Origin: a bacterium
Lineage (GTDB): Bacteria > CAIWAD01
NCBI GenBank assembly: GCA_030429345.1
Contig: JAUIFJ010000004.1
Coordinates: 1-64,000 of the forward strand
Length of the DNA stretch: 64,000 nucleotides
Direction of reading: 5' to 3'
Shown here in pieces: positions 1 through 64,000 of this stretch; the stretch's first letter is position 1; the number at the start of each line of letters is the position of its first letter. Both the position numbers and the translations under genes were made by a program. Under the pieces are notes generated by a model. It saw nothing but the letters and a program-made list of their open reading frames with translations, made no database searches and had not been told where the DNA came from.

Positions 1-3000
1 TCGCCAGGGGACTGGCGTCCCAGTTCAGGCTGTGGCTGCCGGCGTCCAGCGGGCCGTCGACAAGCGTTGCCACCTGCTGGCCGACCATGTTGTAGACGCT
101 TAAGCGCACCGGCCCGGAACGCGCCAGATCGAAACGGATCACGGTGCTCGGGTTGAAGGGGTTGGGATAGTTGCCCTTCAGCGCCGTCGTCGCGGGCAGG
201 GCCGCACGCTCGGCCACGTCCGTGGTCTGGATGGTCATCGTGATCGGCACGGAAAGCTCCGCGTTGTTCGGGTCGTTGCTCGAAAGGTGCAGGGTCGCGT
301 TGTACTCGCCGTTCGGCAGCTCGTAGCCCGCCGTCGAGCTGAACTGGATCGGCAGCCAGTGGCTGCCGCTGCCCAGCACGATGCCGTTCTCCTCGGCCAG
401 CACGGCCCATGCCGGCGGCGTGATACGCACCGCGTAGGGAGTCTCGAGCAGCTGGTTGTGGAAGACCTGGATGCCCGTGTCCTCGTCGGCGCCCTGGAAG
501 CCCGCGGTGCCGCTGAAGCCGCCGCCCAGGCCTTCGTACTGCAGGGTCACCTGGCCGTTGGCCTGCAGGATGGCCTGCACGGTGAAAGGCCCGCCGTGGG
601 TGCCGGGATTGTAGTGCGGCACGCCGGTCCAGCTGACCACCAGGCTGTCTACGCCGTTGCTCTCGTACCAGCAGTAGCCTTCCTCGTTGTCCACCGGACG
701 CAAGTCGTCCCACCAGACGCAGATGCTGTTCTGCGGAGCCAGTTCCGTGGGCAGGGACTGGTTGCTCCAGGCGCCCGAATACGAACTGAAGCTGATGAAG
801 CCGTTGGGACTGACGCGGAACTGGTCGAAGGGCTCGCCATAGAGGTAGAAGTCGAAGCCCACGTCGAACCAGCCCGAGGTGCTGTCGTTGTGCGCGAAGC
901 TGACCGGCACCGCGTTCTCGCCGCCATCGACCCAGCCATAGACCGGACCCAGGTCCTCGTTGGAATCCATCCACTCGTAGCCGTAGCTGTCGGGGCCGCC
1001 GCTGTCGCGGGCGTCGAAACTGAGCCAGGCGTCCCAAAGCAGGGTCACCTCGCCCAGGTTGCCGATTTCCAGGCTGTCCACGAGGGCATCCCCGCTGGCC
1101 AGGTCCACGCCCAGTCCGGCGGGATCCACGTTGATCTCGGCGGGCGTCAACACGCCGTTGACGGTGGTGGTGAACAGAACGGCCGTGCCGGCGCTGATGT
1201 TGTGCATGGTCGGGTTCAGCTGGCCGTAGTTCTTCAGCGTCATGCCCATGGTCGAGGTGTGATCCTTGATGCCGATGCTGCACTGCGGAAAGTCCGTGCC
1301 CGCGCTCTGGTTGTCGTTGAAGACATTGTACTGGAACTTGAACTCGCCGTCGCCGGTGCCCGTCGGGTAGACGGCCGGATCATAGAGGATGAGCTGGAAG
1401 CTGTTGGGCCCGCCGCTCTGGTTGGCGCTCAGGTTGTACCACTCGATGATGAAGGTGTGGTTGGCCTCGTCGAACCAGGTGTATACATCGCCCGGCGTGG
1501 TCTTGTGGTCGTCCCACATGGGGGCGATCATCGCGTCGGGGCCCATGCCGCTGGGCAGGTAGTGGTTGCGGAAGTCGGTCTCCCAGAAGGCCCCGGGCTC
1601 GCCGAAGCTGATGAAGCCGTTCGAGCAGACCACCATGTGGTCGTAATACATGCCGTAGTAGCGGAAGTCGAAGGGCAGGTTCACCGTGGCGGCGTCGTCC
1701 TGCTCGTCGCCGTTGTCGCTCAGCGGGACCAGCGTGCCCTCGCCGCCTTCCGCGGGGGCGATGCCGATCCATTCGTAGGTCGGAGCCTGGGCGTAGGTGT
1801 TGTCCTCGTCCTCGTAGGCCCAGTAGCCCCAGGCGTCGGGACCGGTGGGGTCGTTCTGCCCGGGCGTGCCGACGGGCACCAGCAGGTCGATGCGCTGTGT
1901 GACATCGCCGCCGTTCATCGCGACTTCCGCGTGCAGCTGCAGGCTCATGCCCACCAGGGCGTCCTGTGTCACTTCCACGTCGAAGTCGACGACCGCGCTG
2001 CCGCCGGGGGCGATGGTTCCCGCGTCCTGCACGCCGCTGCTCACGGTGACGAAATCCTCCTCGTCGGAGACCAGCGTCACCTGGACCGAGCCGCCTTCTT
2101 CGCTTCCGCCGTTCTGCACCGTGAGACGCAGGCTGCGCGTCGTCGCCGGCAGCCACTGGCCGTCGGGGTAGCTCTGGTTGTTCAGGACGAGGGTCGGCGC
2201 GCCTACCGAAACGGCCGCAAGCATTTCGACCGTGCCCTCGTCGGCGGCCACGGTCAGCACGACGGGCAGGATATCGCCGTCGGCCAGTTCGCTGACCGGG
2301 CTGATCGTGATCCCGTCGAAGGGATCGCTGATCGCGCCCTGGGCCAGGCTGGCCAGGCTCAGGGGTCCCCCGCTTACCGTGCCGTACATGGGATCGAGGC
2401 TTGCCGTGATGCTCAGGTTGTTCAACGCGGCATCGCCGTCGTTGAGCACATCAAACTCCAGGGTCTGGCCGGCGACGCCGGGCAGGGCCGTGGAATTTCC
2501 GTCTACAGAGAAAGCGGAGACGATGGGGTTCATCGTCGCGTTGGTGACGGGAATGTTCACCTGCTGCGGATAGTGGCGGTGACTGCTGATCGTCAGAGTC
2601 AGTGTGCCGGGCTGCATGCCCTGCAGATCCAGCCAGACCATGCCGCTTTCGTCGCTCATGGCCACGCTCTGGAAGAAGTCGCCGTTGTCCTGGAATGCGG
2701 AGACGATCACGCCCTCGGCAGGGCTTCCGTCGACGCTCAGCTCCAGCTGCAGGAACTCGGCTCCGGCGCGCAGGCTGCCGGGCAGATCCATGTCTACATC
2801 CATGGGAATGCCGGCCCACATGCGCATGCCGGGGTCGCCCATCAGGTTGCCCCAGTTGCTGAACTGGGTGATGTGGCTGTCGCCCGGAGGCAGGGTCATG
2901 AAGAGTTCGTACTTGCTGTGCGCCAGGCAGCTGCCGACTTCCGGCACGTCCTGCTCGAGGAAGGCGTGGTAGAAGCCGCCACACATCACGTTGTTGTAGC

Positions 3001-4525
3001 GCGTGTGCGTGGACGCGGTGGCGTAGCCCATGCAGGCCACGGCGGCGCCGGGCGTCGTCGGGTTGCCGCCGCGCAGGAAGGCTTCCGAGTAGTCGTCCTG
3101 GCCGACAAAATCGCCCGTCGAGCAGGTGAAGATCGTCGCCACCGGCGTCCGCGGTCCCTGGGTCCAGCCCTGGACGGTGCCGGAGTTCAGGCCTTCCATG
3201 CCGATCCAGCCGCGGTAGTTGTAGAAGGTGATGCCGCTGTTGAAGAAGCCGGCGACCACGCTGCTCGACTGGCACCAGACCGTGTCCACGTCCGTGTAGC
3301 CGCGGCTGTCGACCAGCTCGTGGGCGATGTTGCGGCTCAGCTGGCGCATGCTCAGGTAGCAGGCGCTGCTGCCGACCAGGAAGGAAGCGCTTTCGAACCA
3401 GTCGGGATTGCTGATGAAGGGGTTGCGCTCGTACTGCAGGATCTTGTTGGTGATGGTGGCCATCTGCGTCAGGTTGTCGGCGGAAAGGCGGCCCACGGCC
3501 ACGTCGGCCAGGATGTCCGTTCCCTCCACGCGGCTGAAATAGTGGTCGTAGCCGCTGGTGCCGTCCGCGGGAATGTCATAGGAACCGTCCGTGTCGCCGC
3601 AGAGCAGGACGAACTTGACCGGGTCCTCGCTGTTGTACTCGCTGGTGATGCGGTTCTTGATCGAGTTGGCCGAATTCAGAATCGAGCTGCTGCTTTCGAC
3701 GATCACCGTATGTCCGCGCTGGCGCTTCCATTCGATCAACGCCGGCAGGCCGGTGGAAGGGGACATGGCCGAACTCGAGGCGAAGACCAGGTACTTGCCC
3801 GGCAGATCCCCCGGATCGAGCCAGGCGCCGGAGAGGGCCTGGTCCTCGCGGGGAGCATTGATCACGGCTTCGGCGACGGCTCCGTCCAGGCGCATCTTCT
3901 CACGAGGCAGCTGCAGGACGCGCTGGTTGATGGGATTCTCGCCCTCGAAGCGGACTTCGAAGTGCATGCGGGTCCAGACGCGGGCCTCGCGGGTCACCGG
4001 GTTGACCTGGATCGGCGCGATGGAGGTCTTCACCAGGCGGTGGTTGCGCAGAAGGGCCGGATCGCCGAGCTGCACGGCTTCGGAGGGGTACCATCCATCC
4101 GTGGAATACAAGGCCTCGTCCTGGTACCAGGGCTGGGGCTGGTCTTCGGCGTGGTGCAGGGCTTCCTGCATGGGGAGCGGCAGCACGTCCTGCAGGATCT
4201 CGTAGTCGCCTCCCAGGAATTCGACGGATACACCACTGCGGTCAGGGAGTTCGAGCAGGCGATTGACCAGCGGCAGGTCCGGATGTCCGGCGACGCCGAG
4301 CAGGCCTTGTTCCTCTTCCATATGGAAGAGGGTGTAGATCTCGTTGTTGACGGCGATCTCCTCGATCTCGACCGGATCGAAATCGAGCTGCATGCGGAAG
4401 GTGGCGCCCACCTGGTCCCTTGCGGCCAGGCCGGGATCCAGGCCTTCAAGTCGCAGTTCGGTCCGGGCAGAAACCACGGTGGAGGCCATCAGCAGCATGC
4501 CGAGGACCCCGAAATCTTGACGCAT
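1..4525 (-). CDS. C25 (gingipain-like) peptidase homologue with C-terminal sorting domain, 3' end cut by window
   Basis: Predicted secreted, surface-exposed cysteine-peptidase-like protein; 1508 codons are visible and the end lies beyond base 1. The ATG at 4525 follows AGGAG at good spacing and starts a signal peptide (about residues 1-19). A pro-region precedes a C25-type domain with the typical FVLLCGDTDG and VAVGRLSADN segments, about residues 260-560. The gingipain catalytic Cys position is kept (C468 in a TCSTGDF context), but the GHG histidine position reads YRGW (W440), so activity is doubtful. Long Ig-like/MAM-like stretches follow, and the last visible residues are a NYPNPFNPST sorting/FlgD-like domain. 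It is divergent from a second C25 protein. The long plus-strand ORF over it is a shadow. Confidence 0.9.
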   Translation of the reverse strand, partial: MRQDFGVLGMLLMASTVVSARTELRLEGLDPGLAARDQVGATFRMQLDFDPVEIEEIAVNNEIYTLFHMEEEQGLLGVAGHPDLPLVNRLLELPDRSGVSVEFLGGDYEILQDVLPLPMQEALHHAEDQPQPWYQDEALYSTDGWYPSEAVQLGDPALLRNHRLVKTSIAPIQVNPVTREARVWTRMHFEVRFEGENPINQRVLQLPREKMRLDGAVAEAVINAPREDQALSGAWLDPGDLPGKYLVFASSSAMSPSTGLPALIEWKRQRGHTVIVESSSSILNSANSIKNRITSEYNSEDPVKFVLLCGDTDGSYDIPADGTSGYDHYFSRVEGTDILADVAVGRLSADNLTQMATITNKILQYERNPFISNPDWFESASFLVGSSACYLSMRQLSRNIAHELVDSRGYTDVDTVWCQSSSVVAGFFNSGITFYNYRGWIGMEGLNSGTVQGWTQGPRTPVATIFTCSTGDFVGQDDYSEAFLRGGNPTTPGAAVACMGYATASTHTRYNNVMCGGFYHAFLEQDVPEVGSCLAHSKYELFMTLPPGDSHITQFSNWGNLMGDPGMRMWAGIPMDVDMDLPGSLRAGAEFLQLELSVDGSPAEGVIVSAFQDNGDFFQSVAMSDESGMVWLDLQGMQPGTLTLTISSHRHYPQQVNIPVTNATMNPIVSAFSVDGNSTALPGVAGQTLEFDVLNDGDAALNNLSITASLDPMYGTVSGGPLSLASLAQGAISDPFDGITISPVSELADGDILPVVLTVAADEGTVEMLAAVSVGAPTLVLNNQSYPDGQWLPATTRSLRLTVQNGGSEEGGSVQVTLVSDEEDFVTVSSGVQDAGTIAPGGSAVVDFDVEVTQDALVGMSLQLHAEVAMNGGDVTQRIDLLVPVGTPGQNDPTGPDAWGYWAYEDEDNTYAQAPTYEWIGIAPAEGGEGTLVPLSDNGDEQDDAATVNLPFDFRYYGMYYDHMVVCSNGFISFGEPGAFWETDFRNHYLPSGMGPDAMIAPMWDDHKTTPGDVYTWFDEANHTFIIEWYNLSANQSGGPNSFQLILYDPAVYPTGTGDGEFKFQYNVFNDNQSAGTDFPQCSIGIKDHTSTMGMTLKNYGQLNPTMHNISAGTAVLFTTTVNGVLTPAEINVDPAGLGVDLASGDALVDSLEIGNLGEVTLLWDAWLSFDARDSGGPDSYGYEWMDSNEDLGPVYGWVDGGENAVPVSFAHNDSTSGWFDVGFDFYLYGEPFDQFRVSPNGFISFSSYSGAWSNQSLPTELAPQNSICVWWDDLRPVDNEEGYCWYESNGVDSLVVSWTGVPHYNPGTHGGPFTVQAILQANGQVTLQYEGLGGGFSGTAGFQGADEDTGIQVFHNQLLETPYAVRITPPAWAVLAEENGIVLGSGSHWLPIQFSSTAGYELPNGEYNATLHLSSNDPNNAELSVPITMTIQTTDVAERAALPATTALKGNYPNPFNPSTVIRFDLARSGPVRLSVYNMVGQQVATLVDGPLDAGSHSLNWDASPLA

Positions 4526-5032
4526 GGAAAGCTCCTTTGTTCAGGAAACAGTTGGTTCAGATTTGTGCGCCGGCCGGGAGGCGGCCGCCCGCCCTTTTCC
4601 GTGACAGACTTCGAGCGACAAATTGGGGGGTTGCGAAGCTGCTGGAAATCAATTCGCCAAGATTGGAAAAAAGGGTGGCCCACGCAGGCCCTTCCCAATC
4701 CGGAAACGGCAAAGTTCTCTGCAAGAATGGTGCCGCTTGAGTTCAGGCAGGAGGCCCCCTTTTACGCTTGGTCTGCGCTGAGCGTTCACTGGTGAAATCG
4801 GAATGACGGGGGCTTCCCGATGTGGATGTTAGATCTGCCTTACACCCTGTCAAACATCTGTCGGAACAGGTTTCGCGGAATCGGCGTCAAAGCCTTTTGT
4901 GGAAGGCCAAAGAATGGCTGCAGCTTTGGACTGCTTTTTGCATATACCGTAGCTCATGCGGACCCGTCGTCCACATGCCATCGTCGCAGCAATCAAAGTC
5001 CAGCCCCGCCGAATCGAACCGAAAGGAATCGC
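4526..5032. promoter_or_regulatory. Divergent intergenic region between two C25 peptidase-like genes
   Basis: About 500 bases of lower GC than the flanking genes. It must hold the promoters of both divergent surface-protein genes. I see Shine-Dalgarno sites at both ends (AGGAG for the minus gene, GAAAGGA for the plus gene) but no sigma-70 pair good enough to name. No small gene is convincing here. Confidence 0.5.
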
Positions 5033-8000
5033 ATGCGCTTCTCTCTCATCTGCCTGCTGAGCGCCAGCCTGGGCGGCCTGGTCCAGGCGCTGCCCGCACC
5101 CGTCGAACAGGCGCCCCGAAGCTGGGAGTTCCGCCCCGCAGCGGAGGCCTGGCAGGTCCGGATCCTGGGCGAAAGCGATGCCGGGCTGGAGCTTGAGCTC
5201 CGCCTGAACGAGCTGCAGGCTATTCCCGAGGAGGATGGCTGGCGCTGCCTGGTGGGCGGGCTGGACAACCTGGAAACCCCTGGCCAGCCCGCGCTGCCAT
5301 TCTACAGCGAGCTGCTGGCGCTGCCGGCGCAGGCCGGAGTCGGCCTCGAGATCCTGCACCAGGAAAGCGAAGTCCTCGAGCTGGGCCATCTGCCGCCCTC
5401 GCCGGAATGGGAAAGCGACTACCTGGAGGCACAGCCTGCGGAAACGGCCTTCGACCCTTCCATCTACGGACAGGAAGCCTTCTGGCCGGCCCAGCCGGCC
5501 CGCCTGGGCGAACCGGCTCTGTGGCACGGCCTGCGCGTCGCTCCCCTGGATGTCTTTCCGCTGAGCTGGGAGCCTGCCGAGGGCCAGCTGCGGGTCACCA
5601 CCCTGCTGCGCCTGCGCGTCAGCTTCCAGGGTGAGGACTACCGCAACACGCGCGAACCGGAGCGCCCGCTCAGCTCCCTGGCGCGCGAGCTGGTCCTGCC
5701 CGCCGTGGCCAATCCGCGCACGGCGGAAGCCCAGGCCTCGCGCCTGGATCCCCAGGACGAGGTCAACCTGGGCCGCTACTTCGTGATCTATCCCGAGAGC
5801 GCGCAGACCTACCTGGATCCCTGGATCGCCTGGAAGCGCGAGATGGGCTACCGTGTCCGCACGCTGACGCGGGAGGCGATCGGCAGCAACGTGGACTACA
5901 ACGACGTCAAGGCCCACGTGGACCTGGAGTACGCCGCCGAGGGCATCGACTACCTGGTATTGGTCGGCGACATGGATTCCAACCCGGGGCTGTACTACAT
6001 GCCTTCGGACCTTGCGGCAAGCGGTCAGCATGCCGAGCACGGCACCTGGGGCTGGAATATCGTCTCCGATCATTCCTACTCGCTGCAGGAGGGGAGCGAT
6101 TACTTCCCCGACCTGCTCGTCGGCAGGTTGTCGGTCGATTCCCACCAGCAGCTCAACACGCTGGTCACGAAGCAGATCACCTACGCGAAGGAGCCGACGG
6201 ATCCGGGCGCCGCGAACTGGTACAACAACGCGGGGCTTGTGTATGACATCGCCCAGGCGGGCAGTCGTCGTGAGACGATGTACTCCCTGTCCCATCTTCT
6301 TGAGGATCGGGACTATGACCAGTTCACGTTCATCGAGAACGACCTTTGGGGCAACCCGCTTTCGCCGGCGGTCGTTACGAACATGGTCAACCAGGGGGCC
6401 AGCGTCGTCTCCTACCGCGGATACGGCTACCGCTACCAGTGGGCGGGCCCCTATTTCGGCGTAACACACATCTTCAACGACTTGACGAATTTCCAGGCCT
6501 GGCCCTTCGTGACCTCCATTGTGTGCGGCGGAGGGGATTTCGGCAGCGCCGACAGCGACCCCTGCTTCGGCGAGGCCTGGCTGCGCGCCTCCAATGGCCC
6601 CAGCCCCAAGGGGGCGATCGGCTTCATCGGCCCCTCCGAACTGGACACGCATACCAAGTGGAACAACTGCATCACGATGGGCATCTACCAGGGGCTGGTC
6701 CATGACAATGTCTCACAGCTCGGCGCATTGATGAACCGCGGCAAGCACGAGTTGTGGATGAACTTCCCCAACGACCGGATCGAGGACTGGAGCCCCGGCG
6801 GCGCGGGCAACAATGTGCCACACTACTTCTACAGCTATAACCTGCTCGGCGATCCCGGCCTGCGGCTGCGCACGAGCGAACCCGTGGACCTGGTGGTCGA
6901 CGTCGACAGCGAGCTGGCGACCGGCAACCGGCAGGTCCAGGTGCACGTGGAGGCCGCCGACAACGGCGCGGCGATCCCGGACGCGGTCGTCTACGTCTAC
7001 GACCCTGTCACACAGAGCGGGGAGCTGGCCCGCACGGACGAAGCGGGTTCCGCCTGGCTGGACCTGGGAGAGCTGCAGGCGGGCGAACTGGTGCTGACCG
7101 TGCACGGCCGCGAGCTGCGGCCTTCGCAGGGCGTGATCCAGGTGAGCCAGCAGGCCAGCGCCCCGGCGCTTTCGGGCTGGGCCATTGCCGACGAGGACGG
7201 CCTGGCCATGCCCGGCGAAAGCTTCTCTCTGGAACTGGAGATCACGGAAACGGGCAGCGAGGGCCTGGACCTCGAACGCAGTCTGTACCTCGTGTCCCAC
7301 AATCCCCTGCTTGTCGTCGAGCAGGACGTGGCGACTCTTCCCGCGACTTCTGCCGGAGAGAGCCAGCTGGTCGGCGGCGACTTCTCCCTGCAGCTCTCCG
7401 GCTATGCCCTCGACGGAGCCGAGTGTCCGCTGGATCTGTTCCTGGAGGAGCAGTGGCTGGGCCGCTTCCTGGTCAGGGTGCGCGCTCCGTCCTGGAGAGT
7501 TCTCGATCAGGAACTCCTTTCCGGCGCCTTCGAGCCCGGCGAGGAGGCGGAGTTCCGCCTGGAGCTCGCGCTGAACGACCTGCAGGACATGGATGCCCTC
7601 GACGCGCGCCTGCTGGTGGATCACGGCGGTGTCACATTGCTTCAGCCGAACGCCGATGTGCCGGCGATGACCTCCGGGGCCCAGGCATCGAGCACCGCCT
7701 TCAGCCTGGTTTTCGACGAGGACATGCTGCCCGGCACGCTGATCGACTGCTGGATCCAGTTCGAAGAGCAGGGACAGGTAATTGCCGAAACGCCCTTCAC
7801 GCTCCAGCTGGGCGAGGCCGGCCCCGGCGACCCGATGGGCCCGGATGCCGAAGGCTACGTGATCTTCCACAGCAGCGACTCGGACTACGAGCAGGCGCCG
7901 TTACACGTCTTCCAGGACATCCAGGAGGCGGGCACGCCCATCGACCTGGTGGACACGCAGGATTCCCAGTGGAACGGCGGCGTGGACGGAGTCAGCGCGG

Positions 8001-8836
8001 TCGTCGAGCTGCCCTTCGTCTTCACCTTCTACGGCCAGCCCTGGGTGGAGGCCACGGTCTGCAGCAATGGTTGGCTGGCCATGGGCGCCCGCGAGGACTA
8101 CTACAGCGCGCGCAACGTGACGATTCCCGGCGCCCAGGGCCCTCCGGGCATGATCAGTCCCTATTGGACGGACCTGATCAACAGCAACGGCTGGGATACC
8201 TACGGCAGCGTCCATACCTGGCACGATGCGCAGCAGAACCAGTTCGTGATCCAGTGGAGCGGATTCCGCCACGGCACCAACCAGGGAGACGAGACCTTCC
8301 AGGTCATCCTGCGTGATCCCGCGCACTGGCCGACCCCGAGCGGCAACGGGGAGATCCTCTTCGTCTACGACGACATCAGCCCGACCATCGGCGACGGCAG
8401 CATCACGGTGGGGATCGAGACCTACGACCACACCTCCGGTCTGCAGTACCTCTTCAGCAACGACTACTGCGATGCCTGCCAGCCCATCGGCGATGATGTC
8501 ACCCTGCTGATCACCGATGCTCCGGACTTCGAGAGCACGAGTGTCGGGGAATCCGCCACACAGACCGCCGACTTCCGCCTGGCCGGAATCGCGCCCAATC
8601 CCTTCAACCCGTCCACCCGTGTCCGTTTCGAATTGGGGCAGGCACGCTCGATGGCCTGGACCCTCTACGACATCCGTGGTGCGCGGGTGGCCGGCCGCAG
8701 CCTGGGCGACCTGGCGCCGGGCAGCCATGCCTTCCGCCTGGACGGAAGCGCCCTGGCCAGCGGTGTCTACATGCTGCAGCTGGGCAGCGCTTCCGGAGAA
8801 GTGCTGGCCACCGAAAAGCTCCTGCTGCTCAAGTAG
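5033..8836 (+). CDS. C25 (gingipain-like) peptidase homologue with C-terminal sorting domain
   Basis: Predicted secreted protein of 1267 aa. I chose the ATG at 5033, behind GAAAGGA, because it begins a signal peptide (MRFSLICLLSASLGGL); an in-frame upstream extension to 4820 looks non-coding. A C25 domain spans about residues 240-590, with IDYLVLVGDMD, a cysteine in VCGGGDFG (C498) and PCFGEAWLRAS, matching gingipain segments. The GHG histidine position is GYG (Y464), as in the divergent neighbour, where it is also not His. Ig-like domains and a MAM/nidogen-like stretch follow. The last 80 residues form the NPFNPSTRVRFEL sorting/FlgD-like domain expected of type IX-like secretion. It may be a pseudo-enzyme or a variant subfamily. 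Confidence 0.92.
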   Translation: MRFSLICLLSASLGGLVQALPAPVEQAPRSWEFRPAAEAWQVRILGESDAGLELELRLNELQAIPEEDGWRCLVGGLDNLETPGQPALPFYSELLALPAQAGVGLEILHQESEVLELGHLPPSPEWESDYLEAQPAETAFDPSIYGQEAFWPAQPARLGEPALWHGLRVAPLDVFPLSWEPAEGQLRVTTLLRLRVSFQGEDYRNTREPERPLSSLARELVLPAVANPRTAEAQASRLDPQDEVNLGRYFVIYPESAQTYLDPWIAWKREMGYRVRTLTREAIGSNVDYNDVKAHVDLEYAAEGIDYLVLVGDMDSNPGLYYMPSDLAASGQHAEHGTWGWNIVSDHSYSLQEGSDYFPDLLVGRLSVDSHQQLNTLVTKQITYAKEPTDPGAANWYNNAGLVYDIAQAGSRRETMYSLSHLLEDRDYDQFTFIENDLWGNPLSPAVVTNMVNQGASVVSYRGYGYRYQWAGPYFGVTHIFNDLTNFQAWPFVTSIVCGGGDFGSADSDPCFGEAWLRASNGPSPKGAIGFIGPSELDTHTKWNNCITMGIYQGLVHDNVSQLGALMNRGKHELWMNFPNDRIEDWSPGGAGNNVPHYFYSYNLLGDPGLRLRTSEPVDLVVDVDSELATGNRQVQVHVEAADNGAAIPDAVVYVYDPVTQSGELARTDEAGSAWLDLGELQAGELVLTVHGRELRPSQGVIQVSQQASAPALSGWAIADEDGLAMPGESFSLELEITETGSEGLDLERSLYLVSHNPLLVVEQDVATLPATSAGESQLVGGDFSLQLSGYALDGAECPLDLFLEEQWLGRFLVRVRAPSWRVLDQELLSGAFEPGEEAEFRLELALNDLQDMDALDARLLVDHGGVTLLQPNADVPAMTSGAQASSTAFSLVFDEDMLPGTLIDCWIQFEEQGQVIAETPFTLQLGEAGPGDPMGPDAEGYVIFHSSDSDYEQAPLHVFQDIQEAGTPIDLVDTQDSQWNGGVDGVSAVVELPFVFTFYGQPWVEATVCSNGWLAMGAREDYYSARNVTIPGAQGPPGMISPYWTDLINSNGWDTYGSVHTWHDAQQNQFVIQWSGFRHGTNQGDETFQVILRDPAHWPTPSGNGEILFVYDDISPTIGDGSITVGIETYDHTSGLQYLFSNDYCDACQPIGDDVTLLITDAPDFESTSVGESATQTADFRLAGIAPNPFNPSTRVRFELGQARSMAWTLYDIRGARVAGRSLGDLAPGSHAFRLDGSALASGVYMLQLGSASGEVLATEKLLLLK

Positions 8837-8860
8837 GGGGCTTCGCTTCGATTGCTGCAT

Positions 8861-8896
8861 CCCGCGTCCCTTCCGGGGCGCGGGATTTCTCTTTTG
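8861..8896 (+). terminator. Intrinsic terminator after the C25 gene
   Basis: A 10-bp stem (CCCGCGTCCC with GGGGCGCGGG, one G-T pair, TTCC loop) is followed by ATTTCTCTTTT. It lies 24 bases after the stop codon and separates the peptidase gene from the TonB receptor operon. Confidence 0.75.
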
Positions 8897-8943
8897 CTCC
8901 GGAACGGCCTCCATCGCTTCGGGGGATCGTACCTTTCCCTTCT

Positions 8944-11112
8944 ATGCAAAGTCCGTGGATCCTCTTCTTCTTCTGCCTGCTGCTGGCCGGTCCAACGTTT
9001 GCCGGGCACGGAGAGCTCCACGTGCTGGTGCGCTCTGCGGAGAGCGGCGTGGAACTCGAAAACGTGCTCGTCGAGCTGCCGGGTCCAGGTCGCCGGGCCT
9101 GGAGCGACGCCCTGGGCCGCTGCCGCTTCGGCGACCTTGAGACGGGGCGTCACACAGCGCGCCTGAGCCATCTGGCCTACCGCTCCCGGGAGCTGTCCCT
9201 GGACATCGAGGACGCGGGCGTCACGCGGATCGAGGTCAGCCTGGAGCCCCGCCGCCTGGAGCTGGAAGCCCTGGTCGTCGAAGGCCGGGCGCAGGCCCTG
9301 CAGGAGGTGGAGGGCGAAGGCAACCTGCTGCTGCTGCGGGGAGAATCCCTGCGCGCCCTGGGAGCGGATCCGGGAAAGGCCCTGGAAGGACTGCCTGGCT
9401 TGAGCCTCGATCGGCAGGGAGGACGGCAGTACCTGCGTGTCGACGGCAGCCGCCCGGAACAGGTGCTGGTCCTGCTGGACGGCCTTCCGCTCAATCCTGG
9501 AGCTGGGGGTGCCGTCGACCTGTCGATGCTCGACCTGTCGCGTGTCGAGTCCGTCGAGTACCGTCGGGGTGCCGACCCCGCCAGCGGGGCGATCGCCGCC
9601 TCGATCAACTTTGTCACACACCAGCGGGGCGGACGCGGCCTGCGCTTCCGCGTGGACGCCGCCGATCCCTGGCGCTGGGGCCTTGGCGCGGGCCTGGAAC
9701 ACGAACTGGCCCGGGGCTTCCTGCGCCTGGACCTGAGCCGCAAGGGCAGTCCGGGAGACTACGAGTACGGCAATCCTGCCGATGGCCGGATCGCCCGCCG
9801 CCGGAACAACGACCGCTCGCAGTCCGGCTTCGACCTGGACTGGCGCCGGGAAGAACGGCGCGGCCTGAGCCGGATCCGCTTGTCGCGCAGCCTGGCGAGG
9901 GAGGGGATCGGCGACCGCCTGGCCCTGGCCGACGAGTTCCCTGTGCGACAGGAACAGCGCGAAACGCGGTTCGGCCTCGACCTGGGCGCGGCCGAGCACA
10001 GGGGCCTGCGCCTCGACCTGCGTCGTCGCACTCTCGAGCAGGAGGACGCCTTCTACGGCCGTCGCGGCGAAACCCTGGATCACCTGGAGGGCAGCGGGAC
10101 CTGGACGGCGGACAGCCTGGGCGCCCACCACCTTCGCCTGCGCTACGATCTGCGCCTGCAGCTCCACGAAGCGAGAGAGCGGAGCGGCAGCAGCAAGGTC
10201 CGCAGCCTGGAACAGCGCCCATCCCTCGCCTGGCGCAGCGACATGCTGCCCCTGTTGCGCAGCCGCCTGGCGCTCGCCTGGCAGGAGCGCAGCCGCGAGG
10301 GGCAGAGGGAAGGGCACGGTCTGGCGGGGCTGGACCTGGAGAACCGGCAGGGACGGCCCCTGCTGGCACGGCTCAGTCTGGCGCGCAGTCTGCGCATGCC
10401 GACCTTCCTGGAATCCTTCCCGGTCGGCGGCACGCGCATCGTCGGCAACAGCGACCTGCGTCCCGAGCGCTACCGGGAAGCGCGCCTGCTGCTGCGCTGG
10501 AGCCCGGCATCACGCGGCGGGCCGGGTGCCCGTCTGGGCTGGATCGAGGCGGAAGCTTTGGAGCGCCGGGGGGAAGACCAGATCGTCTGGCGGCAAACCA
10601 CGGCCCGCGCCTGGAAGGCCTTCAACCTGGGTTCGGCGCGCATTCGGCAGCTGCGCGTCTCCCTGCGTGCAGAAGCCGGCCCGGAGTGGAGCCTGCAGGC
10701 AGAGGCGCGGCGCCTGGATCCGCGCAACACGACGCCCGGCGTCAACGAGGGGCGCTTCCTTCCGCATCGCGCGTTGTGGGGCTGGAACCTGGTCCTGCGG
10801 CGCGACTGGGGGCGCAGGCGCGCCGCGCGCAGGCACGCCGCGCGTTGGCACGCCACTCTCAGCGCCCGCGGGGAAGGCAAGCGCCACCACAACGAAAGCA
10901 ACACCAGCGGGCTGGACCTGGCCGGGCTCGAGCCCTGGAGCACCCTCGACCTGGACCTGGGCGCGCGCTGGCGGCAGGGGCCCTGGGATCTGCGCGGCGG
11001 GCTGCTGGTGGGAAATCTGCTGGACGAGAGCTATCGTCTTGTCCCCCGGGTGCCGCTGCCCGGACGCCGCATCGGCCTGCACCTGAGCCTGGAGTACAGA
11101 CCCGGACCATGA
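8944..11112 (+). CDS. TonB-dependent outer-membrane receptor, candidate corrinoid (BtuB-like) receptor
   Basis: Outer-membrane gated channel of 722 aa that would import a large nutrient using TonB energy. Signal peptide is residues 1-20. A carboxypeptidase-regulatory-like beta domain (about 24-90) precedes a plug domain (about 105-225, with LRVDGSRPEQVLVLLDGLPLN and VESVEYRRGADPASGA) and a 22-strand-type barrel to the C terminus. The next gene, a beta-propeller lipoprotein, overlaps it by 4 bases (ATGA), and a cobalamin adenosyltransferase follows. That context resembles the BtuB-BtuG pairing of Bacteroidota, so corrinoid uptake is my inference. I see no cobalamin riboswitch in the 107-base leader. 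Other siderophore or glycan receptors are possible. Confidence 0.9.
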   Translation: MQSPWILFFFCLLLAGPTFAGHGELHVLVRSAESGVELENVLVELPGPGRRAWSDALGRCRFGDLETGRHTARLSHLAYRSRELSLDIEDAGVTRIEVSLEPRRLELEALVVEGRAQALQEVEGEGNLLLLRGESLRALGADPGKALEGLPGLSLDRQGGRQYLRVDGSRPEQVLVLLDGLPLNPGAGGAVDLSMLDLSRVESVEYRRGADPASGAIAASINFVTHQRGGRGLRFRVDAADPWRWGLGAGLEHELARGFLRLDLSRKGSPGDYEYGNPADGRIARRRNNDRSQSGFDLDWRREERRGLSRIRLSRSLAREGIGDRLALADEFPVRQEQRETRFGLDLGAAEHRGLRLDLRRRTLEQEDAFYGRRGETLDHLEGSGTWTADSLGAHHLRLRYDLRLQLHEARERSGSSKVRSLEQRPSLAWRSDMLPLLRSRLALAWQERSREGQREGHGLAGLDLENRQGRPLLARLSLARSLRMPTFLESFPVGGTRIVGNSDLRPERYREARLLLRWSPASRGGPGARLGWIEAEALERRGEDQIVWRQTTARAWKAFNLGSARIRQLRVSLRAEAGPEWSLQAEARRLDPRNTTPGVNEGRFLPHRALWGWNLVLRRDWGRRRAARRHAARWHATLSARGEGKRHHNESNTSGLDLAGLEPWSTLDLDLGARWRQGPWDLRGGLLVGNLLDESYRLVPRVPLPGRRIGLHLSLEYRPGP

Positions 11113-12167
11113 GACCCCGCCTTGCCCTTCTGCCGCTGTTCCTGCTGGCGGCGTGTGACACGGAGGAATCCGCCGATCCGGCGCAGCTGCTCGGCCGGCG
11201 CCTGCTGGTCCTGGACAGCGACGGCGGATCCACCAGCATCGGGTTGCTCGATCCGGCGGACGGCAGCTTCCTGGAGCACATTGCTCCGACGGGAGCCGTG
11301 CCCAACCACCTGCACCGCGAGGGCGACCGGCTCTACGTGAGCTGTTCCGGCGACGACCGGCTGCTGTGCTACAGCATCGGCGACAGCAGCCTGGTCCTGG
11401 AGCGCAACTGGGCCTTCAACGAGATCGACGAATTGCCGGATCCGCAGGAGCGGCGCTACGGGCTCTGGGCCAGCGTGACACACGACGGCCTCGTCTACAG
11501 CACGCTGGGTTCCACGGACGAGATCGGCGTGCTGGACCCGCAGAGCGGCGAATGGAGCCGCTTCGCCACCGGCCGCTGGCCGCAGGGCCTGCTCCGGCGC
11601 GGGGACCGGCTCTACGTGGCCTGCACGGGTTTCGACCCCGCCGATTTCAGCTATGGCGCGAGCGAGCTGCGCGTATACGGGCTCCCCGGCATTGAGGAAC
11701 TCTACCGGGTGCCCCTTGCCCCCAACTGCCAGGCCCTTGCCTTCGCCGGGGACGGCACGCTGCTGGCGCTGAGCAGCGGGGACTACGACCAGGTGACAGG
11801 CACCTTGCAAGGGCTGGATCCGGTGGACGGAGGCCTGCTATTCAGCGCTTCACTCGACGACTACCCGGGGCAGCTCGAGGTGGCGGGAAACCGGGTCTGG
11901 CTGGCCGCGTGGGGACAGTACGACCTGACGCCCGGCGGGGAACAGTCGGGGTTGGTCTACTGCTATGACCTGGCGGGGCAGGCCTGGCTGCGGGGCAGCG
12001 GCATGGGGCTGGAGGTCGGCGCCGGGGCCACGGACCTGGAGTGGAGCGGCGAGGAGCTGCTGGTCAGCTGTTTCGCCGCCGACCAGGTCTGCGTGATCCG
12101 CGGGGACAGCCTGAGTGCGTGTTACACGGCCGGAGACGGTCCGGGCGCGCTGCTGTGGCTGGAATAG
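11109..12167 (+). CDS. Beta-propeller (YncE/BtuG-like) surface lipoprotein
   Basis: Predicted lipoprotein of 352 aa. The signal sequence ends in a lipobox with Cys16 (LLAAC). The rest is a chain of about 40-residue repeats of the YncE/WD-like propeller type (for example DRLYVSCSGDDRLLCYSIGD, RLYVACTGFDPADFS), consistent with a seven-bladed propeller. Its ATG overlaps the stop of the TonB receptor (ATGA), so the two are translationally coupled. In Bacteroidota the BtuG lipoproteins are propellers that sit on BtuB and hand over B12. The size, lipidation and position support the same role, but the sequence alone does not prove the ligand. It carries one copy of the TGTCACACG 9-mer at 11152-11160 (reverse orientation). 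Confidence 0.85.
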   Translation: MRPRLALLPLFLLAACDTEESADPAQLLGRRLLVLDSDGGSTSIGLLDPADGSFLEHIAPTGAVPNHLHREGDRLYVSCSGDDRLLCYSIGDSSLVLERNWAFNEIDELPDPQERRYGLWASVTHDGLVYSTLGSTDEIGVLDPQSGEWSRFATGRWPQGLLRRGDRLYVACTGFDPADFSYGASELRVYGLPGIEELYRVPLAPNCQALAFAGDGTLLALSSGDYDQVTGTLQGLDPVDGGLLFSASLDDYPGQLEVAGNRVWLAAWGQYDLTPGGEQSGLVYCYDLAGQAWLRGSGMGLEVGAGATDLEWSGEELLVSCFAADQVCVIRGDSLSACYTAGDGPGALLWLE

Positions 12168-12177
12168 GAAAAGATCT

Positions 12178-12354
12178 GGCCCGGCTTTGCCGGGGAGAGA
12201 CTGTTGGTATAATCGTTCAAGTTCCCGTGGTCTGGCCACGGGATTTGAGCTGTAAAGGCCCGGCGAAGCCGGGGAGAGACTGTTGGTATAATCGTTCAAG
12301 TTCCCGTGGTCCAGCCACGGGATTTTAGCAGTAAAGGCCCGGCTTTGCCGGGCC
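12178..12354. repeat. 79-bp tandem repeat with hairpins and TATAAT boxes
   Basis: Two full units begin at 12178 and 12257, and a partial third at 12336, giving an exact 79-base period. Each unit opens with a hairpin (CCCGGC/GCCGGG; loop TTT, GAA, TTT in the three copies) and then has TATAAT (12208-12213 and 12287-12292). A second hairpin (CCCGTGG/CCACGGG; middle TCTGG or TCCAG) follows. Differences between copies fall in loops while stems stay perfect. The first TATAAT has TTGCCG 15 bases upstream, a poor spacing. The repeat could supply a promoter for the downstream adenosyltransferase or be a selfish intergenic element. Confidence 0.85.
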
Positions 12355-12371
12355 AGATTGGATTTGTGTAG

Positions 12372-12953
12372 ATGGTTCGCATCAACCGGATTGTGACGGG
12401 GGTGGGAGACAAGGGCTCGACCCGGCTGGGAGACAACAGCGAAGTGCCCAAGGAGGATCCGCGGGTCGAGGCCTATGGCTCGGTGGACGAAGTCAACGCG
12501 GTCCTGGGCCTGGTCCTGGCGCGCGAAGATCTTCCCGAGGCCGACCGCGCCCTGCTTTCCCGCGTGCAGAACGAGCTTTTCGACCTGGGAGCGGATCTCT
12601 GCACTCCGCCCGCCGATACAGAAAAAGAGGGCAGCCGGCTGCGTCTCGCTCCCCGCGCCGCCGAAGCGCTGGAAGAAGAGCTGGAAGCGCGCAATGCCGA
12701 TCTGCCGGCCCTGACCAGCTTCATCCTGCCTGGCGGGGGCGAAACGGCCGCCCGGCTGCACCAGGCGCGCACGGTCTGTCGCCGGGCGGAACGGCGCTAC
12801 TGGCAACTGGTTTCCAGCGGCGCGAGCGTTTCCCGGGCCATCGGCCTGTACCTCAACCGGCTGGGGGACCTGCTTTTTGTCCTGGCCCGCGCGAACTGCG
12901 ACCGGGGGGGCGAGGTGCTCTGGATTCCGGGCGGTGACCGCGAACACACGTGA
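12372..12953 (+). CDS. pduO: PduO-type cob(I)alamin adenosyltransferase
   Basis: Transfers the adenosyl group of ATP to cob(I)alamin to make coenzyme B12 in the cytoplasm. The 193-aa protein has the N-terminal PduO ATP-binding motif (TGVGDKGSTRLGDN), the AYGSVDEVNAVLG segment, and the C-terminal helix-bundle signatures CRRAERRYW and YLNRLGDLLFVLARA. Length and order match the family. Shine-Dalgarno sequence is weak. It lies about 200 bases after the propeller lipoprotein gene and on the same strand, with the tandem repeat in between. This supports a corrinoid theme for the module, but salvage enzymes of this type also occur alone. The family assignment is firm; the operon link is inferred. 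Confidence 0.95.
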   Translation: MVRINRIVTGVGDKGSTRLGDNSEVPKEDPRVEAYGSVDEVNAVLGLVLAREDLPEADRALLSRVQNELFDLGADLCTPPADTEKEGSRLRLAPRAAEALEEELEARNADLPALTSFILPGGGETAARLHQARTVCRRAERRYWQLVSSGASVSRAIGLYLNRLGDLLFVLARANCDRGGEVLWIPGGDREHT

Positions 12954-13040
12954 TTCGCCCCGGCATGAGTAGATTTGCCGCGTCCGGGTGAAGATCCGGC
13001 GGCACAGCGTTTTGGTTTGACCAATAAGGAAGGAAGAGGC

Positions 13041-15149
13041 ATGAAGGCCCTGACCCAAGGGCTGGCTTTGGCCGGTCTGATTCTGGCTGCAACGGGACTC
13101 CAGGCTCAGGAATCCCAGAACTGCAGCATCGTCCAGTGGGAGCTCTCCGGCGAAGTGCGCGCCGTGGCTTCGACCTCTGAGTGGATTCTCTGCGGGGAAG
13201 GCATGCGCTTCCACATCGTGGATCTTCTGGGTGAGACCCATCCGCAACGCAGCGTGAGCCTGGACATGCCGGCCATCGTCGAGGACATCCTCGTCGAGGG
13301 GACGCTGGCCTATGTGGCCTGCGGCGACGCCGGCCTGCGCATCGTCGACCTGGACGATCCCGACAATCCGGCCATCATCGGATCCCTCGACACGCCCGGT
13401 TTCGCCCGCGAGCTGGCGCTCCACGGCAGCCTGCTGGGCGTCGCTTCCGGCGGCAGCGGCCTGCAGCTGATGGATGTGCAGGATCCGGAAAGCCCCGCGG
13501 TCCTCGGCAGCTACAATACTTCCGGCTACAGCAACTCGGTCGTCTTCCGCGACAGCACGGCCCTGCTGGCCGACCAGGGCGGCGGGCTGCGCAGCATCGA
13601 CCTCAGAAATGTGTCACAGCCTGTCGAGCTGGACAGCCTGGGCGGACACGGCGACATGGCCGACCTCTTCCTGGTGGACGACACGGCCTGGGTTTCCGTG
13701 TCCAGCGGCATCATCCGGGTGGACGTGAGCCAGCCGGATTCGCTGGTCGACAACGGTTTCTTCGACCTGGACGGCACGCCGGGCGAGATCGAGGGCAACG
13801 ACAGCCTGGCCGTGGTCATCTGCAGCGATGTCCTGCGCCTGGTCGACATCTCCGATCCGGAGAATCCGCAGTACATGGGCCAGCAGGAGCTGGGCGGCAA
13901 CGGCAGCGGCCTTGTGCTGCAGGACAGCCTGGCCCTGGTCGCCACGCTCGCCGGCGGCCTGGACGCGATCGCTGTGTCACAGACCTGGGAGCCCTACCGG
14001 GTGGCCCTGCTCGACACGCCGGAAGAATTCCATGACGCGGCCTTCGGCGGCGGACAATTCGTCGTCGCCGGCGGCGAGGCGGGCCTGCTGGTCTACGATG
14101 TGCAGGAAGCGGAAGGTGTCCGCCAGGTTTCCCAGTACCGCCCCGACTGCGACGCCCGCCGTGTGCTGCTGGACGGCACGACGGCCTACTTGAGCTGTTA
14201 TGATGACGGCATCCGCATTGTCGACCTCTCGGACCCTGTCGAACCCGTCGAACTGGGACACCTGCCCTTGAGCGGCCTGATCAGCGGCATGGTGATGGCC
14301 TCGCCGGACCGCATGTTGGCCCTGGGCTATCCCTTCAGCGTCTACGACATCGACCTGAGCGATCCCGCGATGCCCGTGCTGCAGGACTCCCTGGTTTCCC
14401 CGGAGGTCAAGCGCGGCATCGCCGTCGACGGCCAGACGGCCTACCTGGCGATTCTGACCGGAGTGCGCATCCTCTCCCTGGAGGATCCGGAGAGCCTGGA
14501 GGACCTGGGATCGGTGACGATGGACGCGACTGTGCAGGATGTGGCGGCGGACAACGGCATGCTGGCCACCATCGGCGACCGGTTGGTGCTGCACGATCTG
14601 AGCAATCCCCAGGTGCCCGTGGAAGTGTCCGACTTCGAGGAGACGCAAGGCAGCCAGCTCGTCCTGACCCAGGACCTGGCCTACGCCATGGATCCGGAGA
14701 CCGGGCTGGATATCCTGGATCTGCAGAATCTCCAGATGCCCTTGCTGGGCGGCTGGATGAACATTTCCAACCTGAGGCGCGTCGCCGCCGTCGACAGCCT
14801 GGCCTGCCTGGTCTTCGACGATCGCATGGCCTTCCTGACCATCGACCCGGCGGTCGAGCTGGGCGAAGGACCCCGAAGCCTGCCCGCCAGCCTGAGCCTG
14901 GACGCGGTGGTGCCCAATCCCTTCAATCCGGTGGCTCGGGTCGAGTTCAGCCTGCAGCAGCCCGGCGCGGTCCGCCTGGCCGTCTACAACCTGCGCGGCC
15001 GCCTGGTGCGTACCCTGCACGAGGGTCCGCTGGCTGCGGGCAGCCACAGCCTGAACTTCGACGGTGGTGGCCTGGCCGGCGGAGTCTACCTGCTGCGCCT
15101 GAGCGCCAATGGCGAAAGCGCGGCAAGGAAGGTCGTCTACCTTCCCTAG
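13041..15149 (+). CDS. Secreted LVIVD-repeat beta-propeller protein with sorting domain
   Basis: Predicted surface or extracellular protein of 702 aa. The ATG at 13041 follows GGAAGGAAGAGG and begins a signal peptide cut near residue 22 (LQAQE). The body is a series of about 40-residue LVIVD repeats, each with a pattern such as AYVACGDAGLRIVDLDDPDNP, spanning about residues 50-600. The last 80 residues carry VVPNPFNPVARVEFSLQQPG, a FlgD-like/type IX sorting domain ending in GGVYLLRL. LVIVD proteins are thought to be cell-surface propellers, mostly of unknown ligand. No function can be assigned. A strong terminator follows directly. An in-frame extension upstream to 12975 is possible but lacks a signal peptide. 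Confidence 0.9.
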   Translation: MKALTQGLALAGLILAATGLQAQESQNCSIVQWELSGEVRAVASTSEWILCGEGMRFHIVDLLGETHPQRSVSLDMPAIVEDILVEGTLAYVACGDAGLRIVDLDDPDNPAIIGSLDTPGFARELALHGSLLGVASGGSGLQLMDVQDPESPAVLGSYNTSGYSNSVVFRDSTALLADQGGGLRSIDLRNVSQPVELDSLGGHGDMADLFLVDDTAWVSVSSGIIRVDVSQPDSLVDNGFFDLDGTPGEIEGNDSLAVVICSDVLRLVDISDPENPQYMGQQELGGNGSGLVLQDSLALVATLAGGLDAIAVSQTWEPYRVALLDTPEEFHDAAFGGGQFVVAGGEAGLLVYDVQEAEGVRQVSQYRPDCDARRVLLDGTTAYLSCYDDGIRIVDLSDPVEPVELGHLPLSGLISGMVMASPDRMLALGYPFSVYDIDLSDPAMPVLQDSLVSPEVKRGIAVDGQTAYLAILTGVRILSLEDPESLEDLGSVTMDATVQDVAADNGMLATIGDRLVLHDLSNPQVPVEVSDFEETQGSQLVLTQDLAYAMDPETGLDILDLQNLQMPLLGGWMNISNLRRVAAVDSLACLVFDDRMAFLTIDPAVELGEGPRSLPASLSLDAVVPNPFNPVARVEFSLQQPGAVRLAVYNLRGRLVRTLHEGPLAAGSHSLNFDGGGLAGGVYLLRLSANGESAARKVVYLP

Positions 15150-15173
15150 CCGGGCGCCAGCTACGCCATTCCA

Positions 15174-15206
15174 GAACCCCGCGCCTTGCCGCGGGGTTCT
15201 TTTCGT
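15174..15206 (+). terminator. Intrinsic terminator after the LVIVD protein
   Basis: Stem AACCCCGC/GCGGGGTT with a short loop is followed by CTTTTCGTTT, 25 bases after the stop codon. Confidence 0.8.
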
Positions 15207-15300
15207 TTGTCCTGGAGTGTCACAGTTGCAGGGCCTGGCTTTCCCCGCGCGCGGGGCGCTCTGCAGAGAGCAGAATCTCGCCGGGCTCTCTTCTGTTCTA

Positions 15301-15329
15301 TTGCGCTTCCTTTGGAAAACTGCTAGCAT
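15301..15329 (+). promoter_or_regulatory. Candidate sigma-70 promoter for the ffh operon
   Basis: TTGCGC at 15301-15306 and TAGCAT at 15324-15329 are separated by exactly 17 bases. The pair lies about 115 bases before the ffh start and after the upstream terminator, in a relatively AT-rich patch. Confidence 0.5.
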
Positions 15330-15442
15330 GTCGAGCTTCGGCCGTTTTCGGCCATTGACGGCCGGAGCGTGTGCTGCGCTCCCGGTTTCCTGATGCGGCA
15401 TCTCCCCTGTGGCGATGCCGCGAGTTGTCTGGAGCGCCTCGC

Positions 15443-16894
15443 ATGTTCGAATCGATTCAGGACCGTTTCGACGGGATTCTTCGCGGCCTGAAGGGCACGG
15501 CGAAGATCAGCGAATCGAACATCGAGGAAGCCGTCAGCCAGATCCGCCGGGCCCTGCTCGAGGCGGACGTCAACATCAAGGTGGTCCGCACCTTCATTAA
15601 TGACGTCCGCGAGGAGGCGAAGGGCGAAGGGGTGCTTAAGGCGGTCTCGCCGGGGCAGCAATTCACCAAGATCCTCAGCGACAAGCTGCAGGAGCTCCTG
15701 GGCGGCCAGGCCGAGCCGATCCGCTGGAACCGCGAAGGCCCGACGGTCATCATGATGGTCGGCCTGCAGGGCAGCGGCAAGACGACTTCCGCCGGCAAAC
15801 TGGCGGGCATGTTGAAGAAGAAAGGGCGCAAGCCCTTCCTGATCGCCGCCGACGTCTACCGGCCTGCCGCCGTCGACCAGCTGGTCGTGCTGGGCGAGCA
15901 GCTGGGAGTGCCGGTGTTCCGGCCCATTGACGACGATCCCTTCAAGACGGCCGTCGAAGGTCTGGCCGAGGCGAAGCGTCAAGGCGCGGACACGATCCTG
16001 CTGGATACGGCGGGACGCCTGCACATTGACGAAGGGATGATGGCCGAACTGGAGGCGATCCGCGGGGAAATCCAGCCCAGCGAGATCCTCTTCGTGGCGG
16101 ATGCCATGATCGGCCAGGACGCGGTCAACGCCGCCAGCGAGTTCGATCGCCGGCTGGCTTTCACCGGCGTCGTGCTGACCAAGCTTGACGGCGACACGCG
16201 AGGGGGCAGCGCCCTTTCGATCCGCTCGGTGACGGGCAAGCCGATCAAGTTCGTCGGTCTGGGAGAGAAGCTCGACGCCATCGAGCAGTTCCATCCGGAT
16301 CGCATGGCGCAGCGCATTCTGGGCATGGGCGACGTAGTGACCCTCGTCGAAAAAGCCCAGGAGCAGATCGACCGGGTCGATGCGGAGAAGATGGCGGCCA
16401 AGCTGAGCCGCGCCGAGTTCGACCTGGAAGATTTCCTGAGCCAGCTGCAGGTGATCAAGAAAATGGGCCCCCTGGAGGGCCTGTTGAAGATGATCCCCGG
16501 GGTTGGCAGCAAGATCAGCCAGCTGAACCTCGACCCCAAGTCGATGGTGCGGACGGAGGCGATCATCCAGTCGATGACGCCGGGCGAGCGCAAGCAGCCC
16601 GCGGCGATCAACGGCAGTCGCAAGAAGCGGATTGCGCGGGGCTCCGGAACCCAGGAAAACGAGGTCCAGGCCCTGCTGAATCAATACAACCAGATGAAGG
16701 GCATGCTGAAGCAGCTCTCGGGTCTGGGAGGAATGGGCGCCCTGTTCGGCGGCGGCGGAGCCGGCGCCGAAGAAGAAGGCGCCCTGCCCGCGGGTGGTCG
16801 CATGCCCCTGATGCCGGGCATGGGCGGCATGCGGCAGCGCAGCACGAAGCCGGTGCGCCACCACAACCGCAAGAAGAAGAAAAAGAAACGATAG
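15443..16894 (+). CDS. ffh: Signal recognition particle protein Ffh
   Basis: GTPase that binds 4.5S RNA and nascent signal sequences and delivers ribosomes to the membrane receptor FtsY. The 483-aa protein shows the N helical bundle, G1 GLQGSGKTTSAGKLA, the YRPAAVDQL insertion region, DTAGRLHID, TKLDGDTRGG and GLGEKLD. A methionine-rich M domain follows (GSGTQENEVQALLNQYNQMKG, then GMG/MPGMGGM). ATG 15443 follows GGAG by 8 bases; the extra 24 in-frame codons upstream look non-coding. The tail ends in a run of basic residues (RKKKKKKR), probably aiding RNA contact. It heads the ffh-rpsP-rimM-trmD-rplS operon. Confidence 0.98.
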   Translation: MFESIQDRFDGILRGLKGTAKISESNIEEAVSQIRRALLEADVNIKVVRTFINDVREEAKGEGVLKAVSPGQQFTKILSDKLQELLGGQAEPIRWNREGPTVIMMVGLQGSGKTTSAGKLAGMLKKKGRKPFLIAADVYRPAAVDQLVVLGEQLGVPVFRPIDDDPFKTAVEGLAEAKRQGADTILLDTAGRLHIDEGMMAELEAIRGEIQPSEILFVADAMIGQDAVNAASEFDRRLAFTGVVLTKLDGDTRGGSALSIRSVTGKPIKFVGLGEKLDAIEQFHPDRMAQRILGMGDVVTLVEKAQEQIDRVDAEKMAAKLSRAEFDLEDFLSQLQVIKKMGPLEGLLKMIPGVGSKISQLNLDPKSMVRTEAIIQSMTPGERKQPAAINGSRKKRIARGSGTQENEVQALLNQYNQMKGMLKQLSGLGGMGALFGGGGAGAEEEGALPAGGRMPLMPGMGGMRQRSTKPVRHHNRKKKKKKR

Positions 16895-16938
16895 ACAGGC
16901 GCCGCCTGGATGGCGCCACCAAGGCAAGCAGGAGAACG

Positions 16939-17505
16939 ATGGCTGTCAAGCTTCGTCTGGCCCGCCTGGGCCGCAAGAAACGCCCCTTCTACCGCATCGT
17001 CGCGATCGACTCGCGCAAGGCCCGCAACGCGGATTTTCTCGAGCGCATCGGGACCTATGATCCGCTGCAGCAGCCGGCCCGCATCGAAGTGGATCACGAC
17101 CTGGCCATCAAGTGGCTGGGCAACGGCGCCAAGCCTTCCGACACGGTCCGCACGCTGCTTTCCCGAACCGGCGTCATGCTGCGCTGGGACCTGAGCAAGC
17201 GCAAGGCCACGCCGGAGCAGATCGAGGAAGCGGTCAGCGCCCACCAGCAGGGCTACCTGGACAAGATTTCCAAGGCCGAGTCGGCCAAGCGCGAAGCGGC
17301 CGAGAAGGTCCGCCGCGCCGAAGAGGAGAAGGCCGCCGCCGAGGCTGCCGAAGCCGAAGCCAAGGCCCGCGCCGAAGCCGAAGCGGAAGCCAAGGCCAAG
17401 GCTGAAGCCGAAGCCGCCGCCAAGGCCGAGGAGAGCGAAGAAGCCCCCGCCGAAGAGGCCGCTTCCGAAGACGCTCCCGCTGAAGGCGAAGAGAAGAGCG
17501 AGTAG
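16939..17505 (+). CDS. rpsP: 30S ribosomal protein S16 with long charged tail
   Basis: Small-subunit ribosomal protein. Residues 1-85 are a canonical S16 (MAVKLRLARLGRKKRPFYRIV, SRKARNADFLERIGTYDP, TLLSRTGVMLRWD). The protein is 188 aa, about twice the usual length. Residues 90-188 are a helical, low-complexity tail of Ala, Glu and Lys repeats (KAEAEAAAKAEE) ending in acidic Pro/Ala/Glu sequence. The tail keeps an open frame to a normal stop 15 bases before rimM, so it is not a frameshift. The gene follows ffh by 44 bases. The role of the tail is unknown. Confidence 0.97.
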   Translation: MAVKLRLARLGRKKRPFYRIVAIDSRKARNADFLERIGTYDPLQQPARIEVDHDLAIKWLGNGAKPSDTVRTLLSRTGVMLRWDLSKRKATPEQIEEAVSAHQQGYLDKISKAESAKREAAEKVRRAEEEKAAAEAAEAEAKARAEAEAEAKAKAEAEAAAKAEESEEAPAEEAASEDAPAEGEEKSE

Positions 17506-17520
17506 CTTTTCCTTTCCTGC

Positions 17521-18084
17521 ATGGACGAGTATCTGGATATCGGGCGCCTGCTGCGTCCCAAAGGCCTTGCGGGCCATGTCTGGGTCCAGGTCTTCAGCGA
17601 CGATCCGCTTCGATTGATCGAGCTGGAAGATTTTTTCGTCCAGCGGCAGGGACGCCGCGAGCGCCTCAGCCTGGCCGAAGGGGAGTTCCTTTCCGGCAAG
17701 CTGCTCTTCCGCTTTGAAGGGGTCGAATCCCGTGAAGCGGCGGAAGCCCTGCACGGCCTGGCCCTGCAGATCCATCGCCGCGATCTACCTCCCCTGGAAG
17801 AGAAGGAGTTCTTCCTGGCGGATTTGCCGGGCCTGGAAGTGCGGCTCGAAGATGATCGCCTGGTCGGTCGCGTGGCCGATGTGCTGGACATGCCGGCCAG
17901 TCCGGTCCTGGTGATTCGCGCCGGGCAGCACGAGGCCCTGGTGCCGGCCATTGGCGAATTCATGCCCGCATTGGATGTGGAAGCGGGCCGCATCACGATC
18001 CGCCCCCTGGAAGGCATGCTGCCGGAGGGGATGCTCGAAGCCGCCGCCGCGGAAAGCGCCGGCGAGCCGGAGGCGGAAGCGTGA
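17521..18084 (+). CDS. rimM: 16S rRNA processing protein RimM
   Basis: Assembly factor that binds S19 and helps mature the 30S subunit head. The 187-aa protein has the N-terminal RimM barrel (IGRLLRPKGLAGHVWVQVF) and a C-terminal PRC-barrel (EFFLADLPGLEVR, GRVADVLDMPASPVLVI, LVPAIGEFMPALD), with conserved family spacing. It lies 15 bases after rpsP and overlaps trmD by 4 bases, the standard order in many bacteria. The last 20 residues are an Ala/Glu-rich extension. Confidence 0.96.
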   Translation: MDEYLDIGRLLRPKGLAGHVWVQVFSDDPLRLIELEDFFVQRQGRRERLSLAEGEFLSGKLLFRFEGVESREAAEALHGLALQIHRRDLPPLEEKEFFLADLPGLEVRLEDDRLVGRVADVLDMPASPVLVIRAGQHEALVPAIGEFMPALDVEAGRITIRPLEGMLPEGMLEAAAAESAGEPEAEA

Positions 18085-18776
18085 TTCTTGACATCGTCAC
18101 CCTGTTTCCGGACATGTTCCGGGGACCGCTGGACGACAGCATCGTCGGTCGCAGCCGGGAGGCGGGCCGTTGCGAGATCCGCCTGCACAACCTGCGGGAC
18201 TGGGCGCGCGACAAGCACCGCAAGGTGGACGACGATGCCTTCGGCGACGGCGCCGGCATGGTGCTGAAACCGGAACCGCTCTTTGCCTGCATCGAGGATC
18301 TGCGTCGGGAAGGCCCGGCGCGAGTGATCCTGCTCAGCCCCCAGGGGCCGCTGCTGACCCAGGGTCGCTGCCGGCAGCTGGCGGCGAGCGACGAACGCCT
18401 GATCCTGGTCTGCGGCCGCTACAAGGGACTGGACGAGCGCTTCATTGAAGCCTGCGTCGACGAGGAGCTGAGCATTGGCGACTATGTGCTTTCCGGCGGC
18501 GAGCTGGCGGCCATGGTGCTGGTGGACGGCATTGTCCGCCTGTTGCCGCAAGCGCTGAACACGCCCGAATCGGCGGAAAGCGACAGCCTGGAAGACGGGC
18601 TGCTCGACGCGCCGCAGTATACACGGCCCGCGGAATTCCGCGGACTGCAGGTGCCGGAAATCCTGCTCAGCGGCCATCACGGCCGCATTGCCGAATGGCG
18701 TCAGCAGCAGCGCGTGGAGCGCACGCGGCGCAAGCGCCCGGACCTGTACCGGGCCTGGACGAAGGAAAATCAATAG
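18081..18776 (+). CDS. trmD: tRNA (guanine-N1)-methyltransferase TrmD
   Basis: Makes m1G37 in tRNAs with G36, using S-adenosylmethionine. The 231-aa protein starts MILDIVTLFPDMF (the start is GTG) and has the SPOUT knot motifs LLSPQGPLL, LVCGRYKGLDERF and SIGDYVLSGGELAAMVLVD, followed by LLDAPQYTRPAEFRG and HHGRIAEWR. Length is normal. Translation is coupled to rimM by a 4-base overlap (GTGA). Confidence 0.97.
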   Translation: MILDIVTLFPDMFRGPLDDSIVGRSREAGRCEIRLHNLRDWARDKHRKVDDDAFGDGAGMVLKPEPLFACIEDLRREGPARVILLSPQGPLLTQGRCRQLAASDERLILVCGRYKGLDERFIEACVDEELSIGDYVLSGGELAAMVLVDGIVRLLPQALNTPESAESDSLEDGLLDAPQYTRPAEFRGLQVPEILLSGHHGRIAEWRQQQRVERTRRKRPDLYRAWTKENQ

Positions 18777-18826
18777 TACCGGAAGAGGGCCGCGGCCCGC
18801 TTTCGCATCCTGCGAGGAAGAACAAG

Positions 18827-19177
18827 ATGAGCCTGCTCAAGAACGCCTGGGAAGCCCCCGTGCGGGCGGATCTGCCGGAATTCGGCCCCGGCGACAACGT
18901 GGATGTGCATGTGCGCATTATCGAAGGCAACAAGGAGCGCGTCCAGATCTTCAGCGGCGTGGTGATCGCCCGCAGCGGCGGCGACTCGGTCAATGGCACC
19001 TACACCGTCCGCAAGGCGGAAAAGGGCTACGGCGTCGAGCGCATCTTCCAGCTCCACAGCCCGAAGGTGGAGAAGCTGGTCGTGCGCCGTCGCGGGCATG
19101 TGCGCCGCGCCAAGCTCTACTACCTGCGCGAGCGCAGCGGCAAGGCGGCCCGTATTCGCGAAAAGGCCTCCCGCTAG
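18827..19177 (+). CDS. rplS: 50S ribosomal protein L19
   Basis: Large-subunit protein at the 30S-50S interface. The 116-aa product has family signatures PGDNVDVHVRIIEGNKERVQIF, GYGVERIFQLHSP and RRGHVRRAKLYYLRERSGKAARI. The ATG at 18827 follows GAGGAAGAACAAG and gives the expected length. It closes the housekeeping operon, 50 bases after trmD. Confidence 0.97.
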   Translation: MSLLKNAWEAPVRADLPEFGPGDNVDVHVRIIEGNKERVQIFSGVVIARSGGDSVNGTYTVRKAEKGYGVERIFQLHSPKVEKLVVRRRGHVRRAKLYYLRERSGKAARIREKASR

Positions 19178-19224
19178 GCAATGCTCCCTGCGCGGGGACA
19201 TAGGCCTCGCGACGGGATGATGGC

Positions 19225-19800
19225 ATGAGCCGGCCTACTGCCCAGGACCCGGGCGCTACCGTGCTGAGAAGCGTGCAGATCGCGCTTTTCAGCGCGGTCG
19301 CCGTGGCCCTGGGTTTTCTCTTGATGGGCACTCCCGTCGAGCTGGTGACCTTGACCATCTGCCTGGCCGGCGTGATCCGCGGACCGCGGGCCGGCCTGGC
19401 GGTGGGGCTGATCGTCCAGCTGATCTACCGCGGCTTTCACCCCTTCGGCAGCAGTTTCGCCCTGCCGCTGCTGTTTCTCTTCCAGCTTCTGGATGGCGCC
19501 CTGGCCGGTCTGGTCGGCGGGACGCTGCGTTCCATTCTCCTGCGGGGCGGCCTCGGCGCCCGCCTGCTCTCGGCCCTGGCCGGCCTCCTGCTGACCCTGG
19601 CGAGCCAGGCCGGCGCCTCCCTGTCCTTCGCGCTGCAGAGCGGAGGCATGGACACCTTCCTCGGCTGGCTGATCGCCGGCAGCGTGTTCACCCTGAGCTA
19701 TATTGTCTGGAACACGGCGGTCTTCTCGCTGCTTCCGGATCTTCTCCGGGAACTGGGCAGGAGGAACCCCCGCCTCTTCGAGAAATCGGATTCCCGGTGA
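19225..19800 (+). CDS. Putative ECF transporter S component / six-TM membrane protein
   Basis: Integral membrane protein of 191 aa with about five to six hydrophobic helices (ALFSAVAVALGFLLMG, VTLTICLAGVIRGPRAGLAVGLIVQLIY, LPLLFLFQLLDGALAGLVGG, LLSALAGLLLTLASQAGASL, FLGWLIAGSVFTLSYIVWN). Size and topology, with short loops and a glycine-rich second helix pair, resemble the substrate-binding S components of energy-coupling-factor vitamin transporters. I see no EcfA or EcfT gene nearby, so a group II type sharing a remote module would be required. It is translationally coupled (GTGA overlap) to an outer-membrane barrel gene, which suggests that both serve uptake of one nutrient. Substrate unknown; assignment tentative. 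Confidence 0.6.
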   Translation: MSRPTAQDPGATVLRSVQIALFSAVAVALGFLLMGTPVELVTLTICLAGVIRGPRAGLAVGLIVQLIYRGFHPFGSSFALPLLFLFQLLDGALAGLVGGTLRSILLRGGLGARLLSALAGLLLTLASQAGASLSFALQSGGMDTFLGWLIAGSVFTLSYIVWNTAVFSLLPDLLRELGRRNPRLFEKSDSR

Positions 19801-21833
19801 ACCTGCTAGCGGTCTTTCCACTTCTCACCTTGCTGGCCGGCGGACTGGTTCTGCCACACAAGGCCTGCGCCGACGGGGAGCCGCCAGCCGATTCCCTTCG
19901 CCGGGCGGGTCTGCGGCAGGAGCTTGCGGCGGACACCCTCTTCCTGCGCTCGGCCTCGGCCCTGCCGGACAGTCTTGCCGCAGCGGATTCCCTTTCCGGA
20001 GCCTCTTCCCTGCCTGACAGCCTCGGCGCTGCTGGATCCGCCGTCGACAGCCTGGCCCTGGCCCCCGCGGATTCGGTTCTCCAGCTTCCCCGAAGACCGG
20101 ATCCCTGGATCGACGATCGAAGCCTGCCGGTCGCTCCCGGACTGCCCCGCCCCGGTTGGGACGACCGCCCGAGCGAAGACCTGGCGGATCGCCTGCTGGA
20201 GCTGGTGCCGGGCCCGCTGGAGGACTGGGCGCAGATCCATCATCCGCAGTACCTGGCCCTGGACGGCCTGGACCCGCGCGCCATGAGGCTGGACCTGGAA
20301 GGCGAACAGCTGCACAACCGCTGGAGCGGCTTGACCGACCTGCGCTGGATGGCCGGCGAGATGCTGGCCGGCGAAAGCCTGGACCCCTGGGACCGCCTGG
20401 GCGCCCAGGGCGGCGTTCTGCGCGGCTCCTGGCCGCGGGCGGCAGATTCGGTCTTCGTGCGGGTCGACTGGTCGGACGGATTCCTGGGACATGTGCCCAC
20501 GGATATCCGCGCCGAGCGTCCCCTTGGGCGCGGACACCTGGGCCTGGGCACGCGGCAGGTGTATACGCATGAGCGCGTTCCCGGAGCCACAGTGCACGGG
20601 AACCTCTTCTGGGGCAACTGGGAACATCCCCTGCCCGGCGGATGGCGGCTGCGCCTGGACCGCCGCAACCTGCGGGAAAAGGGCCTGCTGCTGGACACCA
20701 GCCGTTCGCGCCGCCTTTTCCAGACCCTGCTGCGCGCCCGCGCCTGGCAGGAGCGCAGCGACGCGCCCTGGCGGCTGGCCCTGGACGCCCAGCGCCGCTG
20801 GGACCGCGAGGATTTCGCGGGCGGGGTCGACCTGCGCAGCGAGTTCCGCCGGCTGCAGGCAACCCTTTTGCGTGATGCACCGGACAGCCTGGACCGCGGC
20901 GCCCAGCGTAGCTGGGTCCTGCTGGAGAAGCAGTTCCTTTCCGGCGACAGCCTGAAGAAGGAGCTGGGCGAAATCGGGCTGGGAGCGCGCTGGCGGCAGC
21001 CTGTGTCACACGGAGTGCATTCCGTGGCAGAGGGCGAGATCGCCGTGCGCGACATGGACAACGAGACGCGCTGGCGCCTGGCTCTGCAGCTGGACGGCCC
21101 CTTGCCGCGCCCCCTCGAGGGCTGGCAGCTTGTTTTCGCCAGGGGCCGATCCCTGCCCTGGCCGGACCAGCTCTGGCGCACCGTGGTCCCCGGCGAGCAG
21201 AACCCCCTGCGCTCCCCCTGGCTGCGTGACACGGGCGGATCCCTGCTGCCGGATTCGAGCCTGGCGGGCTGGCAGTGGCAAAGGCAGGAACTGCGTCTGC
21301 ACGGACGCTGGAGCCTGCCCTGGTCCCTGGACCTCGCGGCATCGCTGCGCGGCTGGCGGGCGAGCTCTTCCGGCGAGCCCCAGCCCCGGGCCGTCGGGAA
21401 CGGGGACTACCGCTGGACGCCGGTCGAAGGGGAGCAGCTGGGCGCTCAGCTCTTCCTGGACCTGGCCGCGCCTCGCGACTGGCGGCTGCAGGTCAGCCAG
21501 GGCTGGTTTCCCGAAGACGGGGAAGCGATCTCCCGCGAGTATCCGCTCTACCTGCTCGACGCGCGCCTCAGCAAGCAGCGGCGTTTCTTTTCCGAAGAAC
21601 TGCTGGTGAGGGGAGTCCTGGGGCTGCACTACGAGAGCGGCGGCACCGACTCGGCAGGCAACAGCCTGTGGGAAGCGCCCGAGCCCTGGGTCCGCATCGA
21701 CGCCCGCCGGGGGCGTTTCACATTGTGGTGGGCCCTGCGCAATCCCTTCGACGCCGTCCTGCAGCGCGTCGAGGGCCGACCCCACTTCGGCCACGAAGAG
21801 TGGATCGGCGTGCGCTGGGACTTCGTCGACTAG
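19797..21833 (+). CDS. Predicted outer-membrane beta-barrel protein with Asp-Ser-Leu-rich N-terminal region
   Basis: Predicted 678-aa exported protein. The GTG start at 19797 overlaps the stop of the preceding membrane protein by 4 bases. A signal peptide (about residues 1-25) is followed by a disordered region rich in D-S-L repeats (SALPDSLAAADSLSGASSLPD; about 50-95). The rest has alternating hydrophobic and charged strands with many Trp and Arg residues (GGWRLRLDRRNLREKG, WRLALDAQRRWDRED), ending with an aromatic strand (GVRWDFVD) as barrels do. Residues about 140-230 vaguely resemble a plug-like region but lack a clear TonB box. I recognise no family with certainty. Coupling with the ECF S-component-like protein suggests a two-membrane uptake pair. 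Confidence 0.75.
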   Translation: MNLLAVFPLLTLLAGGLVLPHKACADGEPPADSLRRAGLRQELAADTLFLRSASALPDSLAAADSLSGASSLPDSLGAAGSAVDSLALAPADSVLQLPRRPDPWIDDRSLPVAPGLPRPGWDDRPSEDLADRLLELVPGPLEDWAQIHHPQYLALDGLDPRAMRLDLEGEQLHNRWSGLTDLRWMAGEMLAGESLDPWDRLGAQGGVLRGSWPRAADSVFVRVDWSDGFLGHVPTDIRAERPLGRGHLGLGTRQVYTHERVPGATVHGNLFWGNWEHPLPGGWRLRLDRRNLREKGLLLDTSRSRRLFQTLLRARAWQERSDAPWRLALDAQRRWDREDFAGGVDLRSEFRRLQATLLRDAPDSLDRGAQRSWVLLEKQFLSGDSLKKELGEIGLGARWRQPVSHGVHSVAEGEIAVRDMDNETRWRLALQLDGPLPRPLEGWQLVFARGRSLPWPDQLWRTVVPGEQNPLRSPWLRDTGGSLLPDSSLAGWQWQRQELRLHGRWSLPWSLDLAASLRGWRASSSGEPQPRAVGNGDYRWTPVEGEQLGAQLFLDLAAPRDWRLQVSQGWFPEDGEAISREYPLYLLDARLSKQRRFFSEELLVRGVLGLHYESGGTDSAGNSLWEAPEPWVRIDARRGRFTLWWALRNPFDAVLQRVEGRPHFGHEEWIGVRWDFVD

Positions 21834-22009
21834 GCTCCGCGGCGATTTCCTTCGCCAGCGGATGTGTCACGCCTGCCCTACGAACCTATCCTTTCCTGCT
21901 TCTGCCCACTGTACTGGACAGTTCGACGCGAGGCCCCGTCGTGTGACGAGATAGGCCTTCCGCCAACCGAAGGCATGCATCACATTCTTCCCGACAACGG
22001 GGAGATGCG

Positions 22010-23134
22010 ATGAAAGCACACGAAGAACTGGCGATCCGCCTGGCGCCCCTGCTGCCGGGAGCGGTGAGGGATGTCCTGCTGGCCGCCAAGGCCCGGGGGG
22101 ACCTGGAGCAGAGGCTGCGGGACCTGCCCTTGACCAATGCCGCCCGGGAGGAAGTGCGGCGCCTGGCCGGCGATCCGCGCATGGGCGAGATCCTGCGGAA
22201 GGAAGGCAGGGCGCGGGTGCTCCTGCCCGGGGACTGCCGCTGGCCGGCCCGGCTGGAAGCGATTCCGGACCCGCCGCGCGCGCTTGTTACACGGGGAGAC
22301 GCTCGCCTGCTGGAACGGGAGAGCATCGCCATCGTCGGCACCAGGCGCAGCACGCGAAGCGGAGAGGAGGCGGCTTCCGCCTGCGCCCGTCGGCTGGCGG
22401 AACTGGGATATGCGGTCTGCAGCGGTGGCGCCCTGGGCATCGACCGGGCGACGCACGAGGCCTGTCCCGCCTCCAGCTGCGTGGCCGTGATCGCAGGAGG
22501 CGTGGAGTGCCCCGGTCCGCGCAGCAATCTGCCGCTGCTGGAGCGGGTTGCCGCCGACGGCCTGCTGCTCAGCGAGGTGCCGCCCTGGATCAGCGCGCGG
22601 CCCTTTCACTTCCCCCGCCGCAACCGGCTGATCTCGGGCCTCAGCCGTGCCGTGATCCTGATCCAGGTGCCCGAGCGCAGCGGCGCCCTGATCACTGCGC
22701 GTTGCGCCCTCGATCAGGGCCGGGAGGTCTGGGTGTTGAGCGGTCCCTTCGGCGATCCCCGCTGGGCCGGCGGCCTTCGCCTGGTTCGCGAGGGCGCGCG
22801 CCTGGTGTCTTCCCTGCCGGACCTGCTGGCCGAGCTGGCCCGCCTGCCCTTTCCCCTGCCAAGAGCCCGGCCGGAGCTGATCGAGCAGAGGAAAGGCCGG
22901 GAAGAACGCATGAAGCGTTCCTGCATTTGTCGCGCCCTGGCCGCCTGCGAGAGCCCGCCGACCCTCGACCTGCTGGCCCGCCGGACGGAGCGCAGGGCCG
23001 AGGCCTGCGCGGCGGAACTGCTGGAACTGGAGATCCAGGGACTGGTGCAGCGCCTGCCCGGAGAACGCTGGCGGCTGGCGCCGGAAGGTTTGTTCGCCGA
23101 GAGCCTCAGGACTCCAGGGACAGACGCTCCCTGA
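22010..23134 (+). CDS. dprA: DNA-processing protein DprA/Smf
   Basis: Protein of 374 aa that in competent bacteria loads RecA on incoming single-stranded DNA. A short N-terminal helical region is followed by the Rossmann-like DprA core: SIAIVGTRRSTRSGEEAA, SGGALGIDRATHEA, SEVPPWISARPFHFPRRNRLISGLS and VLIQVPERSGALITA. A C-terminal winged-helix domain (about 300-365, ESPPTLDLLARRTERR) completes the usual layout. Its 3' end overlaps the convergent RmlD-like gene by 29 bases. DprA is widespread even in species not known to be competent, so its presence does not prove natural transformation, but it matters for the repeated 9-mer noted in this window. Confidence 0.93.
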   Translation: MKAHEELAIRLAPLLPGAVRDVLLAAKARGDLEQRLRDLPLTNAAREEVRRLAGDPRMGEILRKEGRARVLLPGDCRWPARLEAIPDPPRALVTRGDARLLERESIAIVGTRRSTRSGEEAASACARRLAELGYAVCSGGALGIDRATHEACPASSCVAVIAGGVECPGPRSNLPLLERVAADGLLLSEVPPWISARPFHFPRRNRLISGLSRAVILIQVPERSGALITARCALDQGREVWVLSGPFGDPRWAGGLRLVREGARLVSSLPDLLAELARLPFPLPRARPELIEQRKGREERMKRSCICRALAACESPPTLDLLARRTERRAEACAAELLELEIQGLVQRLPGERWRLAPEGLFAESLRTPGTDAP

Positions 23135-23852
23135 GGCTCGGCATGGACAGCCTCGCGTCGACCAGGCGATTGTCCAGGTGCGGCTCTTCCCTCACGGCGA
23201 CGGTCCAGGGCAGGCAGAAACGAGCTGCCAGGGCCTGGGCGATCCTGTCGAAGGAGAGGCCGGGATTGCTGTCCAGGTGGTACAGGCCGGCCTCGTCGAG
23301 CTCCAGAAGCTGCAGCAGGCCCTGGGCTGTGTCCTGCAGAAAGGAGCAGGCCTGGAACCAGTTGCGGCTGGCGTCCACGCGCCCCTGTGCCTGCTGCTGC
23401 GCCGCGAGATGCGCCAGCATCTGGTTGCCCTGCAGATCCTCGCCGATCTGCCAGCCGATGCGCGCGATGCGCGCATCCGGATTGGCAGCAAGCACCCGCT
23501 TTTCCGCGTCCAGCTTGTAGCGGCCGTAGTCGTCGTCCGGGTGAGGAGTCGCCTCGATTGCATGCGGACCCTGCTGTAGGCCGGAGAAGACGGATACGCT
23601 GCTGGTGAACAGGAAAGGCATCCCGCGCTCTGCCGCCAGGCCGGCAAGGGTTCCGGCCCATTCGGCCGGGCCCGTGGCCAGGTGGCAGAAGGCATCCGCA
23701 CGAAAGTCATCCATTCCCGCCCGGGCGGCATCCGGGTCCTCGGAAGGAAAGCGAGAGCGGTCCCAGGCCACGACCTCATGACCGGTCGCACGGCAGGCCT
23801 CCGCAAGTACCGGGGCCACCGTACCCTTCATTCCCGTGATCAGGACGCGCAT
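23106..23852 (-). CDS. RmlD-like NAD(P)-dependent sugar-nucleotide reductase
   Basis: Short-chain reductase/epimerase of 248 aa, related to dTDP-4-dehydrorhamnose reductase. The N terminus MRVLITGMKGTVAPVLAE is a Rossmann dinucleotide site (GMKGTVA instead of the common GxxGxxG). The active-site region TSSVSVFSG with downstream YGRYKLDAEK supplies a Tyr-X3-Lys pair. I prefer the ATG at 23852, nine bases after GGAGG; an upstream TTG abuts the GGAGG. RmlD proteins are usually about 280-300 aa, so this is short at the C terminus. A hairpin with a U-run on this strand ends just before the GGAGG (see separate entry). The substrate is unknown. Confidence 0.85.
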   Translation of the reverse strand: MRVLITGMKGTVAPVLAEACRATGHEVVAWDRSRFPSEDPDAARAGMDDFRADAFCHLATGPAEWAGTLAGLAAERGMPFLFTSSVSVFSGLQQGPHAIEATPHPDDDYGRYKLDAEKRVLAANPDARIARIGWQIGEDLQGNQMLAHLAAQQQAQGRVDASRNWFQACSFLQDTAQGLLQLLELDEAGLYHLDSNPGLSFDRIAQALAARFCLPWTVAVREEPHLDNRLVDARLSMPSLRERLSLES

Positions 23853-23867
23853 TGGATCCAACCTCCG

Positions 23868-23903
23868 TCACCAAAAAAGAAAACCCGGCGCGTGCGCCGG
23901 GTT
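23868..23903 (-). terminator. Terminator-like hairpin directly upstream of the RmlD-like gene
   Basis: Read on the minus strand, the stem AACCCGGCGC/GCGCCGGGTT is followed by TTCTTTTTT and then, within a few bases, the GGAGG of the reductase gene. It would end transcripts coming from the right, or act as an attenuator if the reductase promoter lies further upstream (to the right). Confidence 0.65.
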
Positions 23904-24482
23904 GTTGTGTGTAAAGTAATGGGCTTCCTATTGATAGCGGCTTGACCGGTTGAAGAGCGAATTAGCAAAATCAAACGGTGGTGTGGTAGTGAAGGGGGAT
24001 CAAGCATGGATCAAGGGGGAAAGATCAGATGCTCGAAGGTCCCTTCAACCAGTCAGTCTCAATAAGAAACCCATTCGCCCCTAAGGAAAGCAAGATGCAT
24101 GCCAACCTTCAGTGCGAATGGGTATTCTATAAATAACAAGCAATTGCGCAGTTGACCTCACCCGTTTTGCGAGAGTCTGATTTTGCTCCTGTTCAGCATC
24201 TGCACACCACCTCTGTGCGTCCCTGCGCTCAAAAGCTCCCCAGGATCCTCTAACCCTATGAGAATCAAGGGTGTGCCCGGAACGGTACTTTGGCCGCTAC
24301 GCCGCCCGTTCCAATACAGGGATGACAGAGAAGCAGAGCTTACCCAGTCATGCTTGTTCAAAGGCTATCGACAGAATCATTTTGATTCTGTACTCGAACG
24401 GAATTGTGTCCGTGTAGAGTTCTGATTTTGCGAAAAGCGACGAAGGAAGGGTTCTTCAGAAAAAGATAGCGGCTGGTTCTGG
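23904..24482. other. Low-GC intergenic stretch without a convincing gene
   Basis: GC drops to near 50% here. The short ORFs present show no coding bias or recognisable family. The one clear structure is a perfect 10-base inverted repeat, ACCCATTCGC at 24069-24078 with GCGAATGGGT at 24114-24123, around a 35-base loop. On the minus strand a TATAGAAT at about 24125-24132 could be a -10 element. Together with the hairpin at 23868-23903 this could be a structured leader of the reductase gene, but no known riboswitch class is visible. Confidence 0.4.
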
Positions 24483-24875
24483 TTACATGCCGAACAGACA
24501 CATGACCAATAGCAAAATCAGAAAGACGGGTGAGGAGATAAGGAGATTCGAATGGAAAACAACCTTGCGCACCATCTGCCTAGTGGTGGGGAGGTTGTCC
24601 CAATGGAAGTGGATGTCAAAGTATTTGTCCATCCAGCACCCAGAACCCTCTCTTCTGAAGAACCCATTTTCCTTCGTCGTCGTTGGGGCAACTGCAAGTG
24701 TCATGCCAAGGAATGCAAACTGCGCAAGCCCCCGTTTTTCAAGCCTCTGCAGCTTCAGGGCAGGGAGCAGGACGTTGGAAATCCTGTTCAATTCCCGCCA
24801 TTCCTGCTCGATTTCAGACAGCTTGCAAAGGGGCGGGAGCGGCTTCGTCAGCGTCTGCAGGCGAAGAGCGCTCAT
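24483..24875 (-). CDS. Hypothetical small protein with one C-terminal membrane segment (doubtful)
   Basis: Open frame of 130 aa in the low-GC island. The first half is basic and helical (IEQEWRELNRISNVLLPALKLQRLEKRG). A short hydrophobic piece follows (FAFLGMTLAVAP), and the end is a clear membrane segment (LLISSPVFLILLLVMCLFGM). No family is recognised and the Shine-Dalgarno sequence is weak. The plus strand also has open frames here, so it may be spurious or a decayed gene. Base composition differs from all neighbours, which would fit recent acquisition. Confidence 0.35.
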   Translation of the reverse strand: MSALRLQTLTKPLPPLCKLSEIEQEWRELNRISNVLLPALKLQRLEKRGLAQFAFLGMTLAVAPTTTKENGFFRREGSGCWMDKYFDIHFHWDNLPTTRQMVRKVVFHSNLLISSPVFLILLLVMCLFGM

Positions 24876-24995
24876 CGAGGGTGGAATGGATCCGGGAGCC
24901 GGATGCCGAAAAGGGATCCGAAGAAGGGCGCGGAAGCCGCTCGCAGCCGCTGCCCCTGCTGTCTGCTTTGTGACTCCAATGCCGTGAACAGCGGG

Positions 24996-26195
24996 TCACT
25001 TGCGACGGGAAGGCCATGCCTGCAGGAAGTCGGCAACGCGCTCGTAGGCTCTGCGCAGGATCTCCTCGTCCGGCAAGGTGACGATGCGGAAATGGCGGCT
25101 GCCGGGCTTCTGGCCGAAACCGCCGCCGTGCACGACCACGACCCCCGTTTCGCGGATCAGGGCCTTGACGAAGTCCTCGTCCTCTTCCTCGATCTCCAGG
25201 CTGGGGAAGGCGTAGAAGGCGGCCTGGGGCCGGACGCAGCGAATGCCCTCGATGGCATTCATCATCCGGTCGGTGAGCGCGGCACGGCTCTCCAGGCGCT
25301 GGATCATGTCCTGCAGGTGACTGTCATCTCCATCCAGGGCCGGTGCAATTCCGTACTGCATCGGATGACTGGCGGAGAGCCGCGCGCGGGTCAGCTTGAG
25401 CATCGCCGCCAGGTAGTCGGCGGTCGTCTCCTGCGGGCCGCTGACAATGCACCAGCCGATGCGGAAGCCGGGAGCCACGTAGTTCTTCGACAAGCCGTTG
25501 AAGGTCAGGATGCAGACGTCATCGGCCAGGCTGGCGCTCGAGACGTGCTGGTGGTCATCGAAGAGCAGCCGGTCATAGATCTCGTCGGAAAAAAGCACCA
25601 GGCCGTTGCGGCGGCAGAGGTCGATCACCCCTTCAATGAACTCTTTCCGGTAGACCGCTCCCGTCGGATTGTTGGGATTGATCAGCACGATGGCGCGGGT
25701 CTTGTCGTCGACGCGCGCCTCCATGTCCGCCAGGTCCGGCTGCCATCCCTCCTCTTCATTGAGAAGGTATTCGCGGGCCTGCACATCCAGCTTGCAGAGC
25801 AGGGAGCTGTAGAGCGGGTAGCCCGGCGCCGGAATCAGCACGTTGTCCCCGGGATTGACCAGGCTGCTCAGGGCAATGTCGATGGCCTCCGAAGCGCCCG
25901 TGGTCACGAAGATGTCGCGGATCTCGCGAATGCCCTGGGACAGGGCCCGCCGGCGGATGGCGTCCCGCGCCTCCTCGATGCCGCTGGAATGGCTGTAGCC
26001 GTTGCGGTTGCGGTACATGGCATCGCGCACCGCGTCAAGGATGTGTTCCGGCGTCCTGAAATCGTAGAGATTGGGGTCCCCGATGTTCAGGTAGAGCAGG
26101 TCCTTGCCGGCGCGCTGGGCCTCTTCGGCCACCAGCACGATATCGCGGACCGCGTAGACCATGTCGCGGGTGCGGCGGGCGGGTTCGATTCGCAT
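24996..26195 (-). CDS. Class I/II pyridoxal-phosphate aminotransferase (alanine/aspartate type)
   Basis: Fold-type I aminotransferase of 399 aa. Signatures: LYLNIGDPNLYDFRTPEH (substrate loop), YSHSSGIEEARDAI, VTTGASEAIDIALSSLVNPGD (cofactor phosphate site), INPNNPTGAVY (Asn contacting the pyridine ring region), FSDEIYDRLLFDD (Asp/Tyr), FNGLSKNYVAPGFRIGW (catalytic Lys) and the C-terminal FRIVTLP with the carboxylate-binding Arg. The sequence is closest in style to alanine or AlaA-type aminotransferases, but substrate choice (Ala, Asp, aromatic) cannot be fixed. It is transcribed away from the OPT transporter by about 100 bases on the same strand and may be in one unit with it. Confidence 0.93.
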   Translation of the reverse strand: MRIEPARRTRDMVYAVRDIVLVAEEAQRAGKDLLYLNIGDPNLYDFRTPEHILDAVRDAMYRNRNGYSHSSGIEEARDAIRRRALSQGIREIRDIFVTTGASEAIDIALSSLVNPGDNVLIPAPGYPLYSSLLCKLDVQAREYLLNEEEGWQPDLADMEARVDDKTRAIVLINPNNPTGAVYRKEFIEGVIDLCRRNGLVLFSDEIYDRLLFDDHQHVSSASLADDVCILTFNGLSKNYVAPGFRIGWCIVSGPQETTADYLAAMLKLTRARLSASHPMQYGIAPALDGDDSHLQDMIQRLESRAALTDRMMNAIEGIRCVRPQAAFYAFPSLEIEEEDEDFVKALIRETGVVVVHGGGFGQKPGSRHFRIVTLPDEEILRRAYERVADFLQAWPSRRK

Positions 26196-26299
26196 GGGCG
26201 GAGTCTTCCTTCAACAGCCTTGGAAAGGCCTCAATATCGTTTCCGAAAGGGATCAAAGCTCGATTGGCCGGTCCATGGGGGTGAGCTGCGGCTGCAGAA

Positions 26300-28183
26300 T
26301 CAGCTCTTCATCGCCCCCTTGCGGATCTGGGTGTAGTACAGCCAGAGAATGATCCCGAGCGCCGCCAGGGTCAACGCCGTGCTCAGGCCTTCCCCGACAG
26401 GCAGGGAAAGGCGGGCGATGCCCAGACTGGCCAGGAAAGCCAGGCCGATGCCCATCAGCGATTCGCCCGCGATGGCGCCGGAGGCGAAAAGCACTCCGCG
26501 GCGCAGTTTGCGTTCGGCGAGTTCTTCGCTGTCCCCGGCGCTGAAGAGGTGCGCCAGCAGGCCGCCGGCGAGGATCGGCGTGGCCAGCTCGAAGGGCAGG
26601 TAGACGCCGACCGCGATCGGCATGAGATGCGCGCGGAAGCTGCTGCCCTTCTGCTTGAGCAGGTGATCCACGACCAGGATCACGACGCCCAGCGCCGCGC
26701 CCCAGGCGACCATGTTCCAGGGCAGATGGCCGTCACCGAAGAAGCCGCGGGCCAGGCTGGCGAAAAGGCTGGCCTGGGGTGCCGCCAGCTCGCGTCCGCC
26801 GATGCCGCCCGGCGTGTTGGCGTGCAGGAGCTGCAACACGGGGGCCATCACCAGCGAGGCGGCGGCCACGCCGGCGATCTGCATCATCTGCTGCTTGCGC
26901 GGTGTGGCGCCGACAAGCTGGCCGGTCTTGAGATCGTTGCAGACATCGCCGGAAGTGCAGGCGGCGCAACACACGATGGCCGCCACGCCGAGGGTGGCCA
27001 CCATGCCGCTGGGACCGCTGAAGCCCAGGACCAGGAGCAGCGCACCGGTGAAGAGCACGGCGGTGATCGTCATGCCGGAGACCGGGCTGTTGGAATTGCC
27101 CACCAGCCCGACGATGTAGCTCGCCACGGCGGTGAAGAAGAAGGACATCACGACCATCGCCAGGGTCGTGAACACCGTGATGGCGACGCTCTGCGTGAAG
27201 ATGTAGTACACCACCGCCACCACGGCGATCGCCACGGCCGACCAGAAGACGATGGCGCGCGAACCGATGTCCTCGCCCAGCGCCGCCGTGTCCGCCGCGC
27301 CCCGGCTGCGGATGCCGACGATGGCCTGCTTCAGGCCGTGTCTCACCTTGATGATCGAATCGATGCCGCCGACGACCATTGCCCCCACGCCCACGTAGCG
27401 GATCTGCGTCGACCAGAGCGCGAAGGCGCCCTCGTGGGGATCGGCGAGCTGCTCGGCGCTGGCCTCGAGCAGCGGAATGCCCACCAGCCAGCCGATGGCC
27501 CCGCCGATGAAGATCAGCACGGCGACATTCAGTCTCACGATGTAGCCTACGGCGATCAGCGCCGGTGATACATCGCCCCCGAAGTAGAAGATGCGCGAGC
27601 CGGCGGCTCCCGCCACCGAAAGGCTGCCCTTGAGAATGCCGGCGAAACTGACCAGGGCCTTGAAGACCAGGCCGGTCAGCGCGCCGCCGACCACGGCCTT
27701 TGCCGCTCCGCTGTCCGCGCCCTGGTGCTCCTCGCCGGCCTGCAGCACGGCCGCGCAGGCGACGCCCTCCGGGTACTTGAGTTTCAGTTCCTCGCCGGCG
27801 ACGAAGATGCGCCGCATGGGGATCATGAAGAGAATGCCCAGCAGGCCGCCGGCAAAGGCGATCAGCGTCGTCGTCAGCCAGTCGAAGGATTGCCAGACGC
27901 CGATCAGGATGATCGCCGGCATGGTGAAGATGATGCCTGCCGCCAGCGATTCGCCGGCCGAGGCGGCTGTCTGCACCTGGTTGGCTTCCAGGACCGTGCC
28001 GTTGCGGAAGAGGCCGCGCAGCACGAGCATGGCGACGACGGCCGCCGGGATCGAGGCCGAGACCGTCATGCCGACCTTGAGGCCCAGGTATACATTCGCC
28101 GCGCCCATGATCACCGAGAGCACGAGGCCCAGGACGACGACACGGACAGTCAGCTCGGCAATGCCGGGTTTGGGGGAGTTCAT
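26300..28183 (-). CDS. OPT-family oligopeptide/metal-chelate transporter
   Basis: Polytopic inner-membrane transporter of 627 aa with about 14-16 helices. Family hallmarks include SVIMGAANVYLGLKVGMTVSASIPAAVV near the N terminus, ANQVQTAASAGESLAAGIIFTMPA, and the ELKLKYPEGVACAAVLQAGEE segment. OPT members take up oligopeptides or iron-siderophore chelates by proton symport. ATG 28183 follows GGAAGG by a normal distance; 13 extra upstream codons are unlikely. The gene ends 100 bases before the aminotransferase on the same strand, which hints at peptide or amino-acid catabolism together. Substrate not determinable here. Confidence 0.93.
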   Translation of the reverse strand: MNSPKPGIAELTVRVVVLGLVLSVIMGAANVYLGLKVGMTVSASIPAAVVAMLVLRGLFRNGTVLEANQVQTAASAGESLAAGIIFTMPAIILIGVWQSFDWLTTTLIAFAGGLLGILFMIPMRRIFVAGEELKLKYPEGVACAAVLQAGEEHQGADSGAAKAVVGGALTGLVFKALVSFAGILKGSLSVAGAAGSRIFYFGGDVSPALIAVGYIVRLNVAVLIFIGGAIGWLVGIPLLEASAEQLADPHEGAFALWSTQIRYVGVGAMVVGGIDSIIKVRHGLKQAIVGIRSRGAADTAALGEDIGSRAIVFWSAVAIAVVAVVYYIFTQSVAITVFTTLAMVVMSFFFTAVASYIVGLVGNSNSPVSGMTITAVLFTGALLLVLGFSGPSGMVATLGVAAIVCCAACTSGDVCNDLKTGQLVGATPRKQQMMQIAGVAAASLVMAPVLQLLHANTPGGIGGRELAAPQASLFASLARGFFGDGHLPWNMVAWGAALGVVILVVDHLLKQKGSSFRAHLMPIAVGVYLPFELATPILAGGLLAHLFSAGDSEELAERKLRRGVLFASGAIAGESLMGIGLAFLASLGIARLSLPVGEGLSTALTLAALGIILWLYYTQIRKGAMKS

Positions 28184-28229
28184 TCCTGTACCTTCCTGCT
28201 GAGAGAGGTGAGTGTATCTCACAAAAAAT

Positions 28230-28335
28230 CGCTATCGCTATCGGGATCGCTATCGCTATCGACCTGTCACATGACGATGGGACTCACGAAATGCGCTAGT
28301 GAGTCTTACCATCGATAACGATCCCGATAGCGAAG
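28230..28335. repeat. GCTATC-rich inverted-repeat element, copy 1
   Basis: Left arm 28235-28255 and right arm 28313-28333 are complementary over 21 bases with one mismatch, built from GCTATC and GGGATCG units. The left side also has the tandem TATCGC run. Inside is a second perfect inverted repeat GACTCAC/GTGAGTC (28281-28287 and 28299-28305). It lies between acs and the OPT gene. A related element is at 40617-40703. Confidence 0.75.
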
Positions 28336-28364
28336 GGAAATGAAGGTGCGAGCAGTTTCTGTGA

Positions 28365-30332
<1,968 letters not shown>

Positions 30333-30500
30333 GGATTCTCCAGAAGCTGTGGGGAAGGCCGGCTGTCGCCGGGCGATTGACGCCGCCGGGAGCAGCACCC
30401 GGCAAGACCTGCAAAATCCGCATCCTGCGGGGCAATTTCAATCGGGAATCGAGGGGCGCGGAATTGCGTTGTCCCTCCCCCATCCCATCTTCAGGCAAGT

Positions 30501-30510
30501 TGTTGCAACA
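30501..30510. promoter_or_regulatory. Perfect palindrome in the acs/DinB divergent region
   Basis: TGTTGCAACA is a perfect 10-base palindrome between two divergent genes, about 60 bases before the DinB start. It is a possible operator, but a single short palindrome can occur by chance. Confidence 0.25.
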
Positions 30511-30568
30511 GGGGTGGCCCGCGAAGGCCCGGGCGCCCTGATTCACTTTGTTCCATATGGGAGAGATC

Positions 30569-31036
30569 ATGAGCCGCGAAGGATACCGCATTTCCGTCGA
30601 GATGACCGGGCGCTTCTTCATGCGCACCATCGAGTGCCTGGAGGAGAAGGACAGCAGCTTCCGCCCCGCTGAGGGCATGTTCAGCGTCGCCGAACAGGTG
30701 GCGCACACCGCTCAGTGCATCGAGTGGTTCCTGAATGGGGCCTTCTCGCCGGAGGGCATGAGCGAGGACTTCGAAGGCATGGAGCGCGAAGTGCGCGAGT
30801 GCAAGAGCCTGGAAGCGGCCCGCAACTGGATGCAGCACGCCATCGAGGAGGCCGTCGCCAAAATCCAGTCCACCAGCGACGAGGACTGGATGCAGCCCAT
30901 CGCCGAGGGGATCATGGGCGGCAGCCCGCGCTTCTCGATCATCAGCGGCATTACCGACCACTGCGCCCACCACCGCGGAGCGCTGACCGTCTACGCCCGA
31001 TTGCTGGGCAAGGTGGCGGCTATGCCCTATGAATGA
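30569..31036 (+). CDS. DinB-like four-helix metal-binding protein
   Basis: Protein of 155 aa of the DinB/YfiT superfamily. The fold's metal-site histidines appear as H46 (SVAEQVAHTAQC) and the paired site in ITDHCAHHRGALTVYARLLG near the C terminus, an arrangement that binds a divalent metal and in relatives uses a thiol such as bacillithiol. ATG 30569 follows GGGAGAG; an upstream TTG adds seven residues and is less likely. A role in thiol-dependent detoxification or stress is typical of the family, but the substrate is unknown. The stop is followed within 10 bases by a hairpin-array repeat. Confidence 0.9.
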   Translation: MSREGYRISVEMTGRFFMRTIECLEEKDSSFRPAEGMFSVAEQVAHTAQCIEWFLNGAFSPEGMSEDFEGMEREVRECKSLEAARNWMQHAIEEAVAKIQSTSDEDWMQPIAEGIMGGSPRFSIISGITDHCAHHRGALTVYARLLGKVAAMPYE

Positions 31037-31044
31037 AAAGGTGT

Positions 31045-31303
31045 CCGCCTGCGGCGGGATGGATTGAAATGGCTGCCGCATTCTGCGGCAGGTTTATGCA
31101 AGCACCGCTATGCGGTGCCTTGGTGTGCCTGCCGGGGTTGGTGTGTGGGGAACGAAAATGGGCGTGCGCCGGGGCGGCCGCAGGCCGCCCCTACCGGGGG
31201 TGTGTCATTGCCATGATCGGCGAACGCCCTGTCACGCGCCCATCGGGCGCGTGACACGACCACGTAGTGGTCGCTGCCCCCTGGCCGTCGCAGAATGCGA
31301 CGG
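31045..31303. repeat. Hairpin-array repeat, copy A
   Basis: Seven consecutive perfect hairpins, each with a 3-base loop: CCGCC (loop TGC), CTGCCGCA (TTC), GCACCGC (TAT), GGGGCGGCC (GCA), GTCACGCGCCC (ATC), CGACCAC (GTA) and CCGTCGCA (GAA). Non-hairpin spacers such as GGTTTATGCAAG, GTGTGTGGGG and GTGTGTCATTGCCATGATCGG are also shared with copy B. It carries no ORF with coding character and no T-run. Confidence 0.9.
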
Positions 31304-31418
31304 GCACGGGGTCGCATGCTGCGGATTTGAAAACGCGCGCAAAGGCGTGGTGGTTCTGGATGCAAGCTGCTAGAATTGATCAGATCTCAGTCTTTGATGT
31401 TGTTTTCTGGACGATGTG

Positions 31419-31658
31419 ATGTCGCCTACGGTTCTTCGATCCGGTCCTTACCGTGTCTTCTTCTATTCGAATGAAGCCGGGGAGCCTGCTCATGTGCATG
31501 TTCAACGGGAGAAGAAACTTGCGAAGTTCTGGCTTCGCCCAGTCACTCTCGCGGGTTCGACTGGTTTTTCGGCGAAGGAATTACGGCGACTACTGAAGTT
31601 GATTGGCGATCACCGCGAGCAACTCGAGGAGGCCTGGCGTGAGTTCTTTTCCGCTTGA
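31419..31658 (+). CDS. DUF4160-family small protein (putative toxin-antitoxin partner)
   Basis: A 79-aa protein with the DUF4160 pattern SGPYRVFFYSNEAGEPAHVHV, then REKKLAKFWL and a C-terminal helix (AKELRRLLKLIGDHREQLEEAW). DUF4160 genes are commonly paired with DUF2442 genes, and such pairs are thought to be toxin-antitoxin-like modules, though biochemistry is scarce. ATG 31419 follows an in-frame GTG; Shine-Dalgarno is weak. It overlaps the DUF2442 gene by 20 bases. Hairpin-array copy A lies directly upstream. Confidence 0.85.
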   Translation: MSPTVLRSGPYRVFFYSNEAGEPAHVHVQREKKLAKFWLRPVTLAGSTGFSAKELRRLLKLIGDHREQLEEAWREFFSA

Positions 31659-31899
31659 ATTCAAAGCGCTTGCCACACATGTTGTGGTGACAGAGGACGA
31701 GCTGAAGGTGGATCTGGCGGACGGCCGATCAGTTTCAGTTCCCTTGACGTGGTTCCCCAGGCTGCTGGCAGCGACTCCGGAGGCCCGTGCCAAGTGGGAA
31801 CTCCTGGGCGCCGGTGAAGGCATTCATTGGCCCGAGGCGGATGAAGATCTCAGTGTGGCCGGATTGCTAGAAGGCAATCGGGCCCTGGATAGAACCTGA
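31639..31899 (+). CDS. DUF2442-family protein (putative toxin-antitoxin partner)
   Basis: An 86-aa protein. The GTG at 31639 lies six bases after GAGGAGG, inside the 3' end of the DUF4160 gene, and fits the family start. Typical features are VVTEDELKVDLADGRSVSVPLTWFPRL, a ligand-like beta-rich domain, and GEGIHWPEADEDLSVAGLL at the C terminus. Position and overlap suggest co-translation with the DUF4160 partner. Function is inferred only from the pair's common co-occurrence. Confidence 0.88.
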   Translation: MSSFPLEFKALATHVVVTEDELKVDLADGRSVSVPLTWFPRLLAATPEARAKWELLGAGEGIHWPEADEDLSVAGLLEGNRALDRT

Positions 31900-31939
31900 G
31901 TTCTTGTCCCATTTTGTTCACGAGAATTCCAGATCGAGT

Positions 31940-31969
31940 AAAAAAGGGCTGCCAACGGCAGCCCTTTTC
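31940..31969. terminator. Bidirectional terminator between the DUF4160/DUF2442 pair and the LamG gene
   Basis: Stem GGGCTGCC/GGCAGCCC with loop AAC is flanked by AAAAAA on the left and TTTT on the right, so it works for both convergent genes. Confidence 0.85.
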
Positions 31970-31989
31970 GCATTCCCGTGATCCAGGGA

Positions 31990-33003
31990 TTATTTCACAA
32001 GCACCATCGGACGAGTCTCCGAATGGTCCTCGGTTTCCAGGGTGTAGAAATAGGTGCCGCTGCTCAGGCCGTCGGCCTGGAAATCCACATCATGCTGCCC
32101 GCCGGCGGTCAGGCCGTTCAACAGGGTCCGCACGAGCTGGCCCTGGGCGTTGTATACGGACAGATTAGTGAAACCCGTCTCCGGCAGGGTGAAGCGGATT
32201 GTGGTGGACGGGTTGAAGGGATTGGGGTAGTTGTTCAGCAACTCGAAGTGGGTCGCCACTTCATTGGCGCTGGCGACATTGCCGGTTGAGTAGATGTTCC
32301 ACACTTCCTGGTCGGTCAGGGCGTGATCGAAGATCATGAACTCATCGAATACTGCATTTGCCGATGCATATGATGTTTGTGTGTAGTACCAACCAATTGT
32401 AGATGATGCTGATTCATAGGTTCCAATGAAGAAGCCGCCCCCATAATGATAACCACCAACGGCAGCGCCATCTACATAGAGTGTTGCATCCACCTCGTCG
32501 TGAAGAACGGCAGTTACCTGGTACCACCGATTGTACTGCAGAGCTTCATTGGATCTATAGATTCTATAGTTGTCCAGGTTAAATGACCCACCATTTGCAT
32601 ACATAATGACCAGTTCATTGTTATACAGAAAGAAGCGTATACCTGCCATTCCTCCCTGTCCAATTGAATAAGCATTGCATGAAGTAAAGATTTGCTCTTC
32701 CCCGAAAGTGCTGCCTGCATTGCTCGGATTACGCAGCCAAAGACTTATAGAACAAGGATAGGTCAAGGTGCTGTAAAAGTCTTCCACATATATGTAGTCA
32801 AAGTTGCTTGCAAGGTTTAGGGCTGACTCAGGGTTACCAGCATGATCCAAAGCAAAACTTATAGGACCGTTTTGCTCTATGCCATGATGCCCATTCCCAC
32901 TATAGTCCAGGAAATCCCCATCAAATGGATAGTACCCGATCAACTCGGCCTGGGCTGTTTGTATTGAAACGGATGCAGCAAGAAGAAGGAGCAAGGATTT
33001 CAT
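31990..33003 (-). CDS. Secreted LamG-domain protein with C-terminal sorting domain
   Basis: Exported 337-aa protein: signal peptide (residues 1-20), then a LamG/concanavalin-like jelly-roll (about 21-235: LIGYYPFDGDFLDYSGNGHHG, RWYQVTAVLHDEVDATLYVDG, FDEFMIFDHALTDQEV), and a sorting/FlgD-like domain (LLNNYPNPFNPSTTIRFTLPE). The LamG part has much lower GC than the genome while the sorting domain is GC-rich, as if a foreign domain had been joined to a native export tail. A carbohydrate or adhesion role is typical but unproven. The terminator at 31940-31969 serves it. Confidence 0.9.
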   Translation of the reverse strand: MKSLLLLLAASVSIQTAQAELIGYYPFDGDFLDYSGNGHHGIEQNGPISFALDHAGNPESALNLASNFDYIYVEDFYSTLTYPCSISLWLRNPSNAGSTFGEEQIFTSCNAYSIGQGGMAGIRFFLYNNELVIMYANGGSFNLDNYRIYRSNEALQYNRWYQVTAVLHDEVDATLYVDGAAVGGYHYGGGFFIGTYESASSTIGWYYTQTSYASANAVFDEFMIFDHALTDQEVWNIYSTGNVASANEVATHFELLNNYPNPFNPSTTIRFTLPETGFTNLSVYNAQGQLVRTLLNGLTAGGQHDVDFQADGLSSGTYFYTLETEDHSETRPMVLVK

Positions 33004-33231
33004 GACCGTCCTTTCATGGCGGATGTGTGTCTGGGTGCTGGGGATGATTTTGCGTTGACGGTGCGAACCTTCTGCAAAGCGAATGCCAGAAATCGCAAAA
33101 AAAACAATTAGTTAGCACGGATTTTCTGCGGTGCTGGATAGCGTTGTTGTTCAGGGGGGAGGATTCTGAACAGAATTTCCGGAATGTTTCGCGCCGGATC
33201 AGGCGGGTGGAGAATGTGTAGGCCATTTACC
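33004..33231. other. Upstream region of the LamG gene, no gene seen
   Basis: Low-GC, contains the LamG promoter on the minus strand (not confidently placed). A 70-codon minus-strand ORF here has no coding character. It passes into hairpin-array copy D at 33232. Confidence 0.4.
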
Positions 33232-33360
33232 GGGGCGGCCGCAGGCCGCCCCTACCGGGATTGGCGTGCCCAAACCGGGAACCCCCCGTTCCGTGCCCAT
33301 CGGGCACGAAACACGACCACGTAGTGGTCGCCGCCCCCTGGCCGTCGCAGAATGCGACGG
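33232..33360. repeat. Hairpin-array repeat, copy D (partial)
   Basis: Keeps only the last four hairpins of the family: GGGGCGGCC (loop GCA), CGTGCCC (loop ATC), CGACCAC (GTA) and CCGTCGCA (GAA). The second differs from the GTCACGCGCCC stem of copies A-C by paired changes, so the stem is still perfect. Confidence 0.88.
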
Positions 33361-33478
33361 ACCGTAAAAACACACGCACTCGTCGCGATGGGATCCCCAA
33401 AGAGTGTCCAGCCTGCAGGACGTCCCGCGAATCCTTCGAGCCATGCCGCCGAATCAGCTTTTCTCTTCGCACGCCAAT

Positions 33479-33488
33479 CGTTATAACG
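33479..33488. promoter_or_regulatory. Palindrome upstream of higB, candidate HigA operator
   Basis: CGTTATAACG is a perfect 10-base palindrome seven bases before the higB start codon. Type II antitoxins usually bind such sites over their own promoter. Binding is inferred. Confidence 0.4.
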
Positions 33489-33494
33489 GGTGGC

Positions 33495-33788
33495 ATGATA
33501 GCCGACTTTCAAGGCAAGGGGACAGCCGATGTATTCGACGGCCTGGGTTCCAGGGCCGCGCGGCAGTGCTGTCCTGCCGATCTTTGGAAGACTACCCGGC
33601 GCAAACTGGACCAGCTGAACCGCGTCCTGGATGTCTTCGAGTTGTCGATTCCTCCCGGCAATCGGCTGGAGGCCTTGAAGGGCAAGCGACTGGGACAATA
33701 CAGCATTCGCATCAACGAGCAGTACCGCATCTGCTTTCGCTGGGAAGGAGAAGACGCCTATGCCGTCGAGATCACAGACTACCACTAG
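33495..33788 (+). CDS. higB: HigB-type (RelE superfamily) toxin
   Basis: A 97-aa RelE/HigB mRNA interferase homologue: KTTRRKLDQLNRVLDVFELSIPPGNRLEALKG followed by LGQYSIRINEQYRICFRWEGEDAYAVEITDYH, the family's C-terminal core. ATG 33495 follows GGG and a palindrome; longer in-frame extensions upstream run into repeat copy D and are unlikely. HigB toxins cleave mRNA on the ribosome when the antitoxin is lost. The antitoxin gene follows with a 29-base overlap, the toxin-first order typical of hig. Confidence 0.92.
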   Translation: MIADFQGKGTADVFDGLGSRAARQCCPADLWKTTRRKLDQLNRVLDVFELSIPPGNRLEALKGKRLGQYSIRINEQYRICFRWEGEDAYAVEITDYH

Positions 33789-34140
33789 CACGAGCCCTGC
33801 ACCGAAGCCGCGTCGCGGGGCGGGCAAGCTGGTGCAGCGTCGCCTGCCGACAAATCGGCCGCCAACTCATCCCGGAGAGATGCTGCTGGAGGAATTCCTG
33901 GTTCCCAGGGGGATCTCCCAGTCGGCCTTCGCCATCCAGCTGGGAGTATCCTTTCCGCGATTGAATGAGATCATTCGAGGCAAGCGCTCCGTGACCACGG
34001 ATACGGCCCTGCGCCTGGCACGCGTCCTGGGCATGCCTGCCGAATTCTGGCTCGGCCTGCAGCAGGACTGGGATTTGTGGCACGCGCTGCGCGATGAGAA
34101 GACGGACCGGATCATGGAACTGAGTCCCGTTTACGGGTAG
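33760..34140 (+). CDS. higA: HigA-type antitoxin (HTH, XRE family)
   Basis: Antitoxin and autoregulator of 126 aa. An N-terminal basic extension (about 30 residues, RSQTTTSTSPAPKPRRG) precedes the HigA helix-turn-helix: THPGEMLLEEFLVPRGISQSAFAIQLGV, RLNEIIRGKRSVTTDTALRLARVLGMPAEFWLGLQQDWDLW. ATG 33760 lies nine bases after GGAAGGAG within higB. The extension is longer than in most HigA proteins. Array copy B begins six bases after the stop. Confidence 0.93.
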   Translation: MPSRSQTTTSTSPAPKPRRGAGKLVQRRLPTNRPPTHPGEMLLEEFLVPRGISQSAFAIQLGVSFPRLNEIIRGKRSVTTDTALRLARVLGMPAEFWLGLQQDWDLWHALRDEKTDRIMELSPVYG

Positions 34141-34145
34141 GGTGT

Positions 34146-34404
34146 CCGCCTGCGGCGGGATTTATTGAAAAGGTCCGCGGCATTCTGCCGCGGCTTTATG
34201 CAGGCACCGCTACGCGGTGCCTTGGTGTACCTGCCGGTGTTGGTGTGTGGGGGACGAAAATGGGCGTGCGCCGGGGCGGCCGCAGGCCGCCCCTACCGGG
34301 GGTGTGTCATTGCCATGATCGGTGATTTACCGTCACGCGCCCATCGGGCGCGTGACACGACCACGTAGTGGTCGCTGCCCCCTGGCCGTCGCAGAATGCG
34401 ACGG
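34146..34404. repeat. Hairpin-array repeat, copy B
   Basis: Same seven-hairpin order and orientation as copy A. The second hairpin is CCGCGGCA (loop TTC) instead of CTGCCGCA, with matching changes on both sides, and the third has loop TAC instead of TAT. The others are identical to copy A. Copies A and B are direct repeats about 3.1 kb apart that enclose both toxin-antitoxin pairs and the LamG gene. Confidence 0.9.
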
Positions 34405-34440
34405 GCCCGAACAACTCCATGAAATTCTCCCCTGATGAGA

Positions 34441-36360
34441 TCAATCCGCCGTCAGGCGGCCGTATACGCGGGTCAGGGCCGGCACCAGGTCCTCCGGGTG
34501 CTGCAGGATATGCCAGGCGCCCGGCCCGAGCATTTCCGGCAGGTAGTGACGGGCCTGGCGGTCGACGGCGAGGGCGTGGGTGTGGACGCCATCACGTTTC
34601 GCTTCCCTCAGGGCCTGGCGCACATCGGCGATGCCGTGACGGCCTTCGTAGCGGTCATAGTCGTTGGGCTTGCCGTCGCTGATCAGCAGCAGGAGCTTGC
34701 GTCCCTCTTTCCGGGAGACCAGCTCGCGTGTCGCATGGCGCAGGGCCGGCCCGATGCGGGTGTAGCCCTGGGGTTTCAGCGCGCCGAGCCTCTGCGCGGC
34801 CTGGCGCCAGTCCTCGTGCCGCTCCGCGATCGACCAGACGCGGCAATGGGTGCGCGTCTTCGAGGCGAATGCCAGCACCTGGATGCTTTCCCCCAGCCGA
34901 CGACAGGTCTCCCCGAGCACGAAGACCGCCTCGCGGGACAGGTCGAGTACACGCTGTTCGCCCACGTAGCTGTCGCTGGAGAGGGACAGGTCGAGCAGGA
35001 CCGTGACCGCCACCTCGTGACGCAGCCGCGAACGACGGATGTATACTTTCTCGTCGGTCGACTCGCCCGCTCGGCGAAAGGCCAGCTCGTCGCAGAGGGC
35101 GGAGATGTCGATCTCCTCGCCGTCCATCTGCCGGTCCTGCCGCTCCAGCTTCTGGCGGTAGCGCAGCAGTTCGTGTTCCAGCCTACGGATCCGGCGGTCC
35201 TGCAGGCTTCGCTGGCGGGCGGCCCAGGAGGCATCGCCGGTCGGCCAGGGCTGCGGATAGACCCGGCACCAGTCCTTGCGGTAGCGGCGGCGCTTCCCGT
35301 CCCACTCGTCGTAGAGCAGCGCGGGTCCCTCCGGCTCTCCGGCGCTGATGTCGGGAGCCTCCATATCCAGGCGCAGTTCGGTCCGGTAGACCGACTGGGC
35401 CTCCTCCCCGCCGCGGATCACGGTGCGCAGGTCCACTTCCTCCAGCGCCTCCAGGTGCTCGTCGAGCTCGTCCTCGCCATCCGTCTCACGGGCGCCGCCC
35501 TTGTACTCCTCGGCGGTTTCCACCTTCTCAAAGGAATGGATCAGGACATTGTCCTCCTGCTCCTTGCGGTCGAGCTTGACCTGCTCGATGTGATCCTTGG
35601 GCGGCGCCTCGCGTTCCGTGCCGCTGGCCGTGCCCGGCGATTCCAGGTCCGGGTCGATGCCCAGCCCGGCATCCGTGATCAGCGGAGGCAGCACTTCTCC
35701 CCAGGCCTCCAGCGGTGGACTTGCGGATTCGCGAAAGAAAAGCGGGTCGGCGGGCAGGGCCAGGAGCTGTATACGCAGTTCCGCGTCCAGCCAGGGGGAT
35801 TCCCCCTGCAGGGCGCCCAGGCGGCAGCGCTCCAGCAGACGCAAGGCGGCGGAGGAGTCCTCCGGCAAAGTGCGGCCGCTCAGGCAGGCCGCTTCGGCGA
35901 GATCCAGCATCGGGCCAAAGGCCGGAAACTCCTCCAGGAGGATTCGGCGGGCGGCGGCTGTCACACGCAGGGAGGCCAGCAGCCACTCCGCCGGATGGGC
36001 CTCGGGCTCGGGCAGGTCGGCCCCTTCGCCCGGGAATCTTCGCAGGATGGCCGCCAGAGCGCACCGCGTCAGATAGAGCGCCAGGTTCTCTTCTGTTGAC
36101 TTGCCCAATGTCATACGCGCGGGCAGGAGCAGGGTGCCGCCCCTCAATCCTCCCGCGCCTTCGGCTTCCTCGACGCGCAGGGTGCGTCCAGCCAGAAGGG
36201 GAGCGATCACGCGCAGGCGATGGACGACCTCGGCAAGGGAGACCGCTTCCGGGTTCTCCGGCTCTTCTTCGGAAGATGAGGAGAACAGGCCTTGCCAGCC
36301 CCTTCGGAGCAGCCGGAAAAGACGTTCCTCCCAGTCGAAGTCGAAGGAAGGGCTCTTCAT
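34441..36360 (-). CDS. norD: NorD, von Willebrand A-domain protein for nitric oxide reductase activation
   Basis: Cytosolic 639-aa protein. The C-terminal 200 residues are a VWA domain with a MIDAS-type site (VTVLLDLSLSSDS, DxSxS form) and later GYTRIGPALRHAT and LLLISDGKPNDYDRYEG, typical of NorD. The N-terminal part is acidic with long linkers. NorD works with the AAA+ protein NorQ to insert non-haem iron in NorB. ATG 36360 overlaps the norQ stop by one base (TGATG), so the 19 upstream codons are excluded. Last gene of norCBQD. It contains a TGTCACACG 9-mer (35959-35967). Confidence 0.94.
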   Translation of the reverse strand: MKSPSFDFDWEERLFRLLRRGWQGLFSSSSEEEPENPEAVSLAEVVHRLRVIAPLLAGRTLRVEEAEGAGGLRGGTLLLPARMTLGKSTEENLALYLTRCALAAILRRFPGEGADLPEPEAHPAEWLLASLRVTAAARRILLEEFPAFGPMLDLAEAACLSGRTLPEDSSAALRLLERCRLGALQGESPWLDAELRIQLLALPADPLFFRESASPPLEAWGEVLPPLITDAGLGIDPDLESPGTASGTEREAPPKDHIEQVKLDRKEQEDNVLIHSFEKVETAEEYKGGARETDGEDELDEHLEALEEVDLRTVIRGGEEAQSVYRTELRLDMEAPDISAGEPEGPALLYDEWDGKRRRYRKDWCRVYPQPWPTGDASWAARQRSLQDRRIRRLEHELLRYRQKLERQDRQMDGEEIDISALCDELAFRRAGESTDEKVYIRRSRLRHEVAVTVLLDLSLSSDSYVGEQRVLDLSREAVFVLGETCRRLGESIQVLAFASKTRTHCRVWSIAERHEDWRQAAQRLGALKPQGYTRIGPALRHATRELVSRKEGRKLLLLISDGKPNDYDRYEGRHGIADVRQALREAKRDGVHTHALAVDRQARHYLPEMLGPGAWHILQHPEDLVPALTRVYGRLTAD

Positions 36361-37172
36361 CAGAAGGCCATTGCCACCAGATCCATCAGGCCCTGGTTGA
36401 TTTCCCGATCGTCGCACAAAGGTTCGACGATCGCCTGCCGGCAGGCCAGGCGAGGCGGCAGGCCGCCCTGGATCAGGCGGGCGGCGTTGACCAGCAGTCT
36501 CGTCGAAGCGCCCTCCGCCAGGCCGAATTCCTCCAGGTGGCGGAACTTTCCGCCGAGAGTAGCCAGTCGTTTCGCCGTCTCGGCGTCGATGCCGGTCTCG
36601 CCCTGCAGGATCTCGCGCTCCAGTCCGGGTTCCGGCCAGTCGAAAGCCAGGGAGACGAAGCGCTGTCGCGTCGAGGGCTTGAGCTCCTTCAGGCTCTGCG
36701 CGTAGCCCGGATTGCCGCTGACGACCAGCAGGAAGCCGGGTCCGGCCGCCAGCTCCTCGTTGTGCCGCTCGATGAAGAGGCGGCGCCTGTGATCCGTCAG
36801 GGAATGGATCACGACGACGACATCGCTGCGCGCCTCCATCACCTCGTCCAGGTAGAGAATCGCATCCTGCCGGACAGCCCGTGTGACAGGGCCATCCTGC
36901 CAGACGGTCTCGCCGCCGCGCAGCAGGTAGCGCCCCAGCAGGTCCGTCGCGGTCGTGTCGTCATGGCAGCTCACGGTGACCAGCGGCCGGCCCAGGCTCG
37001 CGGCCATGTACTCCACGAAGCGCGACTTGCCGCAGCCGGTCGGACCCTTGAGCAGCAGGGAGAGCCGATTCTCCCAGGCCGCGTGGAAGACTTCCACTTC
37101 GCGGCCGACCGGGCGGTAGAAGGGCGGGGCCTGTTCCTCGAAGGCGGCGAGCGTTCCGGCGGCTGAAGTCAT
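36360..37172 (-). CDS. norQ: NorQ, MoxR-type AAA+ ATPase
   Basis: ATPase of 270 aa that remodels the NO reductase together with NorD. Walker A is GPTGCGKS (from residue 43), Walker B AILYLDEVMEA, with sensor region LLVVSGNPGY and the arginine-containing PSTRQRFVSLAF segment. The length is that of NorQ/CbbQ. It overlaps norB by 4 bases (ATGA) and norD by 1 base, showing tight coupling. Contains a reverse TGTCACACG at 36880-36888. Confidence 0.95.
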   Translation of the reverse strand: MTSAAGTLAAFEEQAPPFYRPVGREVEVFHAAWENRLSLLLKGPTGCGKSRFVEYMAASLGRPLVTVSCHDDTTATDLLGRYLLRGGETVWQDGPVTRAVRQDAILYLDEVMEARSDVVVVIHSLTDHRRRLFIERHNEELAAGPGFLLVVSGNPGYAQSLKELKPSTRQRFVSLAFDWPEPGLEREILQGETGIDAETAKRLATLGGKFRHLEEFGLAEGASTRLLVNAARLIQGGLPPRLACRQAIVEPLCDDREINQGLMDLVAMAF

Positions 37173-38506
37173 CGGACAGCCTCCAGGGCCTCATCCCTGG
37201 GCAGGCCGTAGCGCGTGAAGTTCCAGATGTAGAGCAGGATGCCCGTGGTGAAGAGGCAGGCGGCGAGCACCAGGCCCAGGAAGTGCACTTCCAGGTTCTC
37301 CTGTACTACAAGGAAATCGATGCCCAGCATGCGCTCCAGGTACACCTGTGCCACGCCGGCGACGGCGAAGGCGGCAGTCATCGCCACCATGCCGATGTTG
37401 GCCGTCCAGAAGGCGATCACGGGAATGCGGCCGGTGAAGAGATTGCGCCCGGTCATCTGGGGCATGGCGTAGGCGATCAGGGCCAGGACGAGCATGGCGT
37501 AGGCGCCCCAGAAGGCCATGTGGCCATGCATGCCGACGATCAGCGTGCCGTGCGTGTAGATGTTGACCTGCGGCAGCGTGTGCGCGAAACCGAGGAAGCC
37601 CGCGCCGACGAAGCTCATGATCCCCGTGCCCACGGCCCAGGAGAGCGCGATGCGATTGGGATGCTTGCGCCCGCCCTTGTTGGCCAGGAAGACCGCCCAA
37701 AGCGCCATCGCCAGGAAGGCGAGAGGCTCCAGAGCGGAGAAGAGGCCGCCGACCCAGAGCCAGTATTCGGGAGCACCCATGTAATAGTAGTGGTGTCCGG
37801 TGCCGAGAATGCCGCTGAGAAAAGTCAGGCCGACGATCACGTAGAGCCATTTCTCGATCACCTCGCGGTCGATGCCGGTGAGCTTGATCAGCAGGTAGGC
37901 CAGGATCGAACCCATGATGAGTTCCCAGACGCCCTCGACCCACAGGTGCACGACCCACCAGCGGAAGTAGCTGTCGAAGACATGGTTCTGGAAGGTCCAC
38001 ATGCCCGGCAGGTAGAGCAGGGCCGCCGAGAGCAGGCCGCCGAAGAGCACCAGGCCGGTGGTCGTGAAACGCCGTCCGCGCCAGACCGTGACACCGATGT
38101 TGAAGATGAAGGCCAGCACATTGACCACGACCAGGTAGTCGAGGGGGCGCGGGATCTCAAGGAACTTCCGCCCTTCCCACCAGTTGAAATGGAAGCCCAC
38201 GAGGGCAACGAGCGAGACGAGAACCAGCGACCCCCATTGGATCACGGCCAGCTTCACGCTGTATAGTTCGCGCTCGGCCTCCTCCGGGAGAATGTAGTAG
38301 GCCGCCCCCATGAAGCCGGCCAGCAGCCAGACGACGAGCAGATTGGTGTGCGTCGCCCGTGCGACATTGAAGGGAATCCAGTCGTGGAGGCCGTCGAGGC
38401 CCATGCGGGCAAAGCCCATGATGAAGCCGTATACCAGCTGCAGGACGAAGAGCGCCATGCAGGTGGCGAAGAAGAGATAAGCGACTTTCTGGGATTTGTA
38501 CTTCAT
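37169..38506 (-). CDS. norB: Nitric oxide reductase large subunit NorB (cNOR)
   Basis: Catalytic haem b/b3-FeB subunit, reducing two NO to N2O in the inner membrane. The 445-aa, 12-helix protein has the haem-ligand His53 (ARATHTNLLVVW), HLWVEGVWE (FeB His and Glu), GHHYYYMG, the ALEPLAF glutamate, and HGTLIVGMHGHMAFWG with the two histidines for haems b and b3. There is no fused quinol-oxidising domain and NorC is next door, so it is the cytochrome c-linked type. Translational overlap with norQ. Confidence 0.96.
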   Translation of the reverse strand: MKYKSQKVAYLFFATCMALFVLQLVYGFIMGFARMGLDGLHDWIPFNVARATHTNLLVVWLLAGFMGAAYYILPEEAERELYSVKLAVIQWGSLVLVSLVALVGFHFNWWEGRKFLEIPRPLDYLVVVNVLAFIFNIGVTVWRGRRFTTTGLVLFGGLLSAALLYLPGMWTFQNHVFDSYFRWWVVHLWVEGVWELIMGSILAYLLIKLTGIDREVIEKWLYVIVGLTFLSGILGTGHHYYYMGAPEYWLWVGGLFSALEPLAFLAMALWAVFLANKGGRKHPNRIALSWAVGTGIMSFVGAGFLGFAHTLPQVNIYTHGTLIVGMHGHMAFWGAYAMLVLALIAYAMPQMTGRNLFTGRIPVIAFWTANIGMVAMTAAFAVAGVAQVYLERMLGIDFLVVQENLEVHFLGLVLAACLFTTGILLYIWNFTRYGLPRDEALEAVR

Positions 38507-38510
38507 GCTG

Positions 38511-38969
38511 CTACTCCTTCACGCTCGCTTGGCCGCTGTCCTTTATCCACTCCCGCAAGGGCGGATCCTTGGGGAAGCCGTTGGTGTCGATTCCCTGGAC
38601 CCAGCGGAACCAGGCGATCAGCCCGTCGATCTCCTCGTCGGTGAAATCGTAGGCCACCATCTTGCGGCGACCGGGGTAGAAGGCCTGGGGATTGCGGATG
38701 AAGGCGCGGATCCACTCGGGATGCTTGCGGTCGAGCACATTCGTCAGTTCGGGGGCGTAATACGCTCCTTCTCCGAGAATCGTATGACACCCCATGCAGT
38801 TGTTCTCGTCCCACAGTTTCCGTCCGAGCAGCACCTGCTCGTCCATGGCGGCCATATGGGTCCGCGCCGGAGTCTGCCGGATCGTGTCGAGGGTCAGCCA
38901 GAGAAAGATCAGGCTGAAGAGGATCGTGCCTCCCAGGAAGAAGAGGCGGGCCTGGGATTTGGAAAGCAT
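38511..38969 (-). CDS. norC: Nitric oxide reductase cytochrome c subunit NorC
   Basis: Membrane-anchored monohaem cytochrome c, 152 aa, that passes electrons to NorB. One N-terminal helix (RLFFLGGTILFSLIFLWLTL) is followed by the haem site CMGCH in DENNCMGCHTILGEGAYYAPE and a Met ligand in GRRKMVAYDF. AGGAG lies eight bases before the ATG. It is the first gene of norCBQD; the divergent Rrf2 regulator and two dyads lie upstream. Confidence 0.96.
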   Translation of the reverse strand: MLSKSQARLFFLGGTILFSLIFLWLTLDTIRQTPARTHMAAMDEQVLLGRKLWDENNCMGCHTILGEGAYYAPELTNVLDRKHPEWIRAFIRNPQAFYPGRRKMVAYDFTDEEIDGLIAWFRWVQGIDTNGFPKDPPLREWIKDSGQASVKE

Positions 38970-39036
38970 GCGGCGACTCCTGACTTGGATCAGTCCTGCA
39001 TCGGGGAACCAGGACCGATATTCAAGGTTGCAGAAA

Positions 39037-39070
39037 GATCAATAGTGGATGTTTCTATCCAGAATTGATC
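39037..39070. promoter_or_regulatory. Operator dyad 1 in the nor/rrf2 divergent region
   Basis: Two 14-base arms around GTTTCT (39051-39056) match as an inverted repeat at 12 of 14 positions: GATCAATAGTGGAT on the left; the right arm reads GATCAATTCTGGAT on the other strand. It contains the core TGGAT-N6-ATCCA, the same form as dyad 2. The outer ATCAA/TTGAT could alternatively be FNR/DNR half-sites. It lies about 70 bases upstream of norC. Confidence 0.7.
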
Positions 39071-39084
39071 CCGGAGTCTATTAA

Positions 39085-39104
39085 ATTGGACTAGAATGTC
39101 CAAT
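39085..39104. promoter_or_regulatory. Operator dyad 2 next to the Rrf2 start
   Basis: ATTGGAC, six bases (TAGAAT), then GTCCAAT: a perfect 7-base inverted repeat ending just before the AGGAG of the rrf2 gene. TAGAAT itself could be the -10 element. The core TGGAC-N6-GTCCA matches dyad 1; centres are 41 bases apart, about four helical turns. Autorepression is the natural reading. Confidence 0.7.
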
Positions 39105-39114
39105 AGGAGTGCCC

Positions 39115-39537
39115 ATGATTTCCAATACGGCGGAGTATGCCCTGCGGCTGGTCGTCCGTCTCGCCGAAGAGCCTGGCCAGGCCCTGCCCGCGCAGGAGGT
39201 GGCCCGCGAGATCCAGGTGCCGGCCCAATACCTCTACAAGATCATCCAGGGGCTGAGCCGGGTCGGCCTGCTGCGGTCGCGCCGGGGGGCCGGAGGAGGA
39301 GTGTCGCTGCAAAAGACTCCGGCCGAGATCAGCCTCTACGAGATCGTCACCGCCGTCTCGCCCATCAAGCGGATTCACAGCTGTCCGTTGAACCTGCCGG
39401 AACACGAGAACGAACTTTGCAGCCTGCACGCGACCCTGGACGGGGCCGCCGCACAGGCTGAAGGCTGTTTTCGAAGAACGAGTCTGCAGGACCTGCTGGA
39501 CCAATCCGGCAAGAAGATGTTCGGAGAAGGCGGATGA
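39115..39537 (+). CDS. Rrf2-family (NsrR-like) transcriptional regulator
   Basis: A 140-aa winged-helix regulator: MISNTAEYALRLVVRLAE, recognition region AQEVAREIQVPAQYLYKIIQGLSRVGLL, wing SRRGAGGGVSL. Three cysteines, C90, C102 and C118, could hold an iron-sulfur cluster, but their spacing (11 and 15 residues between) is wider than in IscR/NsrR (5 and 5-6). Position opposite norCBQD suggests it senses NO and represses nor. ATG 39115 follows AGGAG; an upstream GTG at 39109 overlaps that site. Confidence 0.93.
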   Translation: MISNTAEYALRLVVRLAEEPGQALPAQEVAREIQVPAQYLYKIIQGLSRVGLLRSRRGAGGGVSLQKTPAEISLYEIVTAVSPIKRIHSCPLNLPEHENELCSLHATLDGAAAQAEGCFRRTSLQDLLDQSGKKMFGEGG

Positions 39538-39774
39538 TCCCGCCTGCGGCGGGATGGATGGAAAGGATCTGCCGCATTCTGCGGCAGGTTTATGCAAGCA
39601 CCGCTACGCGGTGCCTTGGTGTGCGTTCCGGTGTTGGCGGGTTGAAACGAGGTCGGGCGTGCGCCGGGGCGGGGTGGCATGACCACAACGGCAAACCCCC
39701 CGTCACGCGCCCAACGGGCGCGTGACACGACCACGTAGTGGTCGCTGCCCCATAGCCGTCGCAGAATGCGACGG
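39537..39774. repeat. Hairpin-array repeat, copy C
   Basis: Begins at the last base of the rrf2 stop codon. Hairpins: ATCCCGCC (loop TGC), CTGCCGCA (TTC), GCACCGC (TAC), the fourth hairpin lost by deletion, GTCACGCGCCC (loop AAC instead of ATC), CGACCAC (GTA), CCGTCGCA (GAA). Order and orientation are as in copies A and B. Confidence 0.9.
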
Positions 39775-39796
39775 ACCCTGATCAAATCGAATACTC

Positions 39797-40582
39797 CTAC
39801 GACGACGCCGAAGCATAGGCCCGCAGCGCTCTCTTCCAGAATAGCGTCATCCCGACGAAAAGCAGCGCCGTCACCCCCAGGGCGTGCAGCAGGAGCTCCG
39901 GCTTCAGGCCTTCGAAGAGCACGCGGGCCGGCAGGCTCGATATGAGACTGAAGGGAAGGATCGTCAGCAGGGTCCGTCTCACATAACCCTTGAAGATGCG
40001 GTCCGGCCGTTCGCTGTAGCGCGTCATGGCGAAGAAGATGTCCCCCAGGCCTCGGTTGCTGTGCAGCCAGAAGACGGGAATCAGGAAGGCGATGTGCATC
40101 ACGTAGTACAGGATCGTCCCGTTGAGCAGCAGCAGCAGGTAGGTGCCGATGCGCAGGCCGCCAAGGGCGTCCGGGTAGCTGAGCAGCGCCCAGGCCATCA
40201 GGCCCGAGGCGACCAGGATGTTGACGAAGCTGTTCGCGGCAAAGTCGCGCAGGCTCAGGAAGAAGAGCGAACTGACCGGCCGCACCAGGTAGTAGTCCAG
40301 GTCGCCCTTGTTGACGAGGATCGGCAGCCACCACATGTTGTTGGCGAAGACGGTCATGTGCAGGGCGTCGATCAGGAAGAAACCGCAAATGAAGACCAGC
40401 ACCTGCGGAAACTCCCAGCCCCCGAGCACGGAGGTATGGTTGTAGAGCACGCTGAAGAAGATGATCTGTACCACATAGAAGACCACATCCATCACGATGC
40501 GGAACCAGAAGTCCAGGCGGAACTCCATCGCCCGGCTGAAGGAGAAGCGCAGGAAGTAGAGGTAGAGGCGAAGGTATCTCAT
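39797..40582 (-). CDS. ABC-2 family exporter permease
   Basis: Integral membrane protein of 261 aa with six helices, of the ABC2_membrane_6 (DUF990) type: RLDFWFRIVMDVVFYVVQIIFFSVLY, LVFICGFFLIDALHMTVFANNMWWLP, KGDLDYYLVRPVSSLFFLS. The DxxLxRP motif in that last segment is common to the family. It pairs with the second permease upstream and the ATPase to form an exporter of unknown substrate. The 148-base gap to the other permease holds an inverted-repeat element, so the operon looks interrupted by an insertion. Confidence 0.88.
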   Translation of the reverse strand: MRYLRLYLYFLRFSFSRAMEFRLDFWFRIVMDVVFYVVQIIFFSVLYNHTSVLGGWEFPQVLVFICGFFLIDALHMTVFANNMWWLPILVNKGDLDYYLVRPVSSLFFLSLRDFAANSFVNILVASGLMAWALLSYPDALGGLRIGTYLLLLLNGTILYYVMHIAFLIPVFWLHSNRGLGDIFFAMTRYSERPDRIFKGYVRRTLLTILPFSLISSLPARVLFEGLKPELLLHALGVTALLFVGMTLFWKRALRAYASASS

Positions 40583-40616
40583 CTACCAGCTCCCTGCCGA
40601 GAGTTCACGAGACGAG

Positions 40617-40703
40617 TCGCTATCGCTATCGCTTCCTTACAAGAGAGGAACTTTCCCAGCCCTTCCGCACTGTTCGAACCATCGATCCCGATAGCGAAAG
40701 CGA
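40617..40703. repeat. GCTATC-rich inverted-repeat element, copy 2
   Basis: Left arm TCGCTATCGCTATCG (40617-40631) and right arm CGATAGCGAAAGCGA (40689-40703) are complementary with one mismatch; the right side also has ATCGATCCCGATAGCG as in copy 1. The interior differs from copy 1. It lies between the two permease genes of one exporter operon. Confidence 0.72.
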
Positions 40704-40730
40704 TTCTCCCGGGCTGGCGAAGCGGTATTC

Positions 40731-41543
40731 TCATATCCCCACTCCCGTATACACAAACTTCCCCCGGTTCCAGACGGCGCGGAAGACCAGGTGGATCACC
40801 AGCAGCCAGACCAGCCCGACGCCCAGGCTGCGCAGCCACTCTGCGGGGCCCATGGTCCCGATGAGCACGCTGACGGGGACGTAGTACAGGTGCTTGAAGG
40901 GCAGGAAGTCGAGCACCCTCTGGCCCCACTCGGGGAAGAGGGTCAGCGGCAGCATGGCGCCGCCGAGCAGGTTGCTCGAGAAGCGGAACATCACGTTCAG
41001 GCTCCAGACATTGTCCGCCCAGTAGGCCACGCTCTGCAAGGGGGCCATGAAGGAGTAGAAGAGCAGGTTGCCCAGCCCGATCGAGACCGCCGCCATGGCG
41101 ATGCTCGCCGGCGTGATCGCCGCTTCCTCCGGCATGGGCAGCAGGAGCACGTAGAGCGTGGCGAAGAGCACCAGCTGCACCAGCGCCGGCACCACGTTTC
41201 CCAGGTGCTGGGCGTACTTGAAGGCCAGGTAGCTCGTGGGGTAGATGATGTATCTCGTCAATCCGCCTTCGTAGATGTCGGTGGCGATGTCCCCCAGGTG
41301 CTCCGCGCCGCGCACCAGCTTGCCGGCGAGAATCACCAGCACGTAGTACAGCAGCATCATCTCGAAGCTCCAGCCGCGGATCAGCTCGCTGCCCGATTCG
41401 CTGAAGATGGCCTGCCAGAGGAAATAGACGATGCTGAAGTGCGCGGCGAAGCCGATCACCGAGTTGAGCCAGAAGTCGACCCGGTAGCTCATCAGCTTGC
41501 GGGCCTCCAGGCTGAAGACCAGGGCGAAAAGGCGCGCGTTCAT
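40731..41543 (-). CDS. ABC-2 family exporter permease
   Basis: Six-helix membrane protein of 270 aa, homologous in layout to the other permease (SYRVDFWLNSVIGFAAHFSIVYFLWQ, YEGGLTRYIIYPTSYLAFKYAQ, MLPLTLFPEWGQRVLDFLPFKHLYYVP). ATG 41543 overlaps the ATPase stop by 4 bases. The two permeases and one ATPase suggest a heterodimeric ABC-2 exporter. Substrate unknown; related systems export lipids, drugs or polysaccharides. Confidence 0.9.
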   Translation of the reverse strand: MNARLFALVFSLEARKLMSYRVDFWLNSVIGFAAHFSIVYFLWQAIFSESGSELIRGWSFEMMLLYYVLVILAGKLVRGAEHLGDIATDIYEGGLTRYIIYPTSYLAFKYAQHLGNVVPALVQLVLFATLYVLLLPMPEEAAITPASIAMAAVSIGLGNLLFYSFMAPLQSVAYWADNVWSLNVMFRFSSNLLGGAMLPLTLFPEWGQRVLDFLPFKHLYYVPVSVLIGTMGPAEWLRSLGVGLVWLLVIHLVFRAVWNRGKFVYTGVGI

Positions 41544-42535
41544 GCGGGGACCTTGCCCTTCTCGTTGAAGATGCGCTCGATCACCGTGCCGATGTCCACT
41601 TCCTCGATGTTGAGGTCGACCACCGGCCACTCGCTCAGGAGCTGCTGGGCGCAGCGTGTGACATCCTCCCGATCCACCTTCACGCGCACCTGGTCCCGTC
41701 CCGCCTCGAGCACCTCGCCCTGCAGGCGCGCTACAGCGGCCGCGCGCTCCTCTTCCGGCCAGCGCTTCAGGTGCGCCGTCAGGATCTTGTGGTTGGCGTA
41801 GTGTCTCACCACGCGATCCAGCGCGCCGTCGTATACGAACTCGCCGTCGCGGATGATCAGGATCCGCTCGCAGAGCCGCTCGATGTCCTCCATGTAGTGG
41901 CTGGTCAGGATCATCGCCGGCTTGTGCTCTTCGCGGTACTGGAGCAGGAAGTCGCGGATCGCGCGCTGGGCGGAAAGGTCCAGGCCGATGGTCGGCTCAT
42001 CCAGGAAGACCACGCGCGGCCGGTGCAGCAGGGCGGCGATCAGTTCCATCTTCATGCGCTCGCCCAGGCTCAGGCGGCGGATCTGGAAGTTGATCTCCCC
42101 GCTGACCTTGAGCATGTCGCACAGATTGGCCAGTGTATCACGATACTGCCCGTCCGGAATGCGGTAGATCTCCTTCAGCAGCAGGAAGCAGTCCGCGGCC
42201 GGAAGGTCCCACCAGAGCTGGGCCTTCTGGCCCATGATCAGCGCGATGCGGCTGCGGAAGTCGTCCTCGCGCTTCCAGGGATCGTGATCCAGCACGGAAA
42301 CCTCGCCGCCGCTGGGATGGATGATCCCGCTGAGGATCTTGACCAGCGTGGTCTTGCCCGCGCCGTTGGCCCCGACCAGGCCCAGGATCTCTCCTTCTCC
42401 CACCTCGAAACTGACGCCCTTGAGCGCATGCTTGACGATGTGCTCCCGAACGAAGAGCGAGCGGATGGAGGCAATCAGCCCAGGCTCCTTGCGGTGGACA
42501 CGGAACTCCTTCTTCAGGTTGCGTACACGAATCAT
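41540..42535 (-). CDS. ABC-2 exporter ATP-binding protein
   Basis: A 331-aa ATPase with Walker A GANGAGKTT, a Q-loop region, signature LSLGERMKME, Walker B RVVFLDEPTIGLD and the switch His in ILTSHYMEDIE. An extra C-terminal domain of about 80 residues (LKRWPEEERAAAVARLQGEV, IEEVDIGTVIERIFNE) resembles that of DrrA/NatA-like exporters. I prefer ATG 42535 over a TTG 30 codons upstream. First gene of the exporter operon; contains a reverse TGTCACACG (41655-41663). Confidence 0.95.
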   Translation of the reverse strand: MIRVRNLKKEFRVHRKEPGLIASIRSLFVREHIVKHALKGVSFEVGEGEILGLVGANGAGKTTLVKILSGIIHPSGGEVSVLDHDPWKREDDFRSRIALIMGQKAQLWWDLPAADCFLLLKEIYRIPDGQYRDTLANLCDMLKVSGEINFQIRRLSLGERMKMELIAALLHRPRVVFLDEPTIGLDLSAQRAIRDFLLQYREEHKPAMILTSHYMEDIERLCERILIIRDGEFVYDGALDRVVRHYANHKILTAHLKRWPEEERAAAVARLQGEVLEAGRDQVRVKVDREDVTRCAQQLLSEWPVVDLNIEEVDIGTVIERIFNEKGKVPA

Positions 42536-42631
42536 GAGGGGGCTTTCCGCTGGGGCCGCGCTCCACGGCCGGTCGAGGGACTCCGCAAAAGGGTCGAAGT
42601 TCGGGAAAGACCGTGTGGGCGACAAGCAGAG

Positions 42632-42663
42632 AAAAGGCCGCGCCCGGTGGGACGCGGCCTTCG
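42632..42663 (-). terminator. Intrinsic terminator after the chemoreceptor gene
   Basis: On the minus strand the stem AAGGCCGCG/CGCGGCCTT is followed by TTCTC. It lies about 20 bases after the chemoreceptor stop and before the ABC ATPase gene. Confidence 0.75.
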
Positions 42664-42681
42664 AAGTCGATTGTGCTCGCT

Positions 42682-44544
42682 CTAGAAGCGGAACTGGCGC
42701 ACGAGCTGTTCCAGCTGGGAACTCATCGAGCTCATTTCGTTGGCGGCGCTCATGGTGTTGCCCGCGCCTTCCGTGGTGGAGGTGGCGGCCTCCGAAAGGG
42801 CTAGCATGCTGCTCGAGATCGTCGTCGATCCCTGGGCCGCGTTGCCCAGGTTCATGCCGATCTCGTTGGTGGTCACGCTCTGTTCCTCGATCGCGCTGGC
42901 GATGCTGTTCTGCAGATCGGAGATCTCATGAATGATGTTGCTGATCTGGGAGATCGCCGAAACGGCCTGTTCCGTGTCGCCCTGGATGCTGCTGATCTGG
43001 CGGCTGACTTCCTCCGTGGCGCGGGCCGTTTCCTTGGCCAGTTCCTTGACCTCGTTGGCAACCACGGCAAAGCCCTTTCCGGCCTCCCCGGCCCGGGCCG
43101 CCTCGATGGTGGCGTTCAAAGCCAGCAGATTGGTCTGCTCGGCGATCGAAGTGATGATCTTGATCACCTTGCCGATTTCCGCGCTGCTCTCGCCCAGCTT
43201 GTTGATGGTCCCGTTGGTCTCGCCGGCGACCTGTACCGCGGATGTGGCGATCTGCGCCGCCTTGCCCGCGTTCTGCGAGATCTCGCGAATGCTGGCGCCC
43301 ATTTCCGTGGTCGCCGCGGCGACGGACTGGATGTTCTCGTCGACTTCCTTGCTGGCCATGGCCGCCCCCTGGGCCTGTCCACTGGCCGTGGTGGCATTGG
43401 TGTTCATCGATTCGCTGGTCTCGATCAGGCCGCTGGCGCTGCGATGCAGGCTGTCGGCCGCGTTGGCCACCTGTTCGATGGTCGTCCGCAGATTGCCCAC
43501 TGTCGTGTTGAAGCCCTTGAACAAAGTGGCGAACTCGTCTTCGCGCTCGCTGGAAAGAGTGATGTTCAATTCACCGTCGCTGACTTTGCTCATCGCTTTC
43601 AGCAGGTTGTCCACCTGTTGCCGCATGTATTCCTGCTGGCTCTGGATGTCCTTGCGCGCCTGTTCGGCTTCGGCGGCGGCCAGGCGGGCCTGCTCGCCCT
43701 GCTGGGCCACTTCGGCCTGCTGGGATTCCACCTTCCGTCGCGCCTCTTCGGCCTGCTGGGCCTGCTCGCGGGATTTCTCCAGGCTGTCGTGGATGGTTTT
43801 GACCATGCCGTTAAAGGCTTCTCCCAGGGTCTGCAGCTCGTCCTTCGTGTGGATATTCACCTGGACACCGGTTTCACCCTTTGAAATCCTGCCGGCGGCC
43901 TCCTGCAGTTCGACCAGGGGATCCGAAATGCGCTTGGCAATGACGAAGGAACTGACAATGCCGAATCCAAGACAGAGCAGACTGATCAGGATCGCCACCA
44001 TGCGGTTGGCTGCGACCTCCGCGTTCAGCTCGGCGCAATCCAGGCTCAGCACCATGGTGCCAAGTCGCTCGTCGCCGCTGGTGATCGGCGCCAGGGCCTG
44101 GACGGTGTCGCCGTCATAGTGGATCAAGAAGGCTTCCCCGGAGGCACTGAGCTCCTTGATCTCACCCATCAACTCATCCATGTGTTCCATCATGGACTTC
44201 CGGCGCTTCGTCAGCTCTTCCTTGGAAAGATCGCTGCCAAAGAAACTGGCGAAGACCTCGTTCTCGCTGTTGACCGTCAGGCCGAAATCCAGGTCCCGCA
44301 GATTGCCCAGGCCGCGCAGGCTTTCTTCGACGACGCCGGGGTCCTCGAAGAGCAGGCCGGCTTCCGTATTGACAGCCATCAGCAGGGCCACGGCGGAGGC
44401 CTTGTCCTGCATGCCGGCGATCATGCTGGCCTTCTGCCGCATGGGGAAGAAAACCGAAATCAACAGGGCGATGAGTACGAAGAGCAGGCTGGTCGAGCTG
44501 ACCAGCTTGAAGCGGATTTTTCCGGACTTGACTAGTGATCCCAT
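42682..44544 (-). CDS. Methyl-accepting chemotaxis protein
   Basis: Membrane chemoreceptor of 620 aa. N-terminal helix (about 13-33), a periplasmic sensor domain (about 35-180), second helix (about 183-205, [21 protein letters not shown]), HAMP domain (about 206-258), then a long coiled coil rich in Gln/Glu/Ala and a signalling domain with the hairpin tip [37 protein letters not shown] second HAMP-like stretch is visible near [20 protein letters not shown]. It ends [10 protein letters not shown] with no CheR-tether pentapeptide. The ligand is unknown. The YfiR-like gene lies upstream on the same strand. Confidence 0.95.
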
Positions 44545-44661
44545 CCCGGACTCCCGATTGATGCAGTGCTTGAATGCAGGCGCTTGCGATCCCTGTCACG
44601 CGCCTCTGCTCATATCGGCACCTTGTCCGGCAAATTTGCCGGGATCGGGACGCCGGGTACA

Positions 44662-44687
44662 GAAAAGCCCGGCAGTGCCGGGCTTTG
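44662..44687 (-). terminator. Intrinsic terminator after the YfiR-like gene
   Basis: Stem AAAGCCCGGCA/TGCCGGGCTTTT; on the minus strand it ends in TTTTCTG. It separates the YfiR-like gene from the chemoreceptor, so they are probably not simply one transcript. Confidence 0.75.
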
Positions 44688-44711
44688 CAGGTGCAAGGAG
44701 TTGTTGCCGAC

Positions 44712-45230
44712 TCAGCCGACGACCGTCGCCAGCTTGAGCAGCTTGCTGGAGAACTCGTGGCCGTCGGCGCTCAGGCATCCCTGGTGGATCAGGATCCGCG
44801 GCTTGCCCTTCATTTCCGTCACCGCGATGCCGACGATGCCCTGGTTGGCGAAATCCGGCAGGCCGGAAACGCGCAGCAGGCCGCTGCCCTGGACGGTCGC
44901 CGCGCTGGCTTCCGTCCCTTCGGTCAGGTAGAGGACGTCATAGTTGCGGGTTTTCTCGCCCAGTTCTTCCATGGAGACGGCTTCGGCGGCAATGCCGTTG
45001 GCGGCGAACTCGTTGACCAGGATCGTCGCCACCTGGCGGGTTCCGGCGCTGTAGACGACGCCCAGCTTGATGATGGCATGGTTGCCCAGCTCCTTGTCGA
45101 AGCTGAGCACCTTCTTGAAAAGCTTGGCCTGAAGCTTGGGCGCCAGGGTACCGCTGGCCATGGCTTGTAGCGGTGCGAGGCAAAAAACCAGGATCAGCAA
45201 GGGCAGGAATAACAGTTTGGCGCTTCCCAT
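44712..45230 (-). CDS. YfiR-like (DUF4154) periplasmic protein
   Basis: Exported 172-aa protein: signal peptide (about 1-25, ending QAMASG), then a DUF4154/YfiR-like alpha/beta domain (KLFKKVLSFDKELGNHAIIKLGVVYS, YDVLYLTEGTEASAATVQ, GIVGIAVTEMKGKPRILIH). In Pseudomonas, YfiR controls the diguanylate cyclase YfiN from the periplasm. Here the next gene on the strand is a chemoreceptor, not a cyclase, so it may act as a periplasmic partner of that receptor, which is my inference. A single Cys near the C terminus (HQGCLS) is not enough for the YfiR disulfide pairs. Confidence 0.8.
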   Translation of the reverse strand: MGSAKLLFLPLLILVFCLAPLQAMASGTLAPKLQAKLFKKVLSFDKELGNHAIIKLGVVYSAGTRQVATILVNEFAANGIAAEAVSMEELGEKTRNYDVLYLTEGTEASAATVQGSGLLRVSGLPDFANQGIVGIAVTEMKGKPRILIHQGCLSADGHEFSSKLLKLATVVG

Positions 45231-45513
45231 GGGGGCCCGTCCTTCGGAGTATCGTTTGTGTGTTCTTTATCTATCGGCCAGCTGAACGGCGTCTTGCGCT
45301 CCCGGACGGAGAAACCGCGATCCATGACTCTTCGTTCCGGAACCCGTCTTCGTCAAAAGGTGATCCTGGCGCTGTGACGGAAAGAATCTGGCATTCCACG
45401 GGACGCCGATCGACAGGAAAATGGACCGCGCGAATCTGCCCTCGAGGACTTGATCCATCCCGCGCAGAATTGGATCTTCACGAAATTCGTATGAACTAAT
45501 CCATGAGTTCGGA

Positions 45514-46185
45514 ATGGCTACGATTGCGGAGCAGGATTACCTGAAGGCCATCTACATGCTGACTCGCGAAGGGCAGGCTGCCAGTACTTCCGGCATTGCG
45601 GAATACCTGGGTTTGCGGGCCGCTTCGGTCAGCGGCATGCTGTCGCGGCTGGCCTCCCGCCCCTCGGCGCCGGTGCACTATGAGAAACACGCGGGCGCCC
45701 GCCTGAGCGCTGCCGGCCGCACACGGGCGCTGCAGCTGCTGCGCAAGCATCGCCTGATCGAGACCTGGCTCTGCCGCGAACTCGGCTACGGCTGGGAGGA
45801 AGTCCACGAGGAAGCGGATCATCTGGAACACAGCATGTCGGACCGCCTGATCGAGCGCCTGGCGCGCCGGTTGGGCGATCCCGAATACGATCCGCACGGG
45901 GACCCGATTCCCCGCGCAAACGGCAGCCTGCCGGAGGCGGGAGGCATTTGCGTGCTGGATCTGGAGGAAGGCCGGCGGGCCACTGTGCTGAGAGTGCGCG
46001 ACGGGGAACCGGAGCTCCTCGTCTACCTGGGCAACCTGGGGATCCGCCCGGAAAAGGAAGTGGTCCTGCTGGAACTCGCGCCCTTCAACGGGCCGGCCCG
46101 TCTGGAACTTGGCGGTGAGACGGCCTCGATCGGCCGGGAAGCGGCGGCGGCGATCACCGTGCGCCCGCAGGAGGAAAGGGAATGA
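45514..46185 (+). CDS. DtxR/MntR-family metal-dependent regulator
   Basis: A 223-aa repressor of the DtxR family: N-terminal winged helix (EQDYLKAIYMLTREGQAASTSGIAEYLGLRAASVSGMLSRL), dimer/metal domain with ELGYGWEEVHEEADHLEHSMSD, and a C-terminal FeoA/SH3-like domain (about 150-220). The Glu/His residues of the metal site are present (H98, E99, E102, H103 region). It is the first gene of the metal importer operon and overlaps the binding-protein gene by 4 bases (ATGA), so it very probably represses this operon with Mn2+ or Fe2+ bound. GAACT and AGTTC flank 45498-45505 just before the start, a weak operator candidate. Confidence 0.92.
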   Translation: MATIAEQDYLKAIYMLTREGQAASTSGIAEYLGLRAASVSGMLSRLASRPSAPVHYEKHAGARLSAAGRTRALQLLRKHRLIETWLCRELGYGWEEVHEEADHLEHSMSDRLIERLARRLGDPEYDPHGDPIPRANGSLPEAGGICVLDLEEGRRATVLRVRDGEPELLVYLGNLGIRPEKEVVLLELAPFNGPARLELGGETASIGREAAAAITVRPQEERE

Positions 46186-47135
46186 AACGAGTGCATTGGA
46201 TTCAAAAGAGCCTGGCCCTGTTGCTGGTCCTGCTGCTGGCGACCGCCTGCGGAAAGAAGGAGCAGGCCCCGGTCGACGACGGGCGCCTGGACCTGGTGGC
46301 CACGACGGGCATGATCGGCGACATCGCCGCGCGCATCGGCGGCGAACGCGTCCGTGTGACAACGCTGATGGGTCCCGGAGTGGATCCGCATCTCTACAAG
46401 GCCTCCGCCGGCGACCTGCGACGTCTCACGGGAGCCGACCTGGTGCTGGTCAACGGCCTGCACCTGGAGGGCCGCATGGGCGAAGTGCTGGAGAAGCTCG
46501 GTCCGCAGAAGGTCCTGGCCGTCAGCCAGGGCATTCCCGAAAGCCTGCTGCTGGAATCCGTGGACTATCCGGGGCATTTCGATCCGCACATCTGGTTCGA
46601 TCCGCGGCTCTGGATCCTGGCGGCGGAAAACATCGGGCAGGCGCTGAAGGACCGGGATGCGGAGCACGCCGACGCGCACTGGAAGCGCACGCGTGAATTG
46701 ACCCGGGAACTGACCGACATGCACGGCTGGGCCCTGAAGGCCATGGGCAGCATTCAGGAGGCGCAGCGCGTGCTGGTCACCAGCCATGACGCTTTCCGCT
46801 ATTTCGGCAAGGCCTACGGCTGCCAGGTGCGCGGCCTCCAGGGCATCTCGACCGCCAGCGAGGCGGGCACCGCGGACGTGCAGGACCTGGCCCGCTTCAT
46901 TTCCGAGCGGAAGCTGCCGGCGATCTTCGTCGAGAGTTCGATTCCGCGGCGCACCATGGAAGCCGTCGCCGCCGCCGTGCGCTCCCGCGGACACGAAGTA
47001 CGGGTCGGTGCCGAGCTGTTCTCCGACGCCATGGGCGACGCGGGCACCCCGGAAGGCACGTATACGGGGATGTTCCGTTTCAATGTGACACAGATCGTCC
47101 GCGCGCTGGGCGGCAAGCTGCCGGAGCAGCCGTGA
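46182..47135 (+). CDS. troA: Mn/Zn ABC transporter substrate-binding lipoprotein (TroA/MntA-like)
   Basis: A 317-aa cluster A-I binding protein. The signal peptide ends in a lipobox-like LATAC (Cys23). The metal ligands of the family are present: H70 ([10 protein letters not shown]), H136 (HFDPHIWFD), H202 ([11 protein letters not shown]) and D282 ([16 protein letters not shown]). There is no His-rich loop as in ZnuA, which favours manganese (or iron) over zinc. Co-translated with the upstream regulator and, through a GTGA overlap, the downstream ATPase. Confidence 0.95.
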
Positions 47136-47941
47136 ACACGCACGAGATCCCCGCGCTCCAGGTGGACGACCTGACGGTGGCCTATCGCGAACGGCCCGTT
47201 CTGTGGGACGTCGATCTGCGCGTGCCACAAGGCGTCCTGATGGCGGTCGTCGGACCCAACGGGGCGGGGAAGACCACGCTGCTGAAGAGCGTCATGGGCC
47301 TGGTCAAGCCGCTGGCGGGCCGCATCCAGATCCACGACCGCCCGGCCCGCGAGCAGCGGCGGATCACGGCCTATGTGCCGCAACGCAATTCGGTCGACTG
47401 GGATTTTCCCACCAGCGTGCTCGACCTGGTGCTGATGGGCACCTATGGCGCGCTGGGCTGGTTCCGCCGTCCCGGCGAGGCGGAGCGCGAGAGGGCGCGC
47501 GGCGCGCTGAGGCGGGTCGGCCTCGAGGACCTGGAGGGTCGCCAGATCAGCCAGCTTTCCGGCGGCCAGCAGCAGCGGGCCTTCCTGGCCAGGGCCCTGG
47601 TGCAGGAGGCGCAGATCCATTTCATGGACGAACCCTTCCAGGGCGTGGACGCGACCACCGAGCGGACGATCGTCGAGCTGCTGAAGGAGCTGCGGGCGGC
47701 GGGCAAGACGGTGATTGTCGTACACCACGATCTGCAGACGGTCGCCGACTACTTCGACTGGGTGACCCTGCTCAATGTGAGACTCATTGCCAGCGGCCCG
47801 GTCGCGGAGGTCTTCGACGAAGAGCGGCTGCGCCTGACCTACGGCGGCCGCCTGGCCTTTGCGGCCACAGGCGGCGGTTCGGTCGCGGCACAACCGGTCT
47901 TCGGCCGCCTGGCCCCGGACGAGGAGCGCAAGGGATCGTGA
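47132..47941 (+). CDS. troB: Mn/Zn ABC transporter ATP-binding protein
   Basis: ATPase of 269 aa: Walker [32 protein letters not shown] (typical of Mn/Zn importers), signature [15 protein letters not shown], Walker [13 protein letters not shown] and switch VHHDLQTV. The GTG start overlaps the preceding stop, and the following permease start overlaps this stop. It powers the TroCD channel. Confidence 0.96.
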
Positions 47942-49059
47942 GCTCCTTCCTCCAGGACTATACGCTGCGCATGGTGCTGGGCGGCGTGCTGGCGCTGGGG
48001 ATCTTCTCCGGCGCTCTCGGGAGCTTTGCCGTGCTGCGCCGTCAGAGTCTGCTCGGAGACGCCCTGTCACACGCCGCCCTGCCGGGAATCGTGCTCGCCT
48101 TCCTGCTGAGCGGCAGCCGCGCGACAGGTGTGCTCTTGCTGGGAGCGGCAATCGCCGGCTGGCTGGGAACCCTGGCCATTCGCGCCATGGTGCGCGGCAG
48201 GCTGACCCGCGAGGACAGCGCCCTGGGCATTGTGCTCTCGGTCTTCTTCGGTCTGGGGCTGGTGCTGCTCACCTGGGCCCAGCGCCTGCCGGGTGCGGGC
48301 AAGGCGGGCCTGGACAAGTTCCTCTTCGGCCAGGCGGCGACCCTGGTCCGGTCGGATGTACTGCTGATGTGCGCCATCGCCCTGCCTTCCCTCTTGCTGC
48401 TTGTCCTTTTCTGGAAGGAACTCAAGCTGCTGACTTTCGATGCCGCCTACGCCCGGGCCCTGGGCCTTCCCGTCGAGCGTGTCGAGGCGCTGCTGACCCT
48501 GTTGCTGGTGCTGGCGATCGTGATCGGTCTGCAGACGGTGGGCGTGGTGCTGATGAGCGCCATGCTGATCGCCCCCGCCGCGGCGGCCCGGCAATGGACG
48601 GACCGGCTCTCGCGCATGGTGGCCCTGGCGGCCCTGGCGGGCGCGCTCTCCGGGGCGGGTGGCGTGCTGCTCTCGAGCAGCGCCCCGCGCTGGCCTACCG
48701 GTCCGGCGATCGTGCTCTGCGCCTCGCTGCTCGTAGTGGCCTCCCTGCTTTTCGCACCCCACCGCGGCATTCTCTGGAGCTGGCTGCGCTTCCGCCGCAA
48801 CCGCCGCCGTCTCGACGAGGACCTGGTGTTGTATCACATGCTGCAGATGGCGCAGCACCACGCCGGAAGGCTGGACCATCCCCATGCGAGGCGCGTGATC
48901 CAGTCGATGACTCCAAGGGCGGATGTGCGTCCCGTGCTGCATTCCTTGGAGCAGGCCGGCTGGGTCCGCCGCAGGGAAGGGGACAGCTGGTCGCTGACCT
49001 CCGATGGCGCGGAACGGGCCCTGAGCCACCGCGCCGAGCGCGAGCGTCCGCCGTCCTGA
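47938..49059 (+). CDS. troC: Mn/Zn ABC permease with fused C-terminal winged-helix-like domain
   Basis: A 373-aa protein from a GTG start at 47938 (4-base overlap). Residues 1-285 are an ABC-3 permease with eight or nine helices ([23 protein letters not shown] is the family motif). The last 90 residues are soluble ([57 protein letters not shown]) and look like a winged helix of DtxR type. Such fusions occur in some Mn importers, and the domain may sense metal or regulate transport. TGTCACACG occurs at 48065-48073. Confidence 0.93.
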
Positions 49060-50168
49060 TGCAGGCGCACCTGGAAATCCTGGCCATTGCCGCCGTGATC
49101 GCCGTTGCCTGCGCCCTGCCCGGCACGCTGCTGGTGCTAAGGCGCATGGCGCTGCTCTCGGACGCCATCAGCCACTCGATCCTGCTGGGCATCGTGCTGG
49201 CCTTCTTCGCGCAGGGCGGACTGGATTCGCCTCTCGTGATCCTGGGAGCCGCGGCAAGCGGCGTGCTGATGGTCGTGCTGGTCGAGTTCCTGGTGCGATC
49301 GCGGCTGGTGCGGGAAGACGCCGCGATCGGCCTGGTCTTTCCCGTGCTCTTCAGCATTGCCGTGATCCTGGTCAGTCGGCACACGGGATCCATCCACCTG
49401 GACGTGGACGCCGTCCTGCTGGGCGAACTGGCCTTTGCGCCCTTTGACCGGCTGGAAGCCGGGGGTGCCGACCTGGGCCCGCGCGGCCTCTGGATCGGGA
49501 CGGGCATTCTGGCGCTCAACCTGGCCTTTCTGGGGCTGTGCTACAAGGAGCTCAAGCTCTCGACCTTCGACGCCGGGCTGGCGGCCGTGCTCGGCTTCAT
49601 GCCGGGCGTGCTGCACTATGGCCTCTTGTCGCTGGTCAGCCTGACCTGTGTCGGCGCTTTCGACGCCGTGGGCTCGATCCTGGTGGTGGCCCTGATGATC
49701 GCCCCGCCCGCCACGGCCCGCCTGCTGACGGAAAGGCTGGGCCTTCTCTTCGCGCTGAGCGCGGCGCTGGCGGTCGCCGGCGCGCTGCTCGGCTACGGGC
49801 TGGCCGTGTTCCTGGACCTGAACATTGCGGGCTCGATGGCTACCGTGCTTGGCCTCTTCTTTGCCCTGACCTGGCTGGCGGCGCCGCGCGAAGGCTGGCT
49901 CGCACGCCGGGCGCTGCGTCGCGCCCAGACCCGGCGCCTGGCGGGGGACCTGTTGGTGATCCATCTGCTGCAGCACGAAGGCAGCCCGACGGAACGGCGC
50001 GAGGCCCGCGTGATCCACATGCAGGAGCACCTGGGCTGGAGCCCCGAGTTCGCCAGGGGCGTCCTGGCGGACGCCCTGGAGGAAGGGCATGTCACACGAA
50101 TGGACGGCCTGCTGCACCTGAAGCCCGAAGGCCGGCAAAGGGCCGAAAAAGCCCTGGTGCACATCTAG
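49059..50168 (+). CDS. troD: Mn/Zn ABC permease with fused C-terminal soluble domain
   Basis: A 369-aa ABC-3 permease; ATG overlaps the previous stop by one base (TGATG). Helices cover about 1-285 with LRRMALLSDAISHSILLGIVLAFF. The C-terminal 85 residues (LLVIHLLQHEGSPTERREARVIHMQEHL, VLADALEEGHVTRMDGLLHLKPEGRQRAEKAL) again resemble a winged helix, as in the paired permease. TGTCACACG at 50090-50098. Confidence 0.93.
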   Translation: MQAHLEILAIAAVIAVACALPGTLLVLRRMALLSDAISHSILLGIVLAFFAQGGLDSPLVILGAAASGVLMVVLVEFLVRSRLVREDAAIGLVFPVLFSIAVILVSRHTGSIHLDVDAVLLGELAFAPFDRLEAGGADLGPRGLWIGTGILALNLAFLGLCYKELKLSTFDAGLAAVLGFMPGVLHYGLLSLVSLTCVGAFDAVGSILVVALMIAPPATARLLTERLGLLFALSAALAVAGALLGYGLAVFLDLNIAGSMATVLGLFFALTWLAAPREGWLARRALRRAQTRRLAGDLLVIHLLQHEGSPTERREARVIHMQEHLGWSPEFARGVLADALEEGHVTRMDGLLHLKPEGRQRAEKALVHI

Positions 50169-50450
50169 AAAAGTATGAAGTACGAAGTATGAAGTGAAGA
50201 AACCCTGCAGCACCACCAAAACCCTACGCGGTGCCACCGCCTCTATAAATACTCCCTACCGCATAAAGCCGCAAAGCGGCGACAGAATAGTAGCCGCGGG
50301 TGCCAACCCGCGGAGACGGTCAAAAAACCACACCGCATCCAACACCCATGTGTCACAACCAGGAGTGCTTCCCACGCCCCAAAGATAGGCCCCCGCCTTC
50401 GCGGGAGCCTGCCCCTGCGAAGGCAGGGGGCGACGGAACGGGGCGGGTGC
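50169..50450. repeat. Hairpin-rich intergenic region (degenerate array, E)
   Basis: No gene seen. After a short near-repeat (AAGTATGAAGTACGAAGTAT) there is CTACGCGGTGCC (50224-50235), which matches half of the third hairpin of arrays A-C. Further hairpins follow: GCCGC (loop AAA, 50268-50280), CCGCGGGT with a 4-base loop (50294-50313) and two C-rich stems at about 50388-50430. It looks like a decayed or different relative of the hairpin arrays. Confidence 0.6.
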
Positions 50451-50828
50451 CTAGCGCTTCAGCACCCCAAGCAGCGTCGCCCGATTGATCCAGAGACTCC
50501 CCGCGCAGCACAGGAACACCAGGCAGCCCAGGCCGAAGAGCAGGCCGCCATCATCCTGTACGACAATGCCCAGCACCGTCAGGTGGCTGAGCAGCGCTCC
50601 GCCCATGACGCCCATCCCGAGCAGCGCGCCAAAGGCCTGCTTCCCCGGCCAGAGGAGCAGGATCGAGGCGATCAGCTCGGCGACGCCGGAACCGATGCGC
50701 CCCGCCGGCTCCGCGCCCAGGGTCTCGAAGATGTAGACGCTCTCCGCCGCGCCCGTGAACTTGAAGAACAGGGTCTGCAGCAGGATCACGGCCGCAACGA
50801 TGCGCAGGGCCCAGTCCAGCTTGTTCAT
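50451..50828 (-). CDS. DoxX-family membrane protein
   Basis: A 125-aa four-helix membrane protein: NKLDWALRIVAAVILLQTLFFKFTGA, GSGVAELIASILLLWP, ALLGMGVMGGALLSHLTVLGIVV and LLFGLGCLVFLCCAGSLWI, the DoxX/DoxD-like pattern. Family members are small quinone- or redox-related membrane proteins of mostly unknown role. It is downstream of the efflux operon on the same strand, separated by an inverted repeat. Confidence 0.88.
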   Translation of the reverse strand: MNKLDWALRIVAAVILLQTLFFKFTGAAESVYIFETLGAEPAGRIGSGVAELIASILLLWPGKQAFGALLGMGVMGGALLSHLTVLGIVVQDDGGLLFGLGCLVFLCCAGSLWINRATLLGVLKR

Positions 50829-50845
50829 GCCGCCTCCGGTTTGGT

Positions 50846-50927
50846 GCTCACGCAGAGACGCATAGACACGGAGAGTCGATCCAGAGAGCGGGCCATCTCT
50901 TCCGCGTCCCCGCGTCTCCGCGTGAGC
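50846..50927. repeat. Inverted repeat between DoxX and tolC-like genes
   Basis: GCTCACGCAGAGACGC (50846-50861) and GCGTCTCCGCGTGAGC (50912-50927) are 16-base arms with one mismatch around a 50-base centre. There is no T-run. It may be an intergenic repeat or stabilise the 3' end of one transcript. Confidence 0.7.
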
Positions 50928-50929
50928 TC

Positions 50930-52249
50930 TTAGTTCTCGGCCAGGAGCTCATCCAGGAAAGGCCCCAGGGTTCCCCGCAGCATCTCGAGTTCCATCCTCA
51001 CCAGCTGCAGGTTGACACGCGCCTCGACTTCCGCCCGTCGGGCATTGGCCAGGCTGAGCTGCGCGTCGCGGAAATCCAGCGCCCCCGTGCGGCCCAGTTC
51101 GTACTCCTCTTCCCGCAGGTCCAGCTGCCTGCCCGCGAGCACGCGGCTCGACGCCGCCAGTTCCAGCTGCTCCCTGCGGTTCTGCCAGGCGCTGTAGGCG
51201 CTTTGCCATTCGCCGGCCACCTGGGCCTCCAGGGCCTGCAGGGCCAGGCGGCTCTTCCGTTCGCCGATGCTCGCGCGCTGGCGCGCCACCGATTGGCTGC
51301 CGCCCGTATACAAGGGCCAGCTCAGGCCCACTCCGGCGCTCCAGTTCGTGTTGTCGCTGTCCCAGGAGGCGCCGCTTTCGGGATCCGTGTGGGTGCTGCG
51401 CATGCCCGCGCTGCCCTCCAGGCTGAGGGTCGGGTAGAGGCCCGAGCGGGCGATGCGCCGGCTCTCGGCGCTCTGGGCCAGGCTCGAACGCTGGGAGCGC
51501 AGGCGGTAGTTGCCTTGCATCACGGCGCGCTCAAAGGCCGCGGCATCGGACAGGTCCCGGTCCGGCGGAAGTCCGCCGCTGCTGGAAGCCCTTGCCCCCT
51601 TGCGGCCGAGCCGACTCGCCAGACCGGCGGAAGCGGCATCCCGCAGGCGACGGGCCTCGCTCAGCGAGCGGAGATCCGTGTTCAGGGCCAGCCGGGCGTT
51701 GAGCAGGTTGGCCGCGCTCCCCCCGCCGATCAGCACGCGCATGCTGTCCTGTGCGACACGATTGCGCGAGAGTTCGACGCTTTCCTCGGCGATGGACAGG
51801 TTCCGTTCCGCCAGGTGCAGGCCGTACCAGGCCTGTGCGACACCCAGCAGGGCCAGGTCCGCGGCGCGGGCCGCCTCCAGCTCACCCTGTTCCCCGAGCA
51901 GCATCTGCCGCCGGCTCTCGGCCTGTCCGGCAAAGCCCTGGAACAGCGGCCAGTCCAGCAGGAGGCTGGCAGCGTGGGAGCGGCTGTCGCTCTTGCTGTC
52001 CACGTTGGGATTGTCGCTTTCTGTATCACTGGAAGAGAGGCCGCTCTCGGCGGCGACCACCAGGCTGGGCAGCCACTCGGCGCGCGCCAGGTTCCGCGAA
52101 AGCGCGCTGCTGCTGGAGTCAAGGGCCGCGCTGGCCAGGGAAGGCGCTTCGACCTTCGCCAGTGCGAGCGCCTCGGCCAGGCTCAATTCCCTGCTATCCG
52201 CAAGGGCTGTCGCACAGCCCAGCAGGAGGATCCACAGTGTCACACGCAT
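50930..52249 (-). CDS. TolC-family outer-membrane efflux protein
   Basis: Outer-membrane channel of a tripartite pump, 439 aa. A signal peptide (1-17) is followed by two OEP repeats of coiled-coil helices (ELSLAEALALAKVEAPSLASAALD; AAFERAVMQGNYRLRSQRSSLAQSAESRR) with barrel segments such as SAGVGLSWPLYTGG. It starts directly after the RND stop (TGA then ATG). TGTCACACG spans its start codon region (52238-52246). Confidence 0.94.
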   Translation of the reverse strand: MRVTLWILLLGCATALADSRELSLAEALALAKVEAPSLASAALDSSSSALSRNLARAEWLPSLVVAAESGLSSSDTESDNPNVDSKSDSRSHAASLLLDWPLFQGFAGQAESRRQMLLGEQGELEAARAADLALLGVAQAWYGLHLAERNLSIAEESVELSRNRVAQDSMRVLIGGGSAANLLNARLALNTDLRSLSEARRLRDAASAGLASRLGRKGARASSSGGLPPDRDLSDAAAFERAVMQGNYRLRSQRSSLAQSAESRRIARSGLYPTLSLEGSAGMRSTHTDPESGASWDSDNTNWSAGVGLSWPLYTGGSQSVARQRASIGERKSRLALQALEAQVAGEWQSAYSAWQNRREQLELAASSRVLAGRQLDLREEEYELGRTGALDFRDAQLSLANARRAEVEARVNLQLVRMELEMLRGTLGPFLDELLAEN

Positions 52250-55200
52250 TCAGGCGACCTCCTTCTGACGCAGCTCGAGGATTGCCGGTTCGACATCCTC
52301 CGTTCCCAGGTTCTTGTCGCGCAGGCGACCCGCGAAGAGGCGCAGGCGGTTCAGCACCAGGAAACCGGCGGGCAGGACCAGCAGCATGATGGCCGTGGCG
52401 AAAACCAGGCCCCAGGCCACGCTGATCGCCATGGGAATCAGGAACTGCGCCTGGCGGCTGGTCTCCAGGATCAGCGGAGCCAGTCCCAGGCTGGTGGTGA
52501 AAGTGGTCAGCAGGATCGGCCGCAGGCGGGCGATACCCGCCTCGAAAGCCGCTTTGTCTACATGCATGCCGGCCTTCAGGTTGCGGTTGATCTGGTCGAC
52601 GAGCACGATGCTGTCGTTGACGATGATGCCCGTCAGCGCGATGATGCCGTAGAGGCTCAGGATGTTGACCTGCACGTCGTGAATGCCGTGTCCGACGACC
52701 ACCCCGATCAGGCCCAGCGGAATCAGGCTGAAGATGAGCAGGGCCTGTCCCCAGCTGCGGAAGACCAGCACCATGAGCACGAACATCACGAAGAGCGCGA
52801 AGAGGAAGGTGTTGCGCATGCTCGTCGTTTCCTTGCGCTGCTGGCGGCTCTGTCCCTCGAAGGAGACCTGGACCCCCTGGGTGCGCGACTGGACGAGCGG
52901 CAGGATCTCGCCTTGTATACGCGCCAGCAGCGGCGGCAGGTTGATCTCCTCGTCGCTCAGGTTGGCTTCGACCAGGATCTGCCGCTTGCCGTCCAGGTGC
53001 GAGATGCTGATCACGCCCTTGCGGTACTCGAGCTCCGCCAGGTCGGCCAGGGGATAGCTGCTGCCGTCGGCACCCTGGATGCGCATGCTCTTCAGCTGTC
53101 CCAGACCCTGGCGCTCGCTGTCGGCGTAGCGCACCCAGACACGCAGTTCGTCGCGACCGCGCTGCAGCCGTTGCGACTGCAGGCCGTAGAAGCCCTGTCT
53201 CACCTGGCTGGTCACATCCCGCAGCGTGAATCCCAGGCTTTCGGCCAGCGGGGTCAGCGTGATACTCAGCTCGCGGTTGCCTTCCTGGTTGCTGTCGGTG
53301 ATGTCCTTCAGTTCGGGATAGGCCTGCAGGCTTTCGACCACCAGGTCGCGGGCCTCCTGCAGCTGTTCCATGCTGCGTCCCAGCAGGGCGATCGAGACCG
53401 GCTTGCCGAAGCGGCCGGTGCGCCCGTAGGTCAGCTGGCGCGCGCCGACGATCGAACCGACCTTCTCGCGCAGACGATTGGAGATCAGGAAGCTGTCCAT
53501 TTCCCGGATCTCGCCGGGCTGCAGCTGCACGTCGAGCATGCCGGCGTGTCCGCCCCGGTCGCCCAGGCCGTTGCTGCCCAGCGAACGGATCACGCCCGTG
53601 ATCACGCGCAGGCTGTCCGGGCGCTCGGCGGCGATTTCCTCGTTGACCTCCCAGACCGCCTGCTCGATGCGCAGCAGCTCCGCCAGGGTGCGGTCTTCCT
53701 GTGAGCCGCTGGCGAGGCTCAGGTTGACCGGGAAGCTGTCCCCGTCGATGAAGGGGAAGAAGGTCATGCCCACGTGTCCGCCGCGCATCAGGCCGATCAC
53801 GATCAGGAAGGCGGCGATGGGCATGCTGAGCACGATCAGCTTGTTGCGCAGGCTGGCGCGGAGAAGGGGCGCGTAGACCCGGTGGGTGATGTACTCCACG
53901 AACTTCTCGATGCGCTCGCGGACCGGGTGTTGCCGCTCCTGCCGGTCCAGCCCCTTCGAATGCGCCAGGTGCGCCGGCAGGATCAGGAAGGCCTCGATCA
54001 GGCTGAAGAAGAGCGAGGCGATCACGACGACGGCGACCTGCCAGATGATCTTCCCCATGAACCCGTCCAGGAAGAAGAAGGGCGTGAAGGCCACGATCGT
54101 CGTTGTGACACTCGTGCAGACGGGGCCCAGCATCTCGATCGTGCCCTTGACCGCAGCCTGGATGGGAGGAGCGCCCTTCTCCGCGTGGGCGTAGATGTTC
54201 TCGGCGACGACGATCGCGTCGTCCACTAGAATGCCGACGACGATGATCATGCCGAAGAGACTGATCACGTTGATCGTGATCGGGATCTGCGAGGCAATGA
54301 TGAACATGCCGCAGAAGGAAAAGGGAATGCCCAGCGCGACCCAGAAGCTGAGCCGCAGATTGATGAAGAACCACAGGCTGGCCAGCACCAGCAGCAGGCC
54401 GATCACGCCGTTCTTCATCAGCAGGTCGATGCGCTGCCGCAGGTGGATCGTCCGGTCGTCGGTGACTTCGGCCTGCACGGGCGTGCCGCGGTCGTTGAAC
54501 TCCTCCACGATGCGGTAGGTCGCCGCGGCAATGCCGAGAATGTCCTCGCTGAAGGTCTTGTCGATGTCGAGCTGGATCGCCGGCGTGCCCTGGAACCAGG
54601 TCCGTTCCGGGCTGTCCTCCCAGCGTTCGACCACCTGTGCCACATCCATCAGGCGGACGACGCTGCCGTTGCCGCTGCCTCGCACCGGAATGCGCTCCAG
54701 TTCGCGCAGGTCGTAGCTCTGGCCCCAGGCGCGAATGCGGAACTCCTCCGCCGGGGTCTCCAGCTTGCCGCCGGAGAGGTTGAGGTTCGCCGAGTTGACC
54801 GCCCGTGATACATCCTGGAAGGTGATGCCGTAGCGGCGCAGGCTCTCCTCGCGGACCTCGACGGAGATCTCGCGCTCGGGGACGCCGCTGATGGTGACCT
54901 GGCTCAGGCCGGGCTCGAGCAGCAGGCGGTCGCGGAAGTCCTCCGCGATGTACTTCAATGTCTCACGGTCATCGGGGCCGTAGAGCAGGACGCTGACGCT
55001 GCGGCCGCGGAAGCGGGCCCGCGTGATCACTGGCTTCTCTGCGTCTTCCGGCAGGGCCGTGATCTGGTCGACGGCGTTCTTGATGTCGGAAAGCGCCACG
55101 TCGTGATCGGTGTTCTTGATCAGTTCGACCGTGATCGCCGCCATGCCCTCGGCGGCCGTGGCATTGATGCGGTCGACCCCGTCCAGCCCCTCCAGGGATT

Positions 55201-55408
55201 CCTCGATGCGGCTCAGGATCGCCTCTTCCACTTCCACCGGGGAAGCGCCCGGATAGGGCACCTGGATCGAGATCGTGTCCGGCCGCGTTTCGGGGAAGAA
55301 GGAGCTGCGCATGCCCGAGAGCGACAGCAGGCCGGCAATGAAGACGACCAGCATCAGCACGTTGCTCCAGATCGGGTAGCGGATGAACCAGCGTACGACG
55401 CCGTTCAT
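52250..55408 (-). CDS. RND efflux transporter, inner-membrane pump
   Basis: Proton-driven pump of 1052 aa with the AcrB/HAE-like two-fold repeat of six helices plus large periplasmic loops. The TM4 proton-relay aspartates are present (GILVDDAIVVAENIYAHAE), and the second half has TGIIVNDSIVLVDQINRN. N terminus RWFIRYPIWSNVLMLVVFIAGLLSL and SSFFPETRPDTISIQVPYPGAS are typical. ATG 55408 overlaps the adaptor stop by 4 bases; the much longer open frame upstream is antisense noise. Substrate (drug, metabolite, fatty acid) unknown; metal-pump methionine clusters were not noticed. Confidence 0.95.
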   Translation of the reverse strand: MNGVVRWFIRYPIWSNVLMLVVFIAGLLSLSGMRSSFFPETRPDTISIQVPYPGASPVEVEEAILSRIEESLEGLDGVDRINATAAEGMAAITVELIKNTDHDVALSDIKNAVDQITALPEDAEKPVITRARFRGRSVSVLLYGPDDRETLKYIAEDFRDRLLLEPGLSQVTISGVPEREISVEVREESLRRYGITFQDVSRAVNSANLNLSGGKLETPAEEFRIRAWGQSYDLRELERIPVRGSGNGSVVRLMDVAQVVERWEDSPERTWFQGTPAIQLDIDKTFSEDILGIAAATYRIVEEFNDRGTPVQAEVTDDRTIHLRQRIDLLMKNGVIGLLLVLASLWFFINLRLSFWVALGIPFSFCGMFIIASQIPITINVISLFGMIIVVGILVDDAIVVAENIYAHAEKGAPPIQAAVKGTIEMLGPVCTSVTTTIVAFTPFFFLDGFMGKIIWQVAVVVIASLFFSLIEAFLILPAHLAHSKGLDRQERQHPVRERIEKFVEYITHRVYAPLLRASLRNKLIVLSMPIAAFLIVIGLMRGGHVGMTFFPFIDGDSFPVNLSLASGSQEDRTLAELLRIEQAVWEVNEEIAAERPDSLRVITGVIRSLGSNGLGDRGGHAGMLDVQLQPGEIREMDSFLISNRLREKVGSIVGARQLTYGRTGRFGKPVSIALLGRSMEQLQEARDLVVESLQAYPELKDITDSNQEGNRELSITLTPLAESLGFTLRDVTSQVRQGFYGLQSQRLQRGRDELRVWVRYADSERQGLGQLKSMRIQGADGSSYPLADLAELEYRKGVISISHLDGKRQILVEANLSDEEINLPPLLARIQGEILPLVQSRTQGVQVSFEGQSRQQRKETTSMRNTFLFALFVMFVLMVLVFRSWGQALLIFSLIPLGLIGVVVGHGIHDVQVNILSLYGIIALTGIIVNDSIVLVDQINRNLKAGMHVDKAAFEAGIARLRPILLTTFTTSLGLAPLILETSRQAQFLIPMAISVAWGLVFATAIMLLVLPAGFLVLNRLRLFAGRLRDKNLGTEDVEPAILELRQKEVA

Positions 55409-56550
55409 GGCCTGTCCTCCCCACCGCTGCCGCCGGCTGCCGCCCGCGCGTCCCGCAGGCGCGTGCCCAGGCTGACTCCCTGGAGCACATCGACGACCAG
55501 GGTGTCTCCGTCCGCCAGGCCTTCGCCGACGAGCATGGAATCCTCTTCCATGTGTTCCACCTTGATCGTCCTTCGGGCAAGGCGGCCCCCTTCGAGCACG
55601 GCCACGGTGGCGTCGCCTCCCAGCACGTGTCCCGGCAGACGGACGGTTCCGGGAAGCCGGCTGCCGCTGAAGCGGACTTCGACGAAGACCCCTTCCATCA
55701 GCCGGCTCTCGGCATTTCCAAGGCCTACGTATACGGGAACGGTCCGTGTGCCGGGATCCACCTGGCGGCCGATGCGTACGACATCGCCCGTCAGGGTCTC
55801 GCCGGTGCCCGGGACCTGGATGCTGGCCCGGTCGCCCTTGCGGATGAAGTGCAGCTCGGCGCCGGGGACTTCCGCCTCGACTTCCAGCGAGGACAGGTCG
55901 AGCAGCCTGCCGATCGCGCCGCCCTTGCGAGCCGTCGCCCCCGGGCGTAGATCGGCGCGGATCACGGTGCAGTCGAAGGGGGCACGGATCACATGCTTTT
56001 CCAGGGTCAGTTCCAGGTTGCGCGCCGTGTTCCACAGGGCGGGCAGGTCGAAGCGGGTCTGGAGCAGGAGACTCTTCGGGGAGCCGGCTTCCGGCAGGGG
56101 ACGGATCGGTTCGTCCATGCGGAAGGCCTGGATCCACTCCTCGAGCAGCTCCGCGTCCTGCGGGGAATCGAAGCGCAGTTCGGGCAGGGCGCCGGCCGCC
56201 GCCTTCAGCAGCTGGCTGCGCGCGCTGCCCAGGGCCAGGCGGGTCGGCCGCTCGTCCACCCGCAGCAGGACCTCGCCCTTGTCGAAGCGGGTGCCGGCCA
56301 GGAATGGATGGTCGCCGGCGAGCACGGGACCTTCGACCTCGGAGTGCAGTTCGATGTCCGACTGGCTGCGCACGCGGCCCCAGGAGCGGACACGGACCGG
56401 CAGGTTCTCTTTCTGGATGACCAGGGTATTGACGACCACTTCCTGCGGCCGGGGCGGACGTCGGCGCTGCTCGTCGCCGTCGCGGGACAGGAAGAGCATG
56501 AGTAGCAGGGCGGCGCCGATGACGCCGACCACGATCAGGATCTGTTTCAC
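55405..56550 (-). CDS. RND periplasmic adaptor (membrane fusion protein)
   Basis: A 381-aa adaptor. I prefer the GTG at 56550 (VKQILIVVGVIGAALLLMLFL), which begins an N-terminal membrane anchor and follows GGGAG; the 26 codons upstream are doubtful. The lipoyl/barrel-sandwich segments (ELHSEVEGPVLAGDHPFLAGTRFDKGEVLLRVD and KHVIRAPFDCTVIRADLRPGATARKG) flank a helical hairpin, followed by a beta-barrel and membrane-proximal domain. First gene of the adaptor-pump-channel operon. Confidence 0.93.
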   Translation of the reverse strand: MKQILIVVGVIGAALLLMLFLSRDGDEQRRRPPRPQEVVVNTLVIQKENLPVRVRSWGRVRSQSDIELHSEVEGPVLAGDHPFLAGTRFDKGEVLLRVDERPTRLALGSARSQLLKAAAGALPELRFDSPQDAELLEEWIQAFRMDEPIRPLPEAGSPKSLLLQTRFDLPALWNTARNLELTLEKHVIRAPFDCTVIRADLRPGATARKGGAIGRLLDLSSLEVEAEVPGAELHFIRKGDRASIQVPGTGETLTGDVVRIGRQVDPGTRTVPVYVGLGNAESRLMEGVFVEVRFSGSRLPGTVRLPGHVLGGDATVAVLEGGRLARRTIKVEHMEEDSMLVGEGLADGDTLVVDVLQGVSLGTRLRDARAAAGGSGGEDRP

Positions 56551-56824
56551 TTGCTGGGGACTCCCGTGTGTCGTCGGATTGCAGGGGCGAACATGCAGGC
56601 TCTTCCAACCTCTGTGGAAAACCGGCATCTACACTTGGATGTAAAAATCGAATATAAGGTTCCCTTCCCGCCGAAGTGCCGGCAGCCCCAGGAATCGTCC
56701 ACGGGGGCTCTCGTTCTTCAGCCCGGAAAAAGGCACCTTGCTTCCTTGCGTTTTCCCCAAGGCCGGCTGCCCGTTCCTGGACGGGTTCCAGATGGCTTCC
56801 CTCTTTAACGGAAAGGACTTAGGA

Positions 56825-57787
56825 ATGCCCACCCCCGAAATGCCGTATCGCCGCATGGGGCACAGCGGCCTGAGCCTGAGTGCTCTCAGCCTGGGCGGCT
56901 GGACCACTTTTGGAGGTTCGCTGAAAGACGAGAAGCTTGCCGACACCCTTCTGCGCCGCGCCCGCGAGGCGGGGATCAACTTTTTCGATATCGCGGATAT
57001 CTATGCCCGCGGGGCCTCCGAGGAACTCATGGGGCGCACACTGCGCGACTTTCCGCGCCACGAGATCGTCATTTCCAGCAAGGTCTTCTGGCCGATGAGC
57101 GAGGATGTCAACGATCGCGGCCTTTCGCGCAAGCACATCATGGAATCGGTCGAGAAGTCCCTCAAGCGCATCGGGACGGACTACCTGGATCTCTACTTCT
57201 GTCACCGCTACGATGAACACACGCCGGTCGAGGAGACCGTCCTGGCCATGGACGACCTGGTCCGGCAGGGCAAGGTGCTCTACTGGGGCACCAGCGAATG
57301 GAGCGGTGAGCAGCTTGCCGAGGCGCGCTACCAGGCGGATCACCTGCGCGCGCACCCGCCCCGCGTCGAACAGCCGCAGTACAGCCTGCTTGCCCGAAAG
57401 CGCATGGAAGGGGAAATCCTGCAGGCTGCAGAAGAGCTCGGCATGGGCCTGGTCACCTGGAGTCCCCTCGCCAGCGGCCTGCTGAGCGGCAAGTACAACG
57501 ACAGCGTGCCGGAAGACAGCCGTCTGGGCCGCATCGAATGGCTGGCCGAGCAGCATCTGGTGGAGAAGAACCTGCAGCGGTGCCGGGAGTTCAGCGCACT
57601 TGCCGGTGAACTGGGCTGCACGCCTTCCCAGCTGGCCCTGGCCTGGTGTCTGCGTCAGCCGGGCGTCAGCAGCGTAATCACCGGCGCGACCCGGATCGAA
57701 CAGCTGGAAGAGAACCTGGGGGCCCTGGAGGTCGAACTCGGTCCGGAGAGCCTGGAAAGCCTGGACCGGATCTTCCCGGCCGGCTGA
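56825..57787 (+). CDS. Aldo/keto reductase (Kv-beta/YghZ-like)
   Basis: NADPH-dependent oxidoreductase of 320 aa, TIM-barrel fold. The catalytic tetrad is visible: D55 and Y60 (FFDIADIYARG), K86 (ISSKVFW), H127 (YFCHRYDEHTP). GTSEWSGEQLAEA, QPQYSLLARKRMEGEI, TWSPLASGLLSGKY and the C-terminal SSVITGATRIEQLEENL (cofactor) fit the voltage-channel-beta-like AKR branch. ATG 56825 lies after GGAAAGGA; the 29 codons upstream are unlikely. Divergent from the efflux operon. Substrate unknown. Confidence 0.93.
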   Translation: MPTPEMPYRRMGHSGLSLSALSLGGWTTFGGSLKDEKLADTLLRRAREAGINFFDIADIYARGASEELMGRTLRDFPRHEIVISSKVFWPMSEDVNDRGLSRKHIMESVEKSLKRIGTDYLDLYFCHRYDEHTPVEETVLAMDDLVRQGKVLYWGTSEWSGEQLAEARYQADHLRAHPPRVEQPQYSLLARKRMEGEILQAAEELGMGLVTWSPLASGLLSGKYNDSVPEDSRLGRIEWLAEQHLVEKNLQRCREFSALAGELGCTPSQLALAWCLRQPGVSSVITGATRIEQLEENLGALEVELGPESLESLDRIFPAG

Positions 57788-58249
57788 GCCGACCCGGAGC
57801 ATGTATACCGCAAGCAAGCCGTGCGCAGTCACGGACAAGATTGTCTATGTGTGCGAATCACCCGCGAATCAGCTTTGTCAGAATCCGGCTGTATGACGGA
57901 AACGATACAAGTTTACGATTCGCCGCGGTTGTGATCTGCAAAATATGGCGCTATCCGTAGGGTTGTTAGGATTGGATTCGGAAGCCCCCCGTATACGATT
58001 TCTGCCAAAGGCCCTGTTTCTAAAACGCTTGCCCCTGTGAGCGCTTGTATAGCTGTGCCGGATTGTCTAGCTTTTGTCCGATAGGTTTACACAGCTGTAA
58101 TGTAGACCTCATCCACAGCTAACCAGGTTCCACGCCTACGTGAGTCGAAAACTTCAGCAAACATAGATCCGCCCGGTGTGCTCCATGCAGGCCGGGCTGT
58201 CCTGTATCACGGACCCGCAAAGGGTCCATCCTAAGGATGGGAGGGAAGT
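57788..58249 (+). promoter_or_regulatory. Leader region of the TonB receptor/secreted-protein operon
   Basis: Low-GC 460-base stretch with no gene. TTGTCC (58074-58079) and TAATGT (58098-58103) with 18 bases between could be a promoter. Near the start codon are stacked hairpins: GGACCC/GGGTCC (58211-58227), sharing its last two bases with CCATCC/GGATGG (58226-58240, loop TAA), whose right arm abuts the GGAGGGAAG ribosome site. The hairpins could mask that site. No B12 box or other known riboswitch core is visible. Confidence 0.45.
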
Positions 58250-61078
58250 ATGAAACGTGGCTTGTTGCAGTTCTTTCTGCTGCTGCTGCTCCCTGCCTGC
58301 CTGATCGCCGCGACGACAGGCAGTTTCCGGGGAACGGTTTCCAGCGAAAAGTCCGGAGAGCCGCTGGCCGGAGCCAATGTGATCCTCAAGGGGACCACTC
58401 TTGGCGCCGCCACCGACATCGACGGCGATTTCTACGTCAGCAACATTCCTGCGGGCACCTACACCGCATTGGTCTCCTCGGTGGGCTATGCCTCCAAGGA
58501 GGTCACGGATCTGCGCATCAGCGCGGACTTCGAGACGGTGCAGAATGTCACGCTGGCCGTGTCGGCCATCGAGGGCGAGGTCGTCACGATCATTGCCGAG
58601 CGTCCCCTGATCCAGCTGGACAAGACCTCCAGCGTGCAGATCATGGAAGCCGAGGAACTCGCGAACGCCCCCGTGCGCGGCTACGAGGACATCATCAAGA
58701 TCCAGAGCGGCGTGCAGTCCTACGAGTACAACAGCTCGAACAACGGACGCTACTACAACGAGAACACGAACGGTCCGCAGTTCTCCGTGCGCGGCAGCCG
58801 GCGAGACGAGATCATGTTCAACGTGGACGGCGTCAGCCTCAACGATCCCTATTCCGGCCTGATCACCTTCCGCGTGCCGAACCTGGCCTGGGACGAGTTC
58901 ACCTTCCACAAGGGCAACTTCAGCGCCGAATACGGCCGCTACATGTCGGGCATCGTCAACTGGACCACCAGGTCGGGCGAAGAGGACTACCACGTCTCCG
59001 CCGAGATGGAGACCGAGCTGGGCGACGACGAGCACAACTACGGCGAAGTCGTCTACGGCCTCAGCCTCTCCGGTCCGATCATCCCCGGCAACTCGAATCA
59101 CCGCTTCTTCCTGGCCGTCGAGTCCGGATCCACCGACGATCGCAAACCCTCGATCGTCGATGACGGGCCCAAGGAGAACGCCGGGACAGAATACATCGGC
59201 GTGTCCGCCAAGTTCTCCAGCAACTTCACCGACAACCTGCGCATGGACCTGGGCTTCCTGATGAGTGACGAGGAGTGGAACGAGTACCGCCACTCCTACT
59301 ACTTCAACAACGAGCACATGCCCTTCTACCATGACGAGAACATGGCCGCCTACGGCCGCCTGAACTACGCCTACAGCAAGGACGTCAACGGCACGCTGAC
59401 CATCGGCTACACCGATGTATCACGCTTCCGCGGCGACAACATGTTCGGCGAGGACCTGAGCGCCTACGGCACGGACCTGCTGCCGACCTACCACAGCTCG
59501 GCGCTGTTCTGGGACCCCGACCGCATGTTCCGCAACTACCTCAAGCGCCGCACGGAGACGCTCAGCTGGCGCCTCGACCTGCAGATGCTCTTCGAGCCCT
59601 CGCTGGCCGCCATGCTGGCCTCGGACGCCGACGACCTGAGCGAGCTGGAGAGCCGCCACGACCTGCGCTTCGGCATCGACGGCCAGAGTCACACGGTGCG
59701 CTACTTCGAGCACTTCTTCCCCAACAACTACCTGCAGAACGGCGGGACCTGGGCCGCCAACGCCTTCAGCGACCAGAACCGCTTCGGCTTCGACCAGCAC
59801 GGCGAGGAGAGCGACGACGGCGGCGACAGCACGGGTCCGCGCGAGCCGACCACCTTCGGCTTCTACGTGCAGGACAAGATCAGCCTGTCCTACGGCATCC
59901 GCCTGGACCTGGGCCTGCGCCTCGACGTGCTTTCGCCGAACACGCGCAAGATCAAGGATCCGACGAATCCGCTGGGCAGCGACCTGAGCTGGAACATCAA
60001 CGCGGACACGGAGGAGACGGAGAGCTTCCAGATCTGGAGTCCCCGTCTGGGCGTGAGCTTCCCGGCGAGCGAGAACACCGTGTTCCATTTCAACTACGGC
60101 AAGTACGCGCAGTTCCCCTCGTTCTATTCGTACTACGTGGGCTACGAGTACTATGACTACTACATGAACACCAGCCCGTATCACACCGTGCTGGGCAACC
60201 CGAACCTCGAGCCGATCAAGATGACCAGCTACGAGTTCGGCATCGACCACAGCCTCGGCGATTTCGCCACCCTGGCCTTCTCGACGTATTACAAGAACAT
60301 CAAGGACTACGTCAACAGCCAGAACCTGAGCGCCACGCCCAGCAGCTACAGCACCTACCTCAACATGGACCGCGCCGTGGCCAAGGGCTTCGAGTTCGAG
60401 TTCGGCCTGCAGCCCTACAAGCGCGTCAGCAGCATCGTCAACTACACGCTGAGCTGGGCCAACGGCACGGGCAGCAGCAACGACGGCAACGACCGCGTGG
60501 CGCACACCGCCGGCGAGGTGCCCAAGTACACCAATCCGCTGGTCTTCGATCGCCGCCACAACCTGGCCGCCATCGTGCAGTACGCCTTCGACAAGGGCGA
60601 TGGCCCGCGTCTCGGCGGCATGCCGGTGCTGGAGAACACGAGCTTCGGCCTGCAGCTCAACGCCAGCAGCGGCCGTCCCTACACCAAGCGCAAGACCTAC
60701 AACGAGGTCACGCTGGGCGCCACCTTCCCGGAGAACGACCGCCCGATCAACCGCTCCTACATGGATTGGGACTATAATCTCGACCTGCAGGTCACTCGCG
60801 GTTTCGAGATCGGCGCCGTGGAACTGGAGCTCTTCGCGGTGGTCGAGAACCTGCTCAACACCGAGAACCAGATCTCGGTCTGGGAAAGCAGCGGCGACGC
60901 CGGCACGACCTATTGGCTCGGCAGCGACGAGGGCGTAGCCTGGGCCGCGGCCAACCCTGATCCGATCGATGAATACGGCGGCCTGACGGGCCCGGAGGCC
61001 TACCAGTTCCGCGAGGACGATCCGAACAACTACGGAGCGCCCCGCCGCGTGTTCTTCGGTTTCAAGATCAACTACTAG
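58250..61078 (+). CDS. TonB-dependent receptor with carboxypeptidase-regulatory-like domain
   Basis: Outer-membrane receptor of 942 aa. Signal peptide (1-20), carboxypeptidase-regulatory-like/CarbopepD domain (about 22-105: GSFRGTVSSEKSGEPLAGANV, TDIDGDFYVSNIPAGTY), plug (about 115-235: GPQFSVRGSRRDEIMFNVDGVSLND) and a long barrel ending in an aromatic strand (RVFFGFKINY). The plan is SusC-like but without the SusC signature length. It is followed 14 bases later by a large secreted protein, suggesting an operon. The natural substrate is unknown; the FCB pattern favours oligosaccharide, peptide or other polymer fragments. Confidence 0.94.
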   Translation: MKRGLLQFFLLLLLPACLIAATTGSFRGTVSSEKSGEPLAGANVILKGTTLGAATDIDGDFYVSNIPAGTYTALVSSVGYASKEVTDLRISADFETVQNVTLAVSAIEGEVVTIIAERPLIQLDKTSSVQIMEAEELANAPVRGYEDIIKIQSGVQSYEYNSSNNGRYYNENTNGPQFSVRGSRRDEIMFNVDGVSLNDPYSGLITFRVPNLAWDEFTFHKGNFSAEYGRYMSGIVNWTTRSGEEDYHVSAEMETELGDDEHNYGEVVYGLSLSGPIIPGNSNHRFFLAVESGSTDDRKPSIVDDGPKENAGTEYIGVSAKFSSNFTDNLRMDLGFLMSDEEWNEYRHSYYFNNEHMPFYHDENMAAYGRLNYAYSKDVNGTLTIGYTDVSRFRGDNMFGEDLSAYGTDLLPTYHSSALFWDPDRMFRNYLKRRTETLSWRLDLQMLFEPSLAAMLASDADDLSELESRHDLRFGIDGQSHTVRYFEHFFPNNYLQNGGTWAANAFSDQNRFGFDQHGEESDDGGDSTGPREPTTFGFYVQDKISLSYGIRLDLGLRLDVLSPNTRKIKDPTNPLGSDLSWNINADTEETESFQIWSPRLGVSFPASENTVFHFNYGKYAQFPSFYSYYVGYEYYDYYMNTSPYHTVLGNPNLEPIKMTSYEFGIDHSLGDFATLAFSTYYKNIKDYVNSQNLSATPSSYSTYLNMDRAVAKGFEFEFGLQPYKRVSSIVNYTLSWANGTGSSNDGNDRVAHTAGEVPKYTNPLVFDRRHNLAAIVQYAFDKGDGPRLGGMPVLENTSFGLQLNASSGRPYTKRKTYNEVTLGATFPENDRPINRSYMDWDYNLDLQVTRGFEIGAVELELFAVVENLLNTENQISVWESSGDAGTTYWLGSDEGVAWAAANPDPIDEYGGLTGPEAYQFREDDPNNYGAPRRVFFGFKINY

Positions 61079-61092
61079 AGAGGAACAGATAG

Positions 61093-64000
61093 ATGAATCG
61101 GAAACTGATCGCTGCCCTGGTTGCCGGAGTCTGCGTGACCGGCAACCTGGTCGCCGAACCGGCAGCGGATCGCGTGGTGCGCAAGGGAGAGGATCGCGGC
61201 GTCGACGTGCGCTCGACCTTGACCAGCATCGACGCGAACCAGCTGGACATGTTCGTGACCAACGAGGGCAATTTCGCCTACGATATCAGCAACATCCGCG
61301 GCAAGGCGGACGGACTCTATTTCCCCAACACCTACCCGCTGTCCGACAAGACCGTGATCTATGACGCCGGCATGTGGCTGGGCGGCATTCGCGGCAGCGA
61401 CACGCTGGTGGTCGTGGCCGAGTACAGCTCGGAGTATACGCAAGGGCCGCTGGGCGGAGACGCCGGCGCGCCGGAGAACCGCGTCTACAAGATCTACAAG
61501 GATCATCTGGACAAGGTCGCCAACGGCTACATGGTGCAGACCAAGAACAGCGGCGACCCCAACGGCATGGAACTGCTGTCCGCGGAGGACTACAACAACT
61601 GGCCCGGCCCCGTCGGTGATGACGGCACTCCGTGGATCAACGAGATCGGCGCCGACCAGATGACCTACGCCGTCTACAACGACGGCGATCCCGCCCTGCA
61701 CACCAATGACGCGGGCGCTACCGATCCCATCGGCATGGAAGTGCACCAGACCACCTTCGCCTATAATGTCTCCGGACCCCTGGGCAAGGTGATCTTCATG
61801 CAGTTCGAGTTCATCTATAATCCGGGCGCCGTCGGGTTGCCCGAGCAGAACCTGGAGCAGGCCTACGTGAGCCTCTGGGCCGACCCCGACCTGGGCGGCG
61901 CCGGCGACGACTATGTGGGCTGCGTGCCGGAAATCGGCCTGGGCTACTGCTACAACGCCACCAACAGCGACAACGCCTACGGCACGGCTCCGCCGGCGGT
62001 CGGCTTCGACTTCTTCCAGGGACCGGTGAACAGCTACGGCATCGAATGGCCTCCGGGAAGCGGCGAGACGCCCGCGACCCTGCCGATGACCTCCTTCAAC
62101 AAGTACATCAACGGCACGGACCCGCATTCCTGGCTTGAGACCTACAACTACATGCGCGGTCTCAACGCCGACGGCACGCCGCTGGACAACGGCACGACCT
62201 TCTTTCACCCCGGCGACCCGGTCTCCGGCAGCGGCGACATCGACAGCGATCCCGCCGACCGCCGCTACATGCTGAGCGCCGGACCTTTCAGCATGGCTCC
62301 CGGCGACACCAACACGGTGGTGGCCGCGGTGGTGGCCGCCGACGGCGCGAACCGCTTGTCGAGCATCACTTACCTGAAGTTCGTCGACCAGCTGGCGCAG
62401 GGCGTCTTCGACAACAACTTCCAGGTCAAGGCCGCTCCCGAAGTGCCTGAAATCGTTTCCGCGGTGGGTCTGCCCCGCATGGTGTCCATCTCCTGGGACG
62501 ACAATTCGGTCGAGAACCCGGGCGACTTCGACTTCCAGGGCTACAATGTCTGGCAGGGACAGACGGCTTCCGGCCCCTGGGAGCGTGTCGCCACCTATGA
62601 CCTGATCGACGACGTCGAGACCATCTGGACGACCACTTTCAATGCGGAAGACGGCAACGTCTACCGGCAGCCGACCCAGTTCGGCCTGAACACGGGCCTG
62701 CAGTTCCAGGTGGAGATCACCGACGACAAGTTCGGCTGGAACGGCAACACGAAACTGGTCAACAACCATCCCTACTACTTCGCCGTCACGGCCTACAACT
62801 ACAGCCACGACCCGGCGGACTCGCTGCAGAACTTCGTCGAGAGTCCCATCGGTCCGGAGCAGGTGCTGATCCTGTCGCCCAACGCCGGGCCATCCGGTGC
62901 GGACTGGTCGACCGTCAGCGCCACCGTGTCGCACGATGCGGGTTCCGGAACGGGTCCGGTGCAGGCGGAGGTGATCAACGACTGGGCGATCACGGGCAAC
63001 ACCTACTCGCTGACTTTCACCGACACGACCGTGAGTGAATGGAGTCCCGACGACTCCGCCTTTGTGGATGTCACACGGGTGAACTACTACACCCTGGCGA
63101 ATTCCACGACCGGCGACGTGCTGGTGCCGCGGGGCGAGAACCTGAGCGGCGACCTGGTCTATCCGTATACGGAAGGCATGCGGGTCAGCGTCGAGAACCA
63201 TCCCGAGATCGTTCCTGCCGGCTTCGAGTGGATTCCGGAAGACGGCTCCAGCGCGCGATGGCTGAGTGGTGTCGACTGGGGCGCCGCGCAGTTCTTCGGC
63301 GGACTGGACTTCGGCATGAACTTCTTCGGCTCGACCCTGACGCTCGAGGACATGAAGACCGTCGAGATGCGCCTGACGGACGACCAGAACGAATGGTCCA
63401 CTTGCGCCGTATATCGCCGCGACCTTGGCTACGCCTTCAATGGTCTCGGCACCTTCCCGGGCAGCTTGTGGGACATCACGGTGGATCCGCCGCGTCGACT
63501 CAACGTCTGCATGGTCGAGATGGACGATCCGGCGAGCGACGAGTTCACCGCCGATATGATGTGGAACCCCAACGGCGCCGGCACCGGCGGCCGCGAGTAC
63601 TTTTTCATCATGGACAGCGACTACGACGAGGCTACGGGCGGCGGCTACGACGGCGCCACCGACGGCACCGTTTCCGACGTGCTCTGGGCGGGCTGGTTCC
63701 TGCTGCGCGGTTCCCAGACCGGCGATTGCGCGACCCCGGAAAGCGCCGCGGGCGGCTGCTTCGCCCAGCTCCTGGCCGAGCGTCCGGGCAGCCTGATCTT
63801 CAGCGCCTCGCAGCCCTTCACTTCCAACGACAGCTTCACGATCACCACGAGTCCCATGACCGTGCGCCAGACCGAAGCCTCGCTGAACCAGGTGCGCGCC
63901 GTCCCCAATCCCTACTACGGCCGCAGCTCCTACGAGCTCCAGGCGGACAAGAAGGTCCTCAAGTTCACCAACCTGCCGAACAATGCCACGATCCGCATCT
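61093..64000 (+). CDS. Large secreted protein co-transcribed with the TonB receptor, 3' end cut by window
   Basis: Partial; about 969 codons visible. Signal peptide (1-21), then a region with repeated FEFIYNPGA/VSLWADPDLGGAGDDYVG motifs, a fibronectin III-like segment (SISWDDNSVENPGDFDFQGYNVWQG, about 475-560), more beta-rich sequence, and VRAVPNPYYGRSSYE followed by KFTNLPNNATIRI, which in such proteins introduces the C-terminal sorting region. ATG 61093 lies after GAGAGGA. The pair of a TonB receptor and a large surface protein recalls SusCD-type organisation, but no SusD fold is evident. TGTCACACG at 63069-63077. Confidence 0.9.
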   Translation, partial: MNRKLIAALVAGVCVTGNLVAEPAADRVVRKGEDRGVDVRSTLTSIDANQLDMFVTNEGNFAYDISNIRGKADGLYFPNTYPLSDKTVIYDAGMWLGGIRGSDTLVVVAEYSSEYTQGPLGGDAGAPENRVYKIYKDHLDKVANGYMVQTKNSGDPNGMELLSAEDYNNWPGPVGDDGTPWINEIGADQMTYAVYNDGDPALHTNDAGATDPIGMEVHQTTFAYNVSGPLGKVIFMQFEFIYNPGAVGLPEQNLEQAYVSLWADPDLGGAGDDYVGCVPEIGLGYCYNATNSDNAYGTAPPAVGFDFFQGPVNSYGIEWPPGSGETPATLPMTSFNKYINGTDPHSWLETYNYMRGLNADGTPLDNGTTFFHPGDPVSGSGDIDSDPADRRYMLSAGPFSMAPGDTNTVVAAVVAADGANRLSSITYLKFVDQLAQGVFDNNFQVKAAPEVPEIVSAVGLPRMVSISWDDNSVENPGDFDFQGYNVWQGQTASGPWERVATYDLIDDVETIWTTTFNAEDGNVYRQPTQFGLNTGLQFQVEITDDKFGWNGNTKLVNNHPYYFAVTAYNYSHDPADSLQNFVESPIGPEQVLILSPNAGPSGADWSTVSATVSHDAGSGTGPVQAEVINDWAITGNTYSLTFTDTTVSEWSPDDSAFVDVTRVNYYTLANSTTGDVLVPRGENLSGDLVYPYTEGMRVSVENHPEIVPAGFEWIPEDGSSARWLSGVDWGAAQFFGGLDFGMNFFGSTLTLEDMKTVEMRLTDDQNEWSTCAVYRRDLGYAFNGLGTFPGSLWDITVDPPRRLNVCMVEMDDPASDEFTADMMWNPNGAGTGGREYFFIMDSDYDEATGGGYDGATDGTVSDVLWAGWFLLRGSQTGDCATPESAAGGCFAQLLAERPGSLIFSASQPFTSNDSFTITTSPMTVRQTEASLNQVRAVPNPYYGRSSYELQADKKVLKFTNLPNNATIRI

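Follow-up and report, generated by a model that had tools for sequence, protein, structure and literature searches.

The closest described systems are the S. maltophilia REPtron (PMC8266576) and REPINs generally (PMC3116915), in which short extragenic repeats with perfect 8-bp hairpins, 3-nt loops and a 5' TAG foot form inverted pairs that flank, and apparently depend on, a Y1 HUH enzyme. The S. maltophilia REP carries GTAG, an 8-bp perfect stem and a 3-nt loop; its cleavage is nearly abolished by a stem mismatch, while altered stem letters matter less (PMC8266576). The arrays described here share this general plan, and differ in that each half has a second, inner hairpin across the foot, that the foot frequently reads ATAG or is degenerate, and that the associated enzyme has Y...Q..HH, not Y...NP. 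Among Y1 enzymes, TnpA_Y1 subclass 1.2 is characterized by DH[IV]H, WQ and Y---Q--HH motifs and a length of ~148 aa, and was listed without REPs, mainly from Cyanobacteria and Bacteroidetes (Quentin et al. 2018, PMC6006769). The genes considered here agree with it in DHVH, WQ, Y...Q..HH, a length of ~150 aa and few, divergent copies per genome, but have flanking double-hairpin REPs and hosts that are mainly Verrucomicrobiota, Planctomycetota and Acidobacteriota. With the IS200/IS605 elements (IS608, ISDra2) they share the enzyme superfamily, as indicated by PDB matches, subterminal hairpins and a guide tetranucleotide 5' of the hairpin; unlike those elements, the genes are low-copy and highly divergent, and the non-autonomous repeats are dispersed. 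TIRYTs (Di Nocera et al. 2013, PMC3733652) are likewise Y1 genes flanked by two-palindrome repeats, some of them genome-dispersed, but most fall in subclass 2.1, another enzyme group (Quentin et al.), and the architectures are compared by description only.

The window, the whole 64,000-nt stretch of DNA that was analysed, had been reported in an earlier note to hold three hairpin arrays and a partial fourth, every loop being three bases. Re-derivation of all the hairpins recovered the same copies: A (seven hairpins, 31045-31303), B (seven, 34146-34404), C (six, 39537-39774, hp4 having been lost) and partial D (four, 33232-33360), and the 3-nt loop is true of every hairpin in them. The features are as follows.

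31041-31305, forward strand: copy A, composite REPIN, hp1 to hp7 (hairpins re-derived; alignment)
31073-31118, forward strand: left double hairpin of A, outer hp2 31073-31091, inner hp3 31102-31118 (R1 match 31071-31118, 66.2 bits)
31171-31194, reverse strand: hp4 of A, single-hairpin GTAG REP of another type, GTAG on the minus strand (identical sequence beside the class-2 RAYT gene L012)
31230-31256, no strand assigned: hp5 of A, 12-bp stem (hairpin re-derived)
31257-31303, reverse strand: right double hairpin of A, inverted, inner hp6 31257-31273, outer hp7 31285-31303 (R1 match 31257-31305 minus, 59.4 bits)
33230-33362, forward strand: partial copy D, hp4, hp5, hp6 and hp7 only (hairpins; R1 match 33314-33362 minus)
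34141-34407, forward strand: copy B, composite REPIN, hp1 to hp7 (hairpins re-derived; alignment)
34175-34222, forward strand: left double hairpin of B, outer hp2 34175-34193, inner hp3 34202-34222 (R1 match 34173-34220, 76.1 bits)
34273-34296, reverse strand: hp4 of B, GTAG REP (motif comparison)
34358-34404, reverse strand: right double hairpin of B, inner hp6 and outer hp7 (R1 match 34358-34406 minus)
39537-39776, forward strand: copy C, REPIN without the 23 nt of hp4 (hairpins re-derived; alignment)
39569-39614, forward strand: left double hairpin of C, outer hp2 and inner hp3 (R1 match 39567-39614)
39728-39774, reverse strand: right double hairpin of C, inner hp6 39728-39744, ATAG foot 39752-39755, outer hp7 39756-39774 (R1 match 39728-39776 minus; full foot motif)
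50268-50313, forward strand: further double-hairpin REP of the L036 type, GCCGC aaa GCGGC, 9 nt, GTAG, CCGCGGGT gcca ACCCGCGG

Perfect stems of at least 7 bp with a 3-nt loop are concentrated in the arrays, whose 8.7 kb contain 24 of the 32 found in the whole window; mononucleotide shuffles of the whole window gave a mean of 7 and a maximum of 12. The perfect stem of hp1 is just 5 bp long in A and B and 8 bp in C. When copy B is folded as single-stranded DNA, the seven hairpins are present among weaker helices, and the fold is more stable than those of shuffled sequences (z -7.7; none of 200 shuffles equally stable). Over the matched parts, B is 92% identical to A, 81% to D and 75% to C.

Repeats of two types are recognized in the arrays, neither including hp1 or hp5. 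One is a double-hairpin unit, termed R1, that is present as hp2+hp3 and again, inverted, as hp6+hp7. It consists of an outer hairpin, a linker of ~10 nt and an inner hairpin; a degenerate (A/G)TAG foot adjoins the outer hairpin at about 6 nt from the inner one. Within the R1 family the foot is GTAG in L006, ATAG in copy C and a degenerate CTGG at the right ends of A, B and D. The other type is hp4, a GTAG REP of one hairpin only, with no inner hairpin, like the REPs beside a class-2 RAYT gene of this contig; A to D are composites, a local subfamily in which an ordinary GTAG REP linked to a different RAYT, of class 2, is also present. The earlier note overlooked the inverted unit, the separate nature of hp4 and the position of the array starts near stop codons.

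A search with the R1 model recovered 41 half-units across many contigs of the genome, many as inverted pairs or in tandem. Inverted pairs with a spacer include A, B, C, L006, L165, L169 and L172, among others. Mitochondrial double-hairpin elements are also dispersed pairs of GC-rich hairpins, but they are organellar, and the likeness is an analogy only.

One of the loci with R1 units contains a transposase gene. L035 (C9:115641-115985) has an intact 158-aa ORF with DHVH and Y...Q..HH, matches the NCBIfam IS200 transposase model above its cutoff, and is a Y1 HUH (IS200-like) transposase gene. An inverted R1 pair lies on each side of it, and all four of these REPIN ends are R1 matches. As R1 units flank an intact Y1 HUH gene in inverted pairs, the arrays have the appearance of REPINs. 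By its length and its motifs DH[IV]H, WQ and Y---Q--HH, the predicted L035 protein would be of the subclass 1.2 kind; Y...Q..HH recurs in 76 of 80 related loci, where the median length is 150 aa.

To what extent the double hairpin accompanies such genes elsewhere was assessed with the motif [inner hairpin]-N(2-10)-NTAG-[outer hairpin] within 600 nt of the gene. A stricter search for two perfect neighbouring hairpins had given 24 of 80 loci and missed inner stems of 5 bp, leading to this looser finder. It returned 91 motifs in 40 of 86 loci around subclass 1.2-like genes of many phyla, against 0.15 per set in shuffled sequence, a count to be read with the fact that the finder was designed after inspection of those very loci; simpler counts agree with it. 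About half of the 86 loci are without the motif, and the occurrences in the other 40 contradict the published trait of no REPs nearby. The feet are GTAG in 52 motifs, ATAG in 30, TTAG in 7 and CTAG in 2. As a control, the finder was applied to Y1 genes of class 2 and other kinds from this genome and from its relatives, and gave 2 full motifs in 16 loci. The finder returned no motif from the flanks of E. coli rayT, as the stems of E. coli REPs are bulged, which makes this locus of no use as a control.

Taken together, these observations make it likely that the arrays are REPINs, short non-autonomous elements spread by a subclass 1.2-like Y1 transposase, and scattered copies of a small, probably parasitic DNA element with paired-hairpin ends. 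This bears out the non-autonomous mobile element that the earlier note had offered as one option, given the dispersal of units on many contigs, their inverted pairing and the flanked transposase gene. The two ends of such a REPIN would be inverted double-hairpin REPs, each an outer hairpin with its degenerate (A/G)TAG foot, about 6 nt, and an inner hairpin. A Y1 HUH enzyme of the subclass 1.2 kind, for which L035 is the closest candidate, may bind the hairpins in folded single-stranded DNA and cut and join next to them with the TAG foot as guide; we infer that the REPINs spread, and that their hairpins are kept perfect, because of this activity. The inner hairpin may have a role as well. We put at about even the chances of the wider claim, that a REP with a TAG guide between two hairpins is an architecture undescribed for any Y1 enzyme and serves TnpA_Y1 subclass 1.2, in three phyla or more, as its cognate substrate. 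The earlier statement that no described REP family has this plan stands in part: the plan is that of a REPIN, a described kind, while for a half-site of two hairpins linked to an enzyme of subclass 1.2 no description was found in the literature searched.

The stems of the copies differ by matched changes on both sides, as the earlier note had pointed out, in hp2 (CTGCCGCA versus CCGCGGCA) and in hp5 (GTCACGCGCCC versus CGTGCCC, the latter in D), and the loops vary as it described (TAT/TAC, ATC/AAC). The covariation score is 0.387, compared with 0.104 after shuffling. Compensatory stem change is what would be predicted from the mismatch-sensitive, letter-tolerant cleavage of the S. maltophilia REP. 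Small perfect hairpins are also known substrates of template-switch correction. Template switching between hairpin arms during replication, perfecting quasi-palindromes without selection by an enzyme, is a possible though less favoured source of the changes, and the element would still be a REPIN. It would account for both sides of a stem changing at once and for the rarity of one-sided intermediates, but neither the conserved feet and linkers nor the tie to Y1 transposase genes follows from it, and a C.C stem mismatch persists in many L036-type copies.

The same pairing data bear on the earlier suggestion of a structured non-coding RNA. Watson-Crick pairs occupy 504 of 525 stem pair cells and G.T (G.U in RNA) just one, so hairpins of single-stranded DNA fit better than RNA. 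Copies A, B and C are extragenic and begin at a stop codon or no more than about 5 nt from one; if transcribed they would form strong hairpins, and RNA folds surpass shuffled sequences in stability (z -5.2 and -6.3). Against this, the prediction for A and C folded as RNA rearranges several hairpins, the R1 unit also flanks a DNA transposase, and the Rfam comparison that had been proposed gave no match for the arrays at the gathering score, nor at E <= 1. An element conserved for the fold of its RNA, whether a structured non-coding RNA or part of a 3'-UTR, is therefore very unlikely. Decay of former full IS200-like insertion sequences, leaving ends that never moved as REPINs, is somewhat less improbable yet still unlikely: inverted pairs in other genomes lie 110-150 nt apart and are oriented like the flanks of the gene, which would fit loss of the gene from between them, but the R1 pairs of this genome are turned the other way, their outer hairpins facing outward, and have their spacers in common as units. 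As for gene cassettes, D and B enclose in direct orientation a HigB/HTH antitoxin-like pair, and A and D a DUF4160/DUF2442 pair, an arrangement in which direct copies would allow gain or loss of the enclosed genes. That the arrays are dedicated sites of such recombination is highly improbable, since many loci that carry the units hold no cassette, and what the units are specifically associated with is a Y1 transposase; the role of recombination substrate raised in the earlier note would be at most a side effect.

If the wider claim about subclass 1.2 is correct, the subclass would join the lineages that use REPs, standing closer to IS200 transposases than the known RAYTs do, and would be a candidate for the intermediate stage between insertion sequences and domesticated REPtrons. 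This bears on how transposases became tamed REP-spreading enzymes, for which an IS200-close lineage with its own REP-like populations would be a natural intermediate. A guide tetranucleotide between two hairpins would be a new, testable substrate design, and the compensatory stems a natural mutagenesis series for asking which features of folded DNA such enzymes recognize.

In three genomes of the same family the R1 model found no matches. A DNA search of 40 relatives returned one 45-nt match, in G032, which comprises a single 6-bp hairpin within unrelated sequence and was taken as chance. The L036-type pattern is sparse in most planctomycete genomes, local clusters aside. Dispersed double-hairpin copies were found in other genomes too.

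Alignment and dedicated scripts re-derived the hairpin arrays of the earlier note, copies A, B, C and partial D, and every hairpin in the four copies has the three-nucleotide loop that had been claimed.

Hairpins of the four arrays, in order (hp1 to hp7)
Copy A, hp1-hp7: 31045-31057, 31073-31091, 31102-31118, 31171-31191, 31230-31256, 31257-31273, 31285-31303
Copy B, hp1-hp7: 34146-34158, 34175-34193, 34202-34222, 34273-34293, 34332-34356, 34358-34374, 34386-34404
Copy C, six hairpins, without hp4: 39537-39555, 39569-39587, 39598-39614, 39702-39726, 39728-39744, 39756-39774
Partial copy D, four hairpins: 33232-33252, 33292-33308, 33314-33330, 33342-33360

Over matched parts, A, C and D are 92%, 75% and 81% identical to B, respectively. 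The interval 31045-39774 holds 24 of the window's 32 stems of at least 7 bp with three-nucleotide loops; the whole window gave a mean of 7 and a maximum of 12 after mononucleotide shuffling. When copy B is folded as single-stranded DNA all seven hairpins are present, together with weaker helices (z -7.7).

The array consists of a left double hairpin, a spacer and an inverted right double hairpin, with hp7-hp6 on the opposite strand repeating hp2-hp3. Each of these half-units comprises an outer hairpin (8-bp stem, TTC loop) and an inner hairpin (7-bp stem, TAC-like loop), joined by a CTATATGCAG-like linker whose length is about 10 nt, or 11 nt at the right ends of A-D. Unlike these pairs, hp4 is a single-hairpin REP, reading GTAG followed by GGGCGGCC tgc GGCCGCCC on the minus strand, with the sequence found beside the Y...NP transposase gene L012; 23 nt of it are missing from copy C. 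L012 lies near 170 kb on the contig that also carries the arrays (C11), and its stop codon is the TAG within the GTAG of the adjacent REP; the protein matches NCBIfam REP_Tyr_transpos at 54 bits, under the curated cutoff of 80. A BLASTN search of the genome gave 35 partial matches, among which no copies of hp1 or hp5 were seen beyond A-D.

A covariance model of the half-unit (R1), built from 22 examples, found 41 half-units in the genome at E < 1e-6, 35 of them distinct and the training examples among them by construction. Many form inverted pairs and some are in tandem. The same model gave no matches in three genomes of the same family (sister genus). Half-units of this type also lie inside repeats of about 220 bp near the ends of contigs C8 and C88 (L162, L163), which suggests that longer tandem repeats interrupted the assembly there.

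In the training alignment, two-sided changes occur in 8 of 15 pairs (46 cells) and the covariation score is 0.387 against 0.104 for shuffled data, with 98.2% of cells paired and at most 58% for slid structures; these training-set values are flattering, as the 22 half-units were chosen from perfect hairpins. Across the 35 distinct half-units, 504 of 525 pair cells are Watson-Crick, one is G.T and 20 are other mismatches, some of which arise from parsing with fixed lengths (the loop of the outer L162 hairpin is 5 nt long). Three C.A cells of one pair read G.T on the opposite strand, and wobble is about 1% or less on either strand.

Characterised members of this superfamily bind folded single-stranded DNA hairpins, and a tetranucleotide 5' of the hairpin selects the cut (PMC6006769, PMC8266576). 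The Stenotrophomonas maltophilia REP has GTAG, a perfect 8-bp stem and a 3-nt loop; stem mismatches affect or almost eliminate its cleavage, while exchanged letters have a milder effect (PMC8266576). By analogy, such a rule would preserve pairing in the stems and let their letters change, which is the pattern seen here. Arm-to-arm template switching could produce the same compensatory changes. In A-C the left end differs from the right end while every hairpin remains self-complementary, so the constraint is at the level of single hairpins and not of the long inverted repeat. Whichever strand is read, there is a tetranucleotide 5' of the inner hairpin at one end and of the outer hairpin at the other (GCAG/GCAA and ATAG); our guess is that these two hairpins could behave as the left and right ends do in IS608.

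The PF01797 profile matches ten places in the genome. Five of the proteins (L032-L036) have DH[VM]H and Y...Q..HH in common, with 38-42% identity to L035, an IS200-like Y1 HUH transposase. The L035 gene (C9:115641-115985) is flanked on each side by an inverted double-hairpin pair, and all four ends match R1. L034 adjoins double hairpins of like plan and different sequence. With a looser motif, [inner hairpin]-N(2-10)-NTAG-[outer hairpin], L032 and L036 are positive; L033 has palindromes on both sides, yet no motif. Repeats of the L036 type are a second population in this genome; they number roughly 45-55 genome-wide, a count that is approximate because the two readings of one palindrome were sometimes listed separately, and are mostly inverted pairs about 150-200 bp apart. 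One such double-hairpin GTAG REP lies in the window at 50268-50313.

The five proteins were aligned for a scan of contigs from GTDB genomes, which yielded 80 loci, the best by similarity and including near relatives. Y...Q..HH occurs in 76 of the 80 proteins (median length 150 aa), which by motifs and length would belong to TnpA_Y1 subclass 1.2 (PMC6006769). Within 600 nt of the genes there are 208 perfect hairpins of at least 7 bp (shuffles 26.9; scaled far flanks 42.5), 72 hairpins with TAG/CTA feet (0.45; 1.1) and 41 double hairpins (0.65; 0.5). There are 91 occurrences of the looser motif, in 40 of 86 loci (shuffled sets give 0.15 each, and none of the 20 sets more than 1), and 23 loci have it inverted on the two gene sides; these counts are descriptive, since the finder was written after inspection of the same loci, and the simpler first counts agree in direction. 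Motif-bearing loci are 13/15 in Verrucomicrobiota, 12/26 in Planctomycetota, 5/9 in Acidobacteriota, 3/12 in Bacteroidota, 2/6 in Chlamydiota and 1/1 in Myxococcota; single AT-rich matches (L153 and L160, for example) appear to be fortuitous. The motif's distribution on the protein tree is clustered (18 changes against a shuffled mean of 28.5), yet spread across the main branches. Several verrucomicrobial and planctomycete genomes hold gene-distant repeats (2-18 matches each to the outer hairpin and foot pattern, at most one mismatch), where the reversed control pattern had zero matches. Some motif-negative loci have similar hairpins with another foot, CAG (L103, L132, L159) or AAAG (L125, L135). 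Five others (L087, L097, L115, L129, L144) are flanked by different perfect 3-nt-loop hairpins, e.g. GCGCTCC tcc GGAGCGC, which may be a different arrangement of this system.

Earlier work already describes REPs, REPINs, REPtrons and tyrosine transposases whose terminal repeats are double palindromes. The texts of the papers compared mention no half-site of two hairpins with a TAG foot and assign no REPs to subclass 1.2. Table 1 of Quentin et al. 2018 (PMC6006769) gives REP 'no' for this subclass, mainly from Cyanobacteria and Bacteroidetes, and their sample is mostly of phyla with few motifs here too; their automatic search required GTAG or GTGG and may have overlooked ATAG cases. The present result is more an extension of that work than a contradiction.

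Stop codons lie at or near the start of three of the arrays: that of a DinB-family gene ends about 5 nt before copy A, that of an HTH antitoxin-like gene directly adjoins copy B, and that of an Rrf2-type gene contains the start of copy C; elsewhere in the genome, terminator-like hairpins precede several copies. D and B, in direct orientation, flank HigB-like toxin and HTH antitoxin-like genes (33261-34140), a pair that D x B recombination could delete. Between A and D lie overlapping tandem DUF4160 and DUF2442 genes (31416-31899). A lectin-like protein (31990-33003) has a C-terminal sorting domain of the Por secretion system, pointing to a type IX secretion system. At 12178-12335, a 79-nt unit is repeated twice in tandem (91% identical), each with two hairpins, CCCGGC ttt GCCGGG and CCCGTGG tctgg CCACGGG, and is possibly another double-hairpin repeat.

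Follow-up and report, generated by a model that had tools for sequence, protein, structure and literature searches.

An operon for nitric oxide (NO) reductase and a gene for an Rrf2-type regulator are transcribed away from each other in the window, by which we mean the whole 64-kb stretch of DNA analysed, and the question raised by this locus is what controls the two. An earlier note on this DNA had described two inverted repeats between them and read these as the operators of one regulator controlling both NO reductase and itself. The features concerned are the following, the two dyads being candidate operators.

34441–36417, minus strand: norD, encoding a VWA-domain protein (VWA domain)
36360–37172, minus strand: norQ, AAA ATPase of the CbbQ/NirQ/NorQ type (CbbQ_C domain)
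37169–38506, minus strand: norB, catalytic subunit of cytochrome-c NO reductase (match to cNOR NorB 3o0r, E 6.5e-117)
38511–38969, minus strand: norC, cytochrome c subunit of NO reductase (gene call; start at 38969)
39037–39070, no strand: dyad 1, an inverted repeat with arms 39037–39050 and 39057–39070 and core TGGATGTTTCTATCCA at 39046–39061 (15.0 bits for the family motif)
39075–39102, minus strand: putative norC promoter TGGACA-N16-TAGACT (consensus match only)
39085–39104, no strand: dyad 2, with arms 39085–39091 and 39098–39104 and core TGGACTAGAATGTCCA at 39087–39102 (12.8 bits for the family motif)
39115–39537, plus strand: rrf2 regulator gene (P0001), 140 amino acids, ATG at 39115 (PF02082 match, E 1.3e-28)

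What the note had reported of the dyads was borne out on the sequence: both match TGGAY-N6-RTCCA with six-base centres, and these centres, at 39053.5 and 39094.5, are 41 bp apart. Both also lie, as described, between norCBQD and the divergent rrf2 gene, in the 145-bp intergenic gap bounded by the norC start at 38969 on the minus strand and the rrf2 ATG at 39115 on the plus strand. The arms of dyad 1 are 86% complementary around a 6-nt centre, and those of dyad 2 (ATTGGAC/GTCCAAT) are complementary over all 7 bp, again around a 6-nt centre. Directly downstream of dyad 2 stands AGGAG (39105–39109), read from the sequence as the rrf2 ribosome-binding site, and on the other strand the −35 hexamer of the putative norC promoter falls within the same dyad; one such promoter-like match was found where shuffles gave 0.1.

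No further exact copy of TGGAY-N6-RTCCA occurs in the 64-kb window. Across the 4.24-Mb genome the bare core is found 49 times, against 34 for a reversed-pattern control, or about 0.7 per 64 kb. At that density two cores less than 60 bp apart within one 145-bp gap are far beyond chance, although the same abundance makes it impossible to predict a regulon from the core alone. The 20-bp form ATTGGAY-N6-RTCCAAT, with at most one mismatch, is found at three places in the genome and nowhere in the control: at dyad 2, in the nirK promoter and at one site within an ORF. The nirK site, a third matching dyad in the genome (C64:83200–83219, ATTGGATGTTTGCATCCAAT), stands some 130 bp 5′ of a gene which passes the NCBIfam copper nitrite reductase equivalog cut-off (360 vs 296 bits) and whose product carries a cytochrome c domain at its C-terminus. 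Searches of same-family genomes for NirK gave nothing beyond a weak partial match in G002. The ric gene of the source genome has no site upstream; hcp was not found in this genome, though control genomes gave matches, and a search for nnrS matched neither the source genome nor the control genomes. Three candidate sites in the genome were rejected as operators, C79:54021 (high-scoring) because it lies within mutL, C57:7967 (high-scoring) because it lies in an apparent reading frame and C52:9891 because it lies within a repeat-protein ORF.

The surroundings of the locus contain an intergenic repeat of about 260 bp in four copies within 9 kb (31046–31303, 33262–33363, 34147–34417 and 39541–39800), which are 75–84% identical and share a conserved palindrome, GACCACGTAGTGGTC. 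Also present in the window are a gene pair for a HigB-like toxin (PF05015) and a helix-turn-helix antitoxin (33456–34137), a secreted lectin-like protein with a C-terminal Por-secretion-type sorting domain (31993–33003), and a DtxR/MntR-type iron-dependent repressor with a FeoA domain at its C-terminus (45514–46182).

Homologues of the regulator were collected by a scan of GTDB species genomes, which gave 80 loci in Planctomycetota, Armatimonadota/Chthonomonadia, Acidobacteriota, Obscuribacterales/Melainabacteria and others. Given 70 non-redundant regions upstream of rrf2, drawn from several phyla, unsupervised palindromic EM arrived at TGGAY-VTNNAB-RTCCA, with a likelihood score (LL) of 281 compared with 37–42 in shuffles. 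Trained on Planctomycetota, the motif scored above the 99th percentile for random sequence at 20 of the 36 remaining loci, and in the window its first- and second-ranked sites upstream of rrf2 were the two dyads; trained on the other phyla, it passed that percentile at 17 of 34 Planctomycetota loci. At a threshold of at least 12 bits, 53 of 84 subfamily upstream regions have a site, leaving about a third without one, whereas the figure is 1 of 25 for other Rrf2 genes and 1.1% for random 300-mers. Judged from these upstream regions, the motif is a property of the regulator's whole subfamily. The conservation on which the earlier note had staked its reading was also seen next to nor itself: the only same-family genome found to have norB (G002) has the divergent rrf2 gene and the site.

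The spacing of the two dyads is a different matter. The note had placed them about four helical turns apart on the same face of the DNA, and for 41 bp the arithmetic is right. A second site of at least 9 bits is present in 13 of the 70 loci (about 3 expected), but at spacings of 34–142 bp and with a phase coherence R of 0.29 across these paired loci. There is thus no fixed geometry; helical phasing of paired sites was rejected, and the same-face arrangement is not conserved.

This distribution also bears on whether the dyads might serve another regulator, of the Crp/Fnr or two-component type, controlling both nor and rrf2. Binding of the Rrf2 protein to the dyads is a prediction, and dyad 1 has additional outer arms, GATCAAT/ATTGATC, which are a real inverted repeat. 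Read as ATCAA...TTGAT, however, these arms are the reverse of the FNR box, the consensus of which has the opposite orientation, and none were seen in the relatives inspected. Since the motif tracks the rrf2 subfamily from phylum to phylum and hardly occurs before other Rrf2 genes, we regard control by such a regulator as very improbable. Very probably, the divergent rrf2 gene encodes the protein that binds both dyads, and the proposal of one regulator for nor and itself is supported by this tracking and by the site before nirK. The simplest reading of the sequence is that an autoregulated, NsrR-like NO-response regulator controls nor and its own gene.

The gene neighbourhoods of the subfamily are informative about the likely signal. 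A tblastn search, its references identified through family models, recognised at least one NO gene at 43 of the 83 loci, and some of its weaker matches may be wrong; by gene, the counts are 30 ric/ytfE-like, 25 norB/norZ, 6 nnrS-like, 3 nirK and 3 norC. The norB/norZ genes are mostly divergent from rrf2, and several NO genes at homologue loci have a site of their own: in Obscuribacterales strong sites precede the ric start codons by about 12–30 bp, and there is a strong site near ric at L080. These observations can be set against the view that the dyads are indeed bound by the Rrf2 protein, but that its signal is not NO (instead redox state as in RsrR, iron or Fe-S status as in IscR/RirA, or thiols), with nor as one part of a broader redox regulon. 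About half of the loci have no NO gene found nearby, as this view would allow, but the neighbours that were recognised make up the classic NO set of norZ, ric, nnrS and nirK.

Two of the homologue loci, L081 and L085, from MAGs labelled Cloacimonadota and UBP17, hold a compact NO island in which norCBQD is divergent from a co-directional group of rrf2, a hemerythrin gene (ric-like) and nirK. At four others (L110, L115, L116 and L052) the neighbour of rrf2 is a radical-SAM gene, by inspection haem-maturation-like, and in three of the four the two genes are divergent.

Of 11 qNOR genes with no linkage to the original rrf2 locus, only two have a site that reaches 12 bits. Two of the 11 adjoin an rrf2 paralogue whose dyads are of a variant type: at L159 and L160 the paralogue, with the protein pattern CPLGL-SH-SLCPLH, lies next to a divergent norZ and has two dyads of the CTRCAY-RTCAAG-RTGYAG type (at L159 in the form CTGCACGTCAAGGTGTAG). 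The centre of these dyads is identical to that of the TGGAY dyads and the half-site is different, which suggests that operators have diverged between rrf2 paralogues. In part, such divergence would explain the weak result for the unlinked norZ genes.

The regulator passes the Rrf2 superfamily profiles PF02082 (100 bits, cut-off 30) and TIGR00738 (104 bits, cut-off 73.3). Its AlphaFold model (pLDDT 92) predicts the Rrf2 fold, with a winged helix and a dimerisation helix, and matches RsrR, IscR, CymR and NsrR at E <0.001, RsrR being closest. The subfamily groups together, with weak support (0.57), in a tree that includes 25 Rrf2 proteins from outside it. An alignment of 84 homologues has E7, R11, C90, P91, H97, C102 and H105 invariant; E7 was demanded by the scan pattern, so its invariance is partly selected, and the other six lay outside the pattern. 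The earlier note had counted three cysteines (C90, C102 and C118) and considered their spacing wider than in IscR and NsrR. This does not hold, as C118 is not conserved and the 12 residues from C90 to C102 are exactly those from C92 to C104 in IscR and from C93 to C105 in ScNsrR. What is conserved is a ligand-like pattern, C-X6-H-X4-C-X2-H, of which L108, L159 and L160 have variants one residue shorter. It is likely, judging from the alignment, that H97, one position off, stands in for the lacking middle cysteine.

Comparison with the three best-matching known regulators places the subfamily beside each and within none. NsrR shares with it the Rrf2 fold, a regulon of nor, nirK, ric/ytfE and nnrS, sites before its own gene, a distance of 12 between first and third cysteine (C93–C105 in ScNsrR) and an acidic residue at position 7 or 8 followed four residues on by arginine, so that the ScNsrR cluster ligand Asp8 and its salt-bridge partner Arg12 correspond to E7 and R11 (PMC5411485). 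It differs in having three ligand cysteines, where the subfamily has C90 and C102 only, with the invariant H97 close to where the middle one would be and Glu replacing Asp, and in its operator, gATGyAT-N5-ATrCATc as against TGGAY-N6-RTCCA; a comparative study from 2005 on the regulation of NO genes, which described this operator, assigned NsrR to proteobacteria, bacilli and streptomycetes (PMC1274295). The NCBIfam NsrR equivalog PRK11014 gives 43.3 bits against a cut-off of 182. In E. coli IscR, residues C92, C104 and H107 are the counterparts of C90, C102 and H105 and are spaced exactly as these are, but the C-X5-C-X5-C-X2-H ligand set is absent from the subfamily (C98 is missing, and H97 is displaced by one position), the genes under IscR control are those for Fe-S assembly, and the IscR equivalog gives 39 bits against a cut-off of 208.

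RsrR of Streptomyces venezuelae is the best PDB match by both structure and sequence, which is the other point in favour of a signal different from NO. Its [2Fe-2S] ligands are two cysteines, a glutamate and a histidine (Glu8, His12, Cys90 and Cys110, according to passages of PMC9218516); the subfamily likewise has two cysteines plus Glu and His, with Glu at position 7 or 8 and C90 aligning directly. RsrR is a redox sensor, however, with its cysteines 20 residues apart rather than 12, and its ligand His12 is replaced in all 84 homologues by Arg11, which matches Arg12 of NsrR. On balance a non-NO signal seems unlikely. The subfamily falls within Rrf2 and outside the tested definitions of NsrR, IscR and RsrR. 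The passages seen of two recent family-wide Rrf2 surveys (PMC9973013, PMC9218516) do not describe it, and no description was found in open-access papers. It is apparently a widespread, undescribed branch of the Rrf2 family that lies beside NO genes in many little-studied phyla.

The unusual ligand set, with no middle cysteine and Glu for Asp8, means that cluster binding could have been lost. C90, H97, C102 and H105 might then bind zinc or haem, or form a thiol switch. Only two cysteines are conserved and a set of two Cys and two His fits zinc; the Cys-Pro dipeptide C90-P91 is invariant in 84 of 84 homologues; and some known Rrf2 members have two cysteines and no cluster (PMC9218516). Against this, the residues stand at the cluster positions of IscR and NsrR with equal first-to-third spacing, and E7 and R11 match Asp8 and Arg12 of NsrR. 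A cluster-free protein is thus a doubtful proposition, if somewhat less so than a signal other than NO.

We put at roughly 0.7 the probability that the dyads are operators of the divergent rrf2 product, acting as a winged-helix dimer of an Rrf2 subfamily that works in the manner of NsrR. We infer direct binding, repression rather than activation, a cluster with its ligands, and NO as the signal. The dimer would hold a cluster through C90, C102 and H97 and/or H105, possibly with E7 of the partner subunit, and in that state would bind the TGGAY-N6-RTCCA dyads. On dyad 2 it would cover the −35 region of the norC promoter and lie just 5′ of the rrf2 ribosome-binding site, and on dyad 1 its position would be close to the start point of norC or slightly beyond it, so that transcription towards both nor and rrf2 would be repressed. 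Attack of NO on the cluster would lower DNA binding, norCBQD, nirK and rrf2 would be switched on, and NO would be reduced.

A wider proposal is more tentative, namely that this is an NO-sensing Rrf2 subfamily with a new mode of ligation, in which two Cys and either one or two His are joined by a Glu from the partner subunit, that it provides an NO regulator where none is known (Planctomycetota, Armatimonadota, Melainabacteria/Obscuribacterales and some Acidobacteriota), and that the regulons of its paralogues are separated by the half-site, TGGAY as opposed to TGCAY/TACAY, around a shared GTCAAG-type centre. If the altered ligand set does hold a cluster, it would offer a natural way of testing which ligands give Rrf2 clusters their sensitivity to NO. 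Seemingly little is known of how the enzymes that handle NO and produce N2O are controlled in Planctomycetota, Armatimonadota, Obscuribacterales and similar phyla, and a defined subfamily together with a defined operator would make NO regulons predictable across them.
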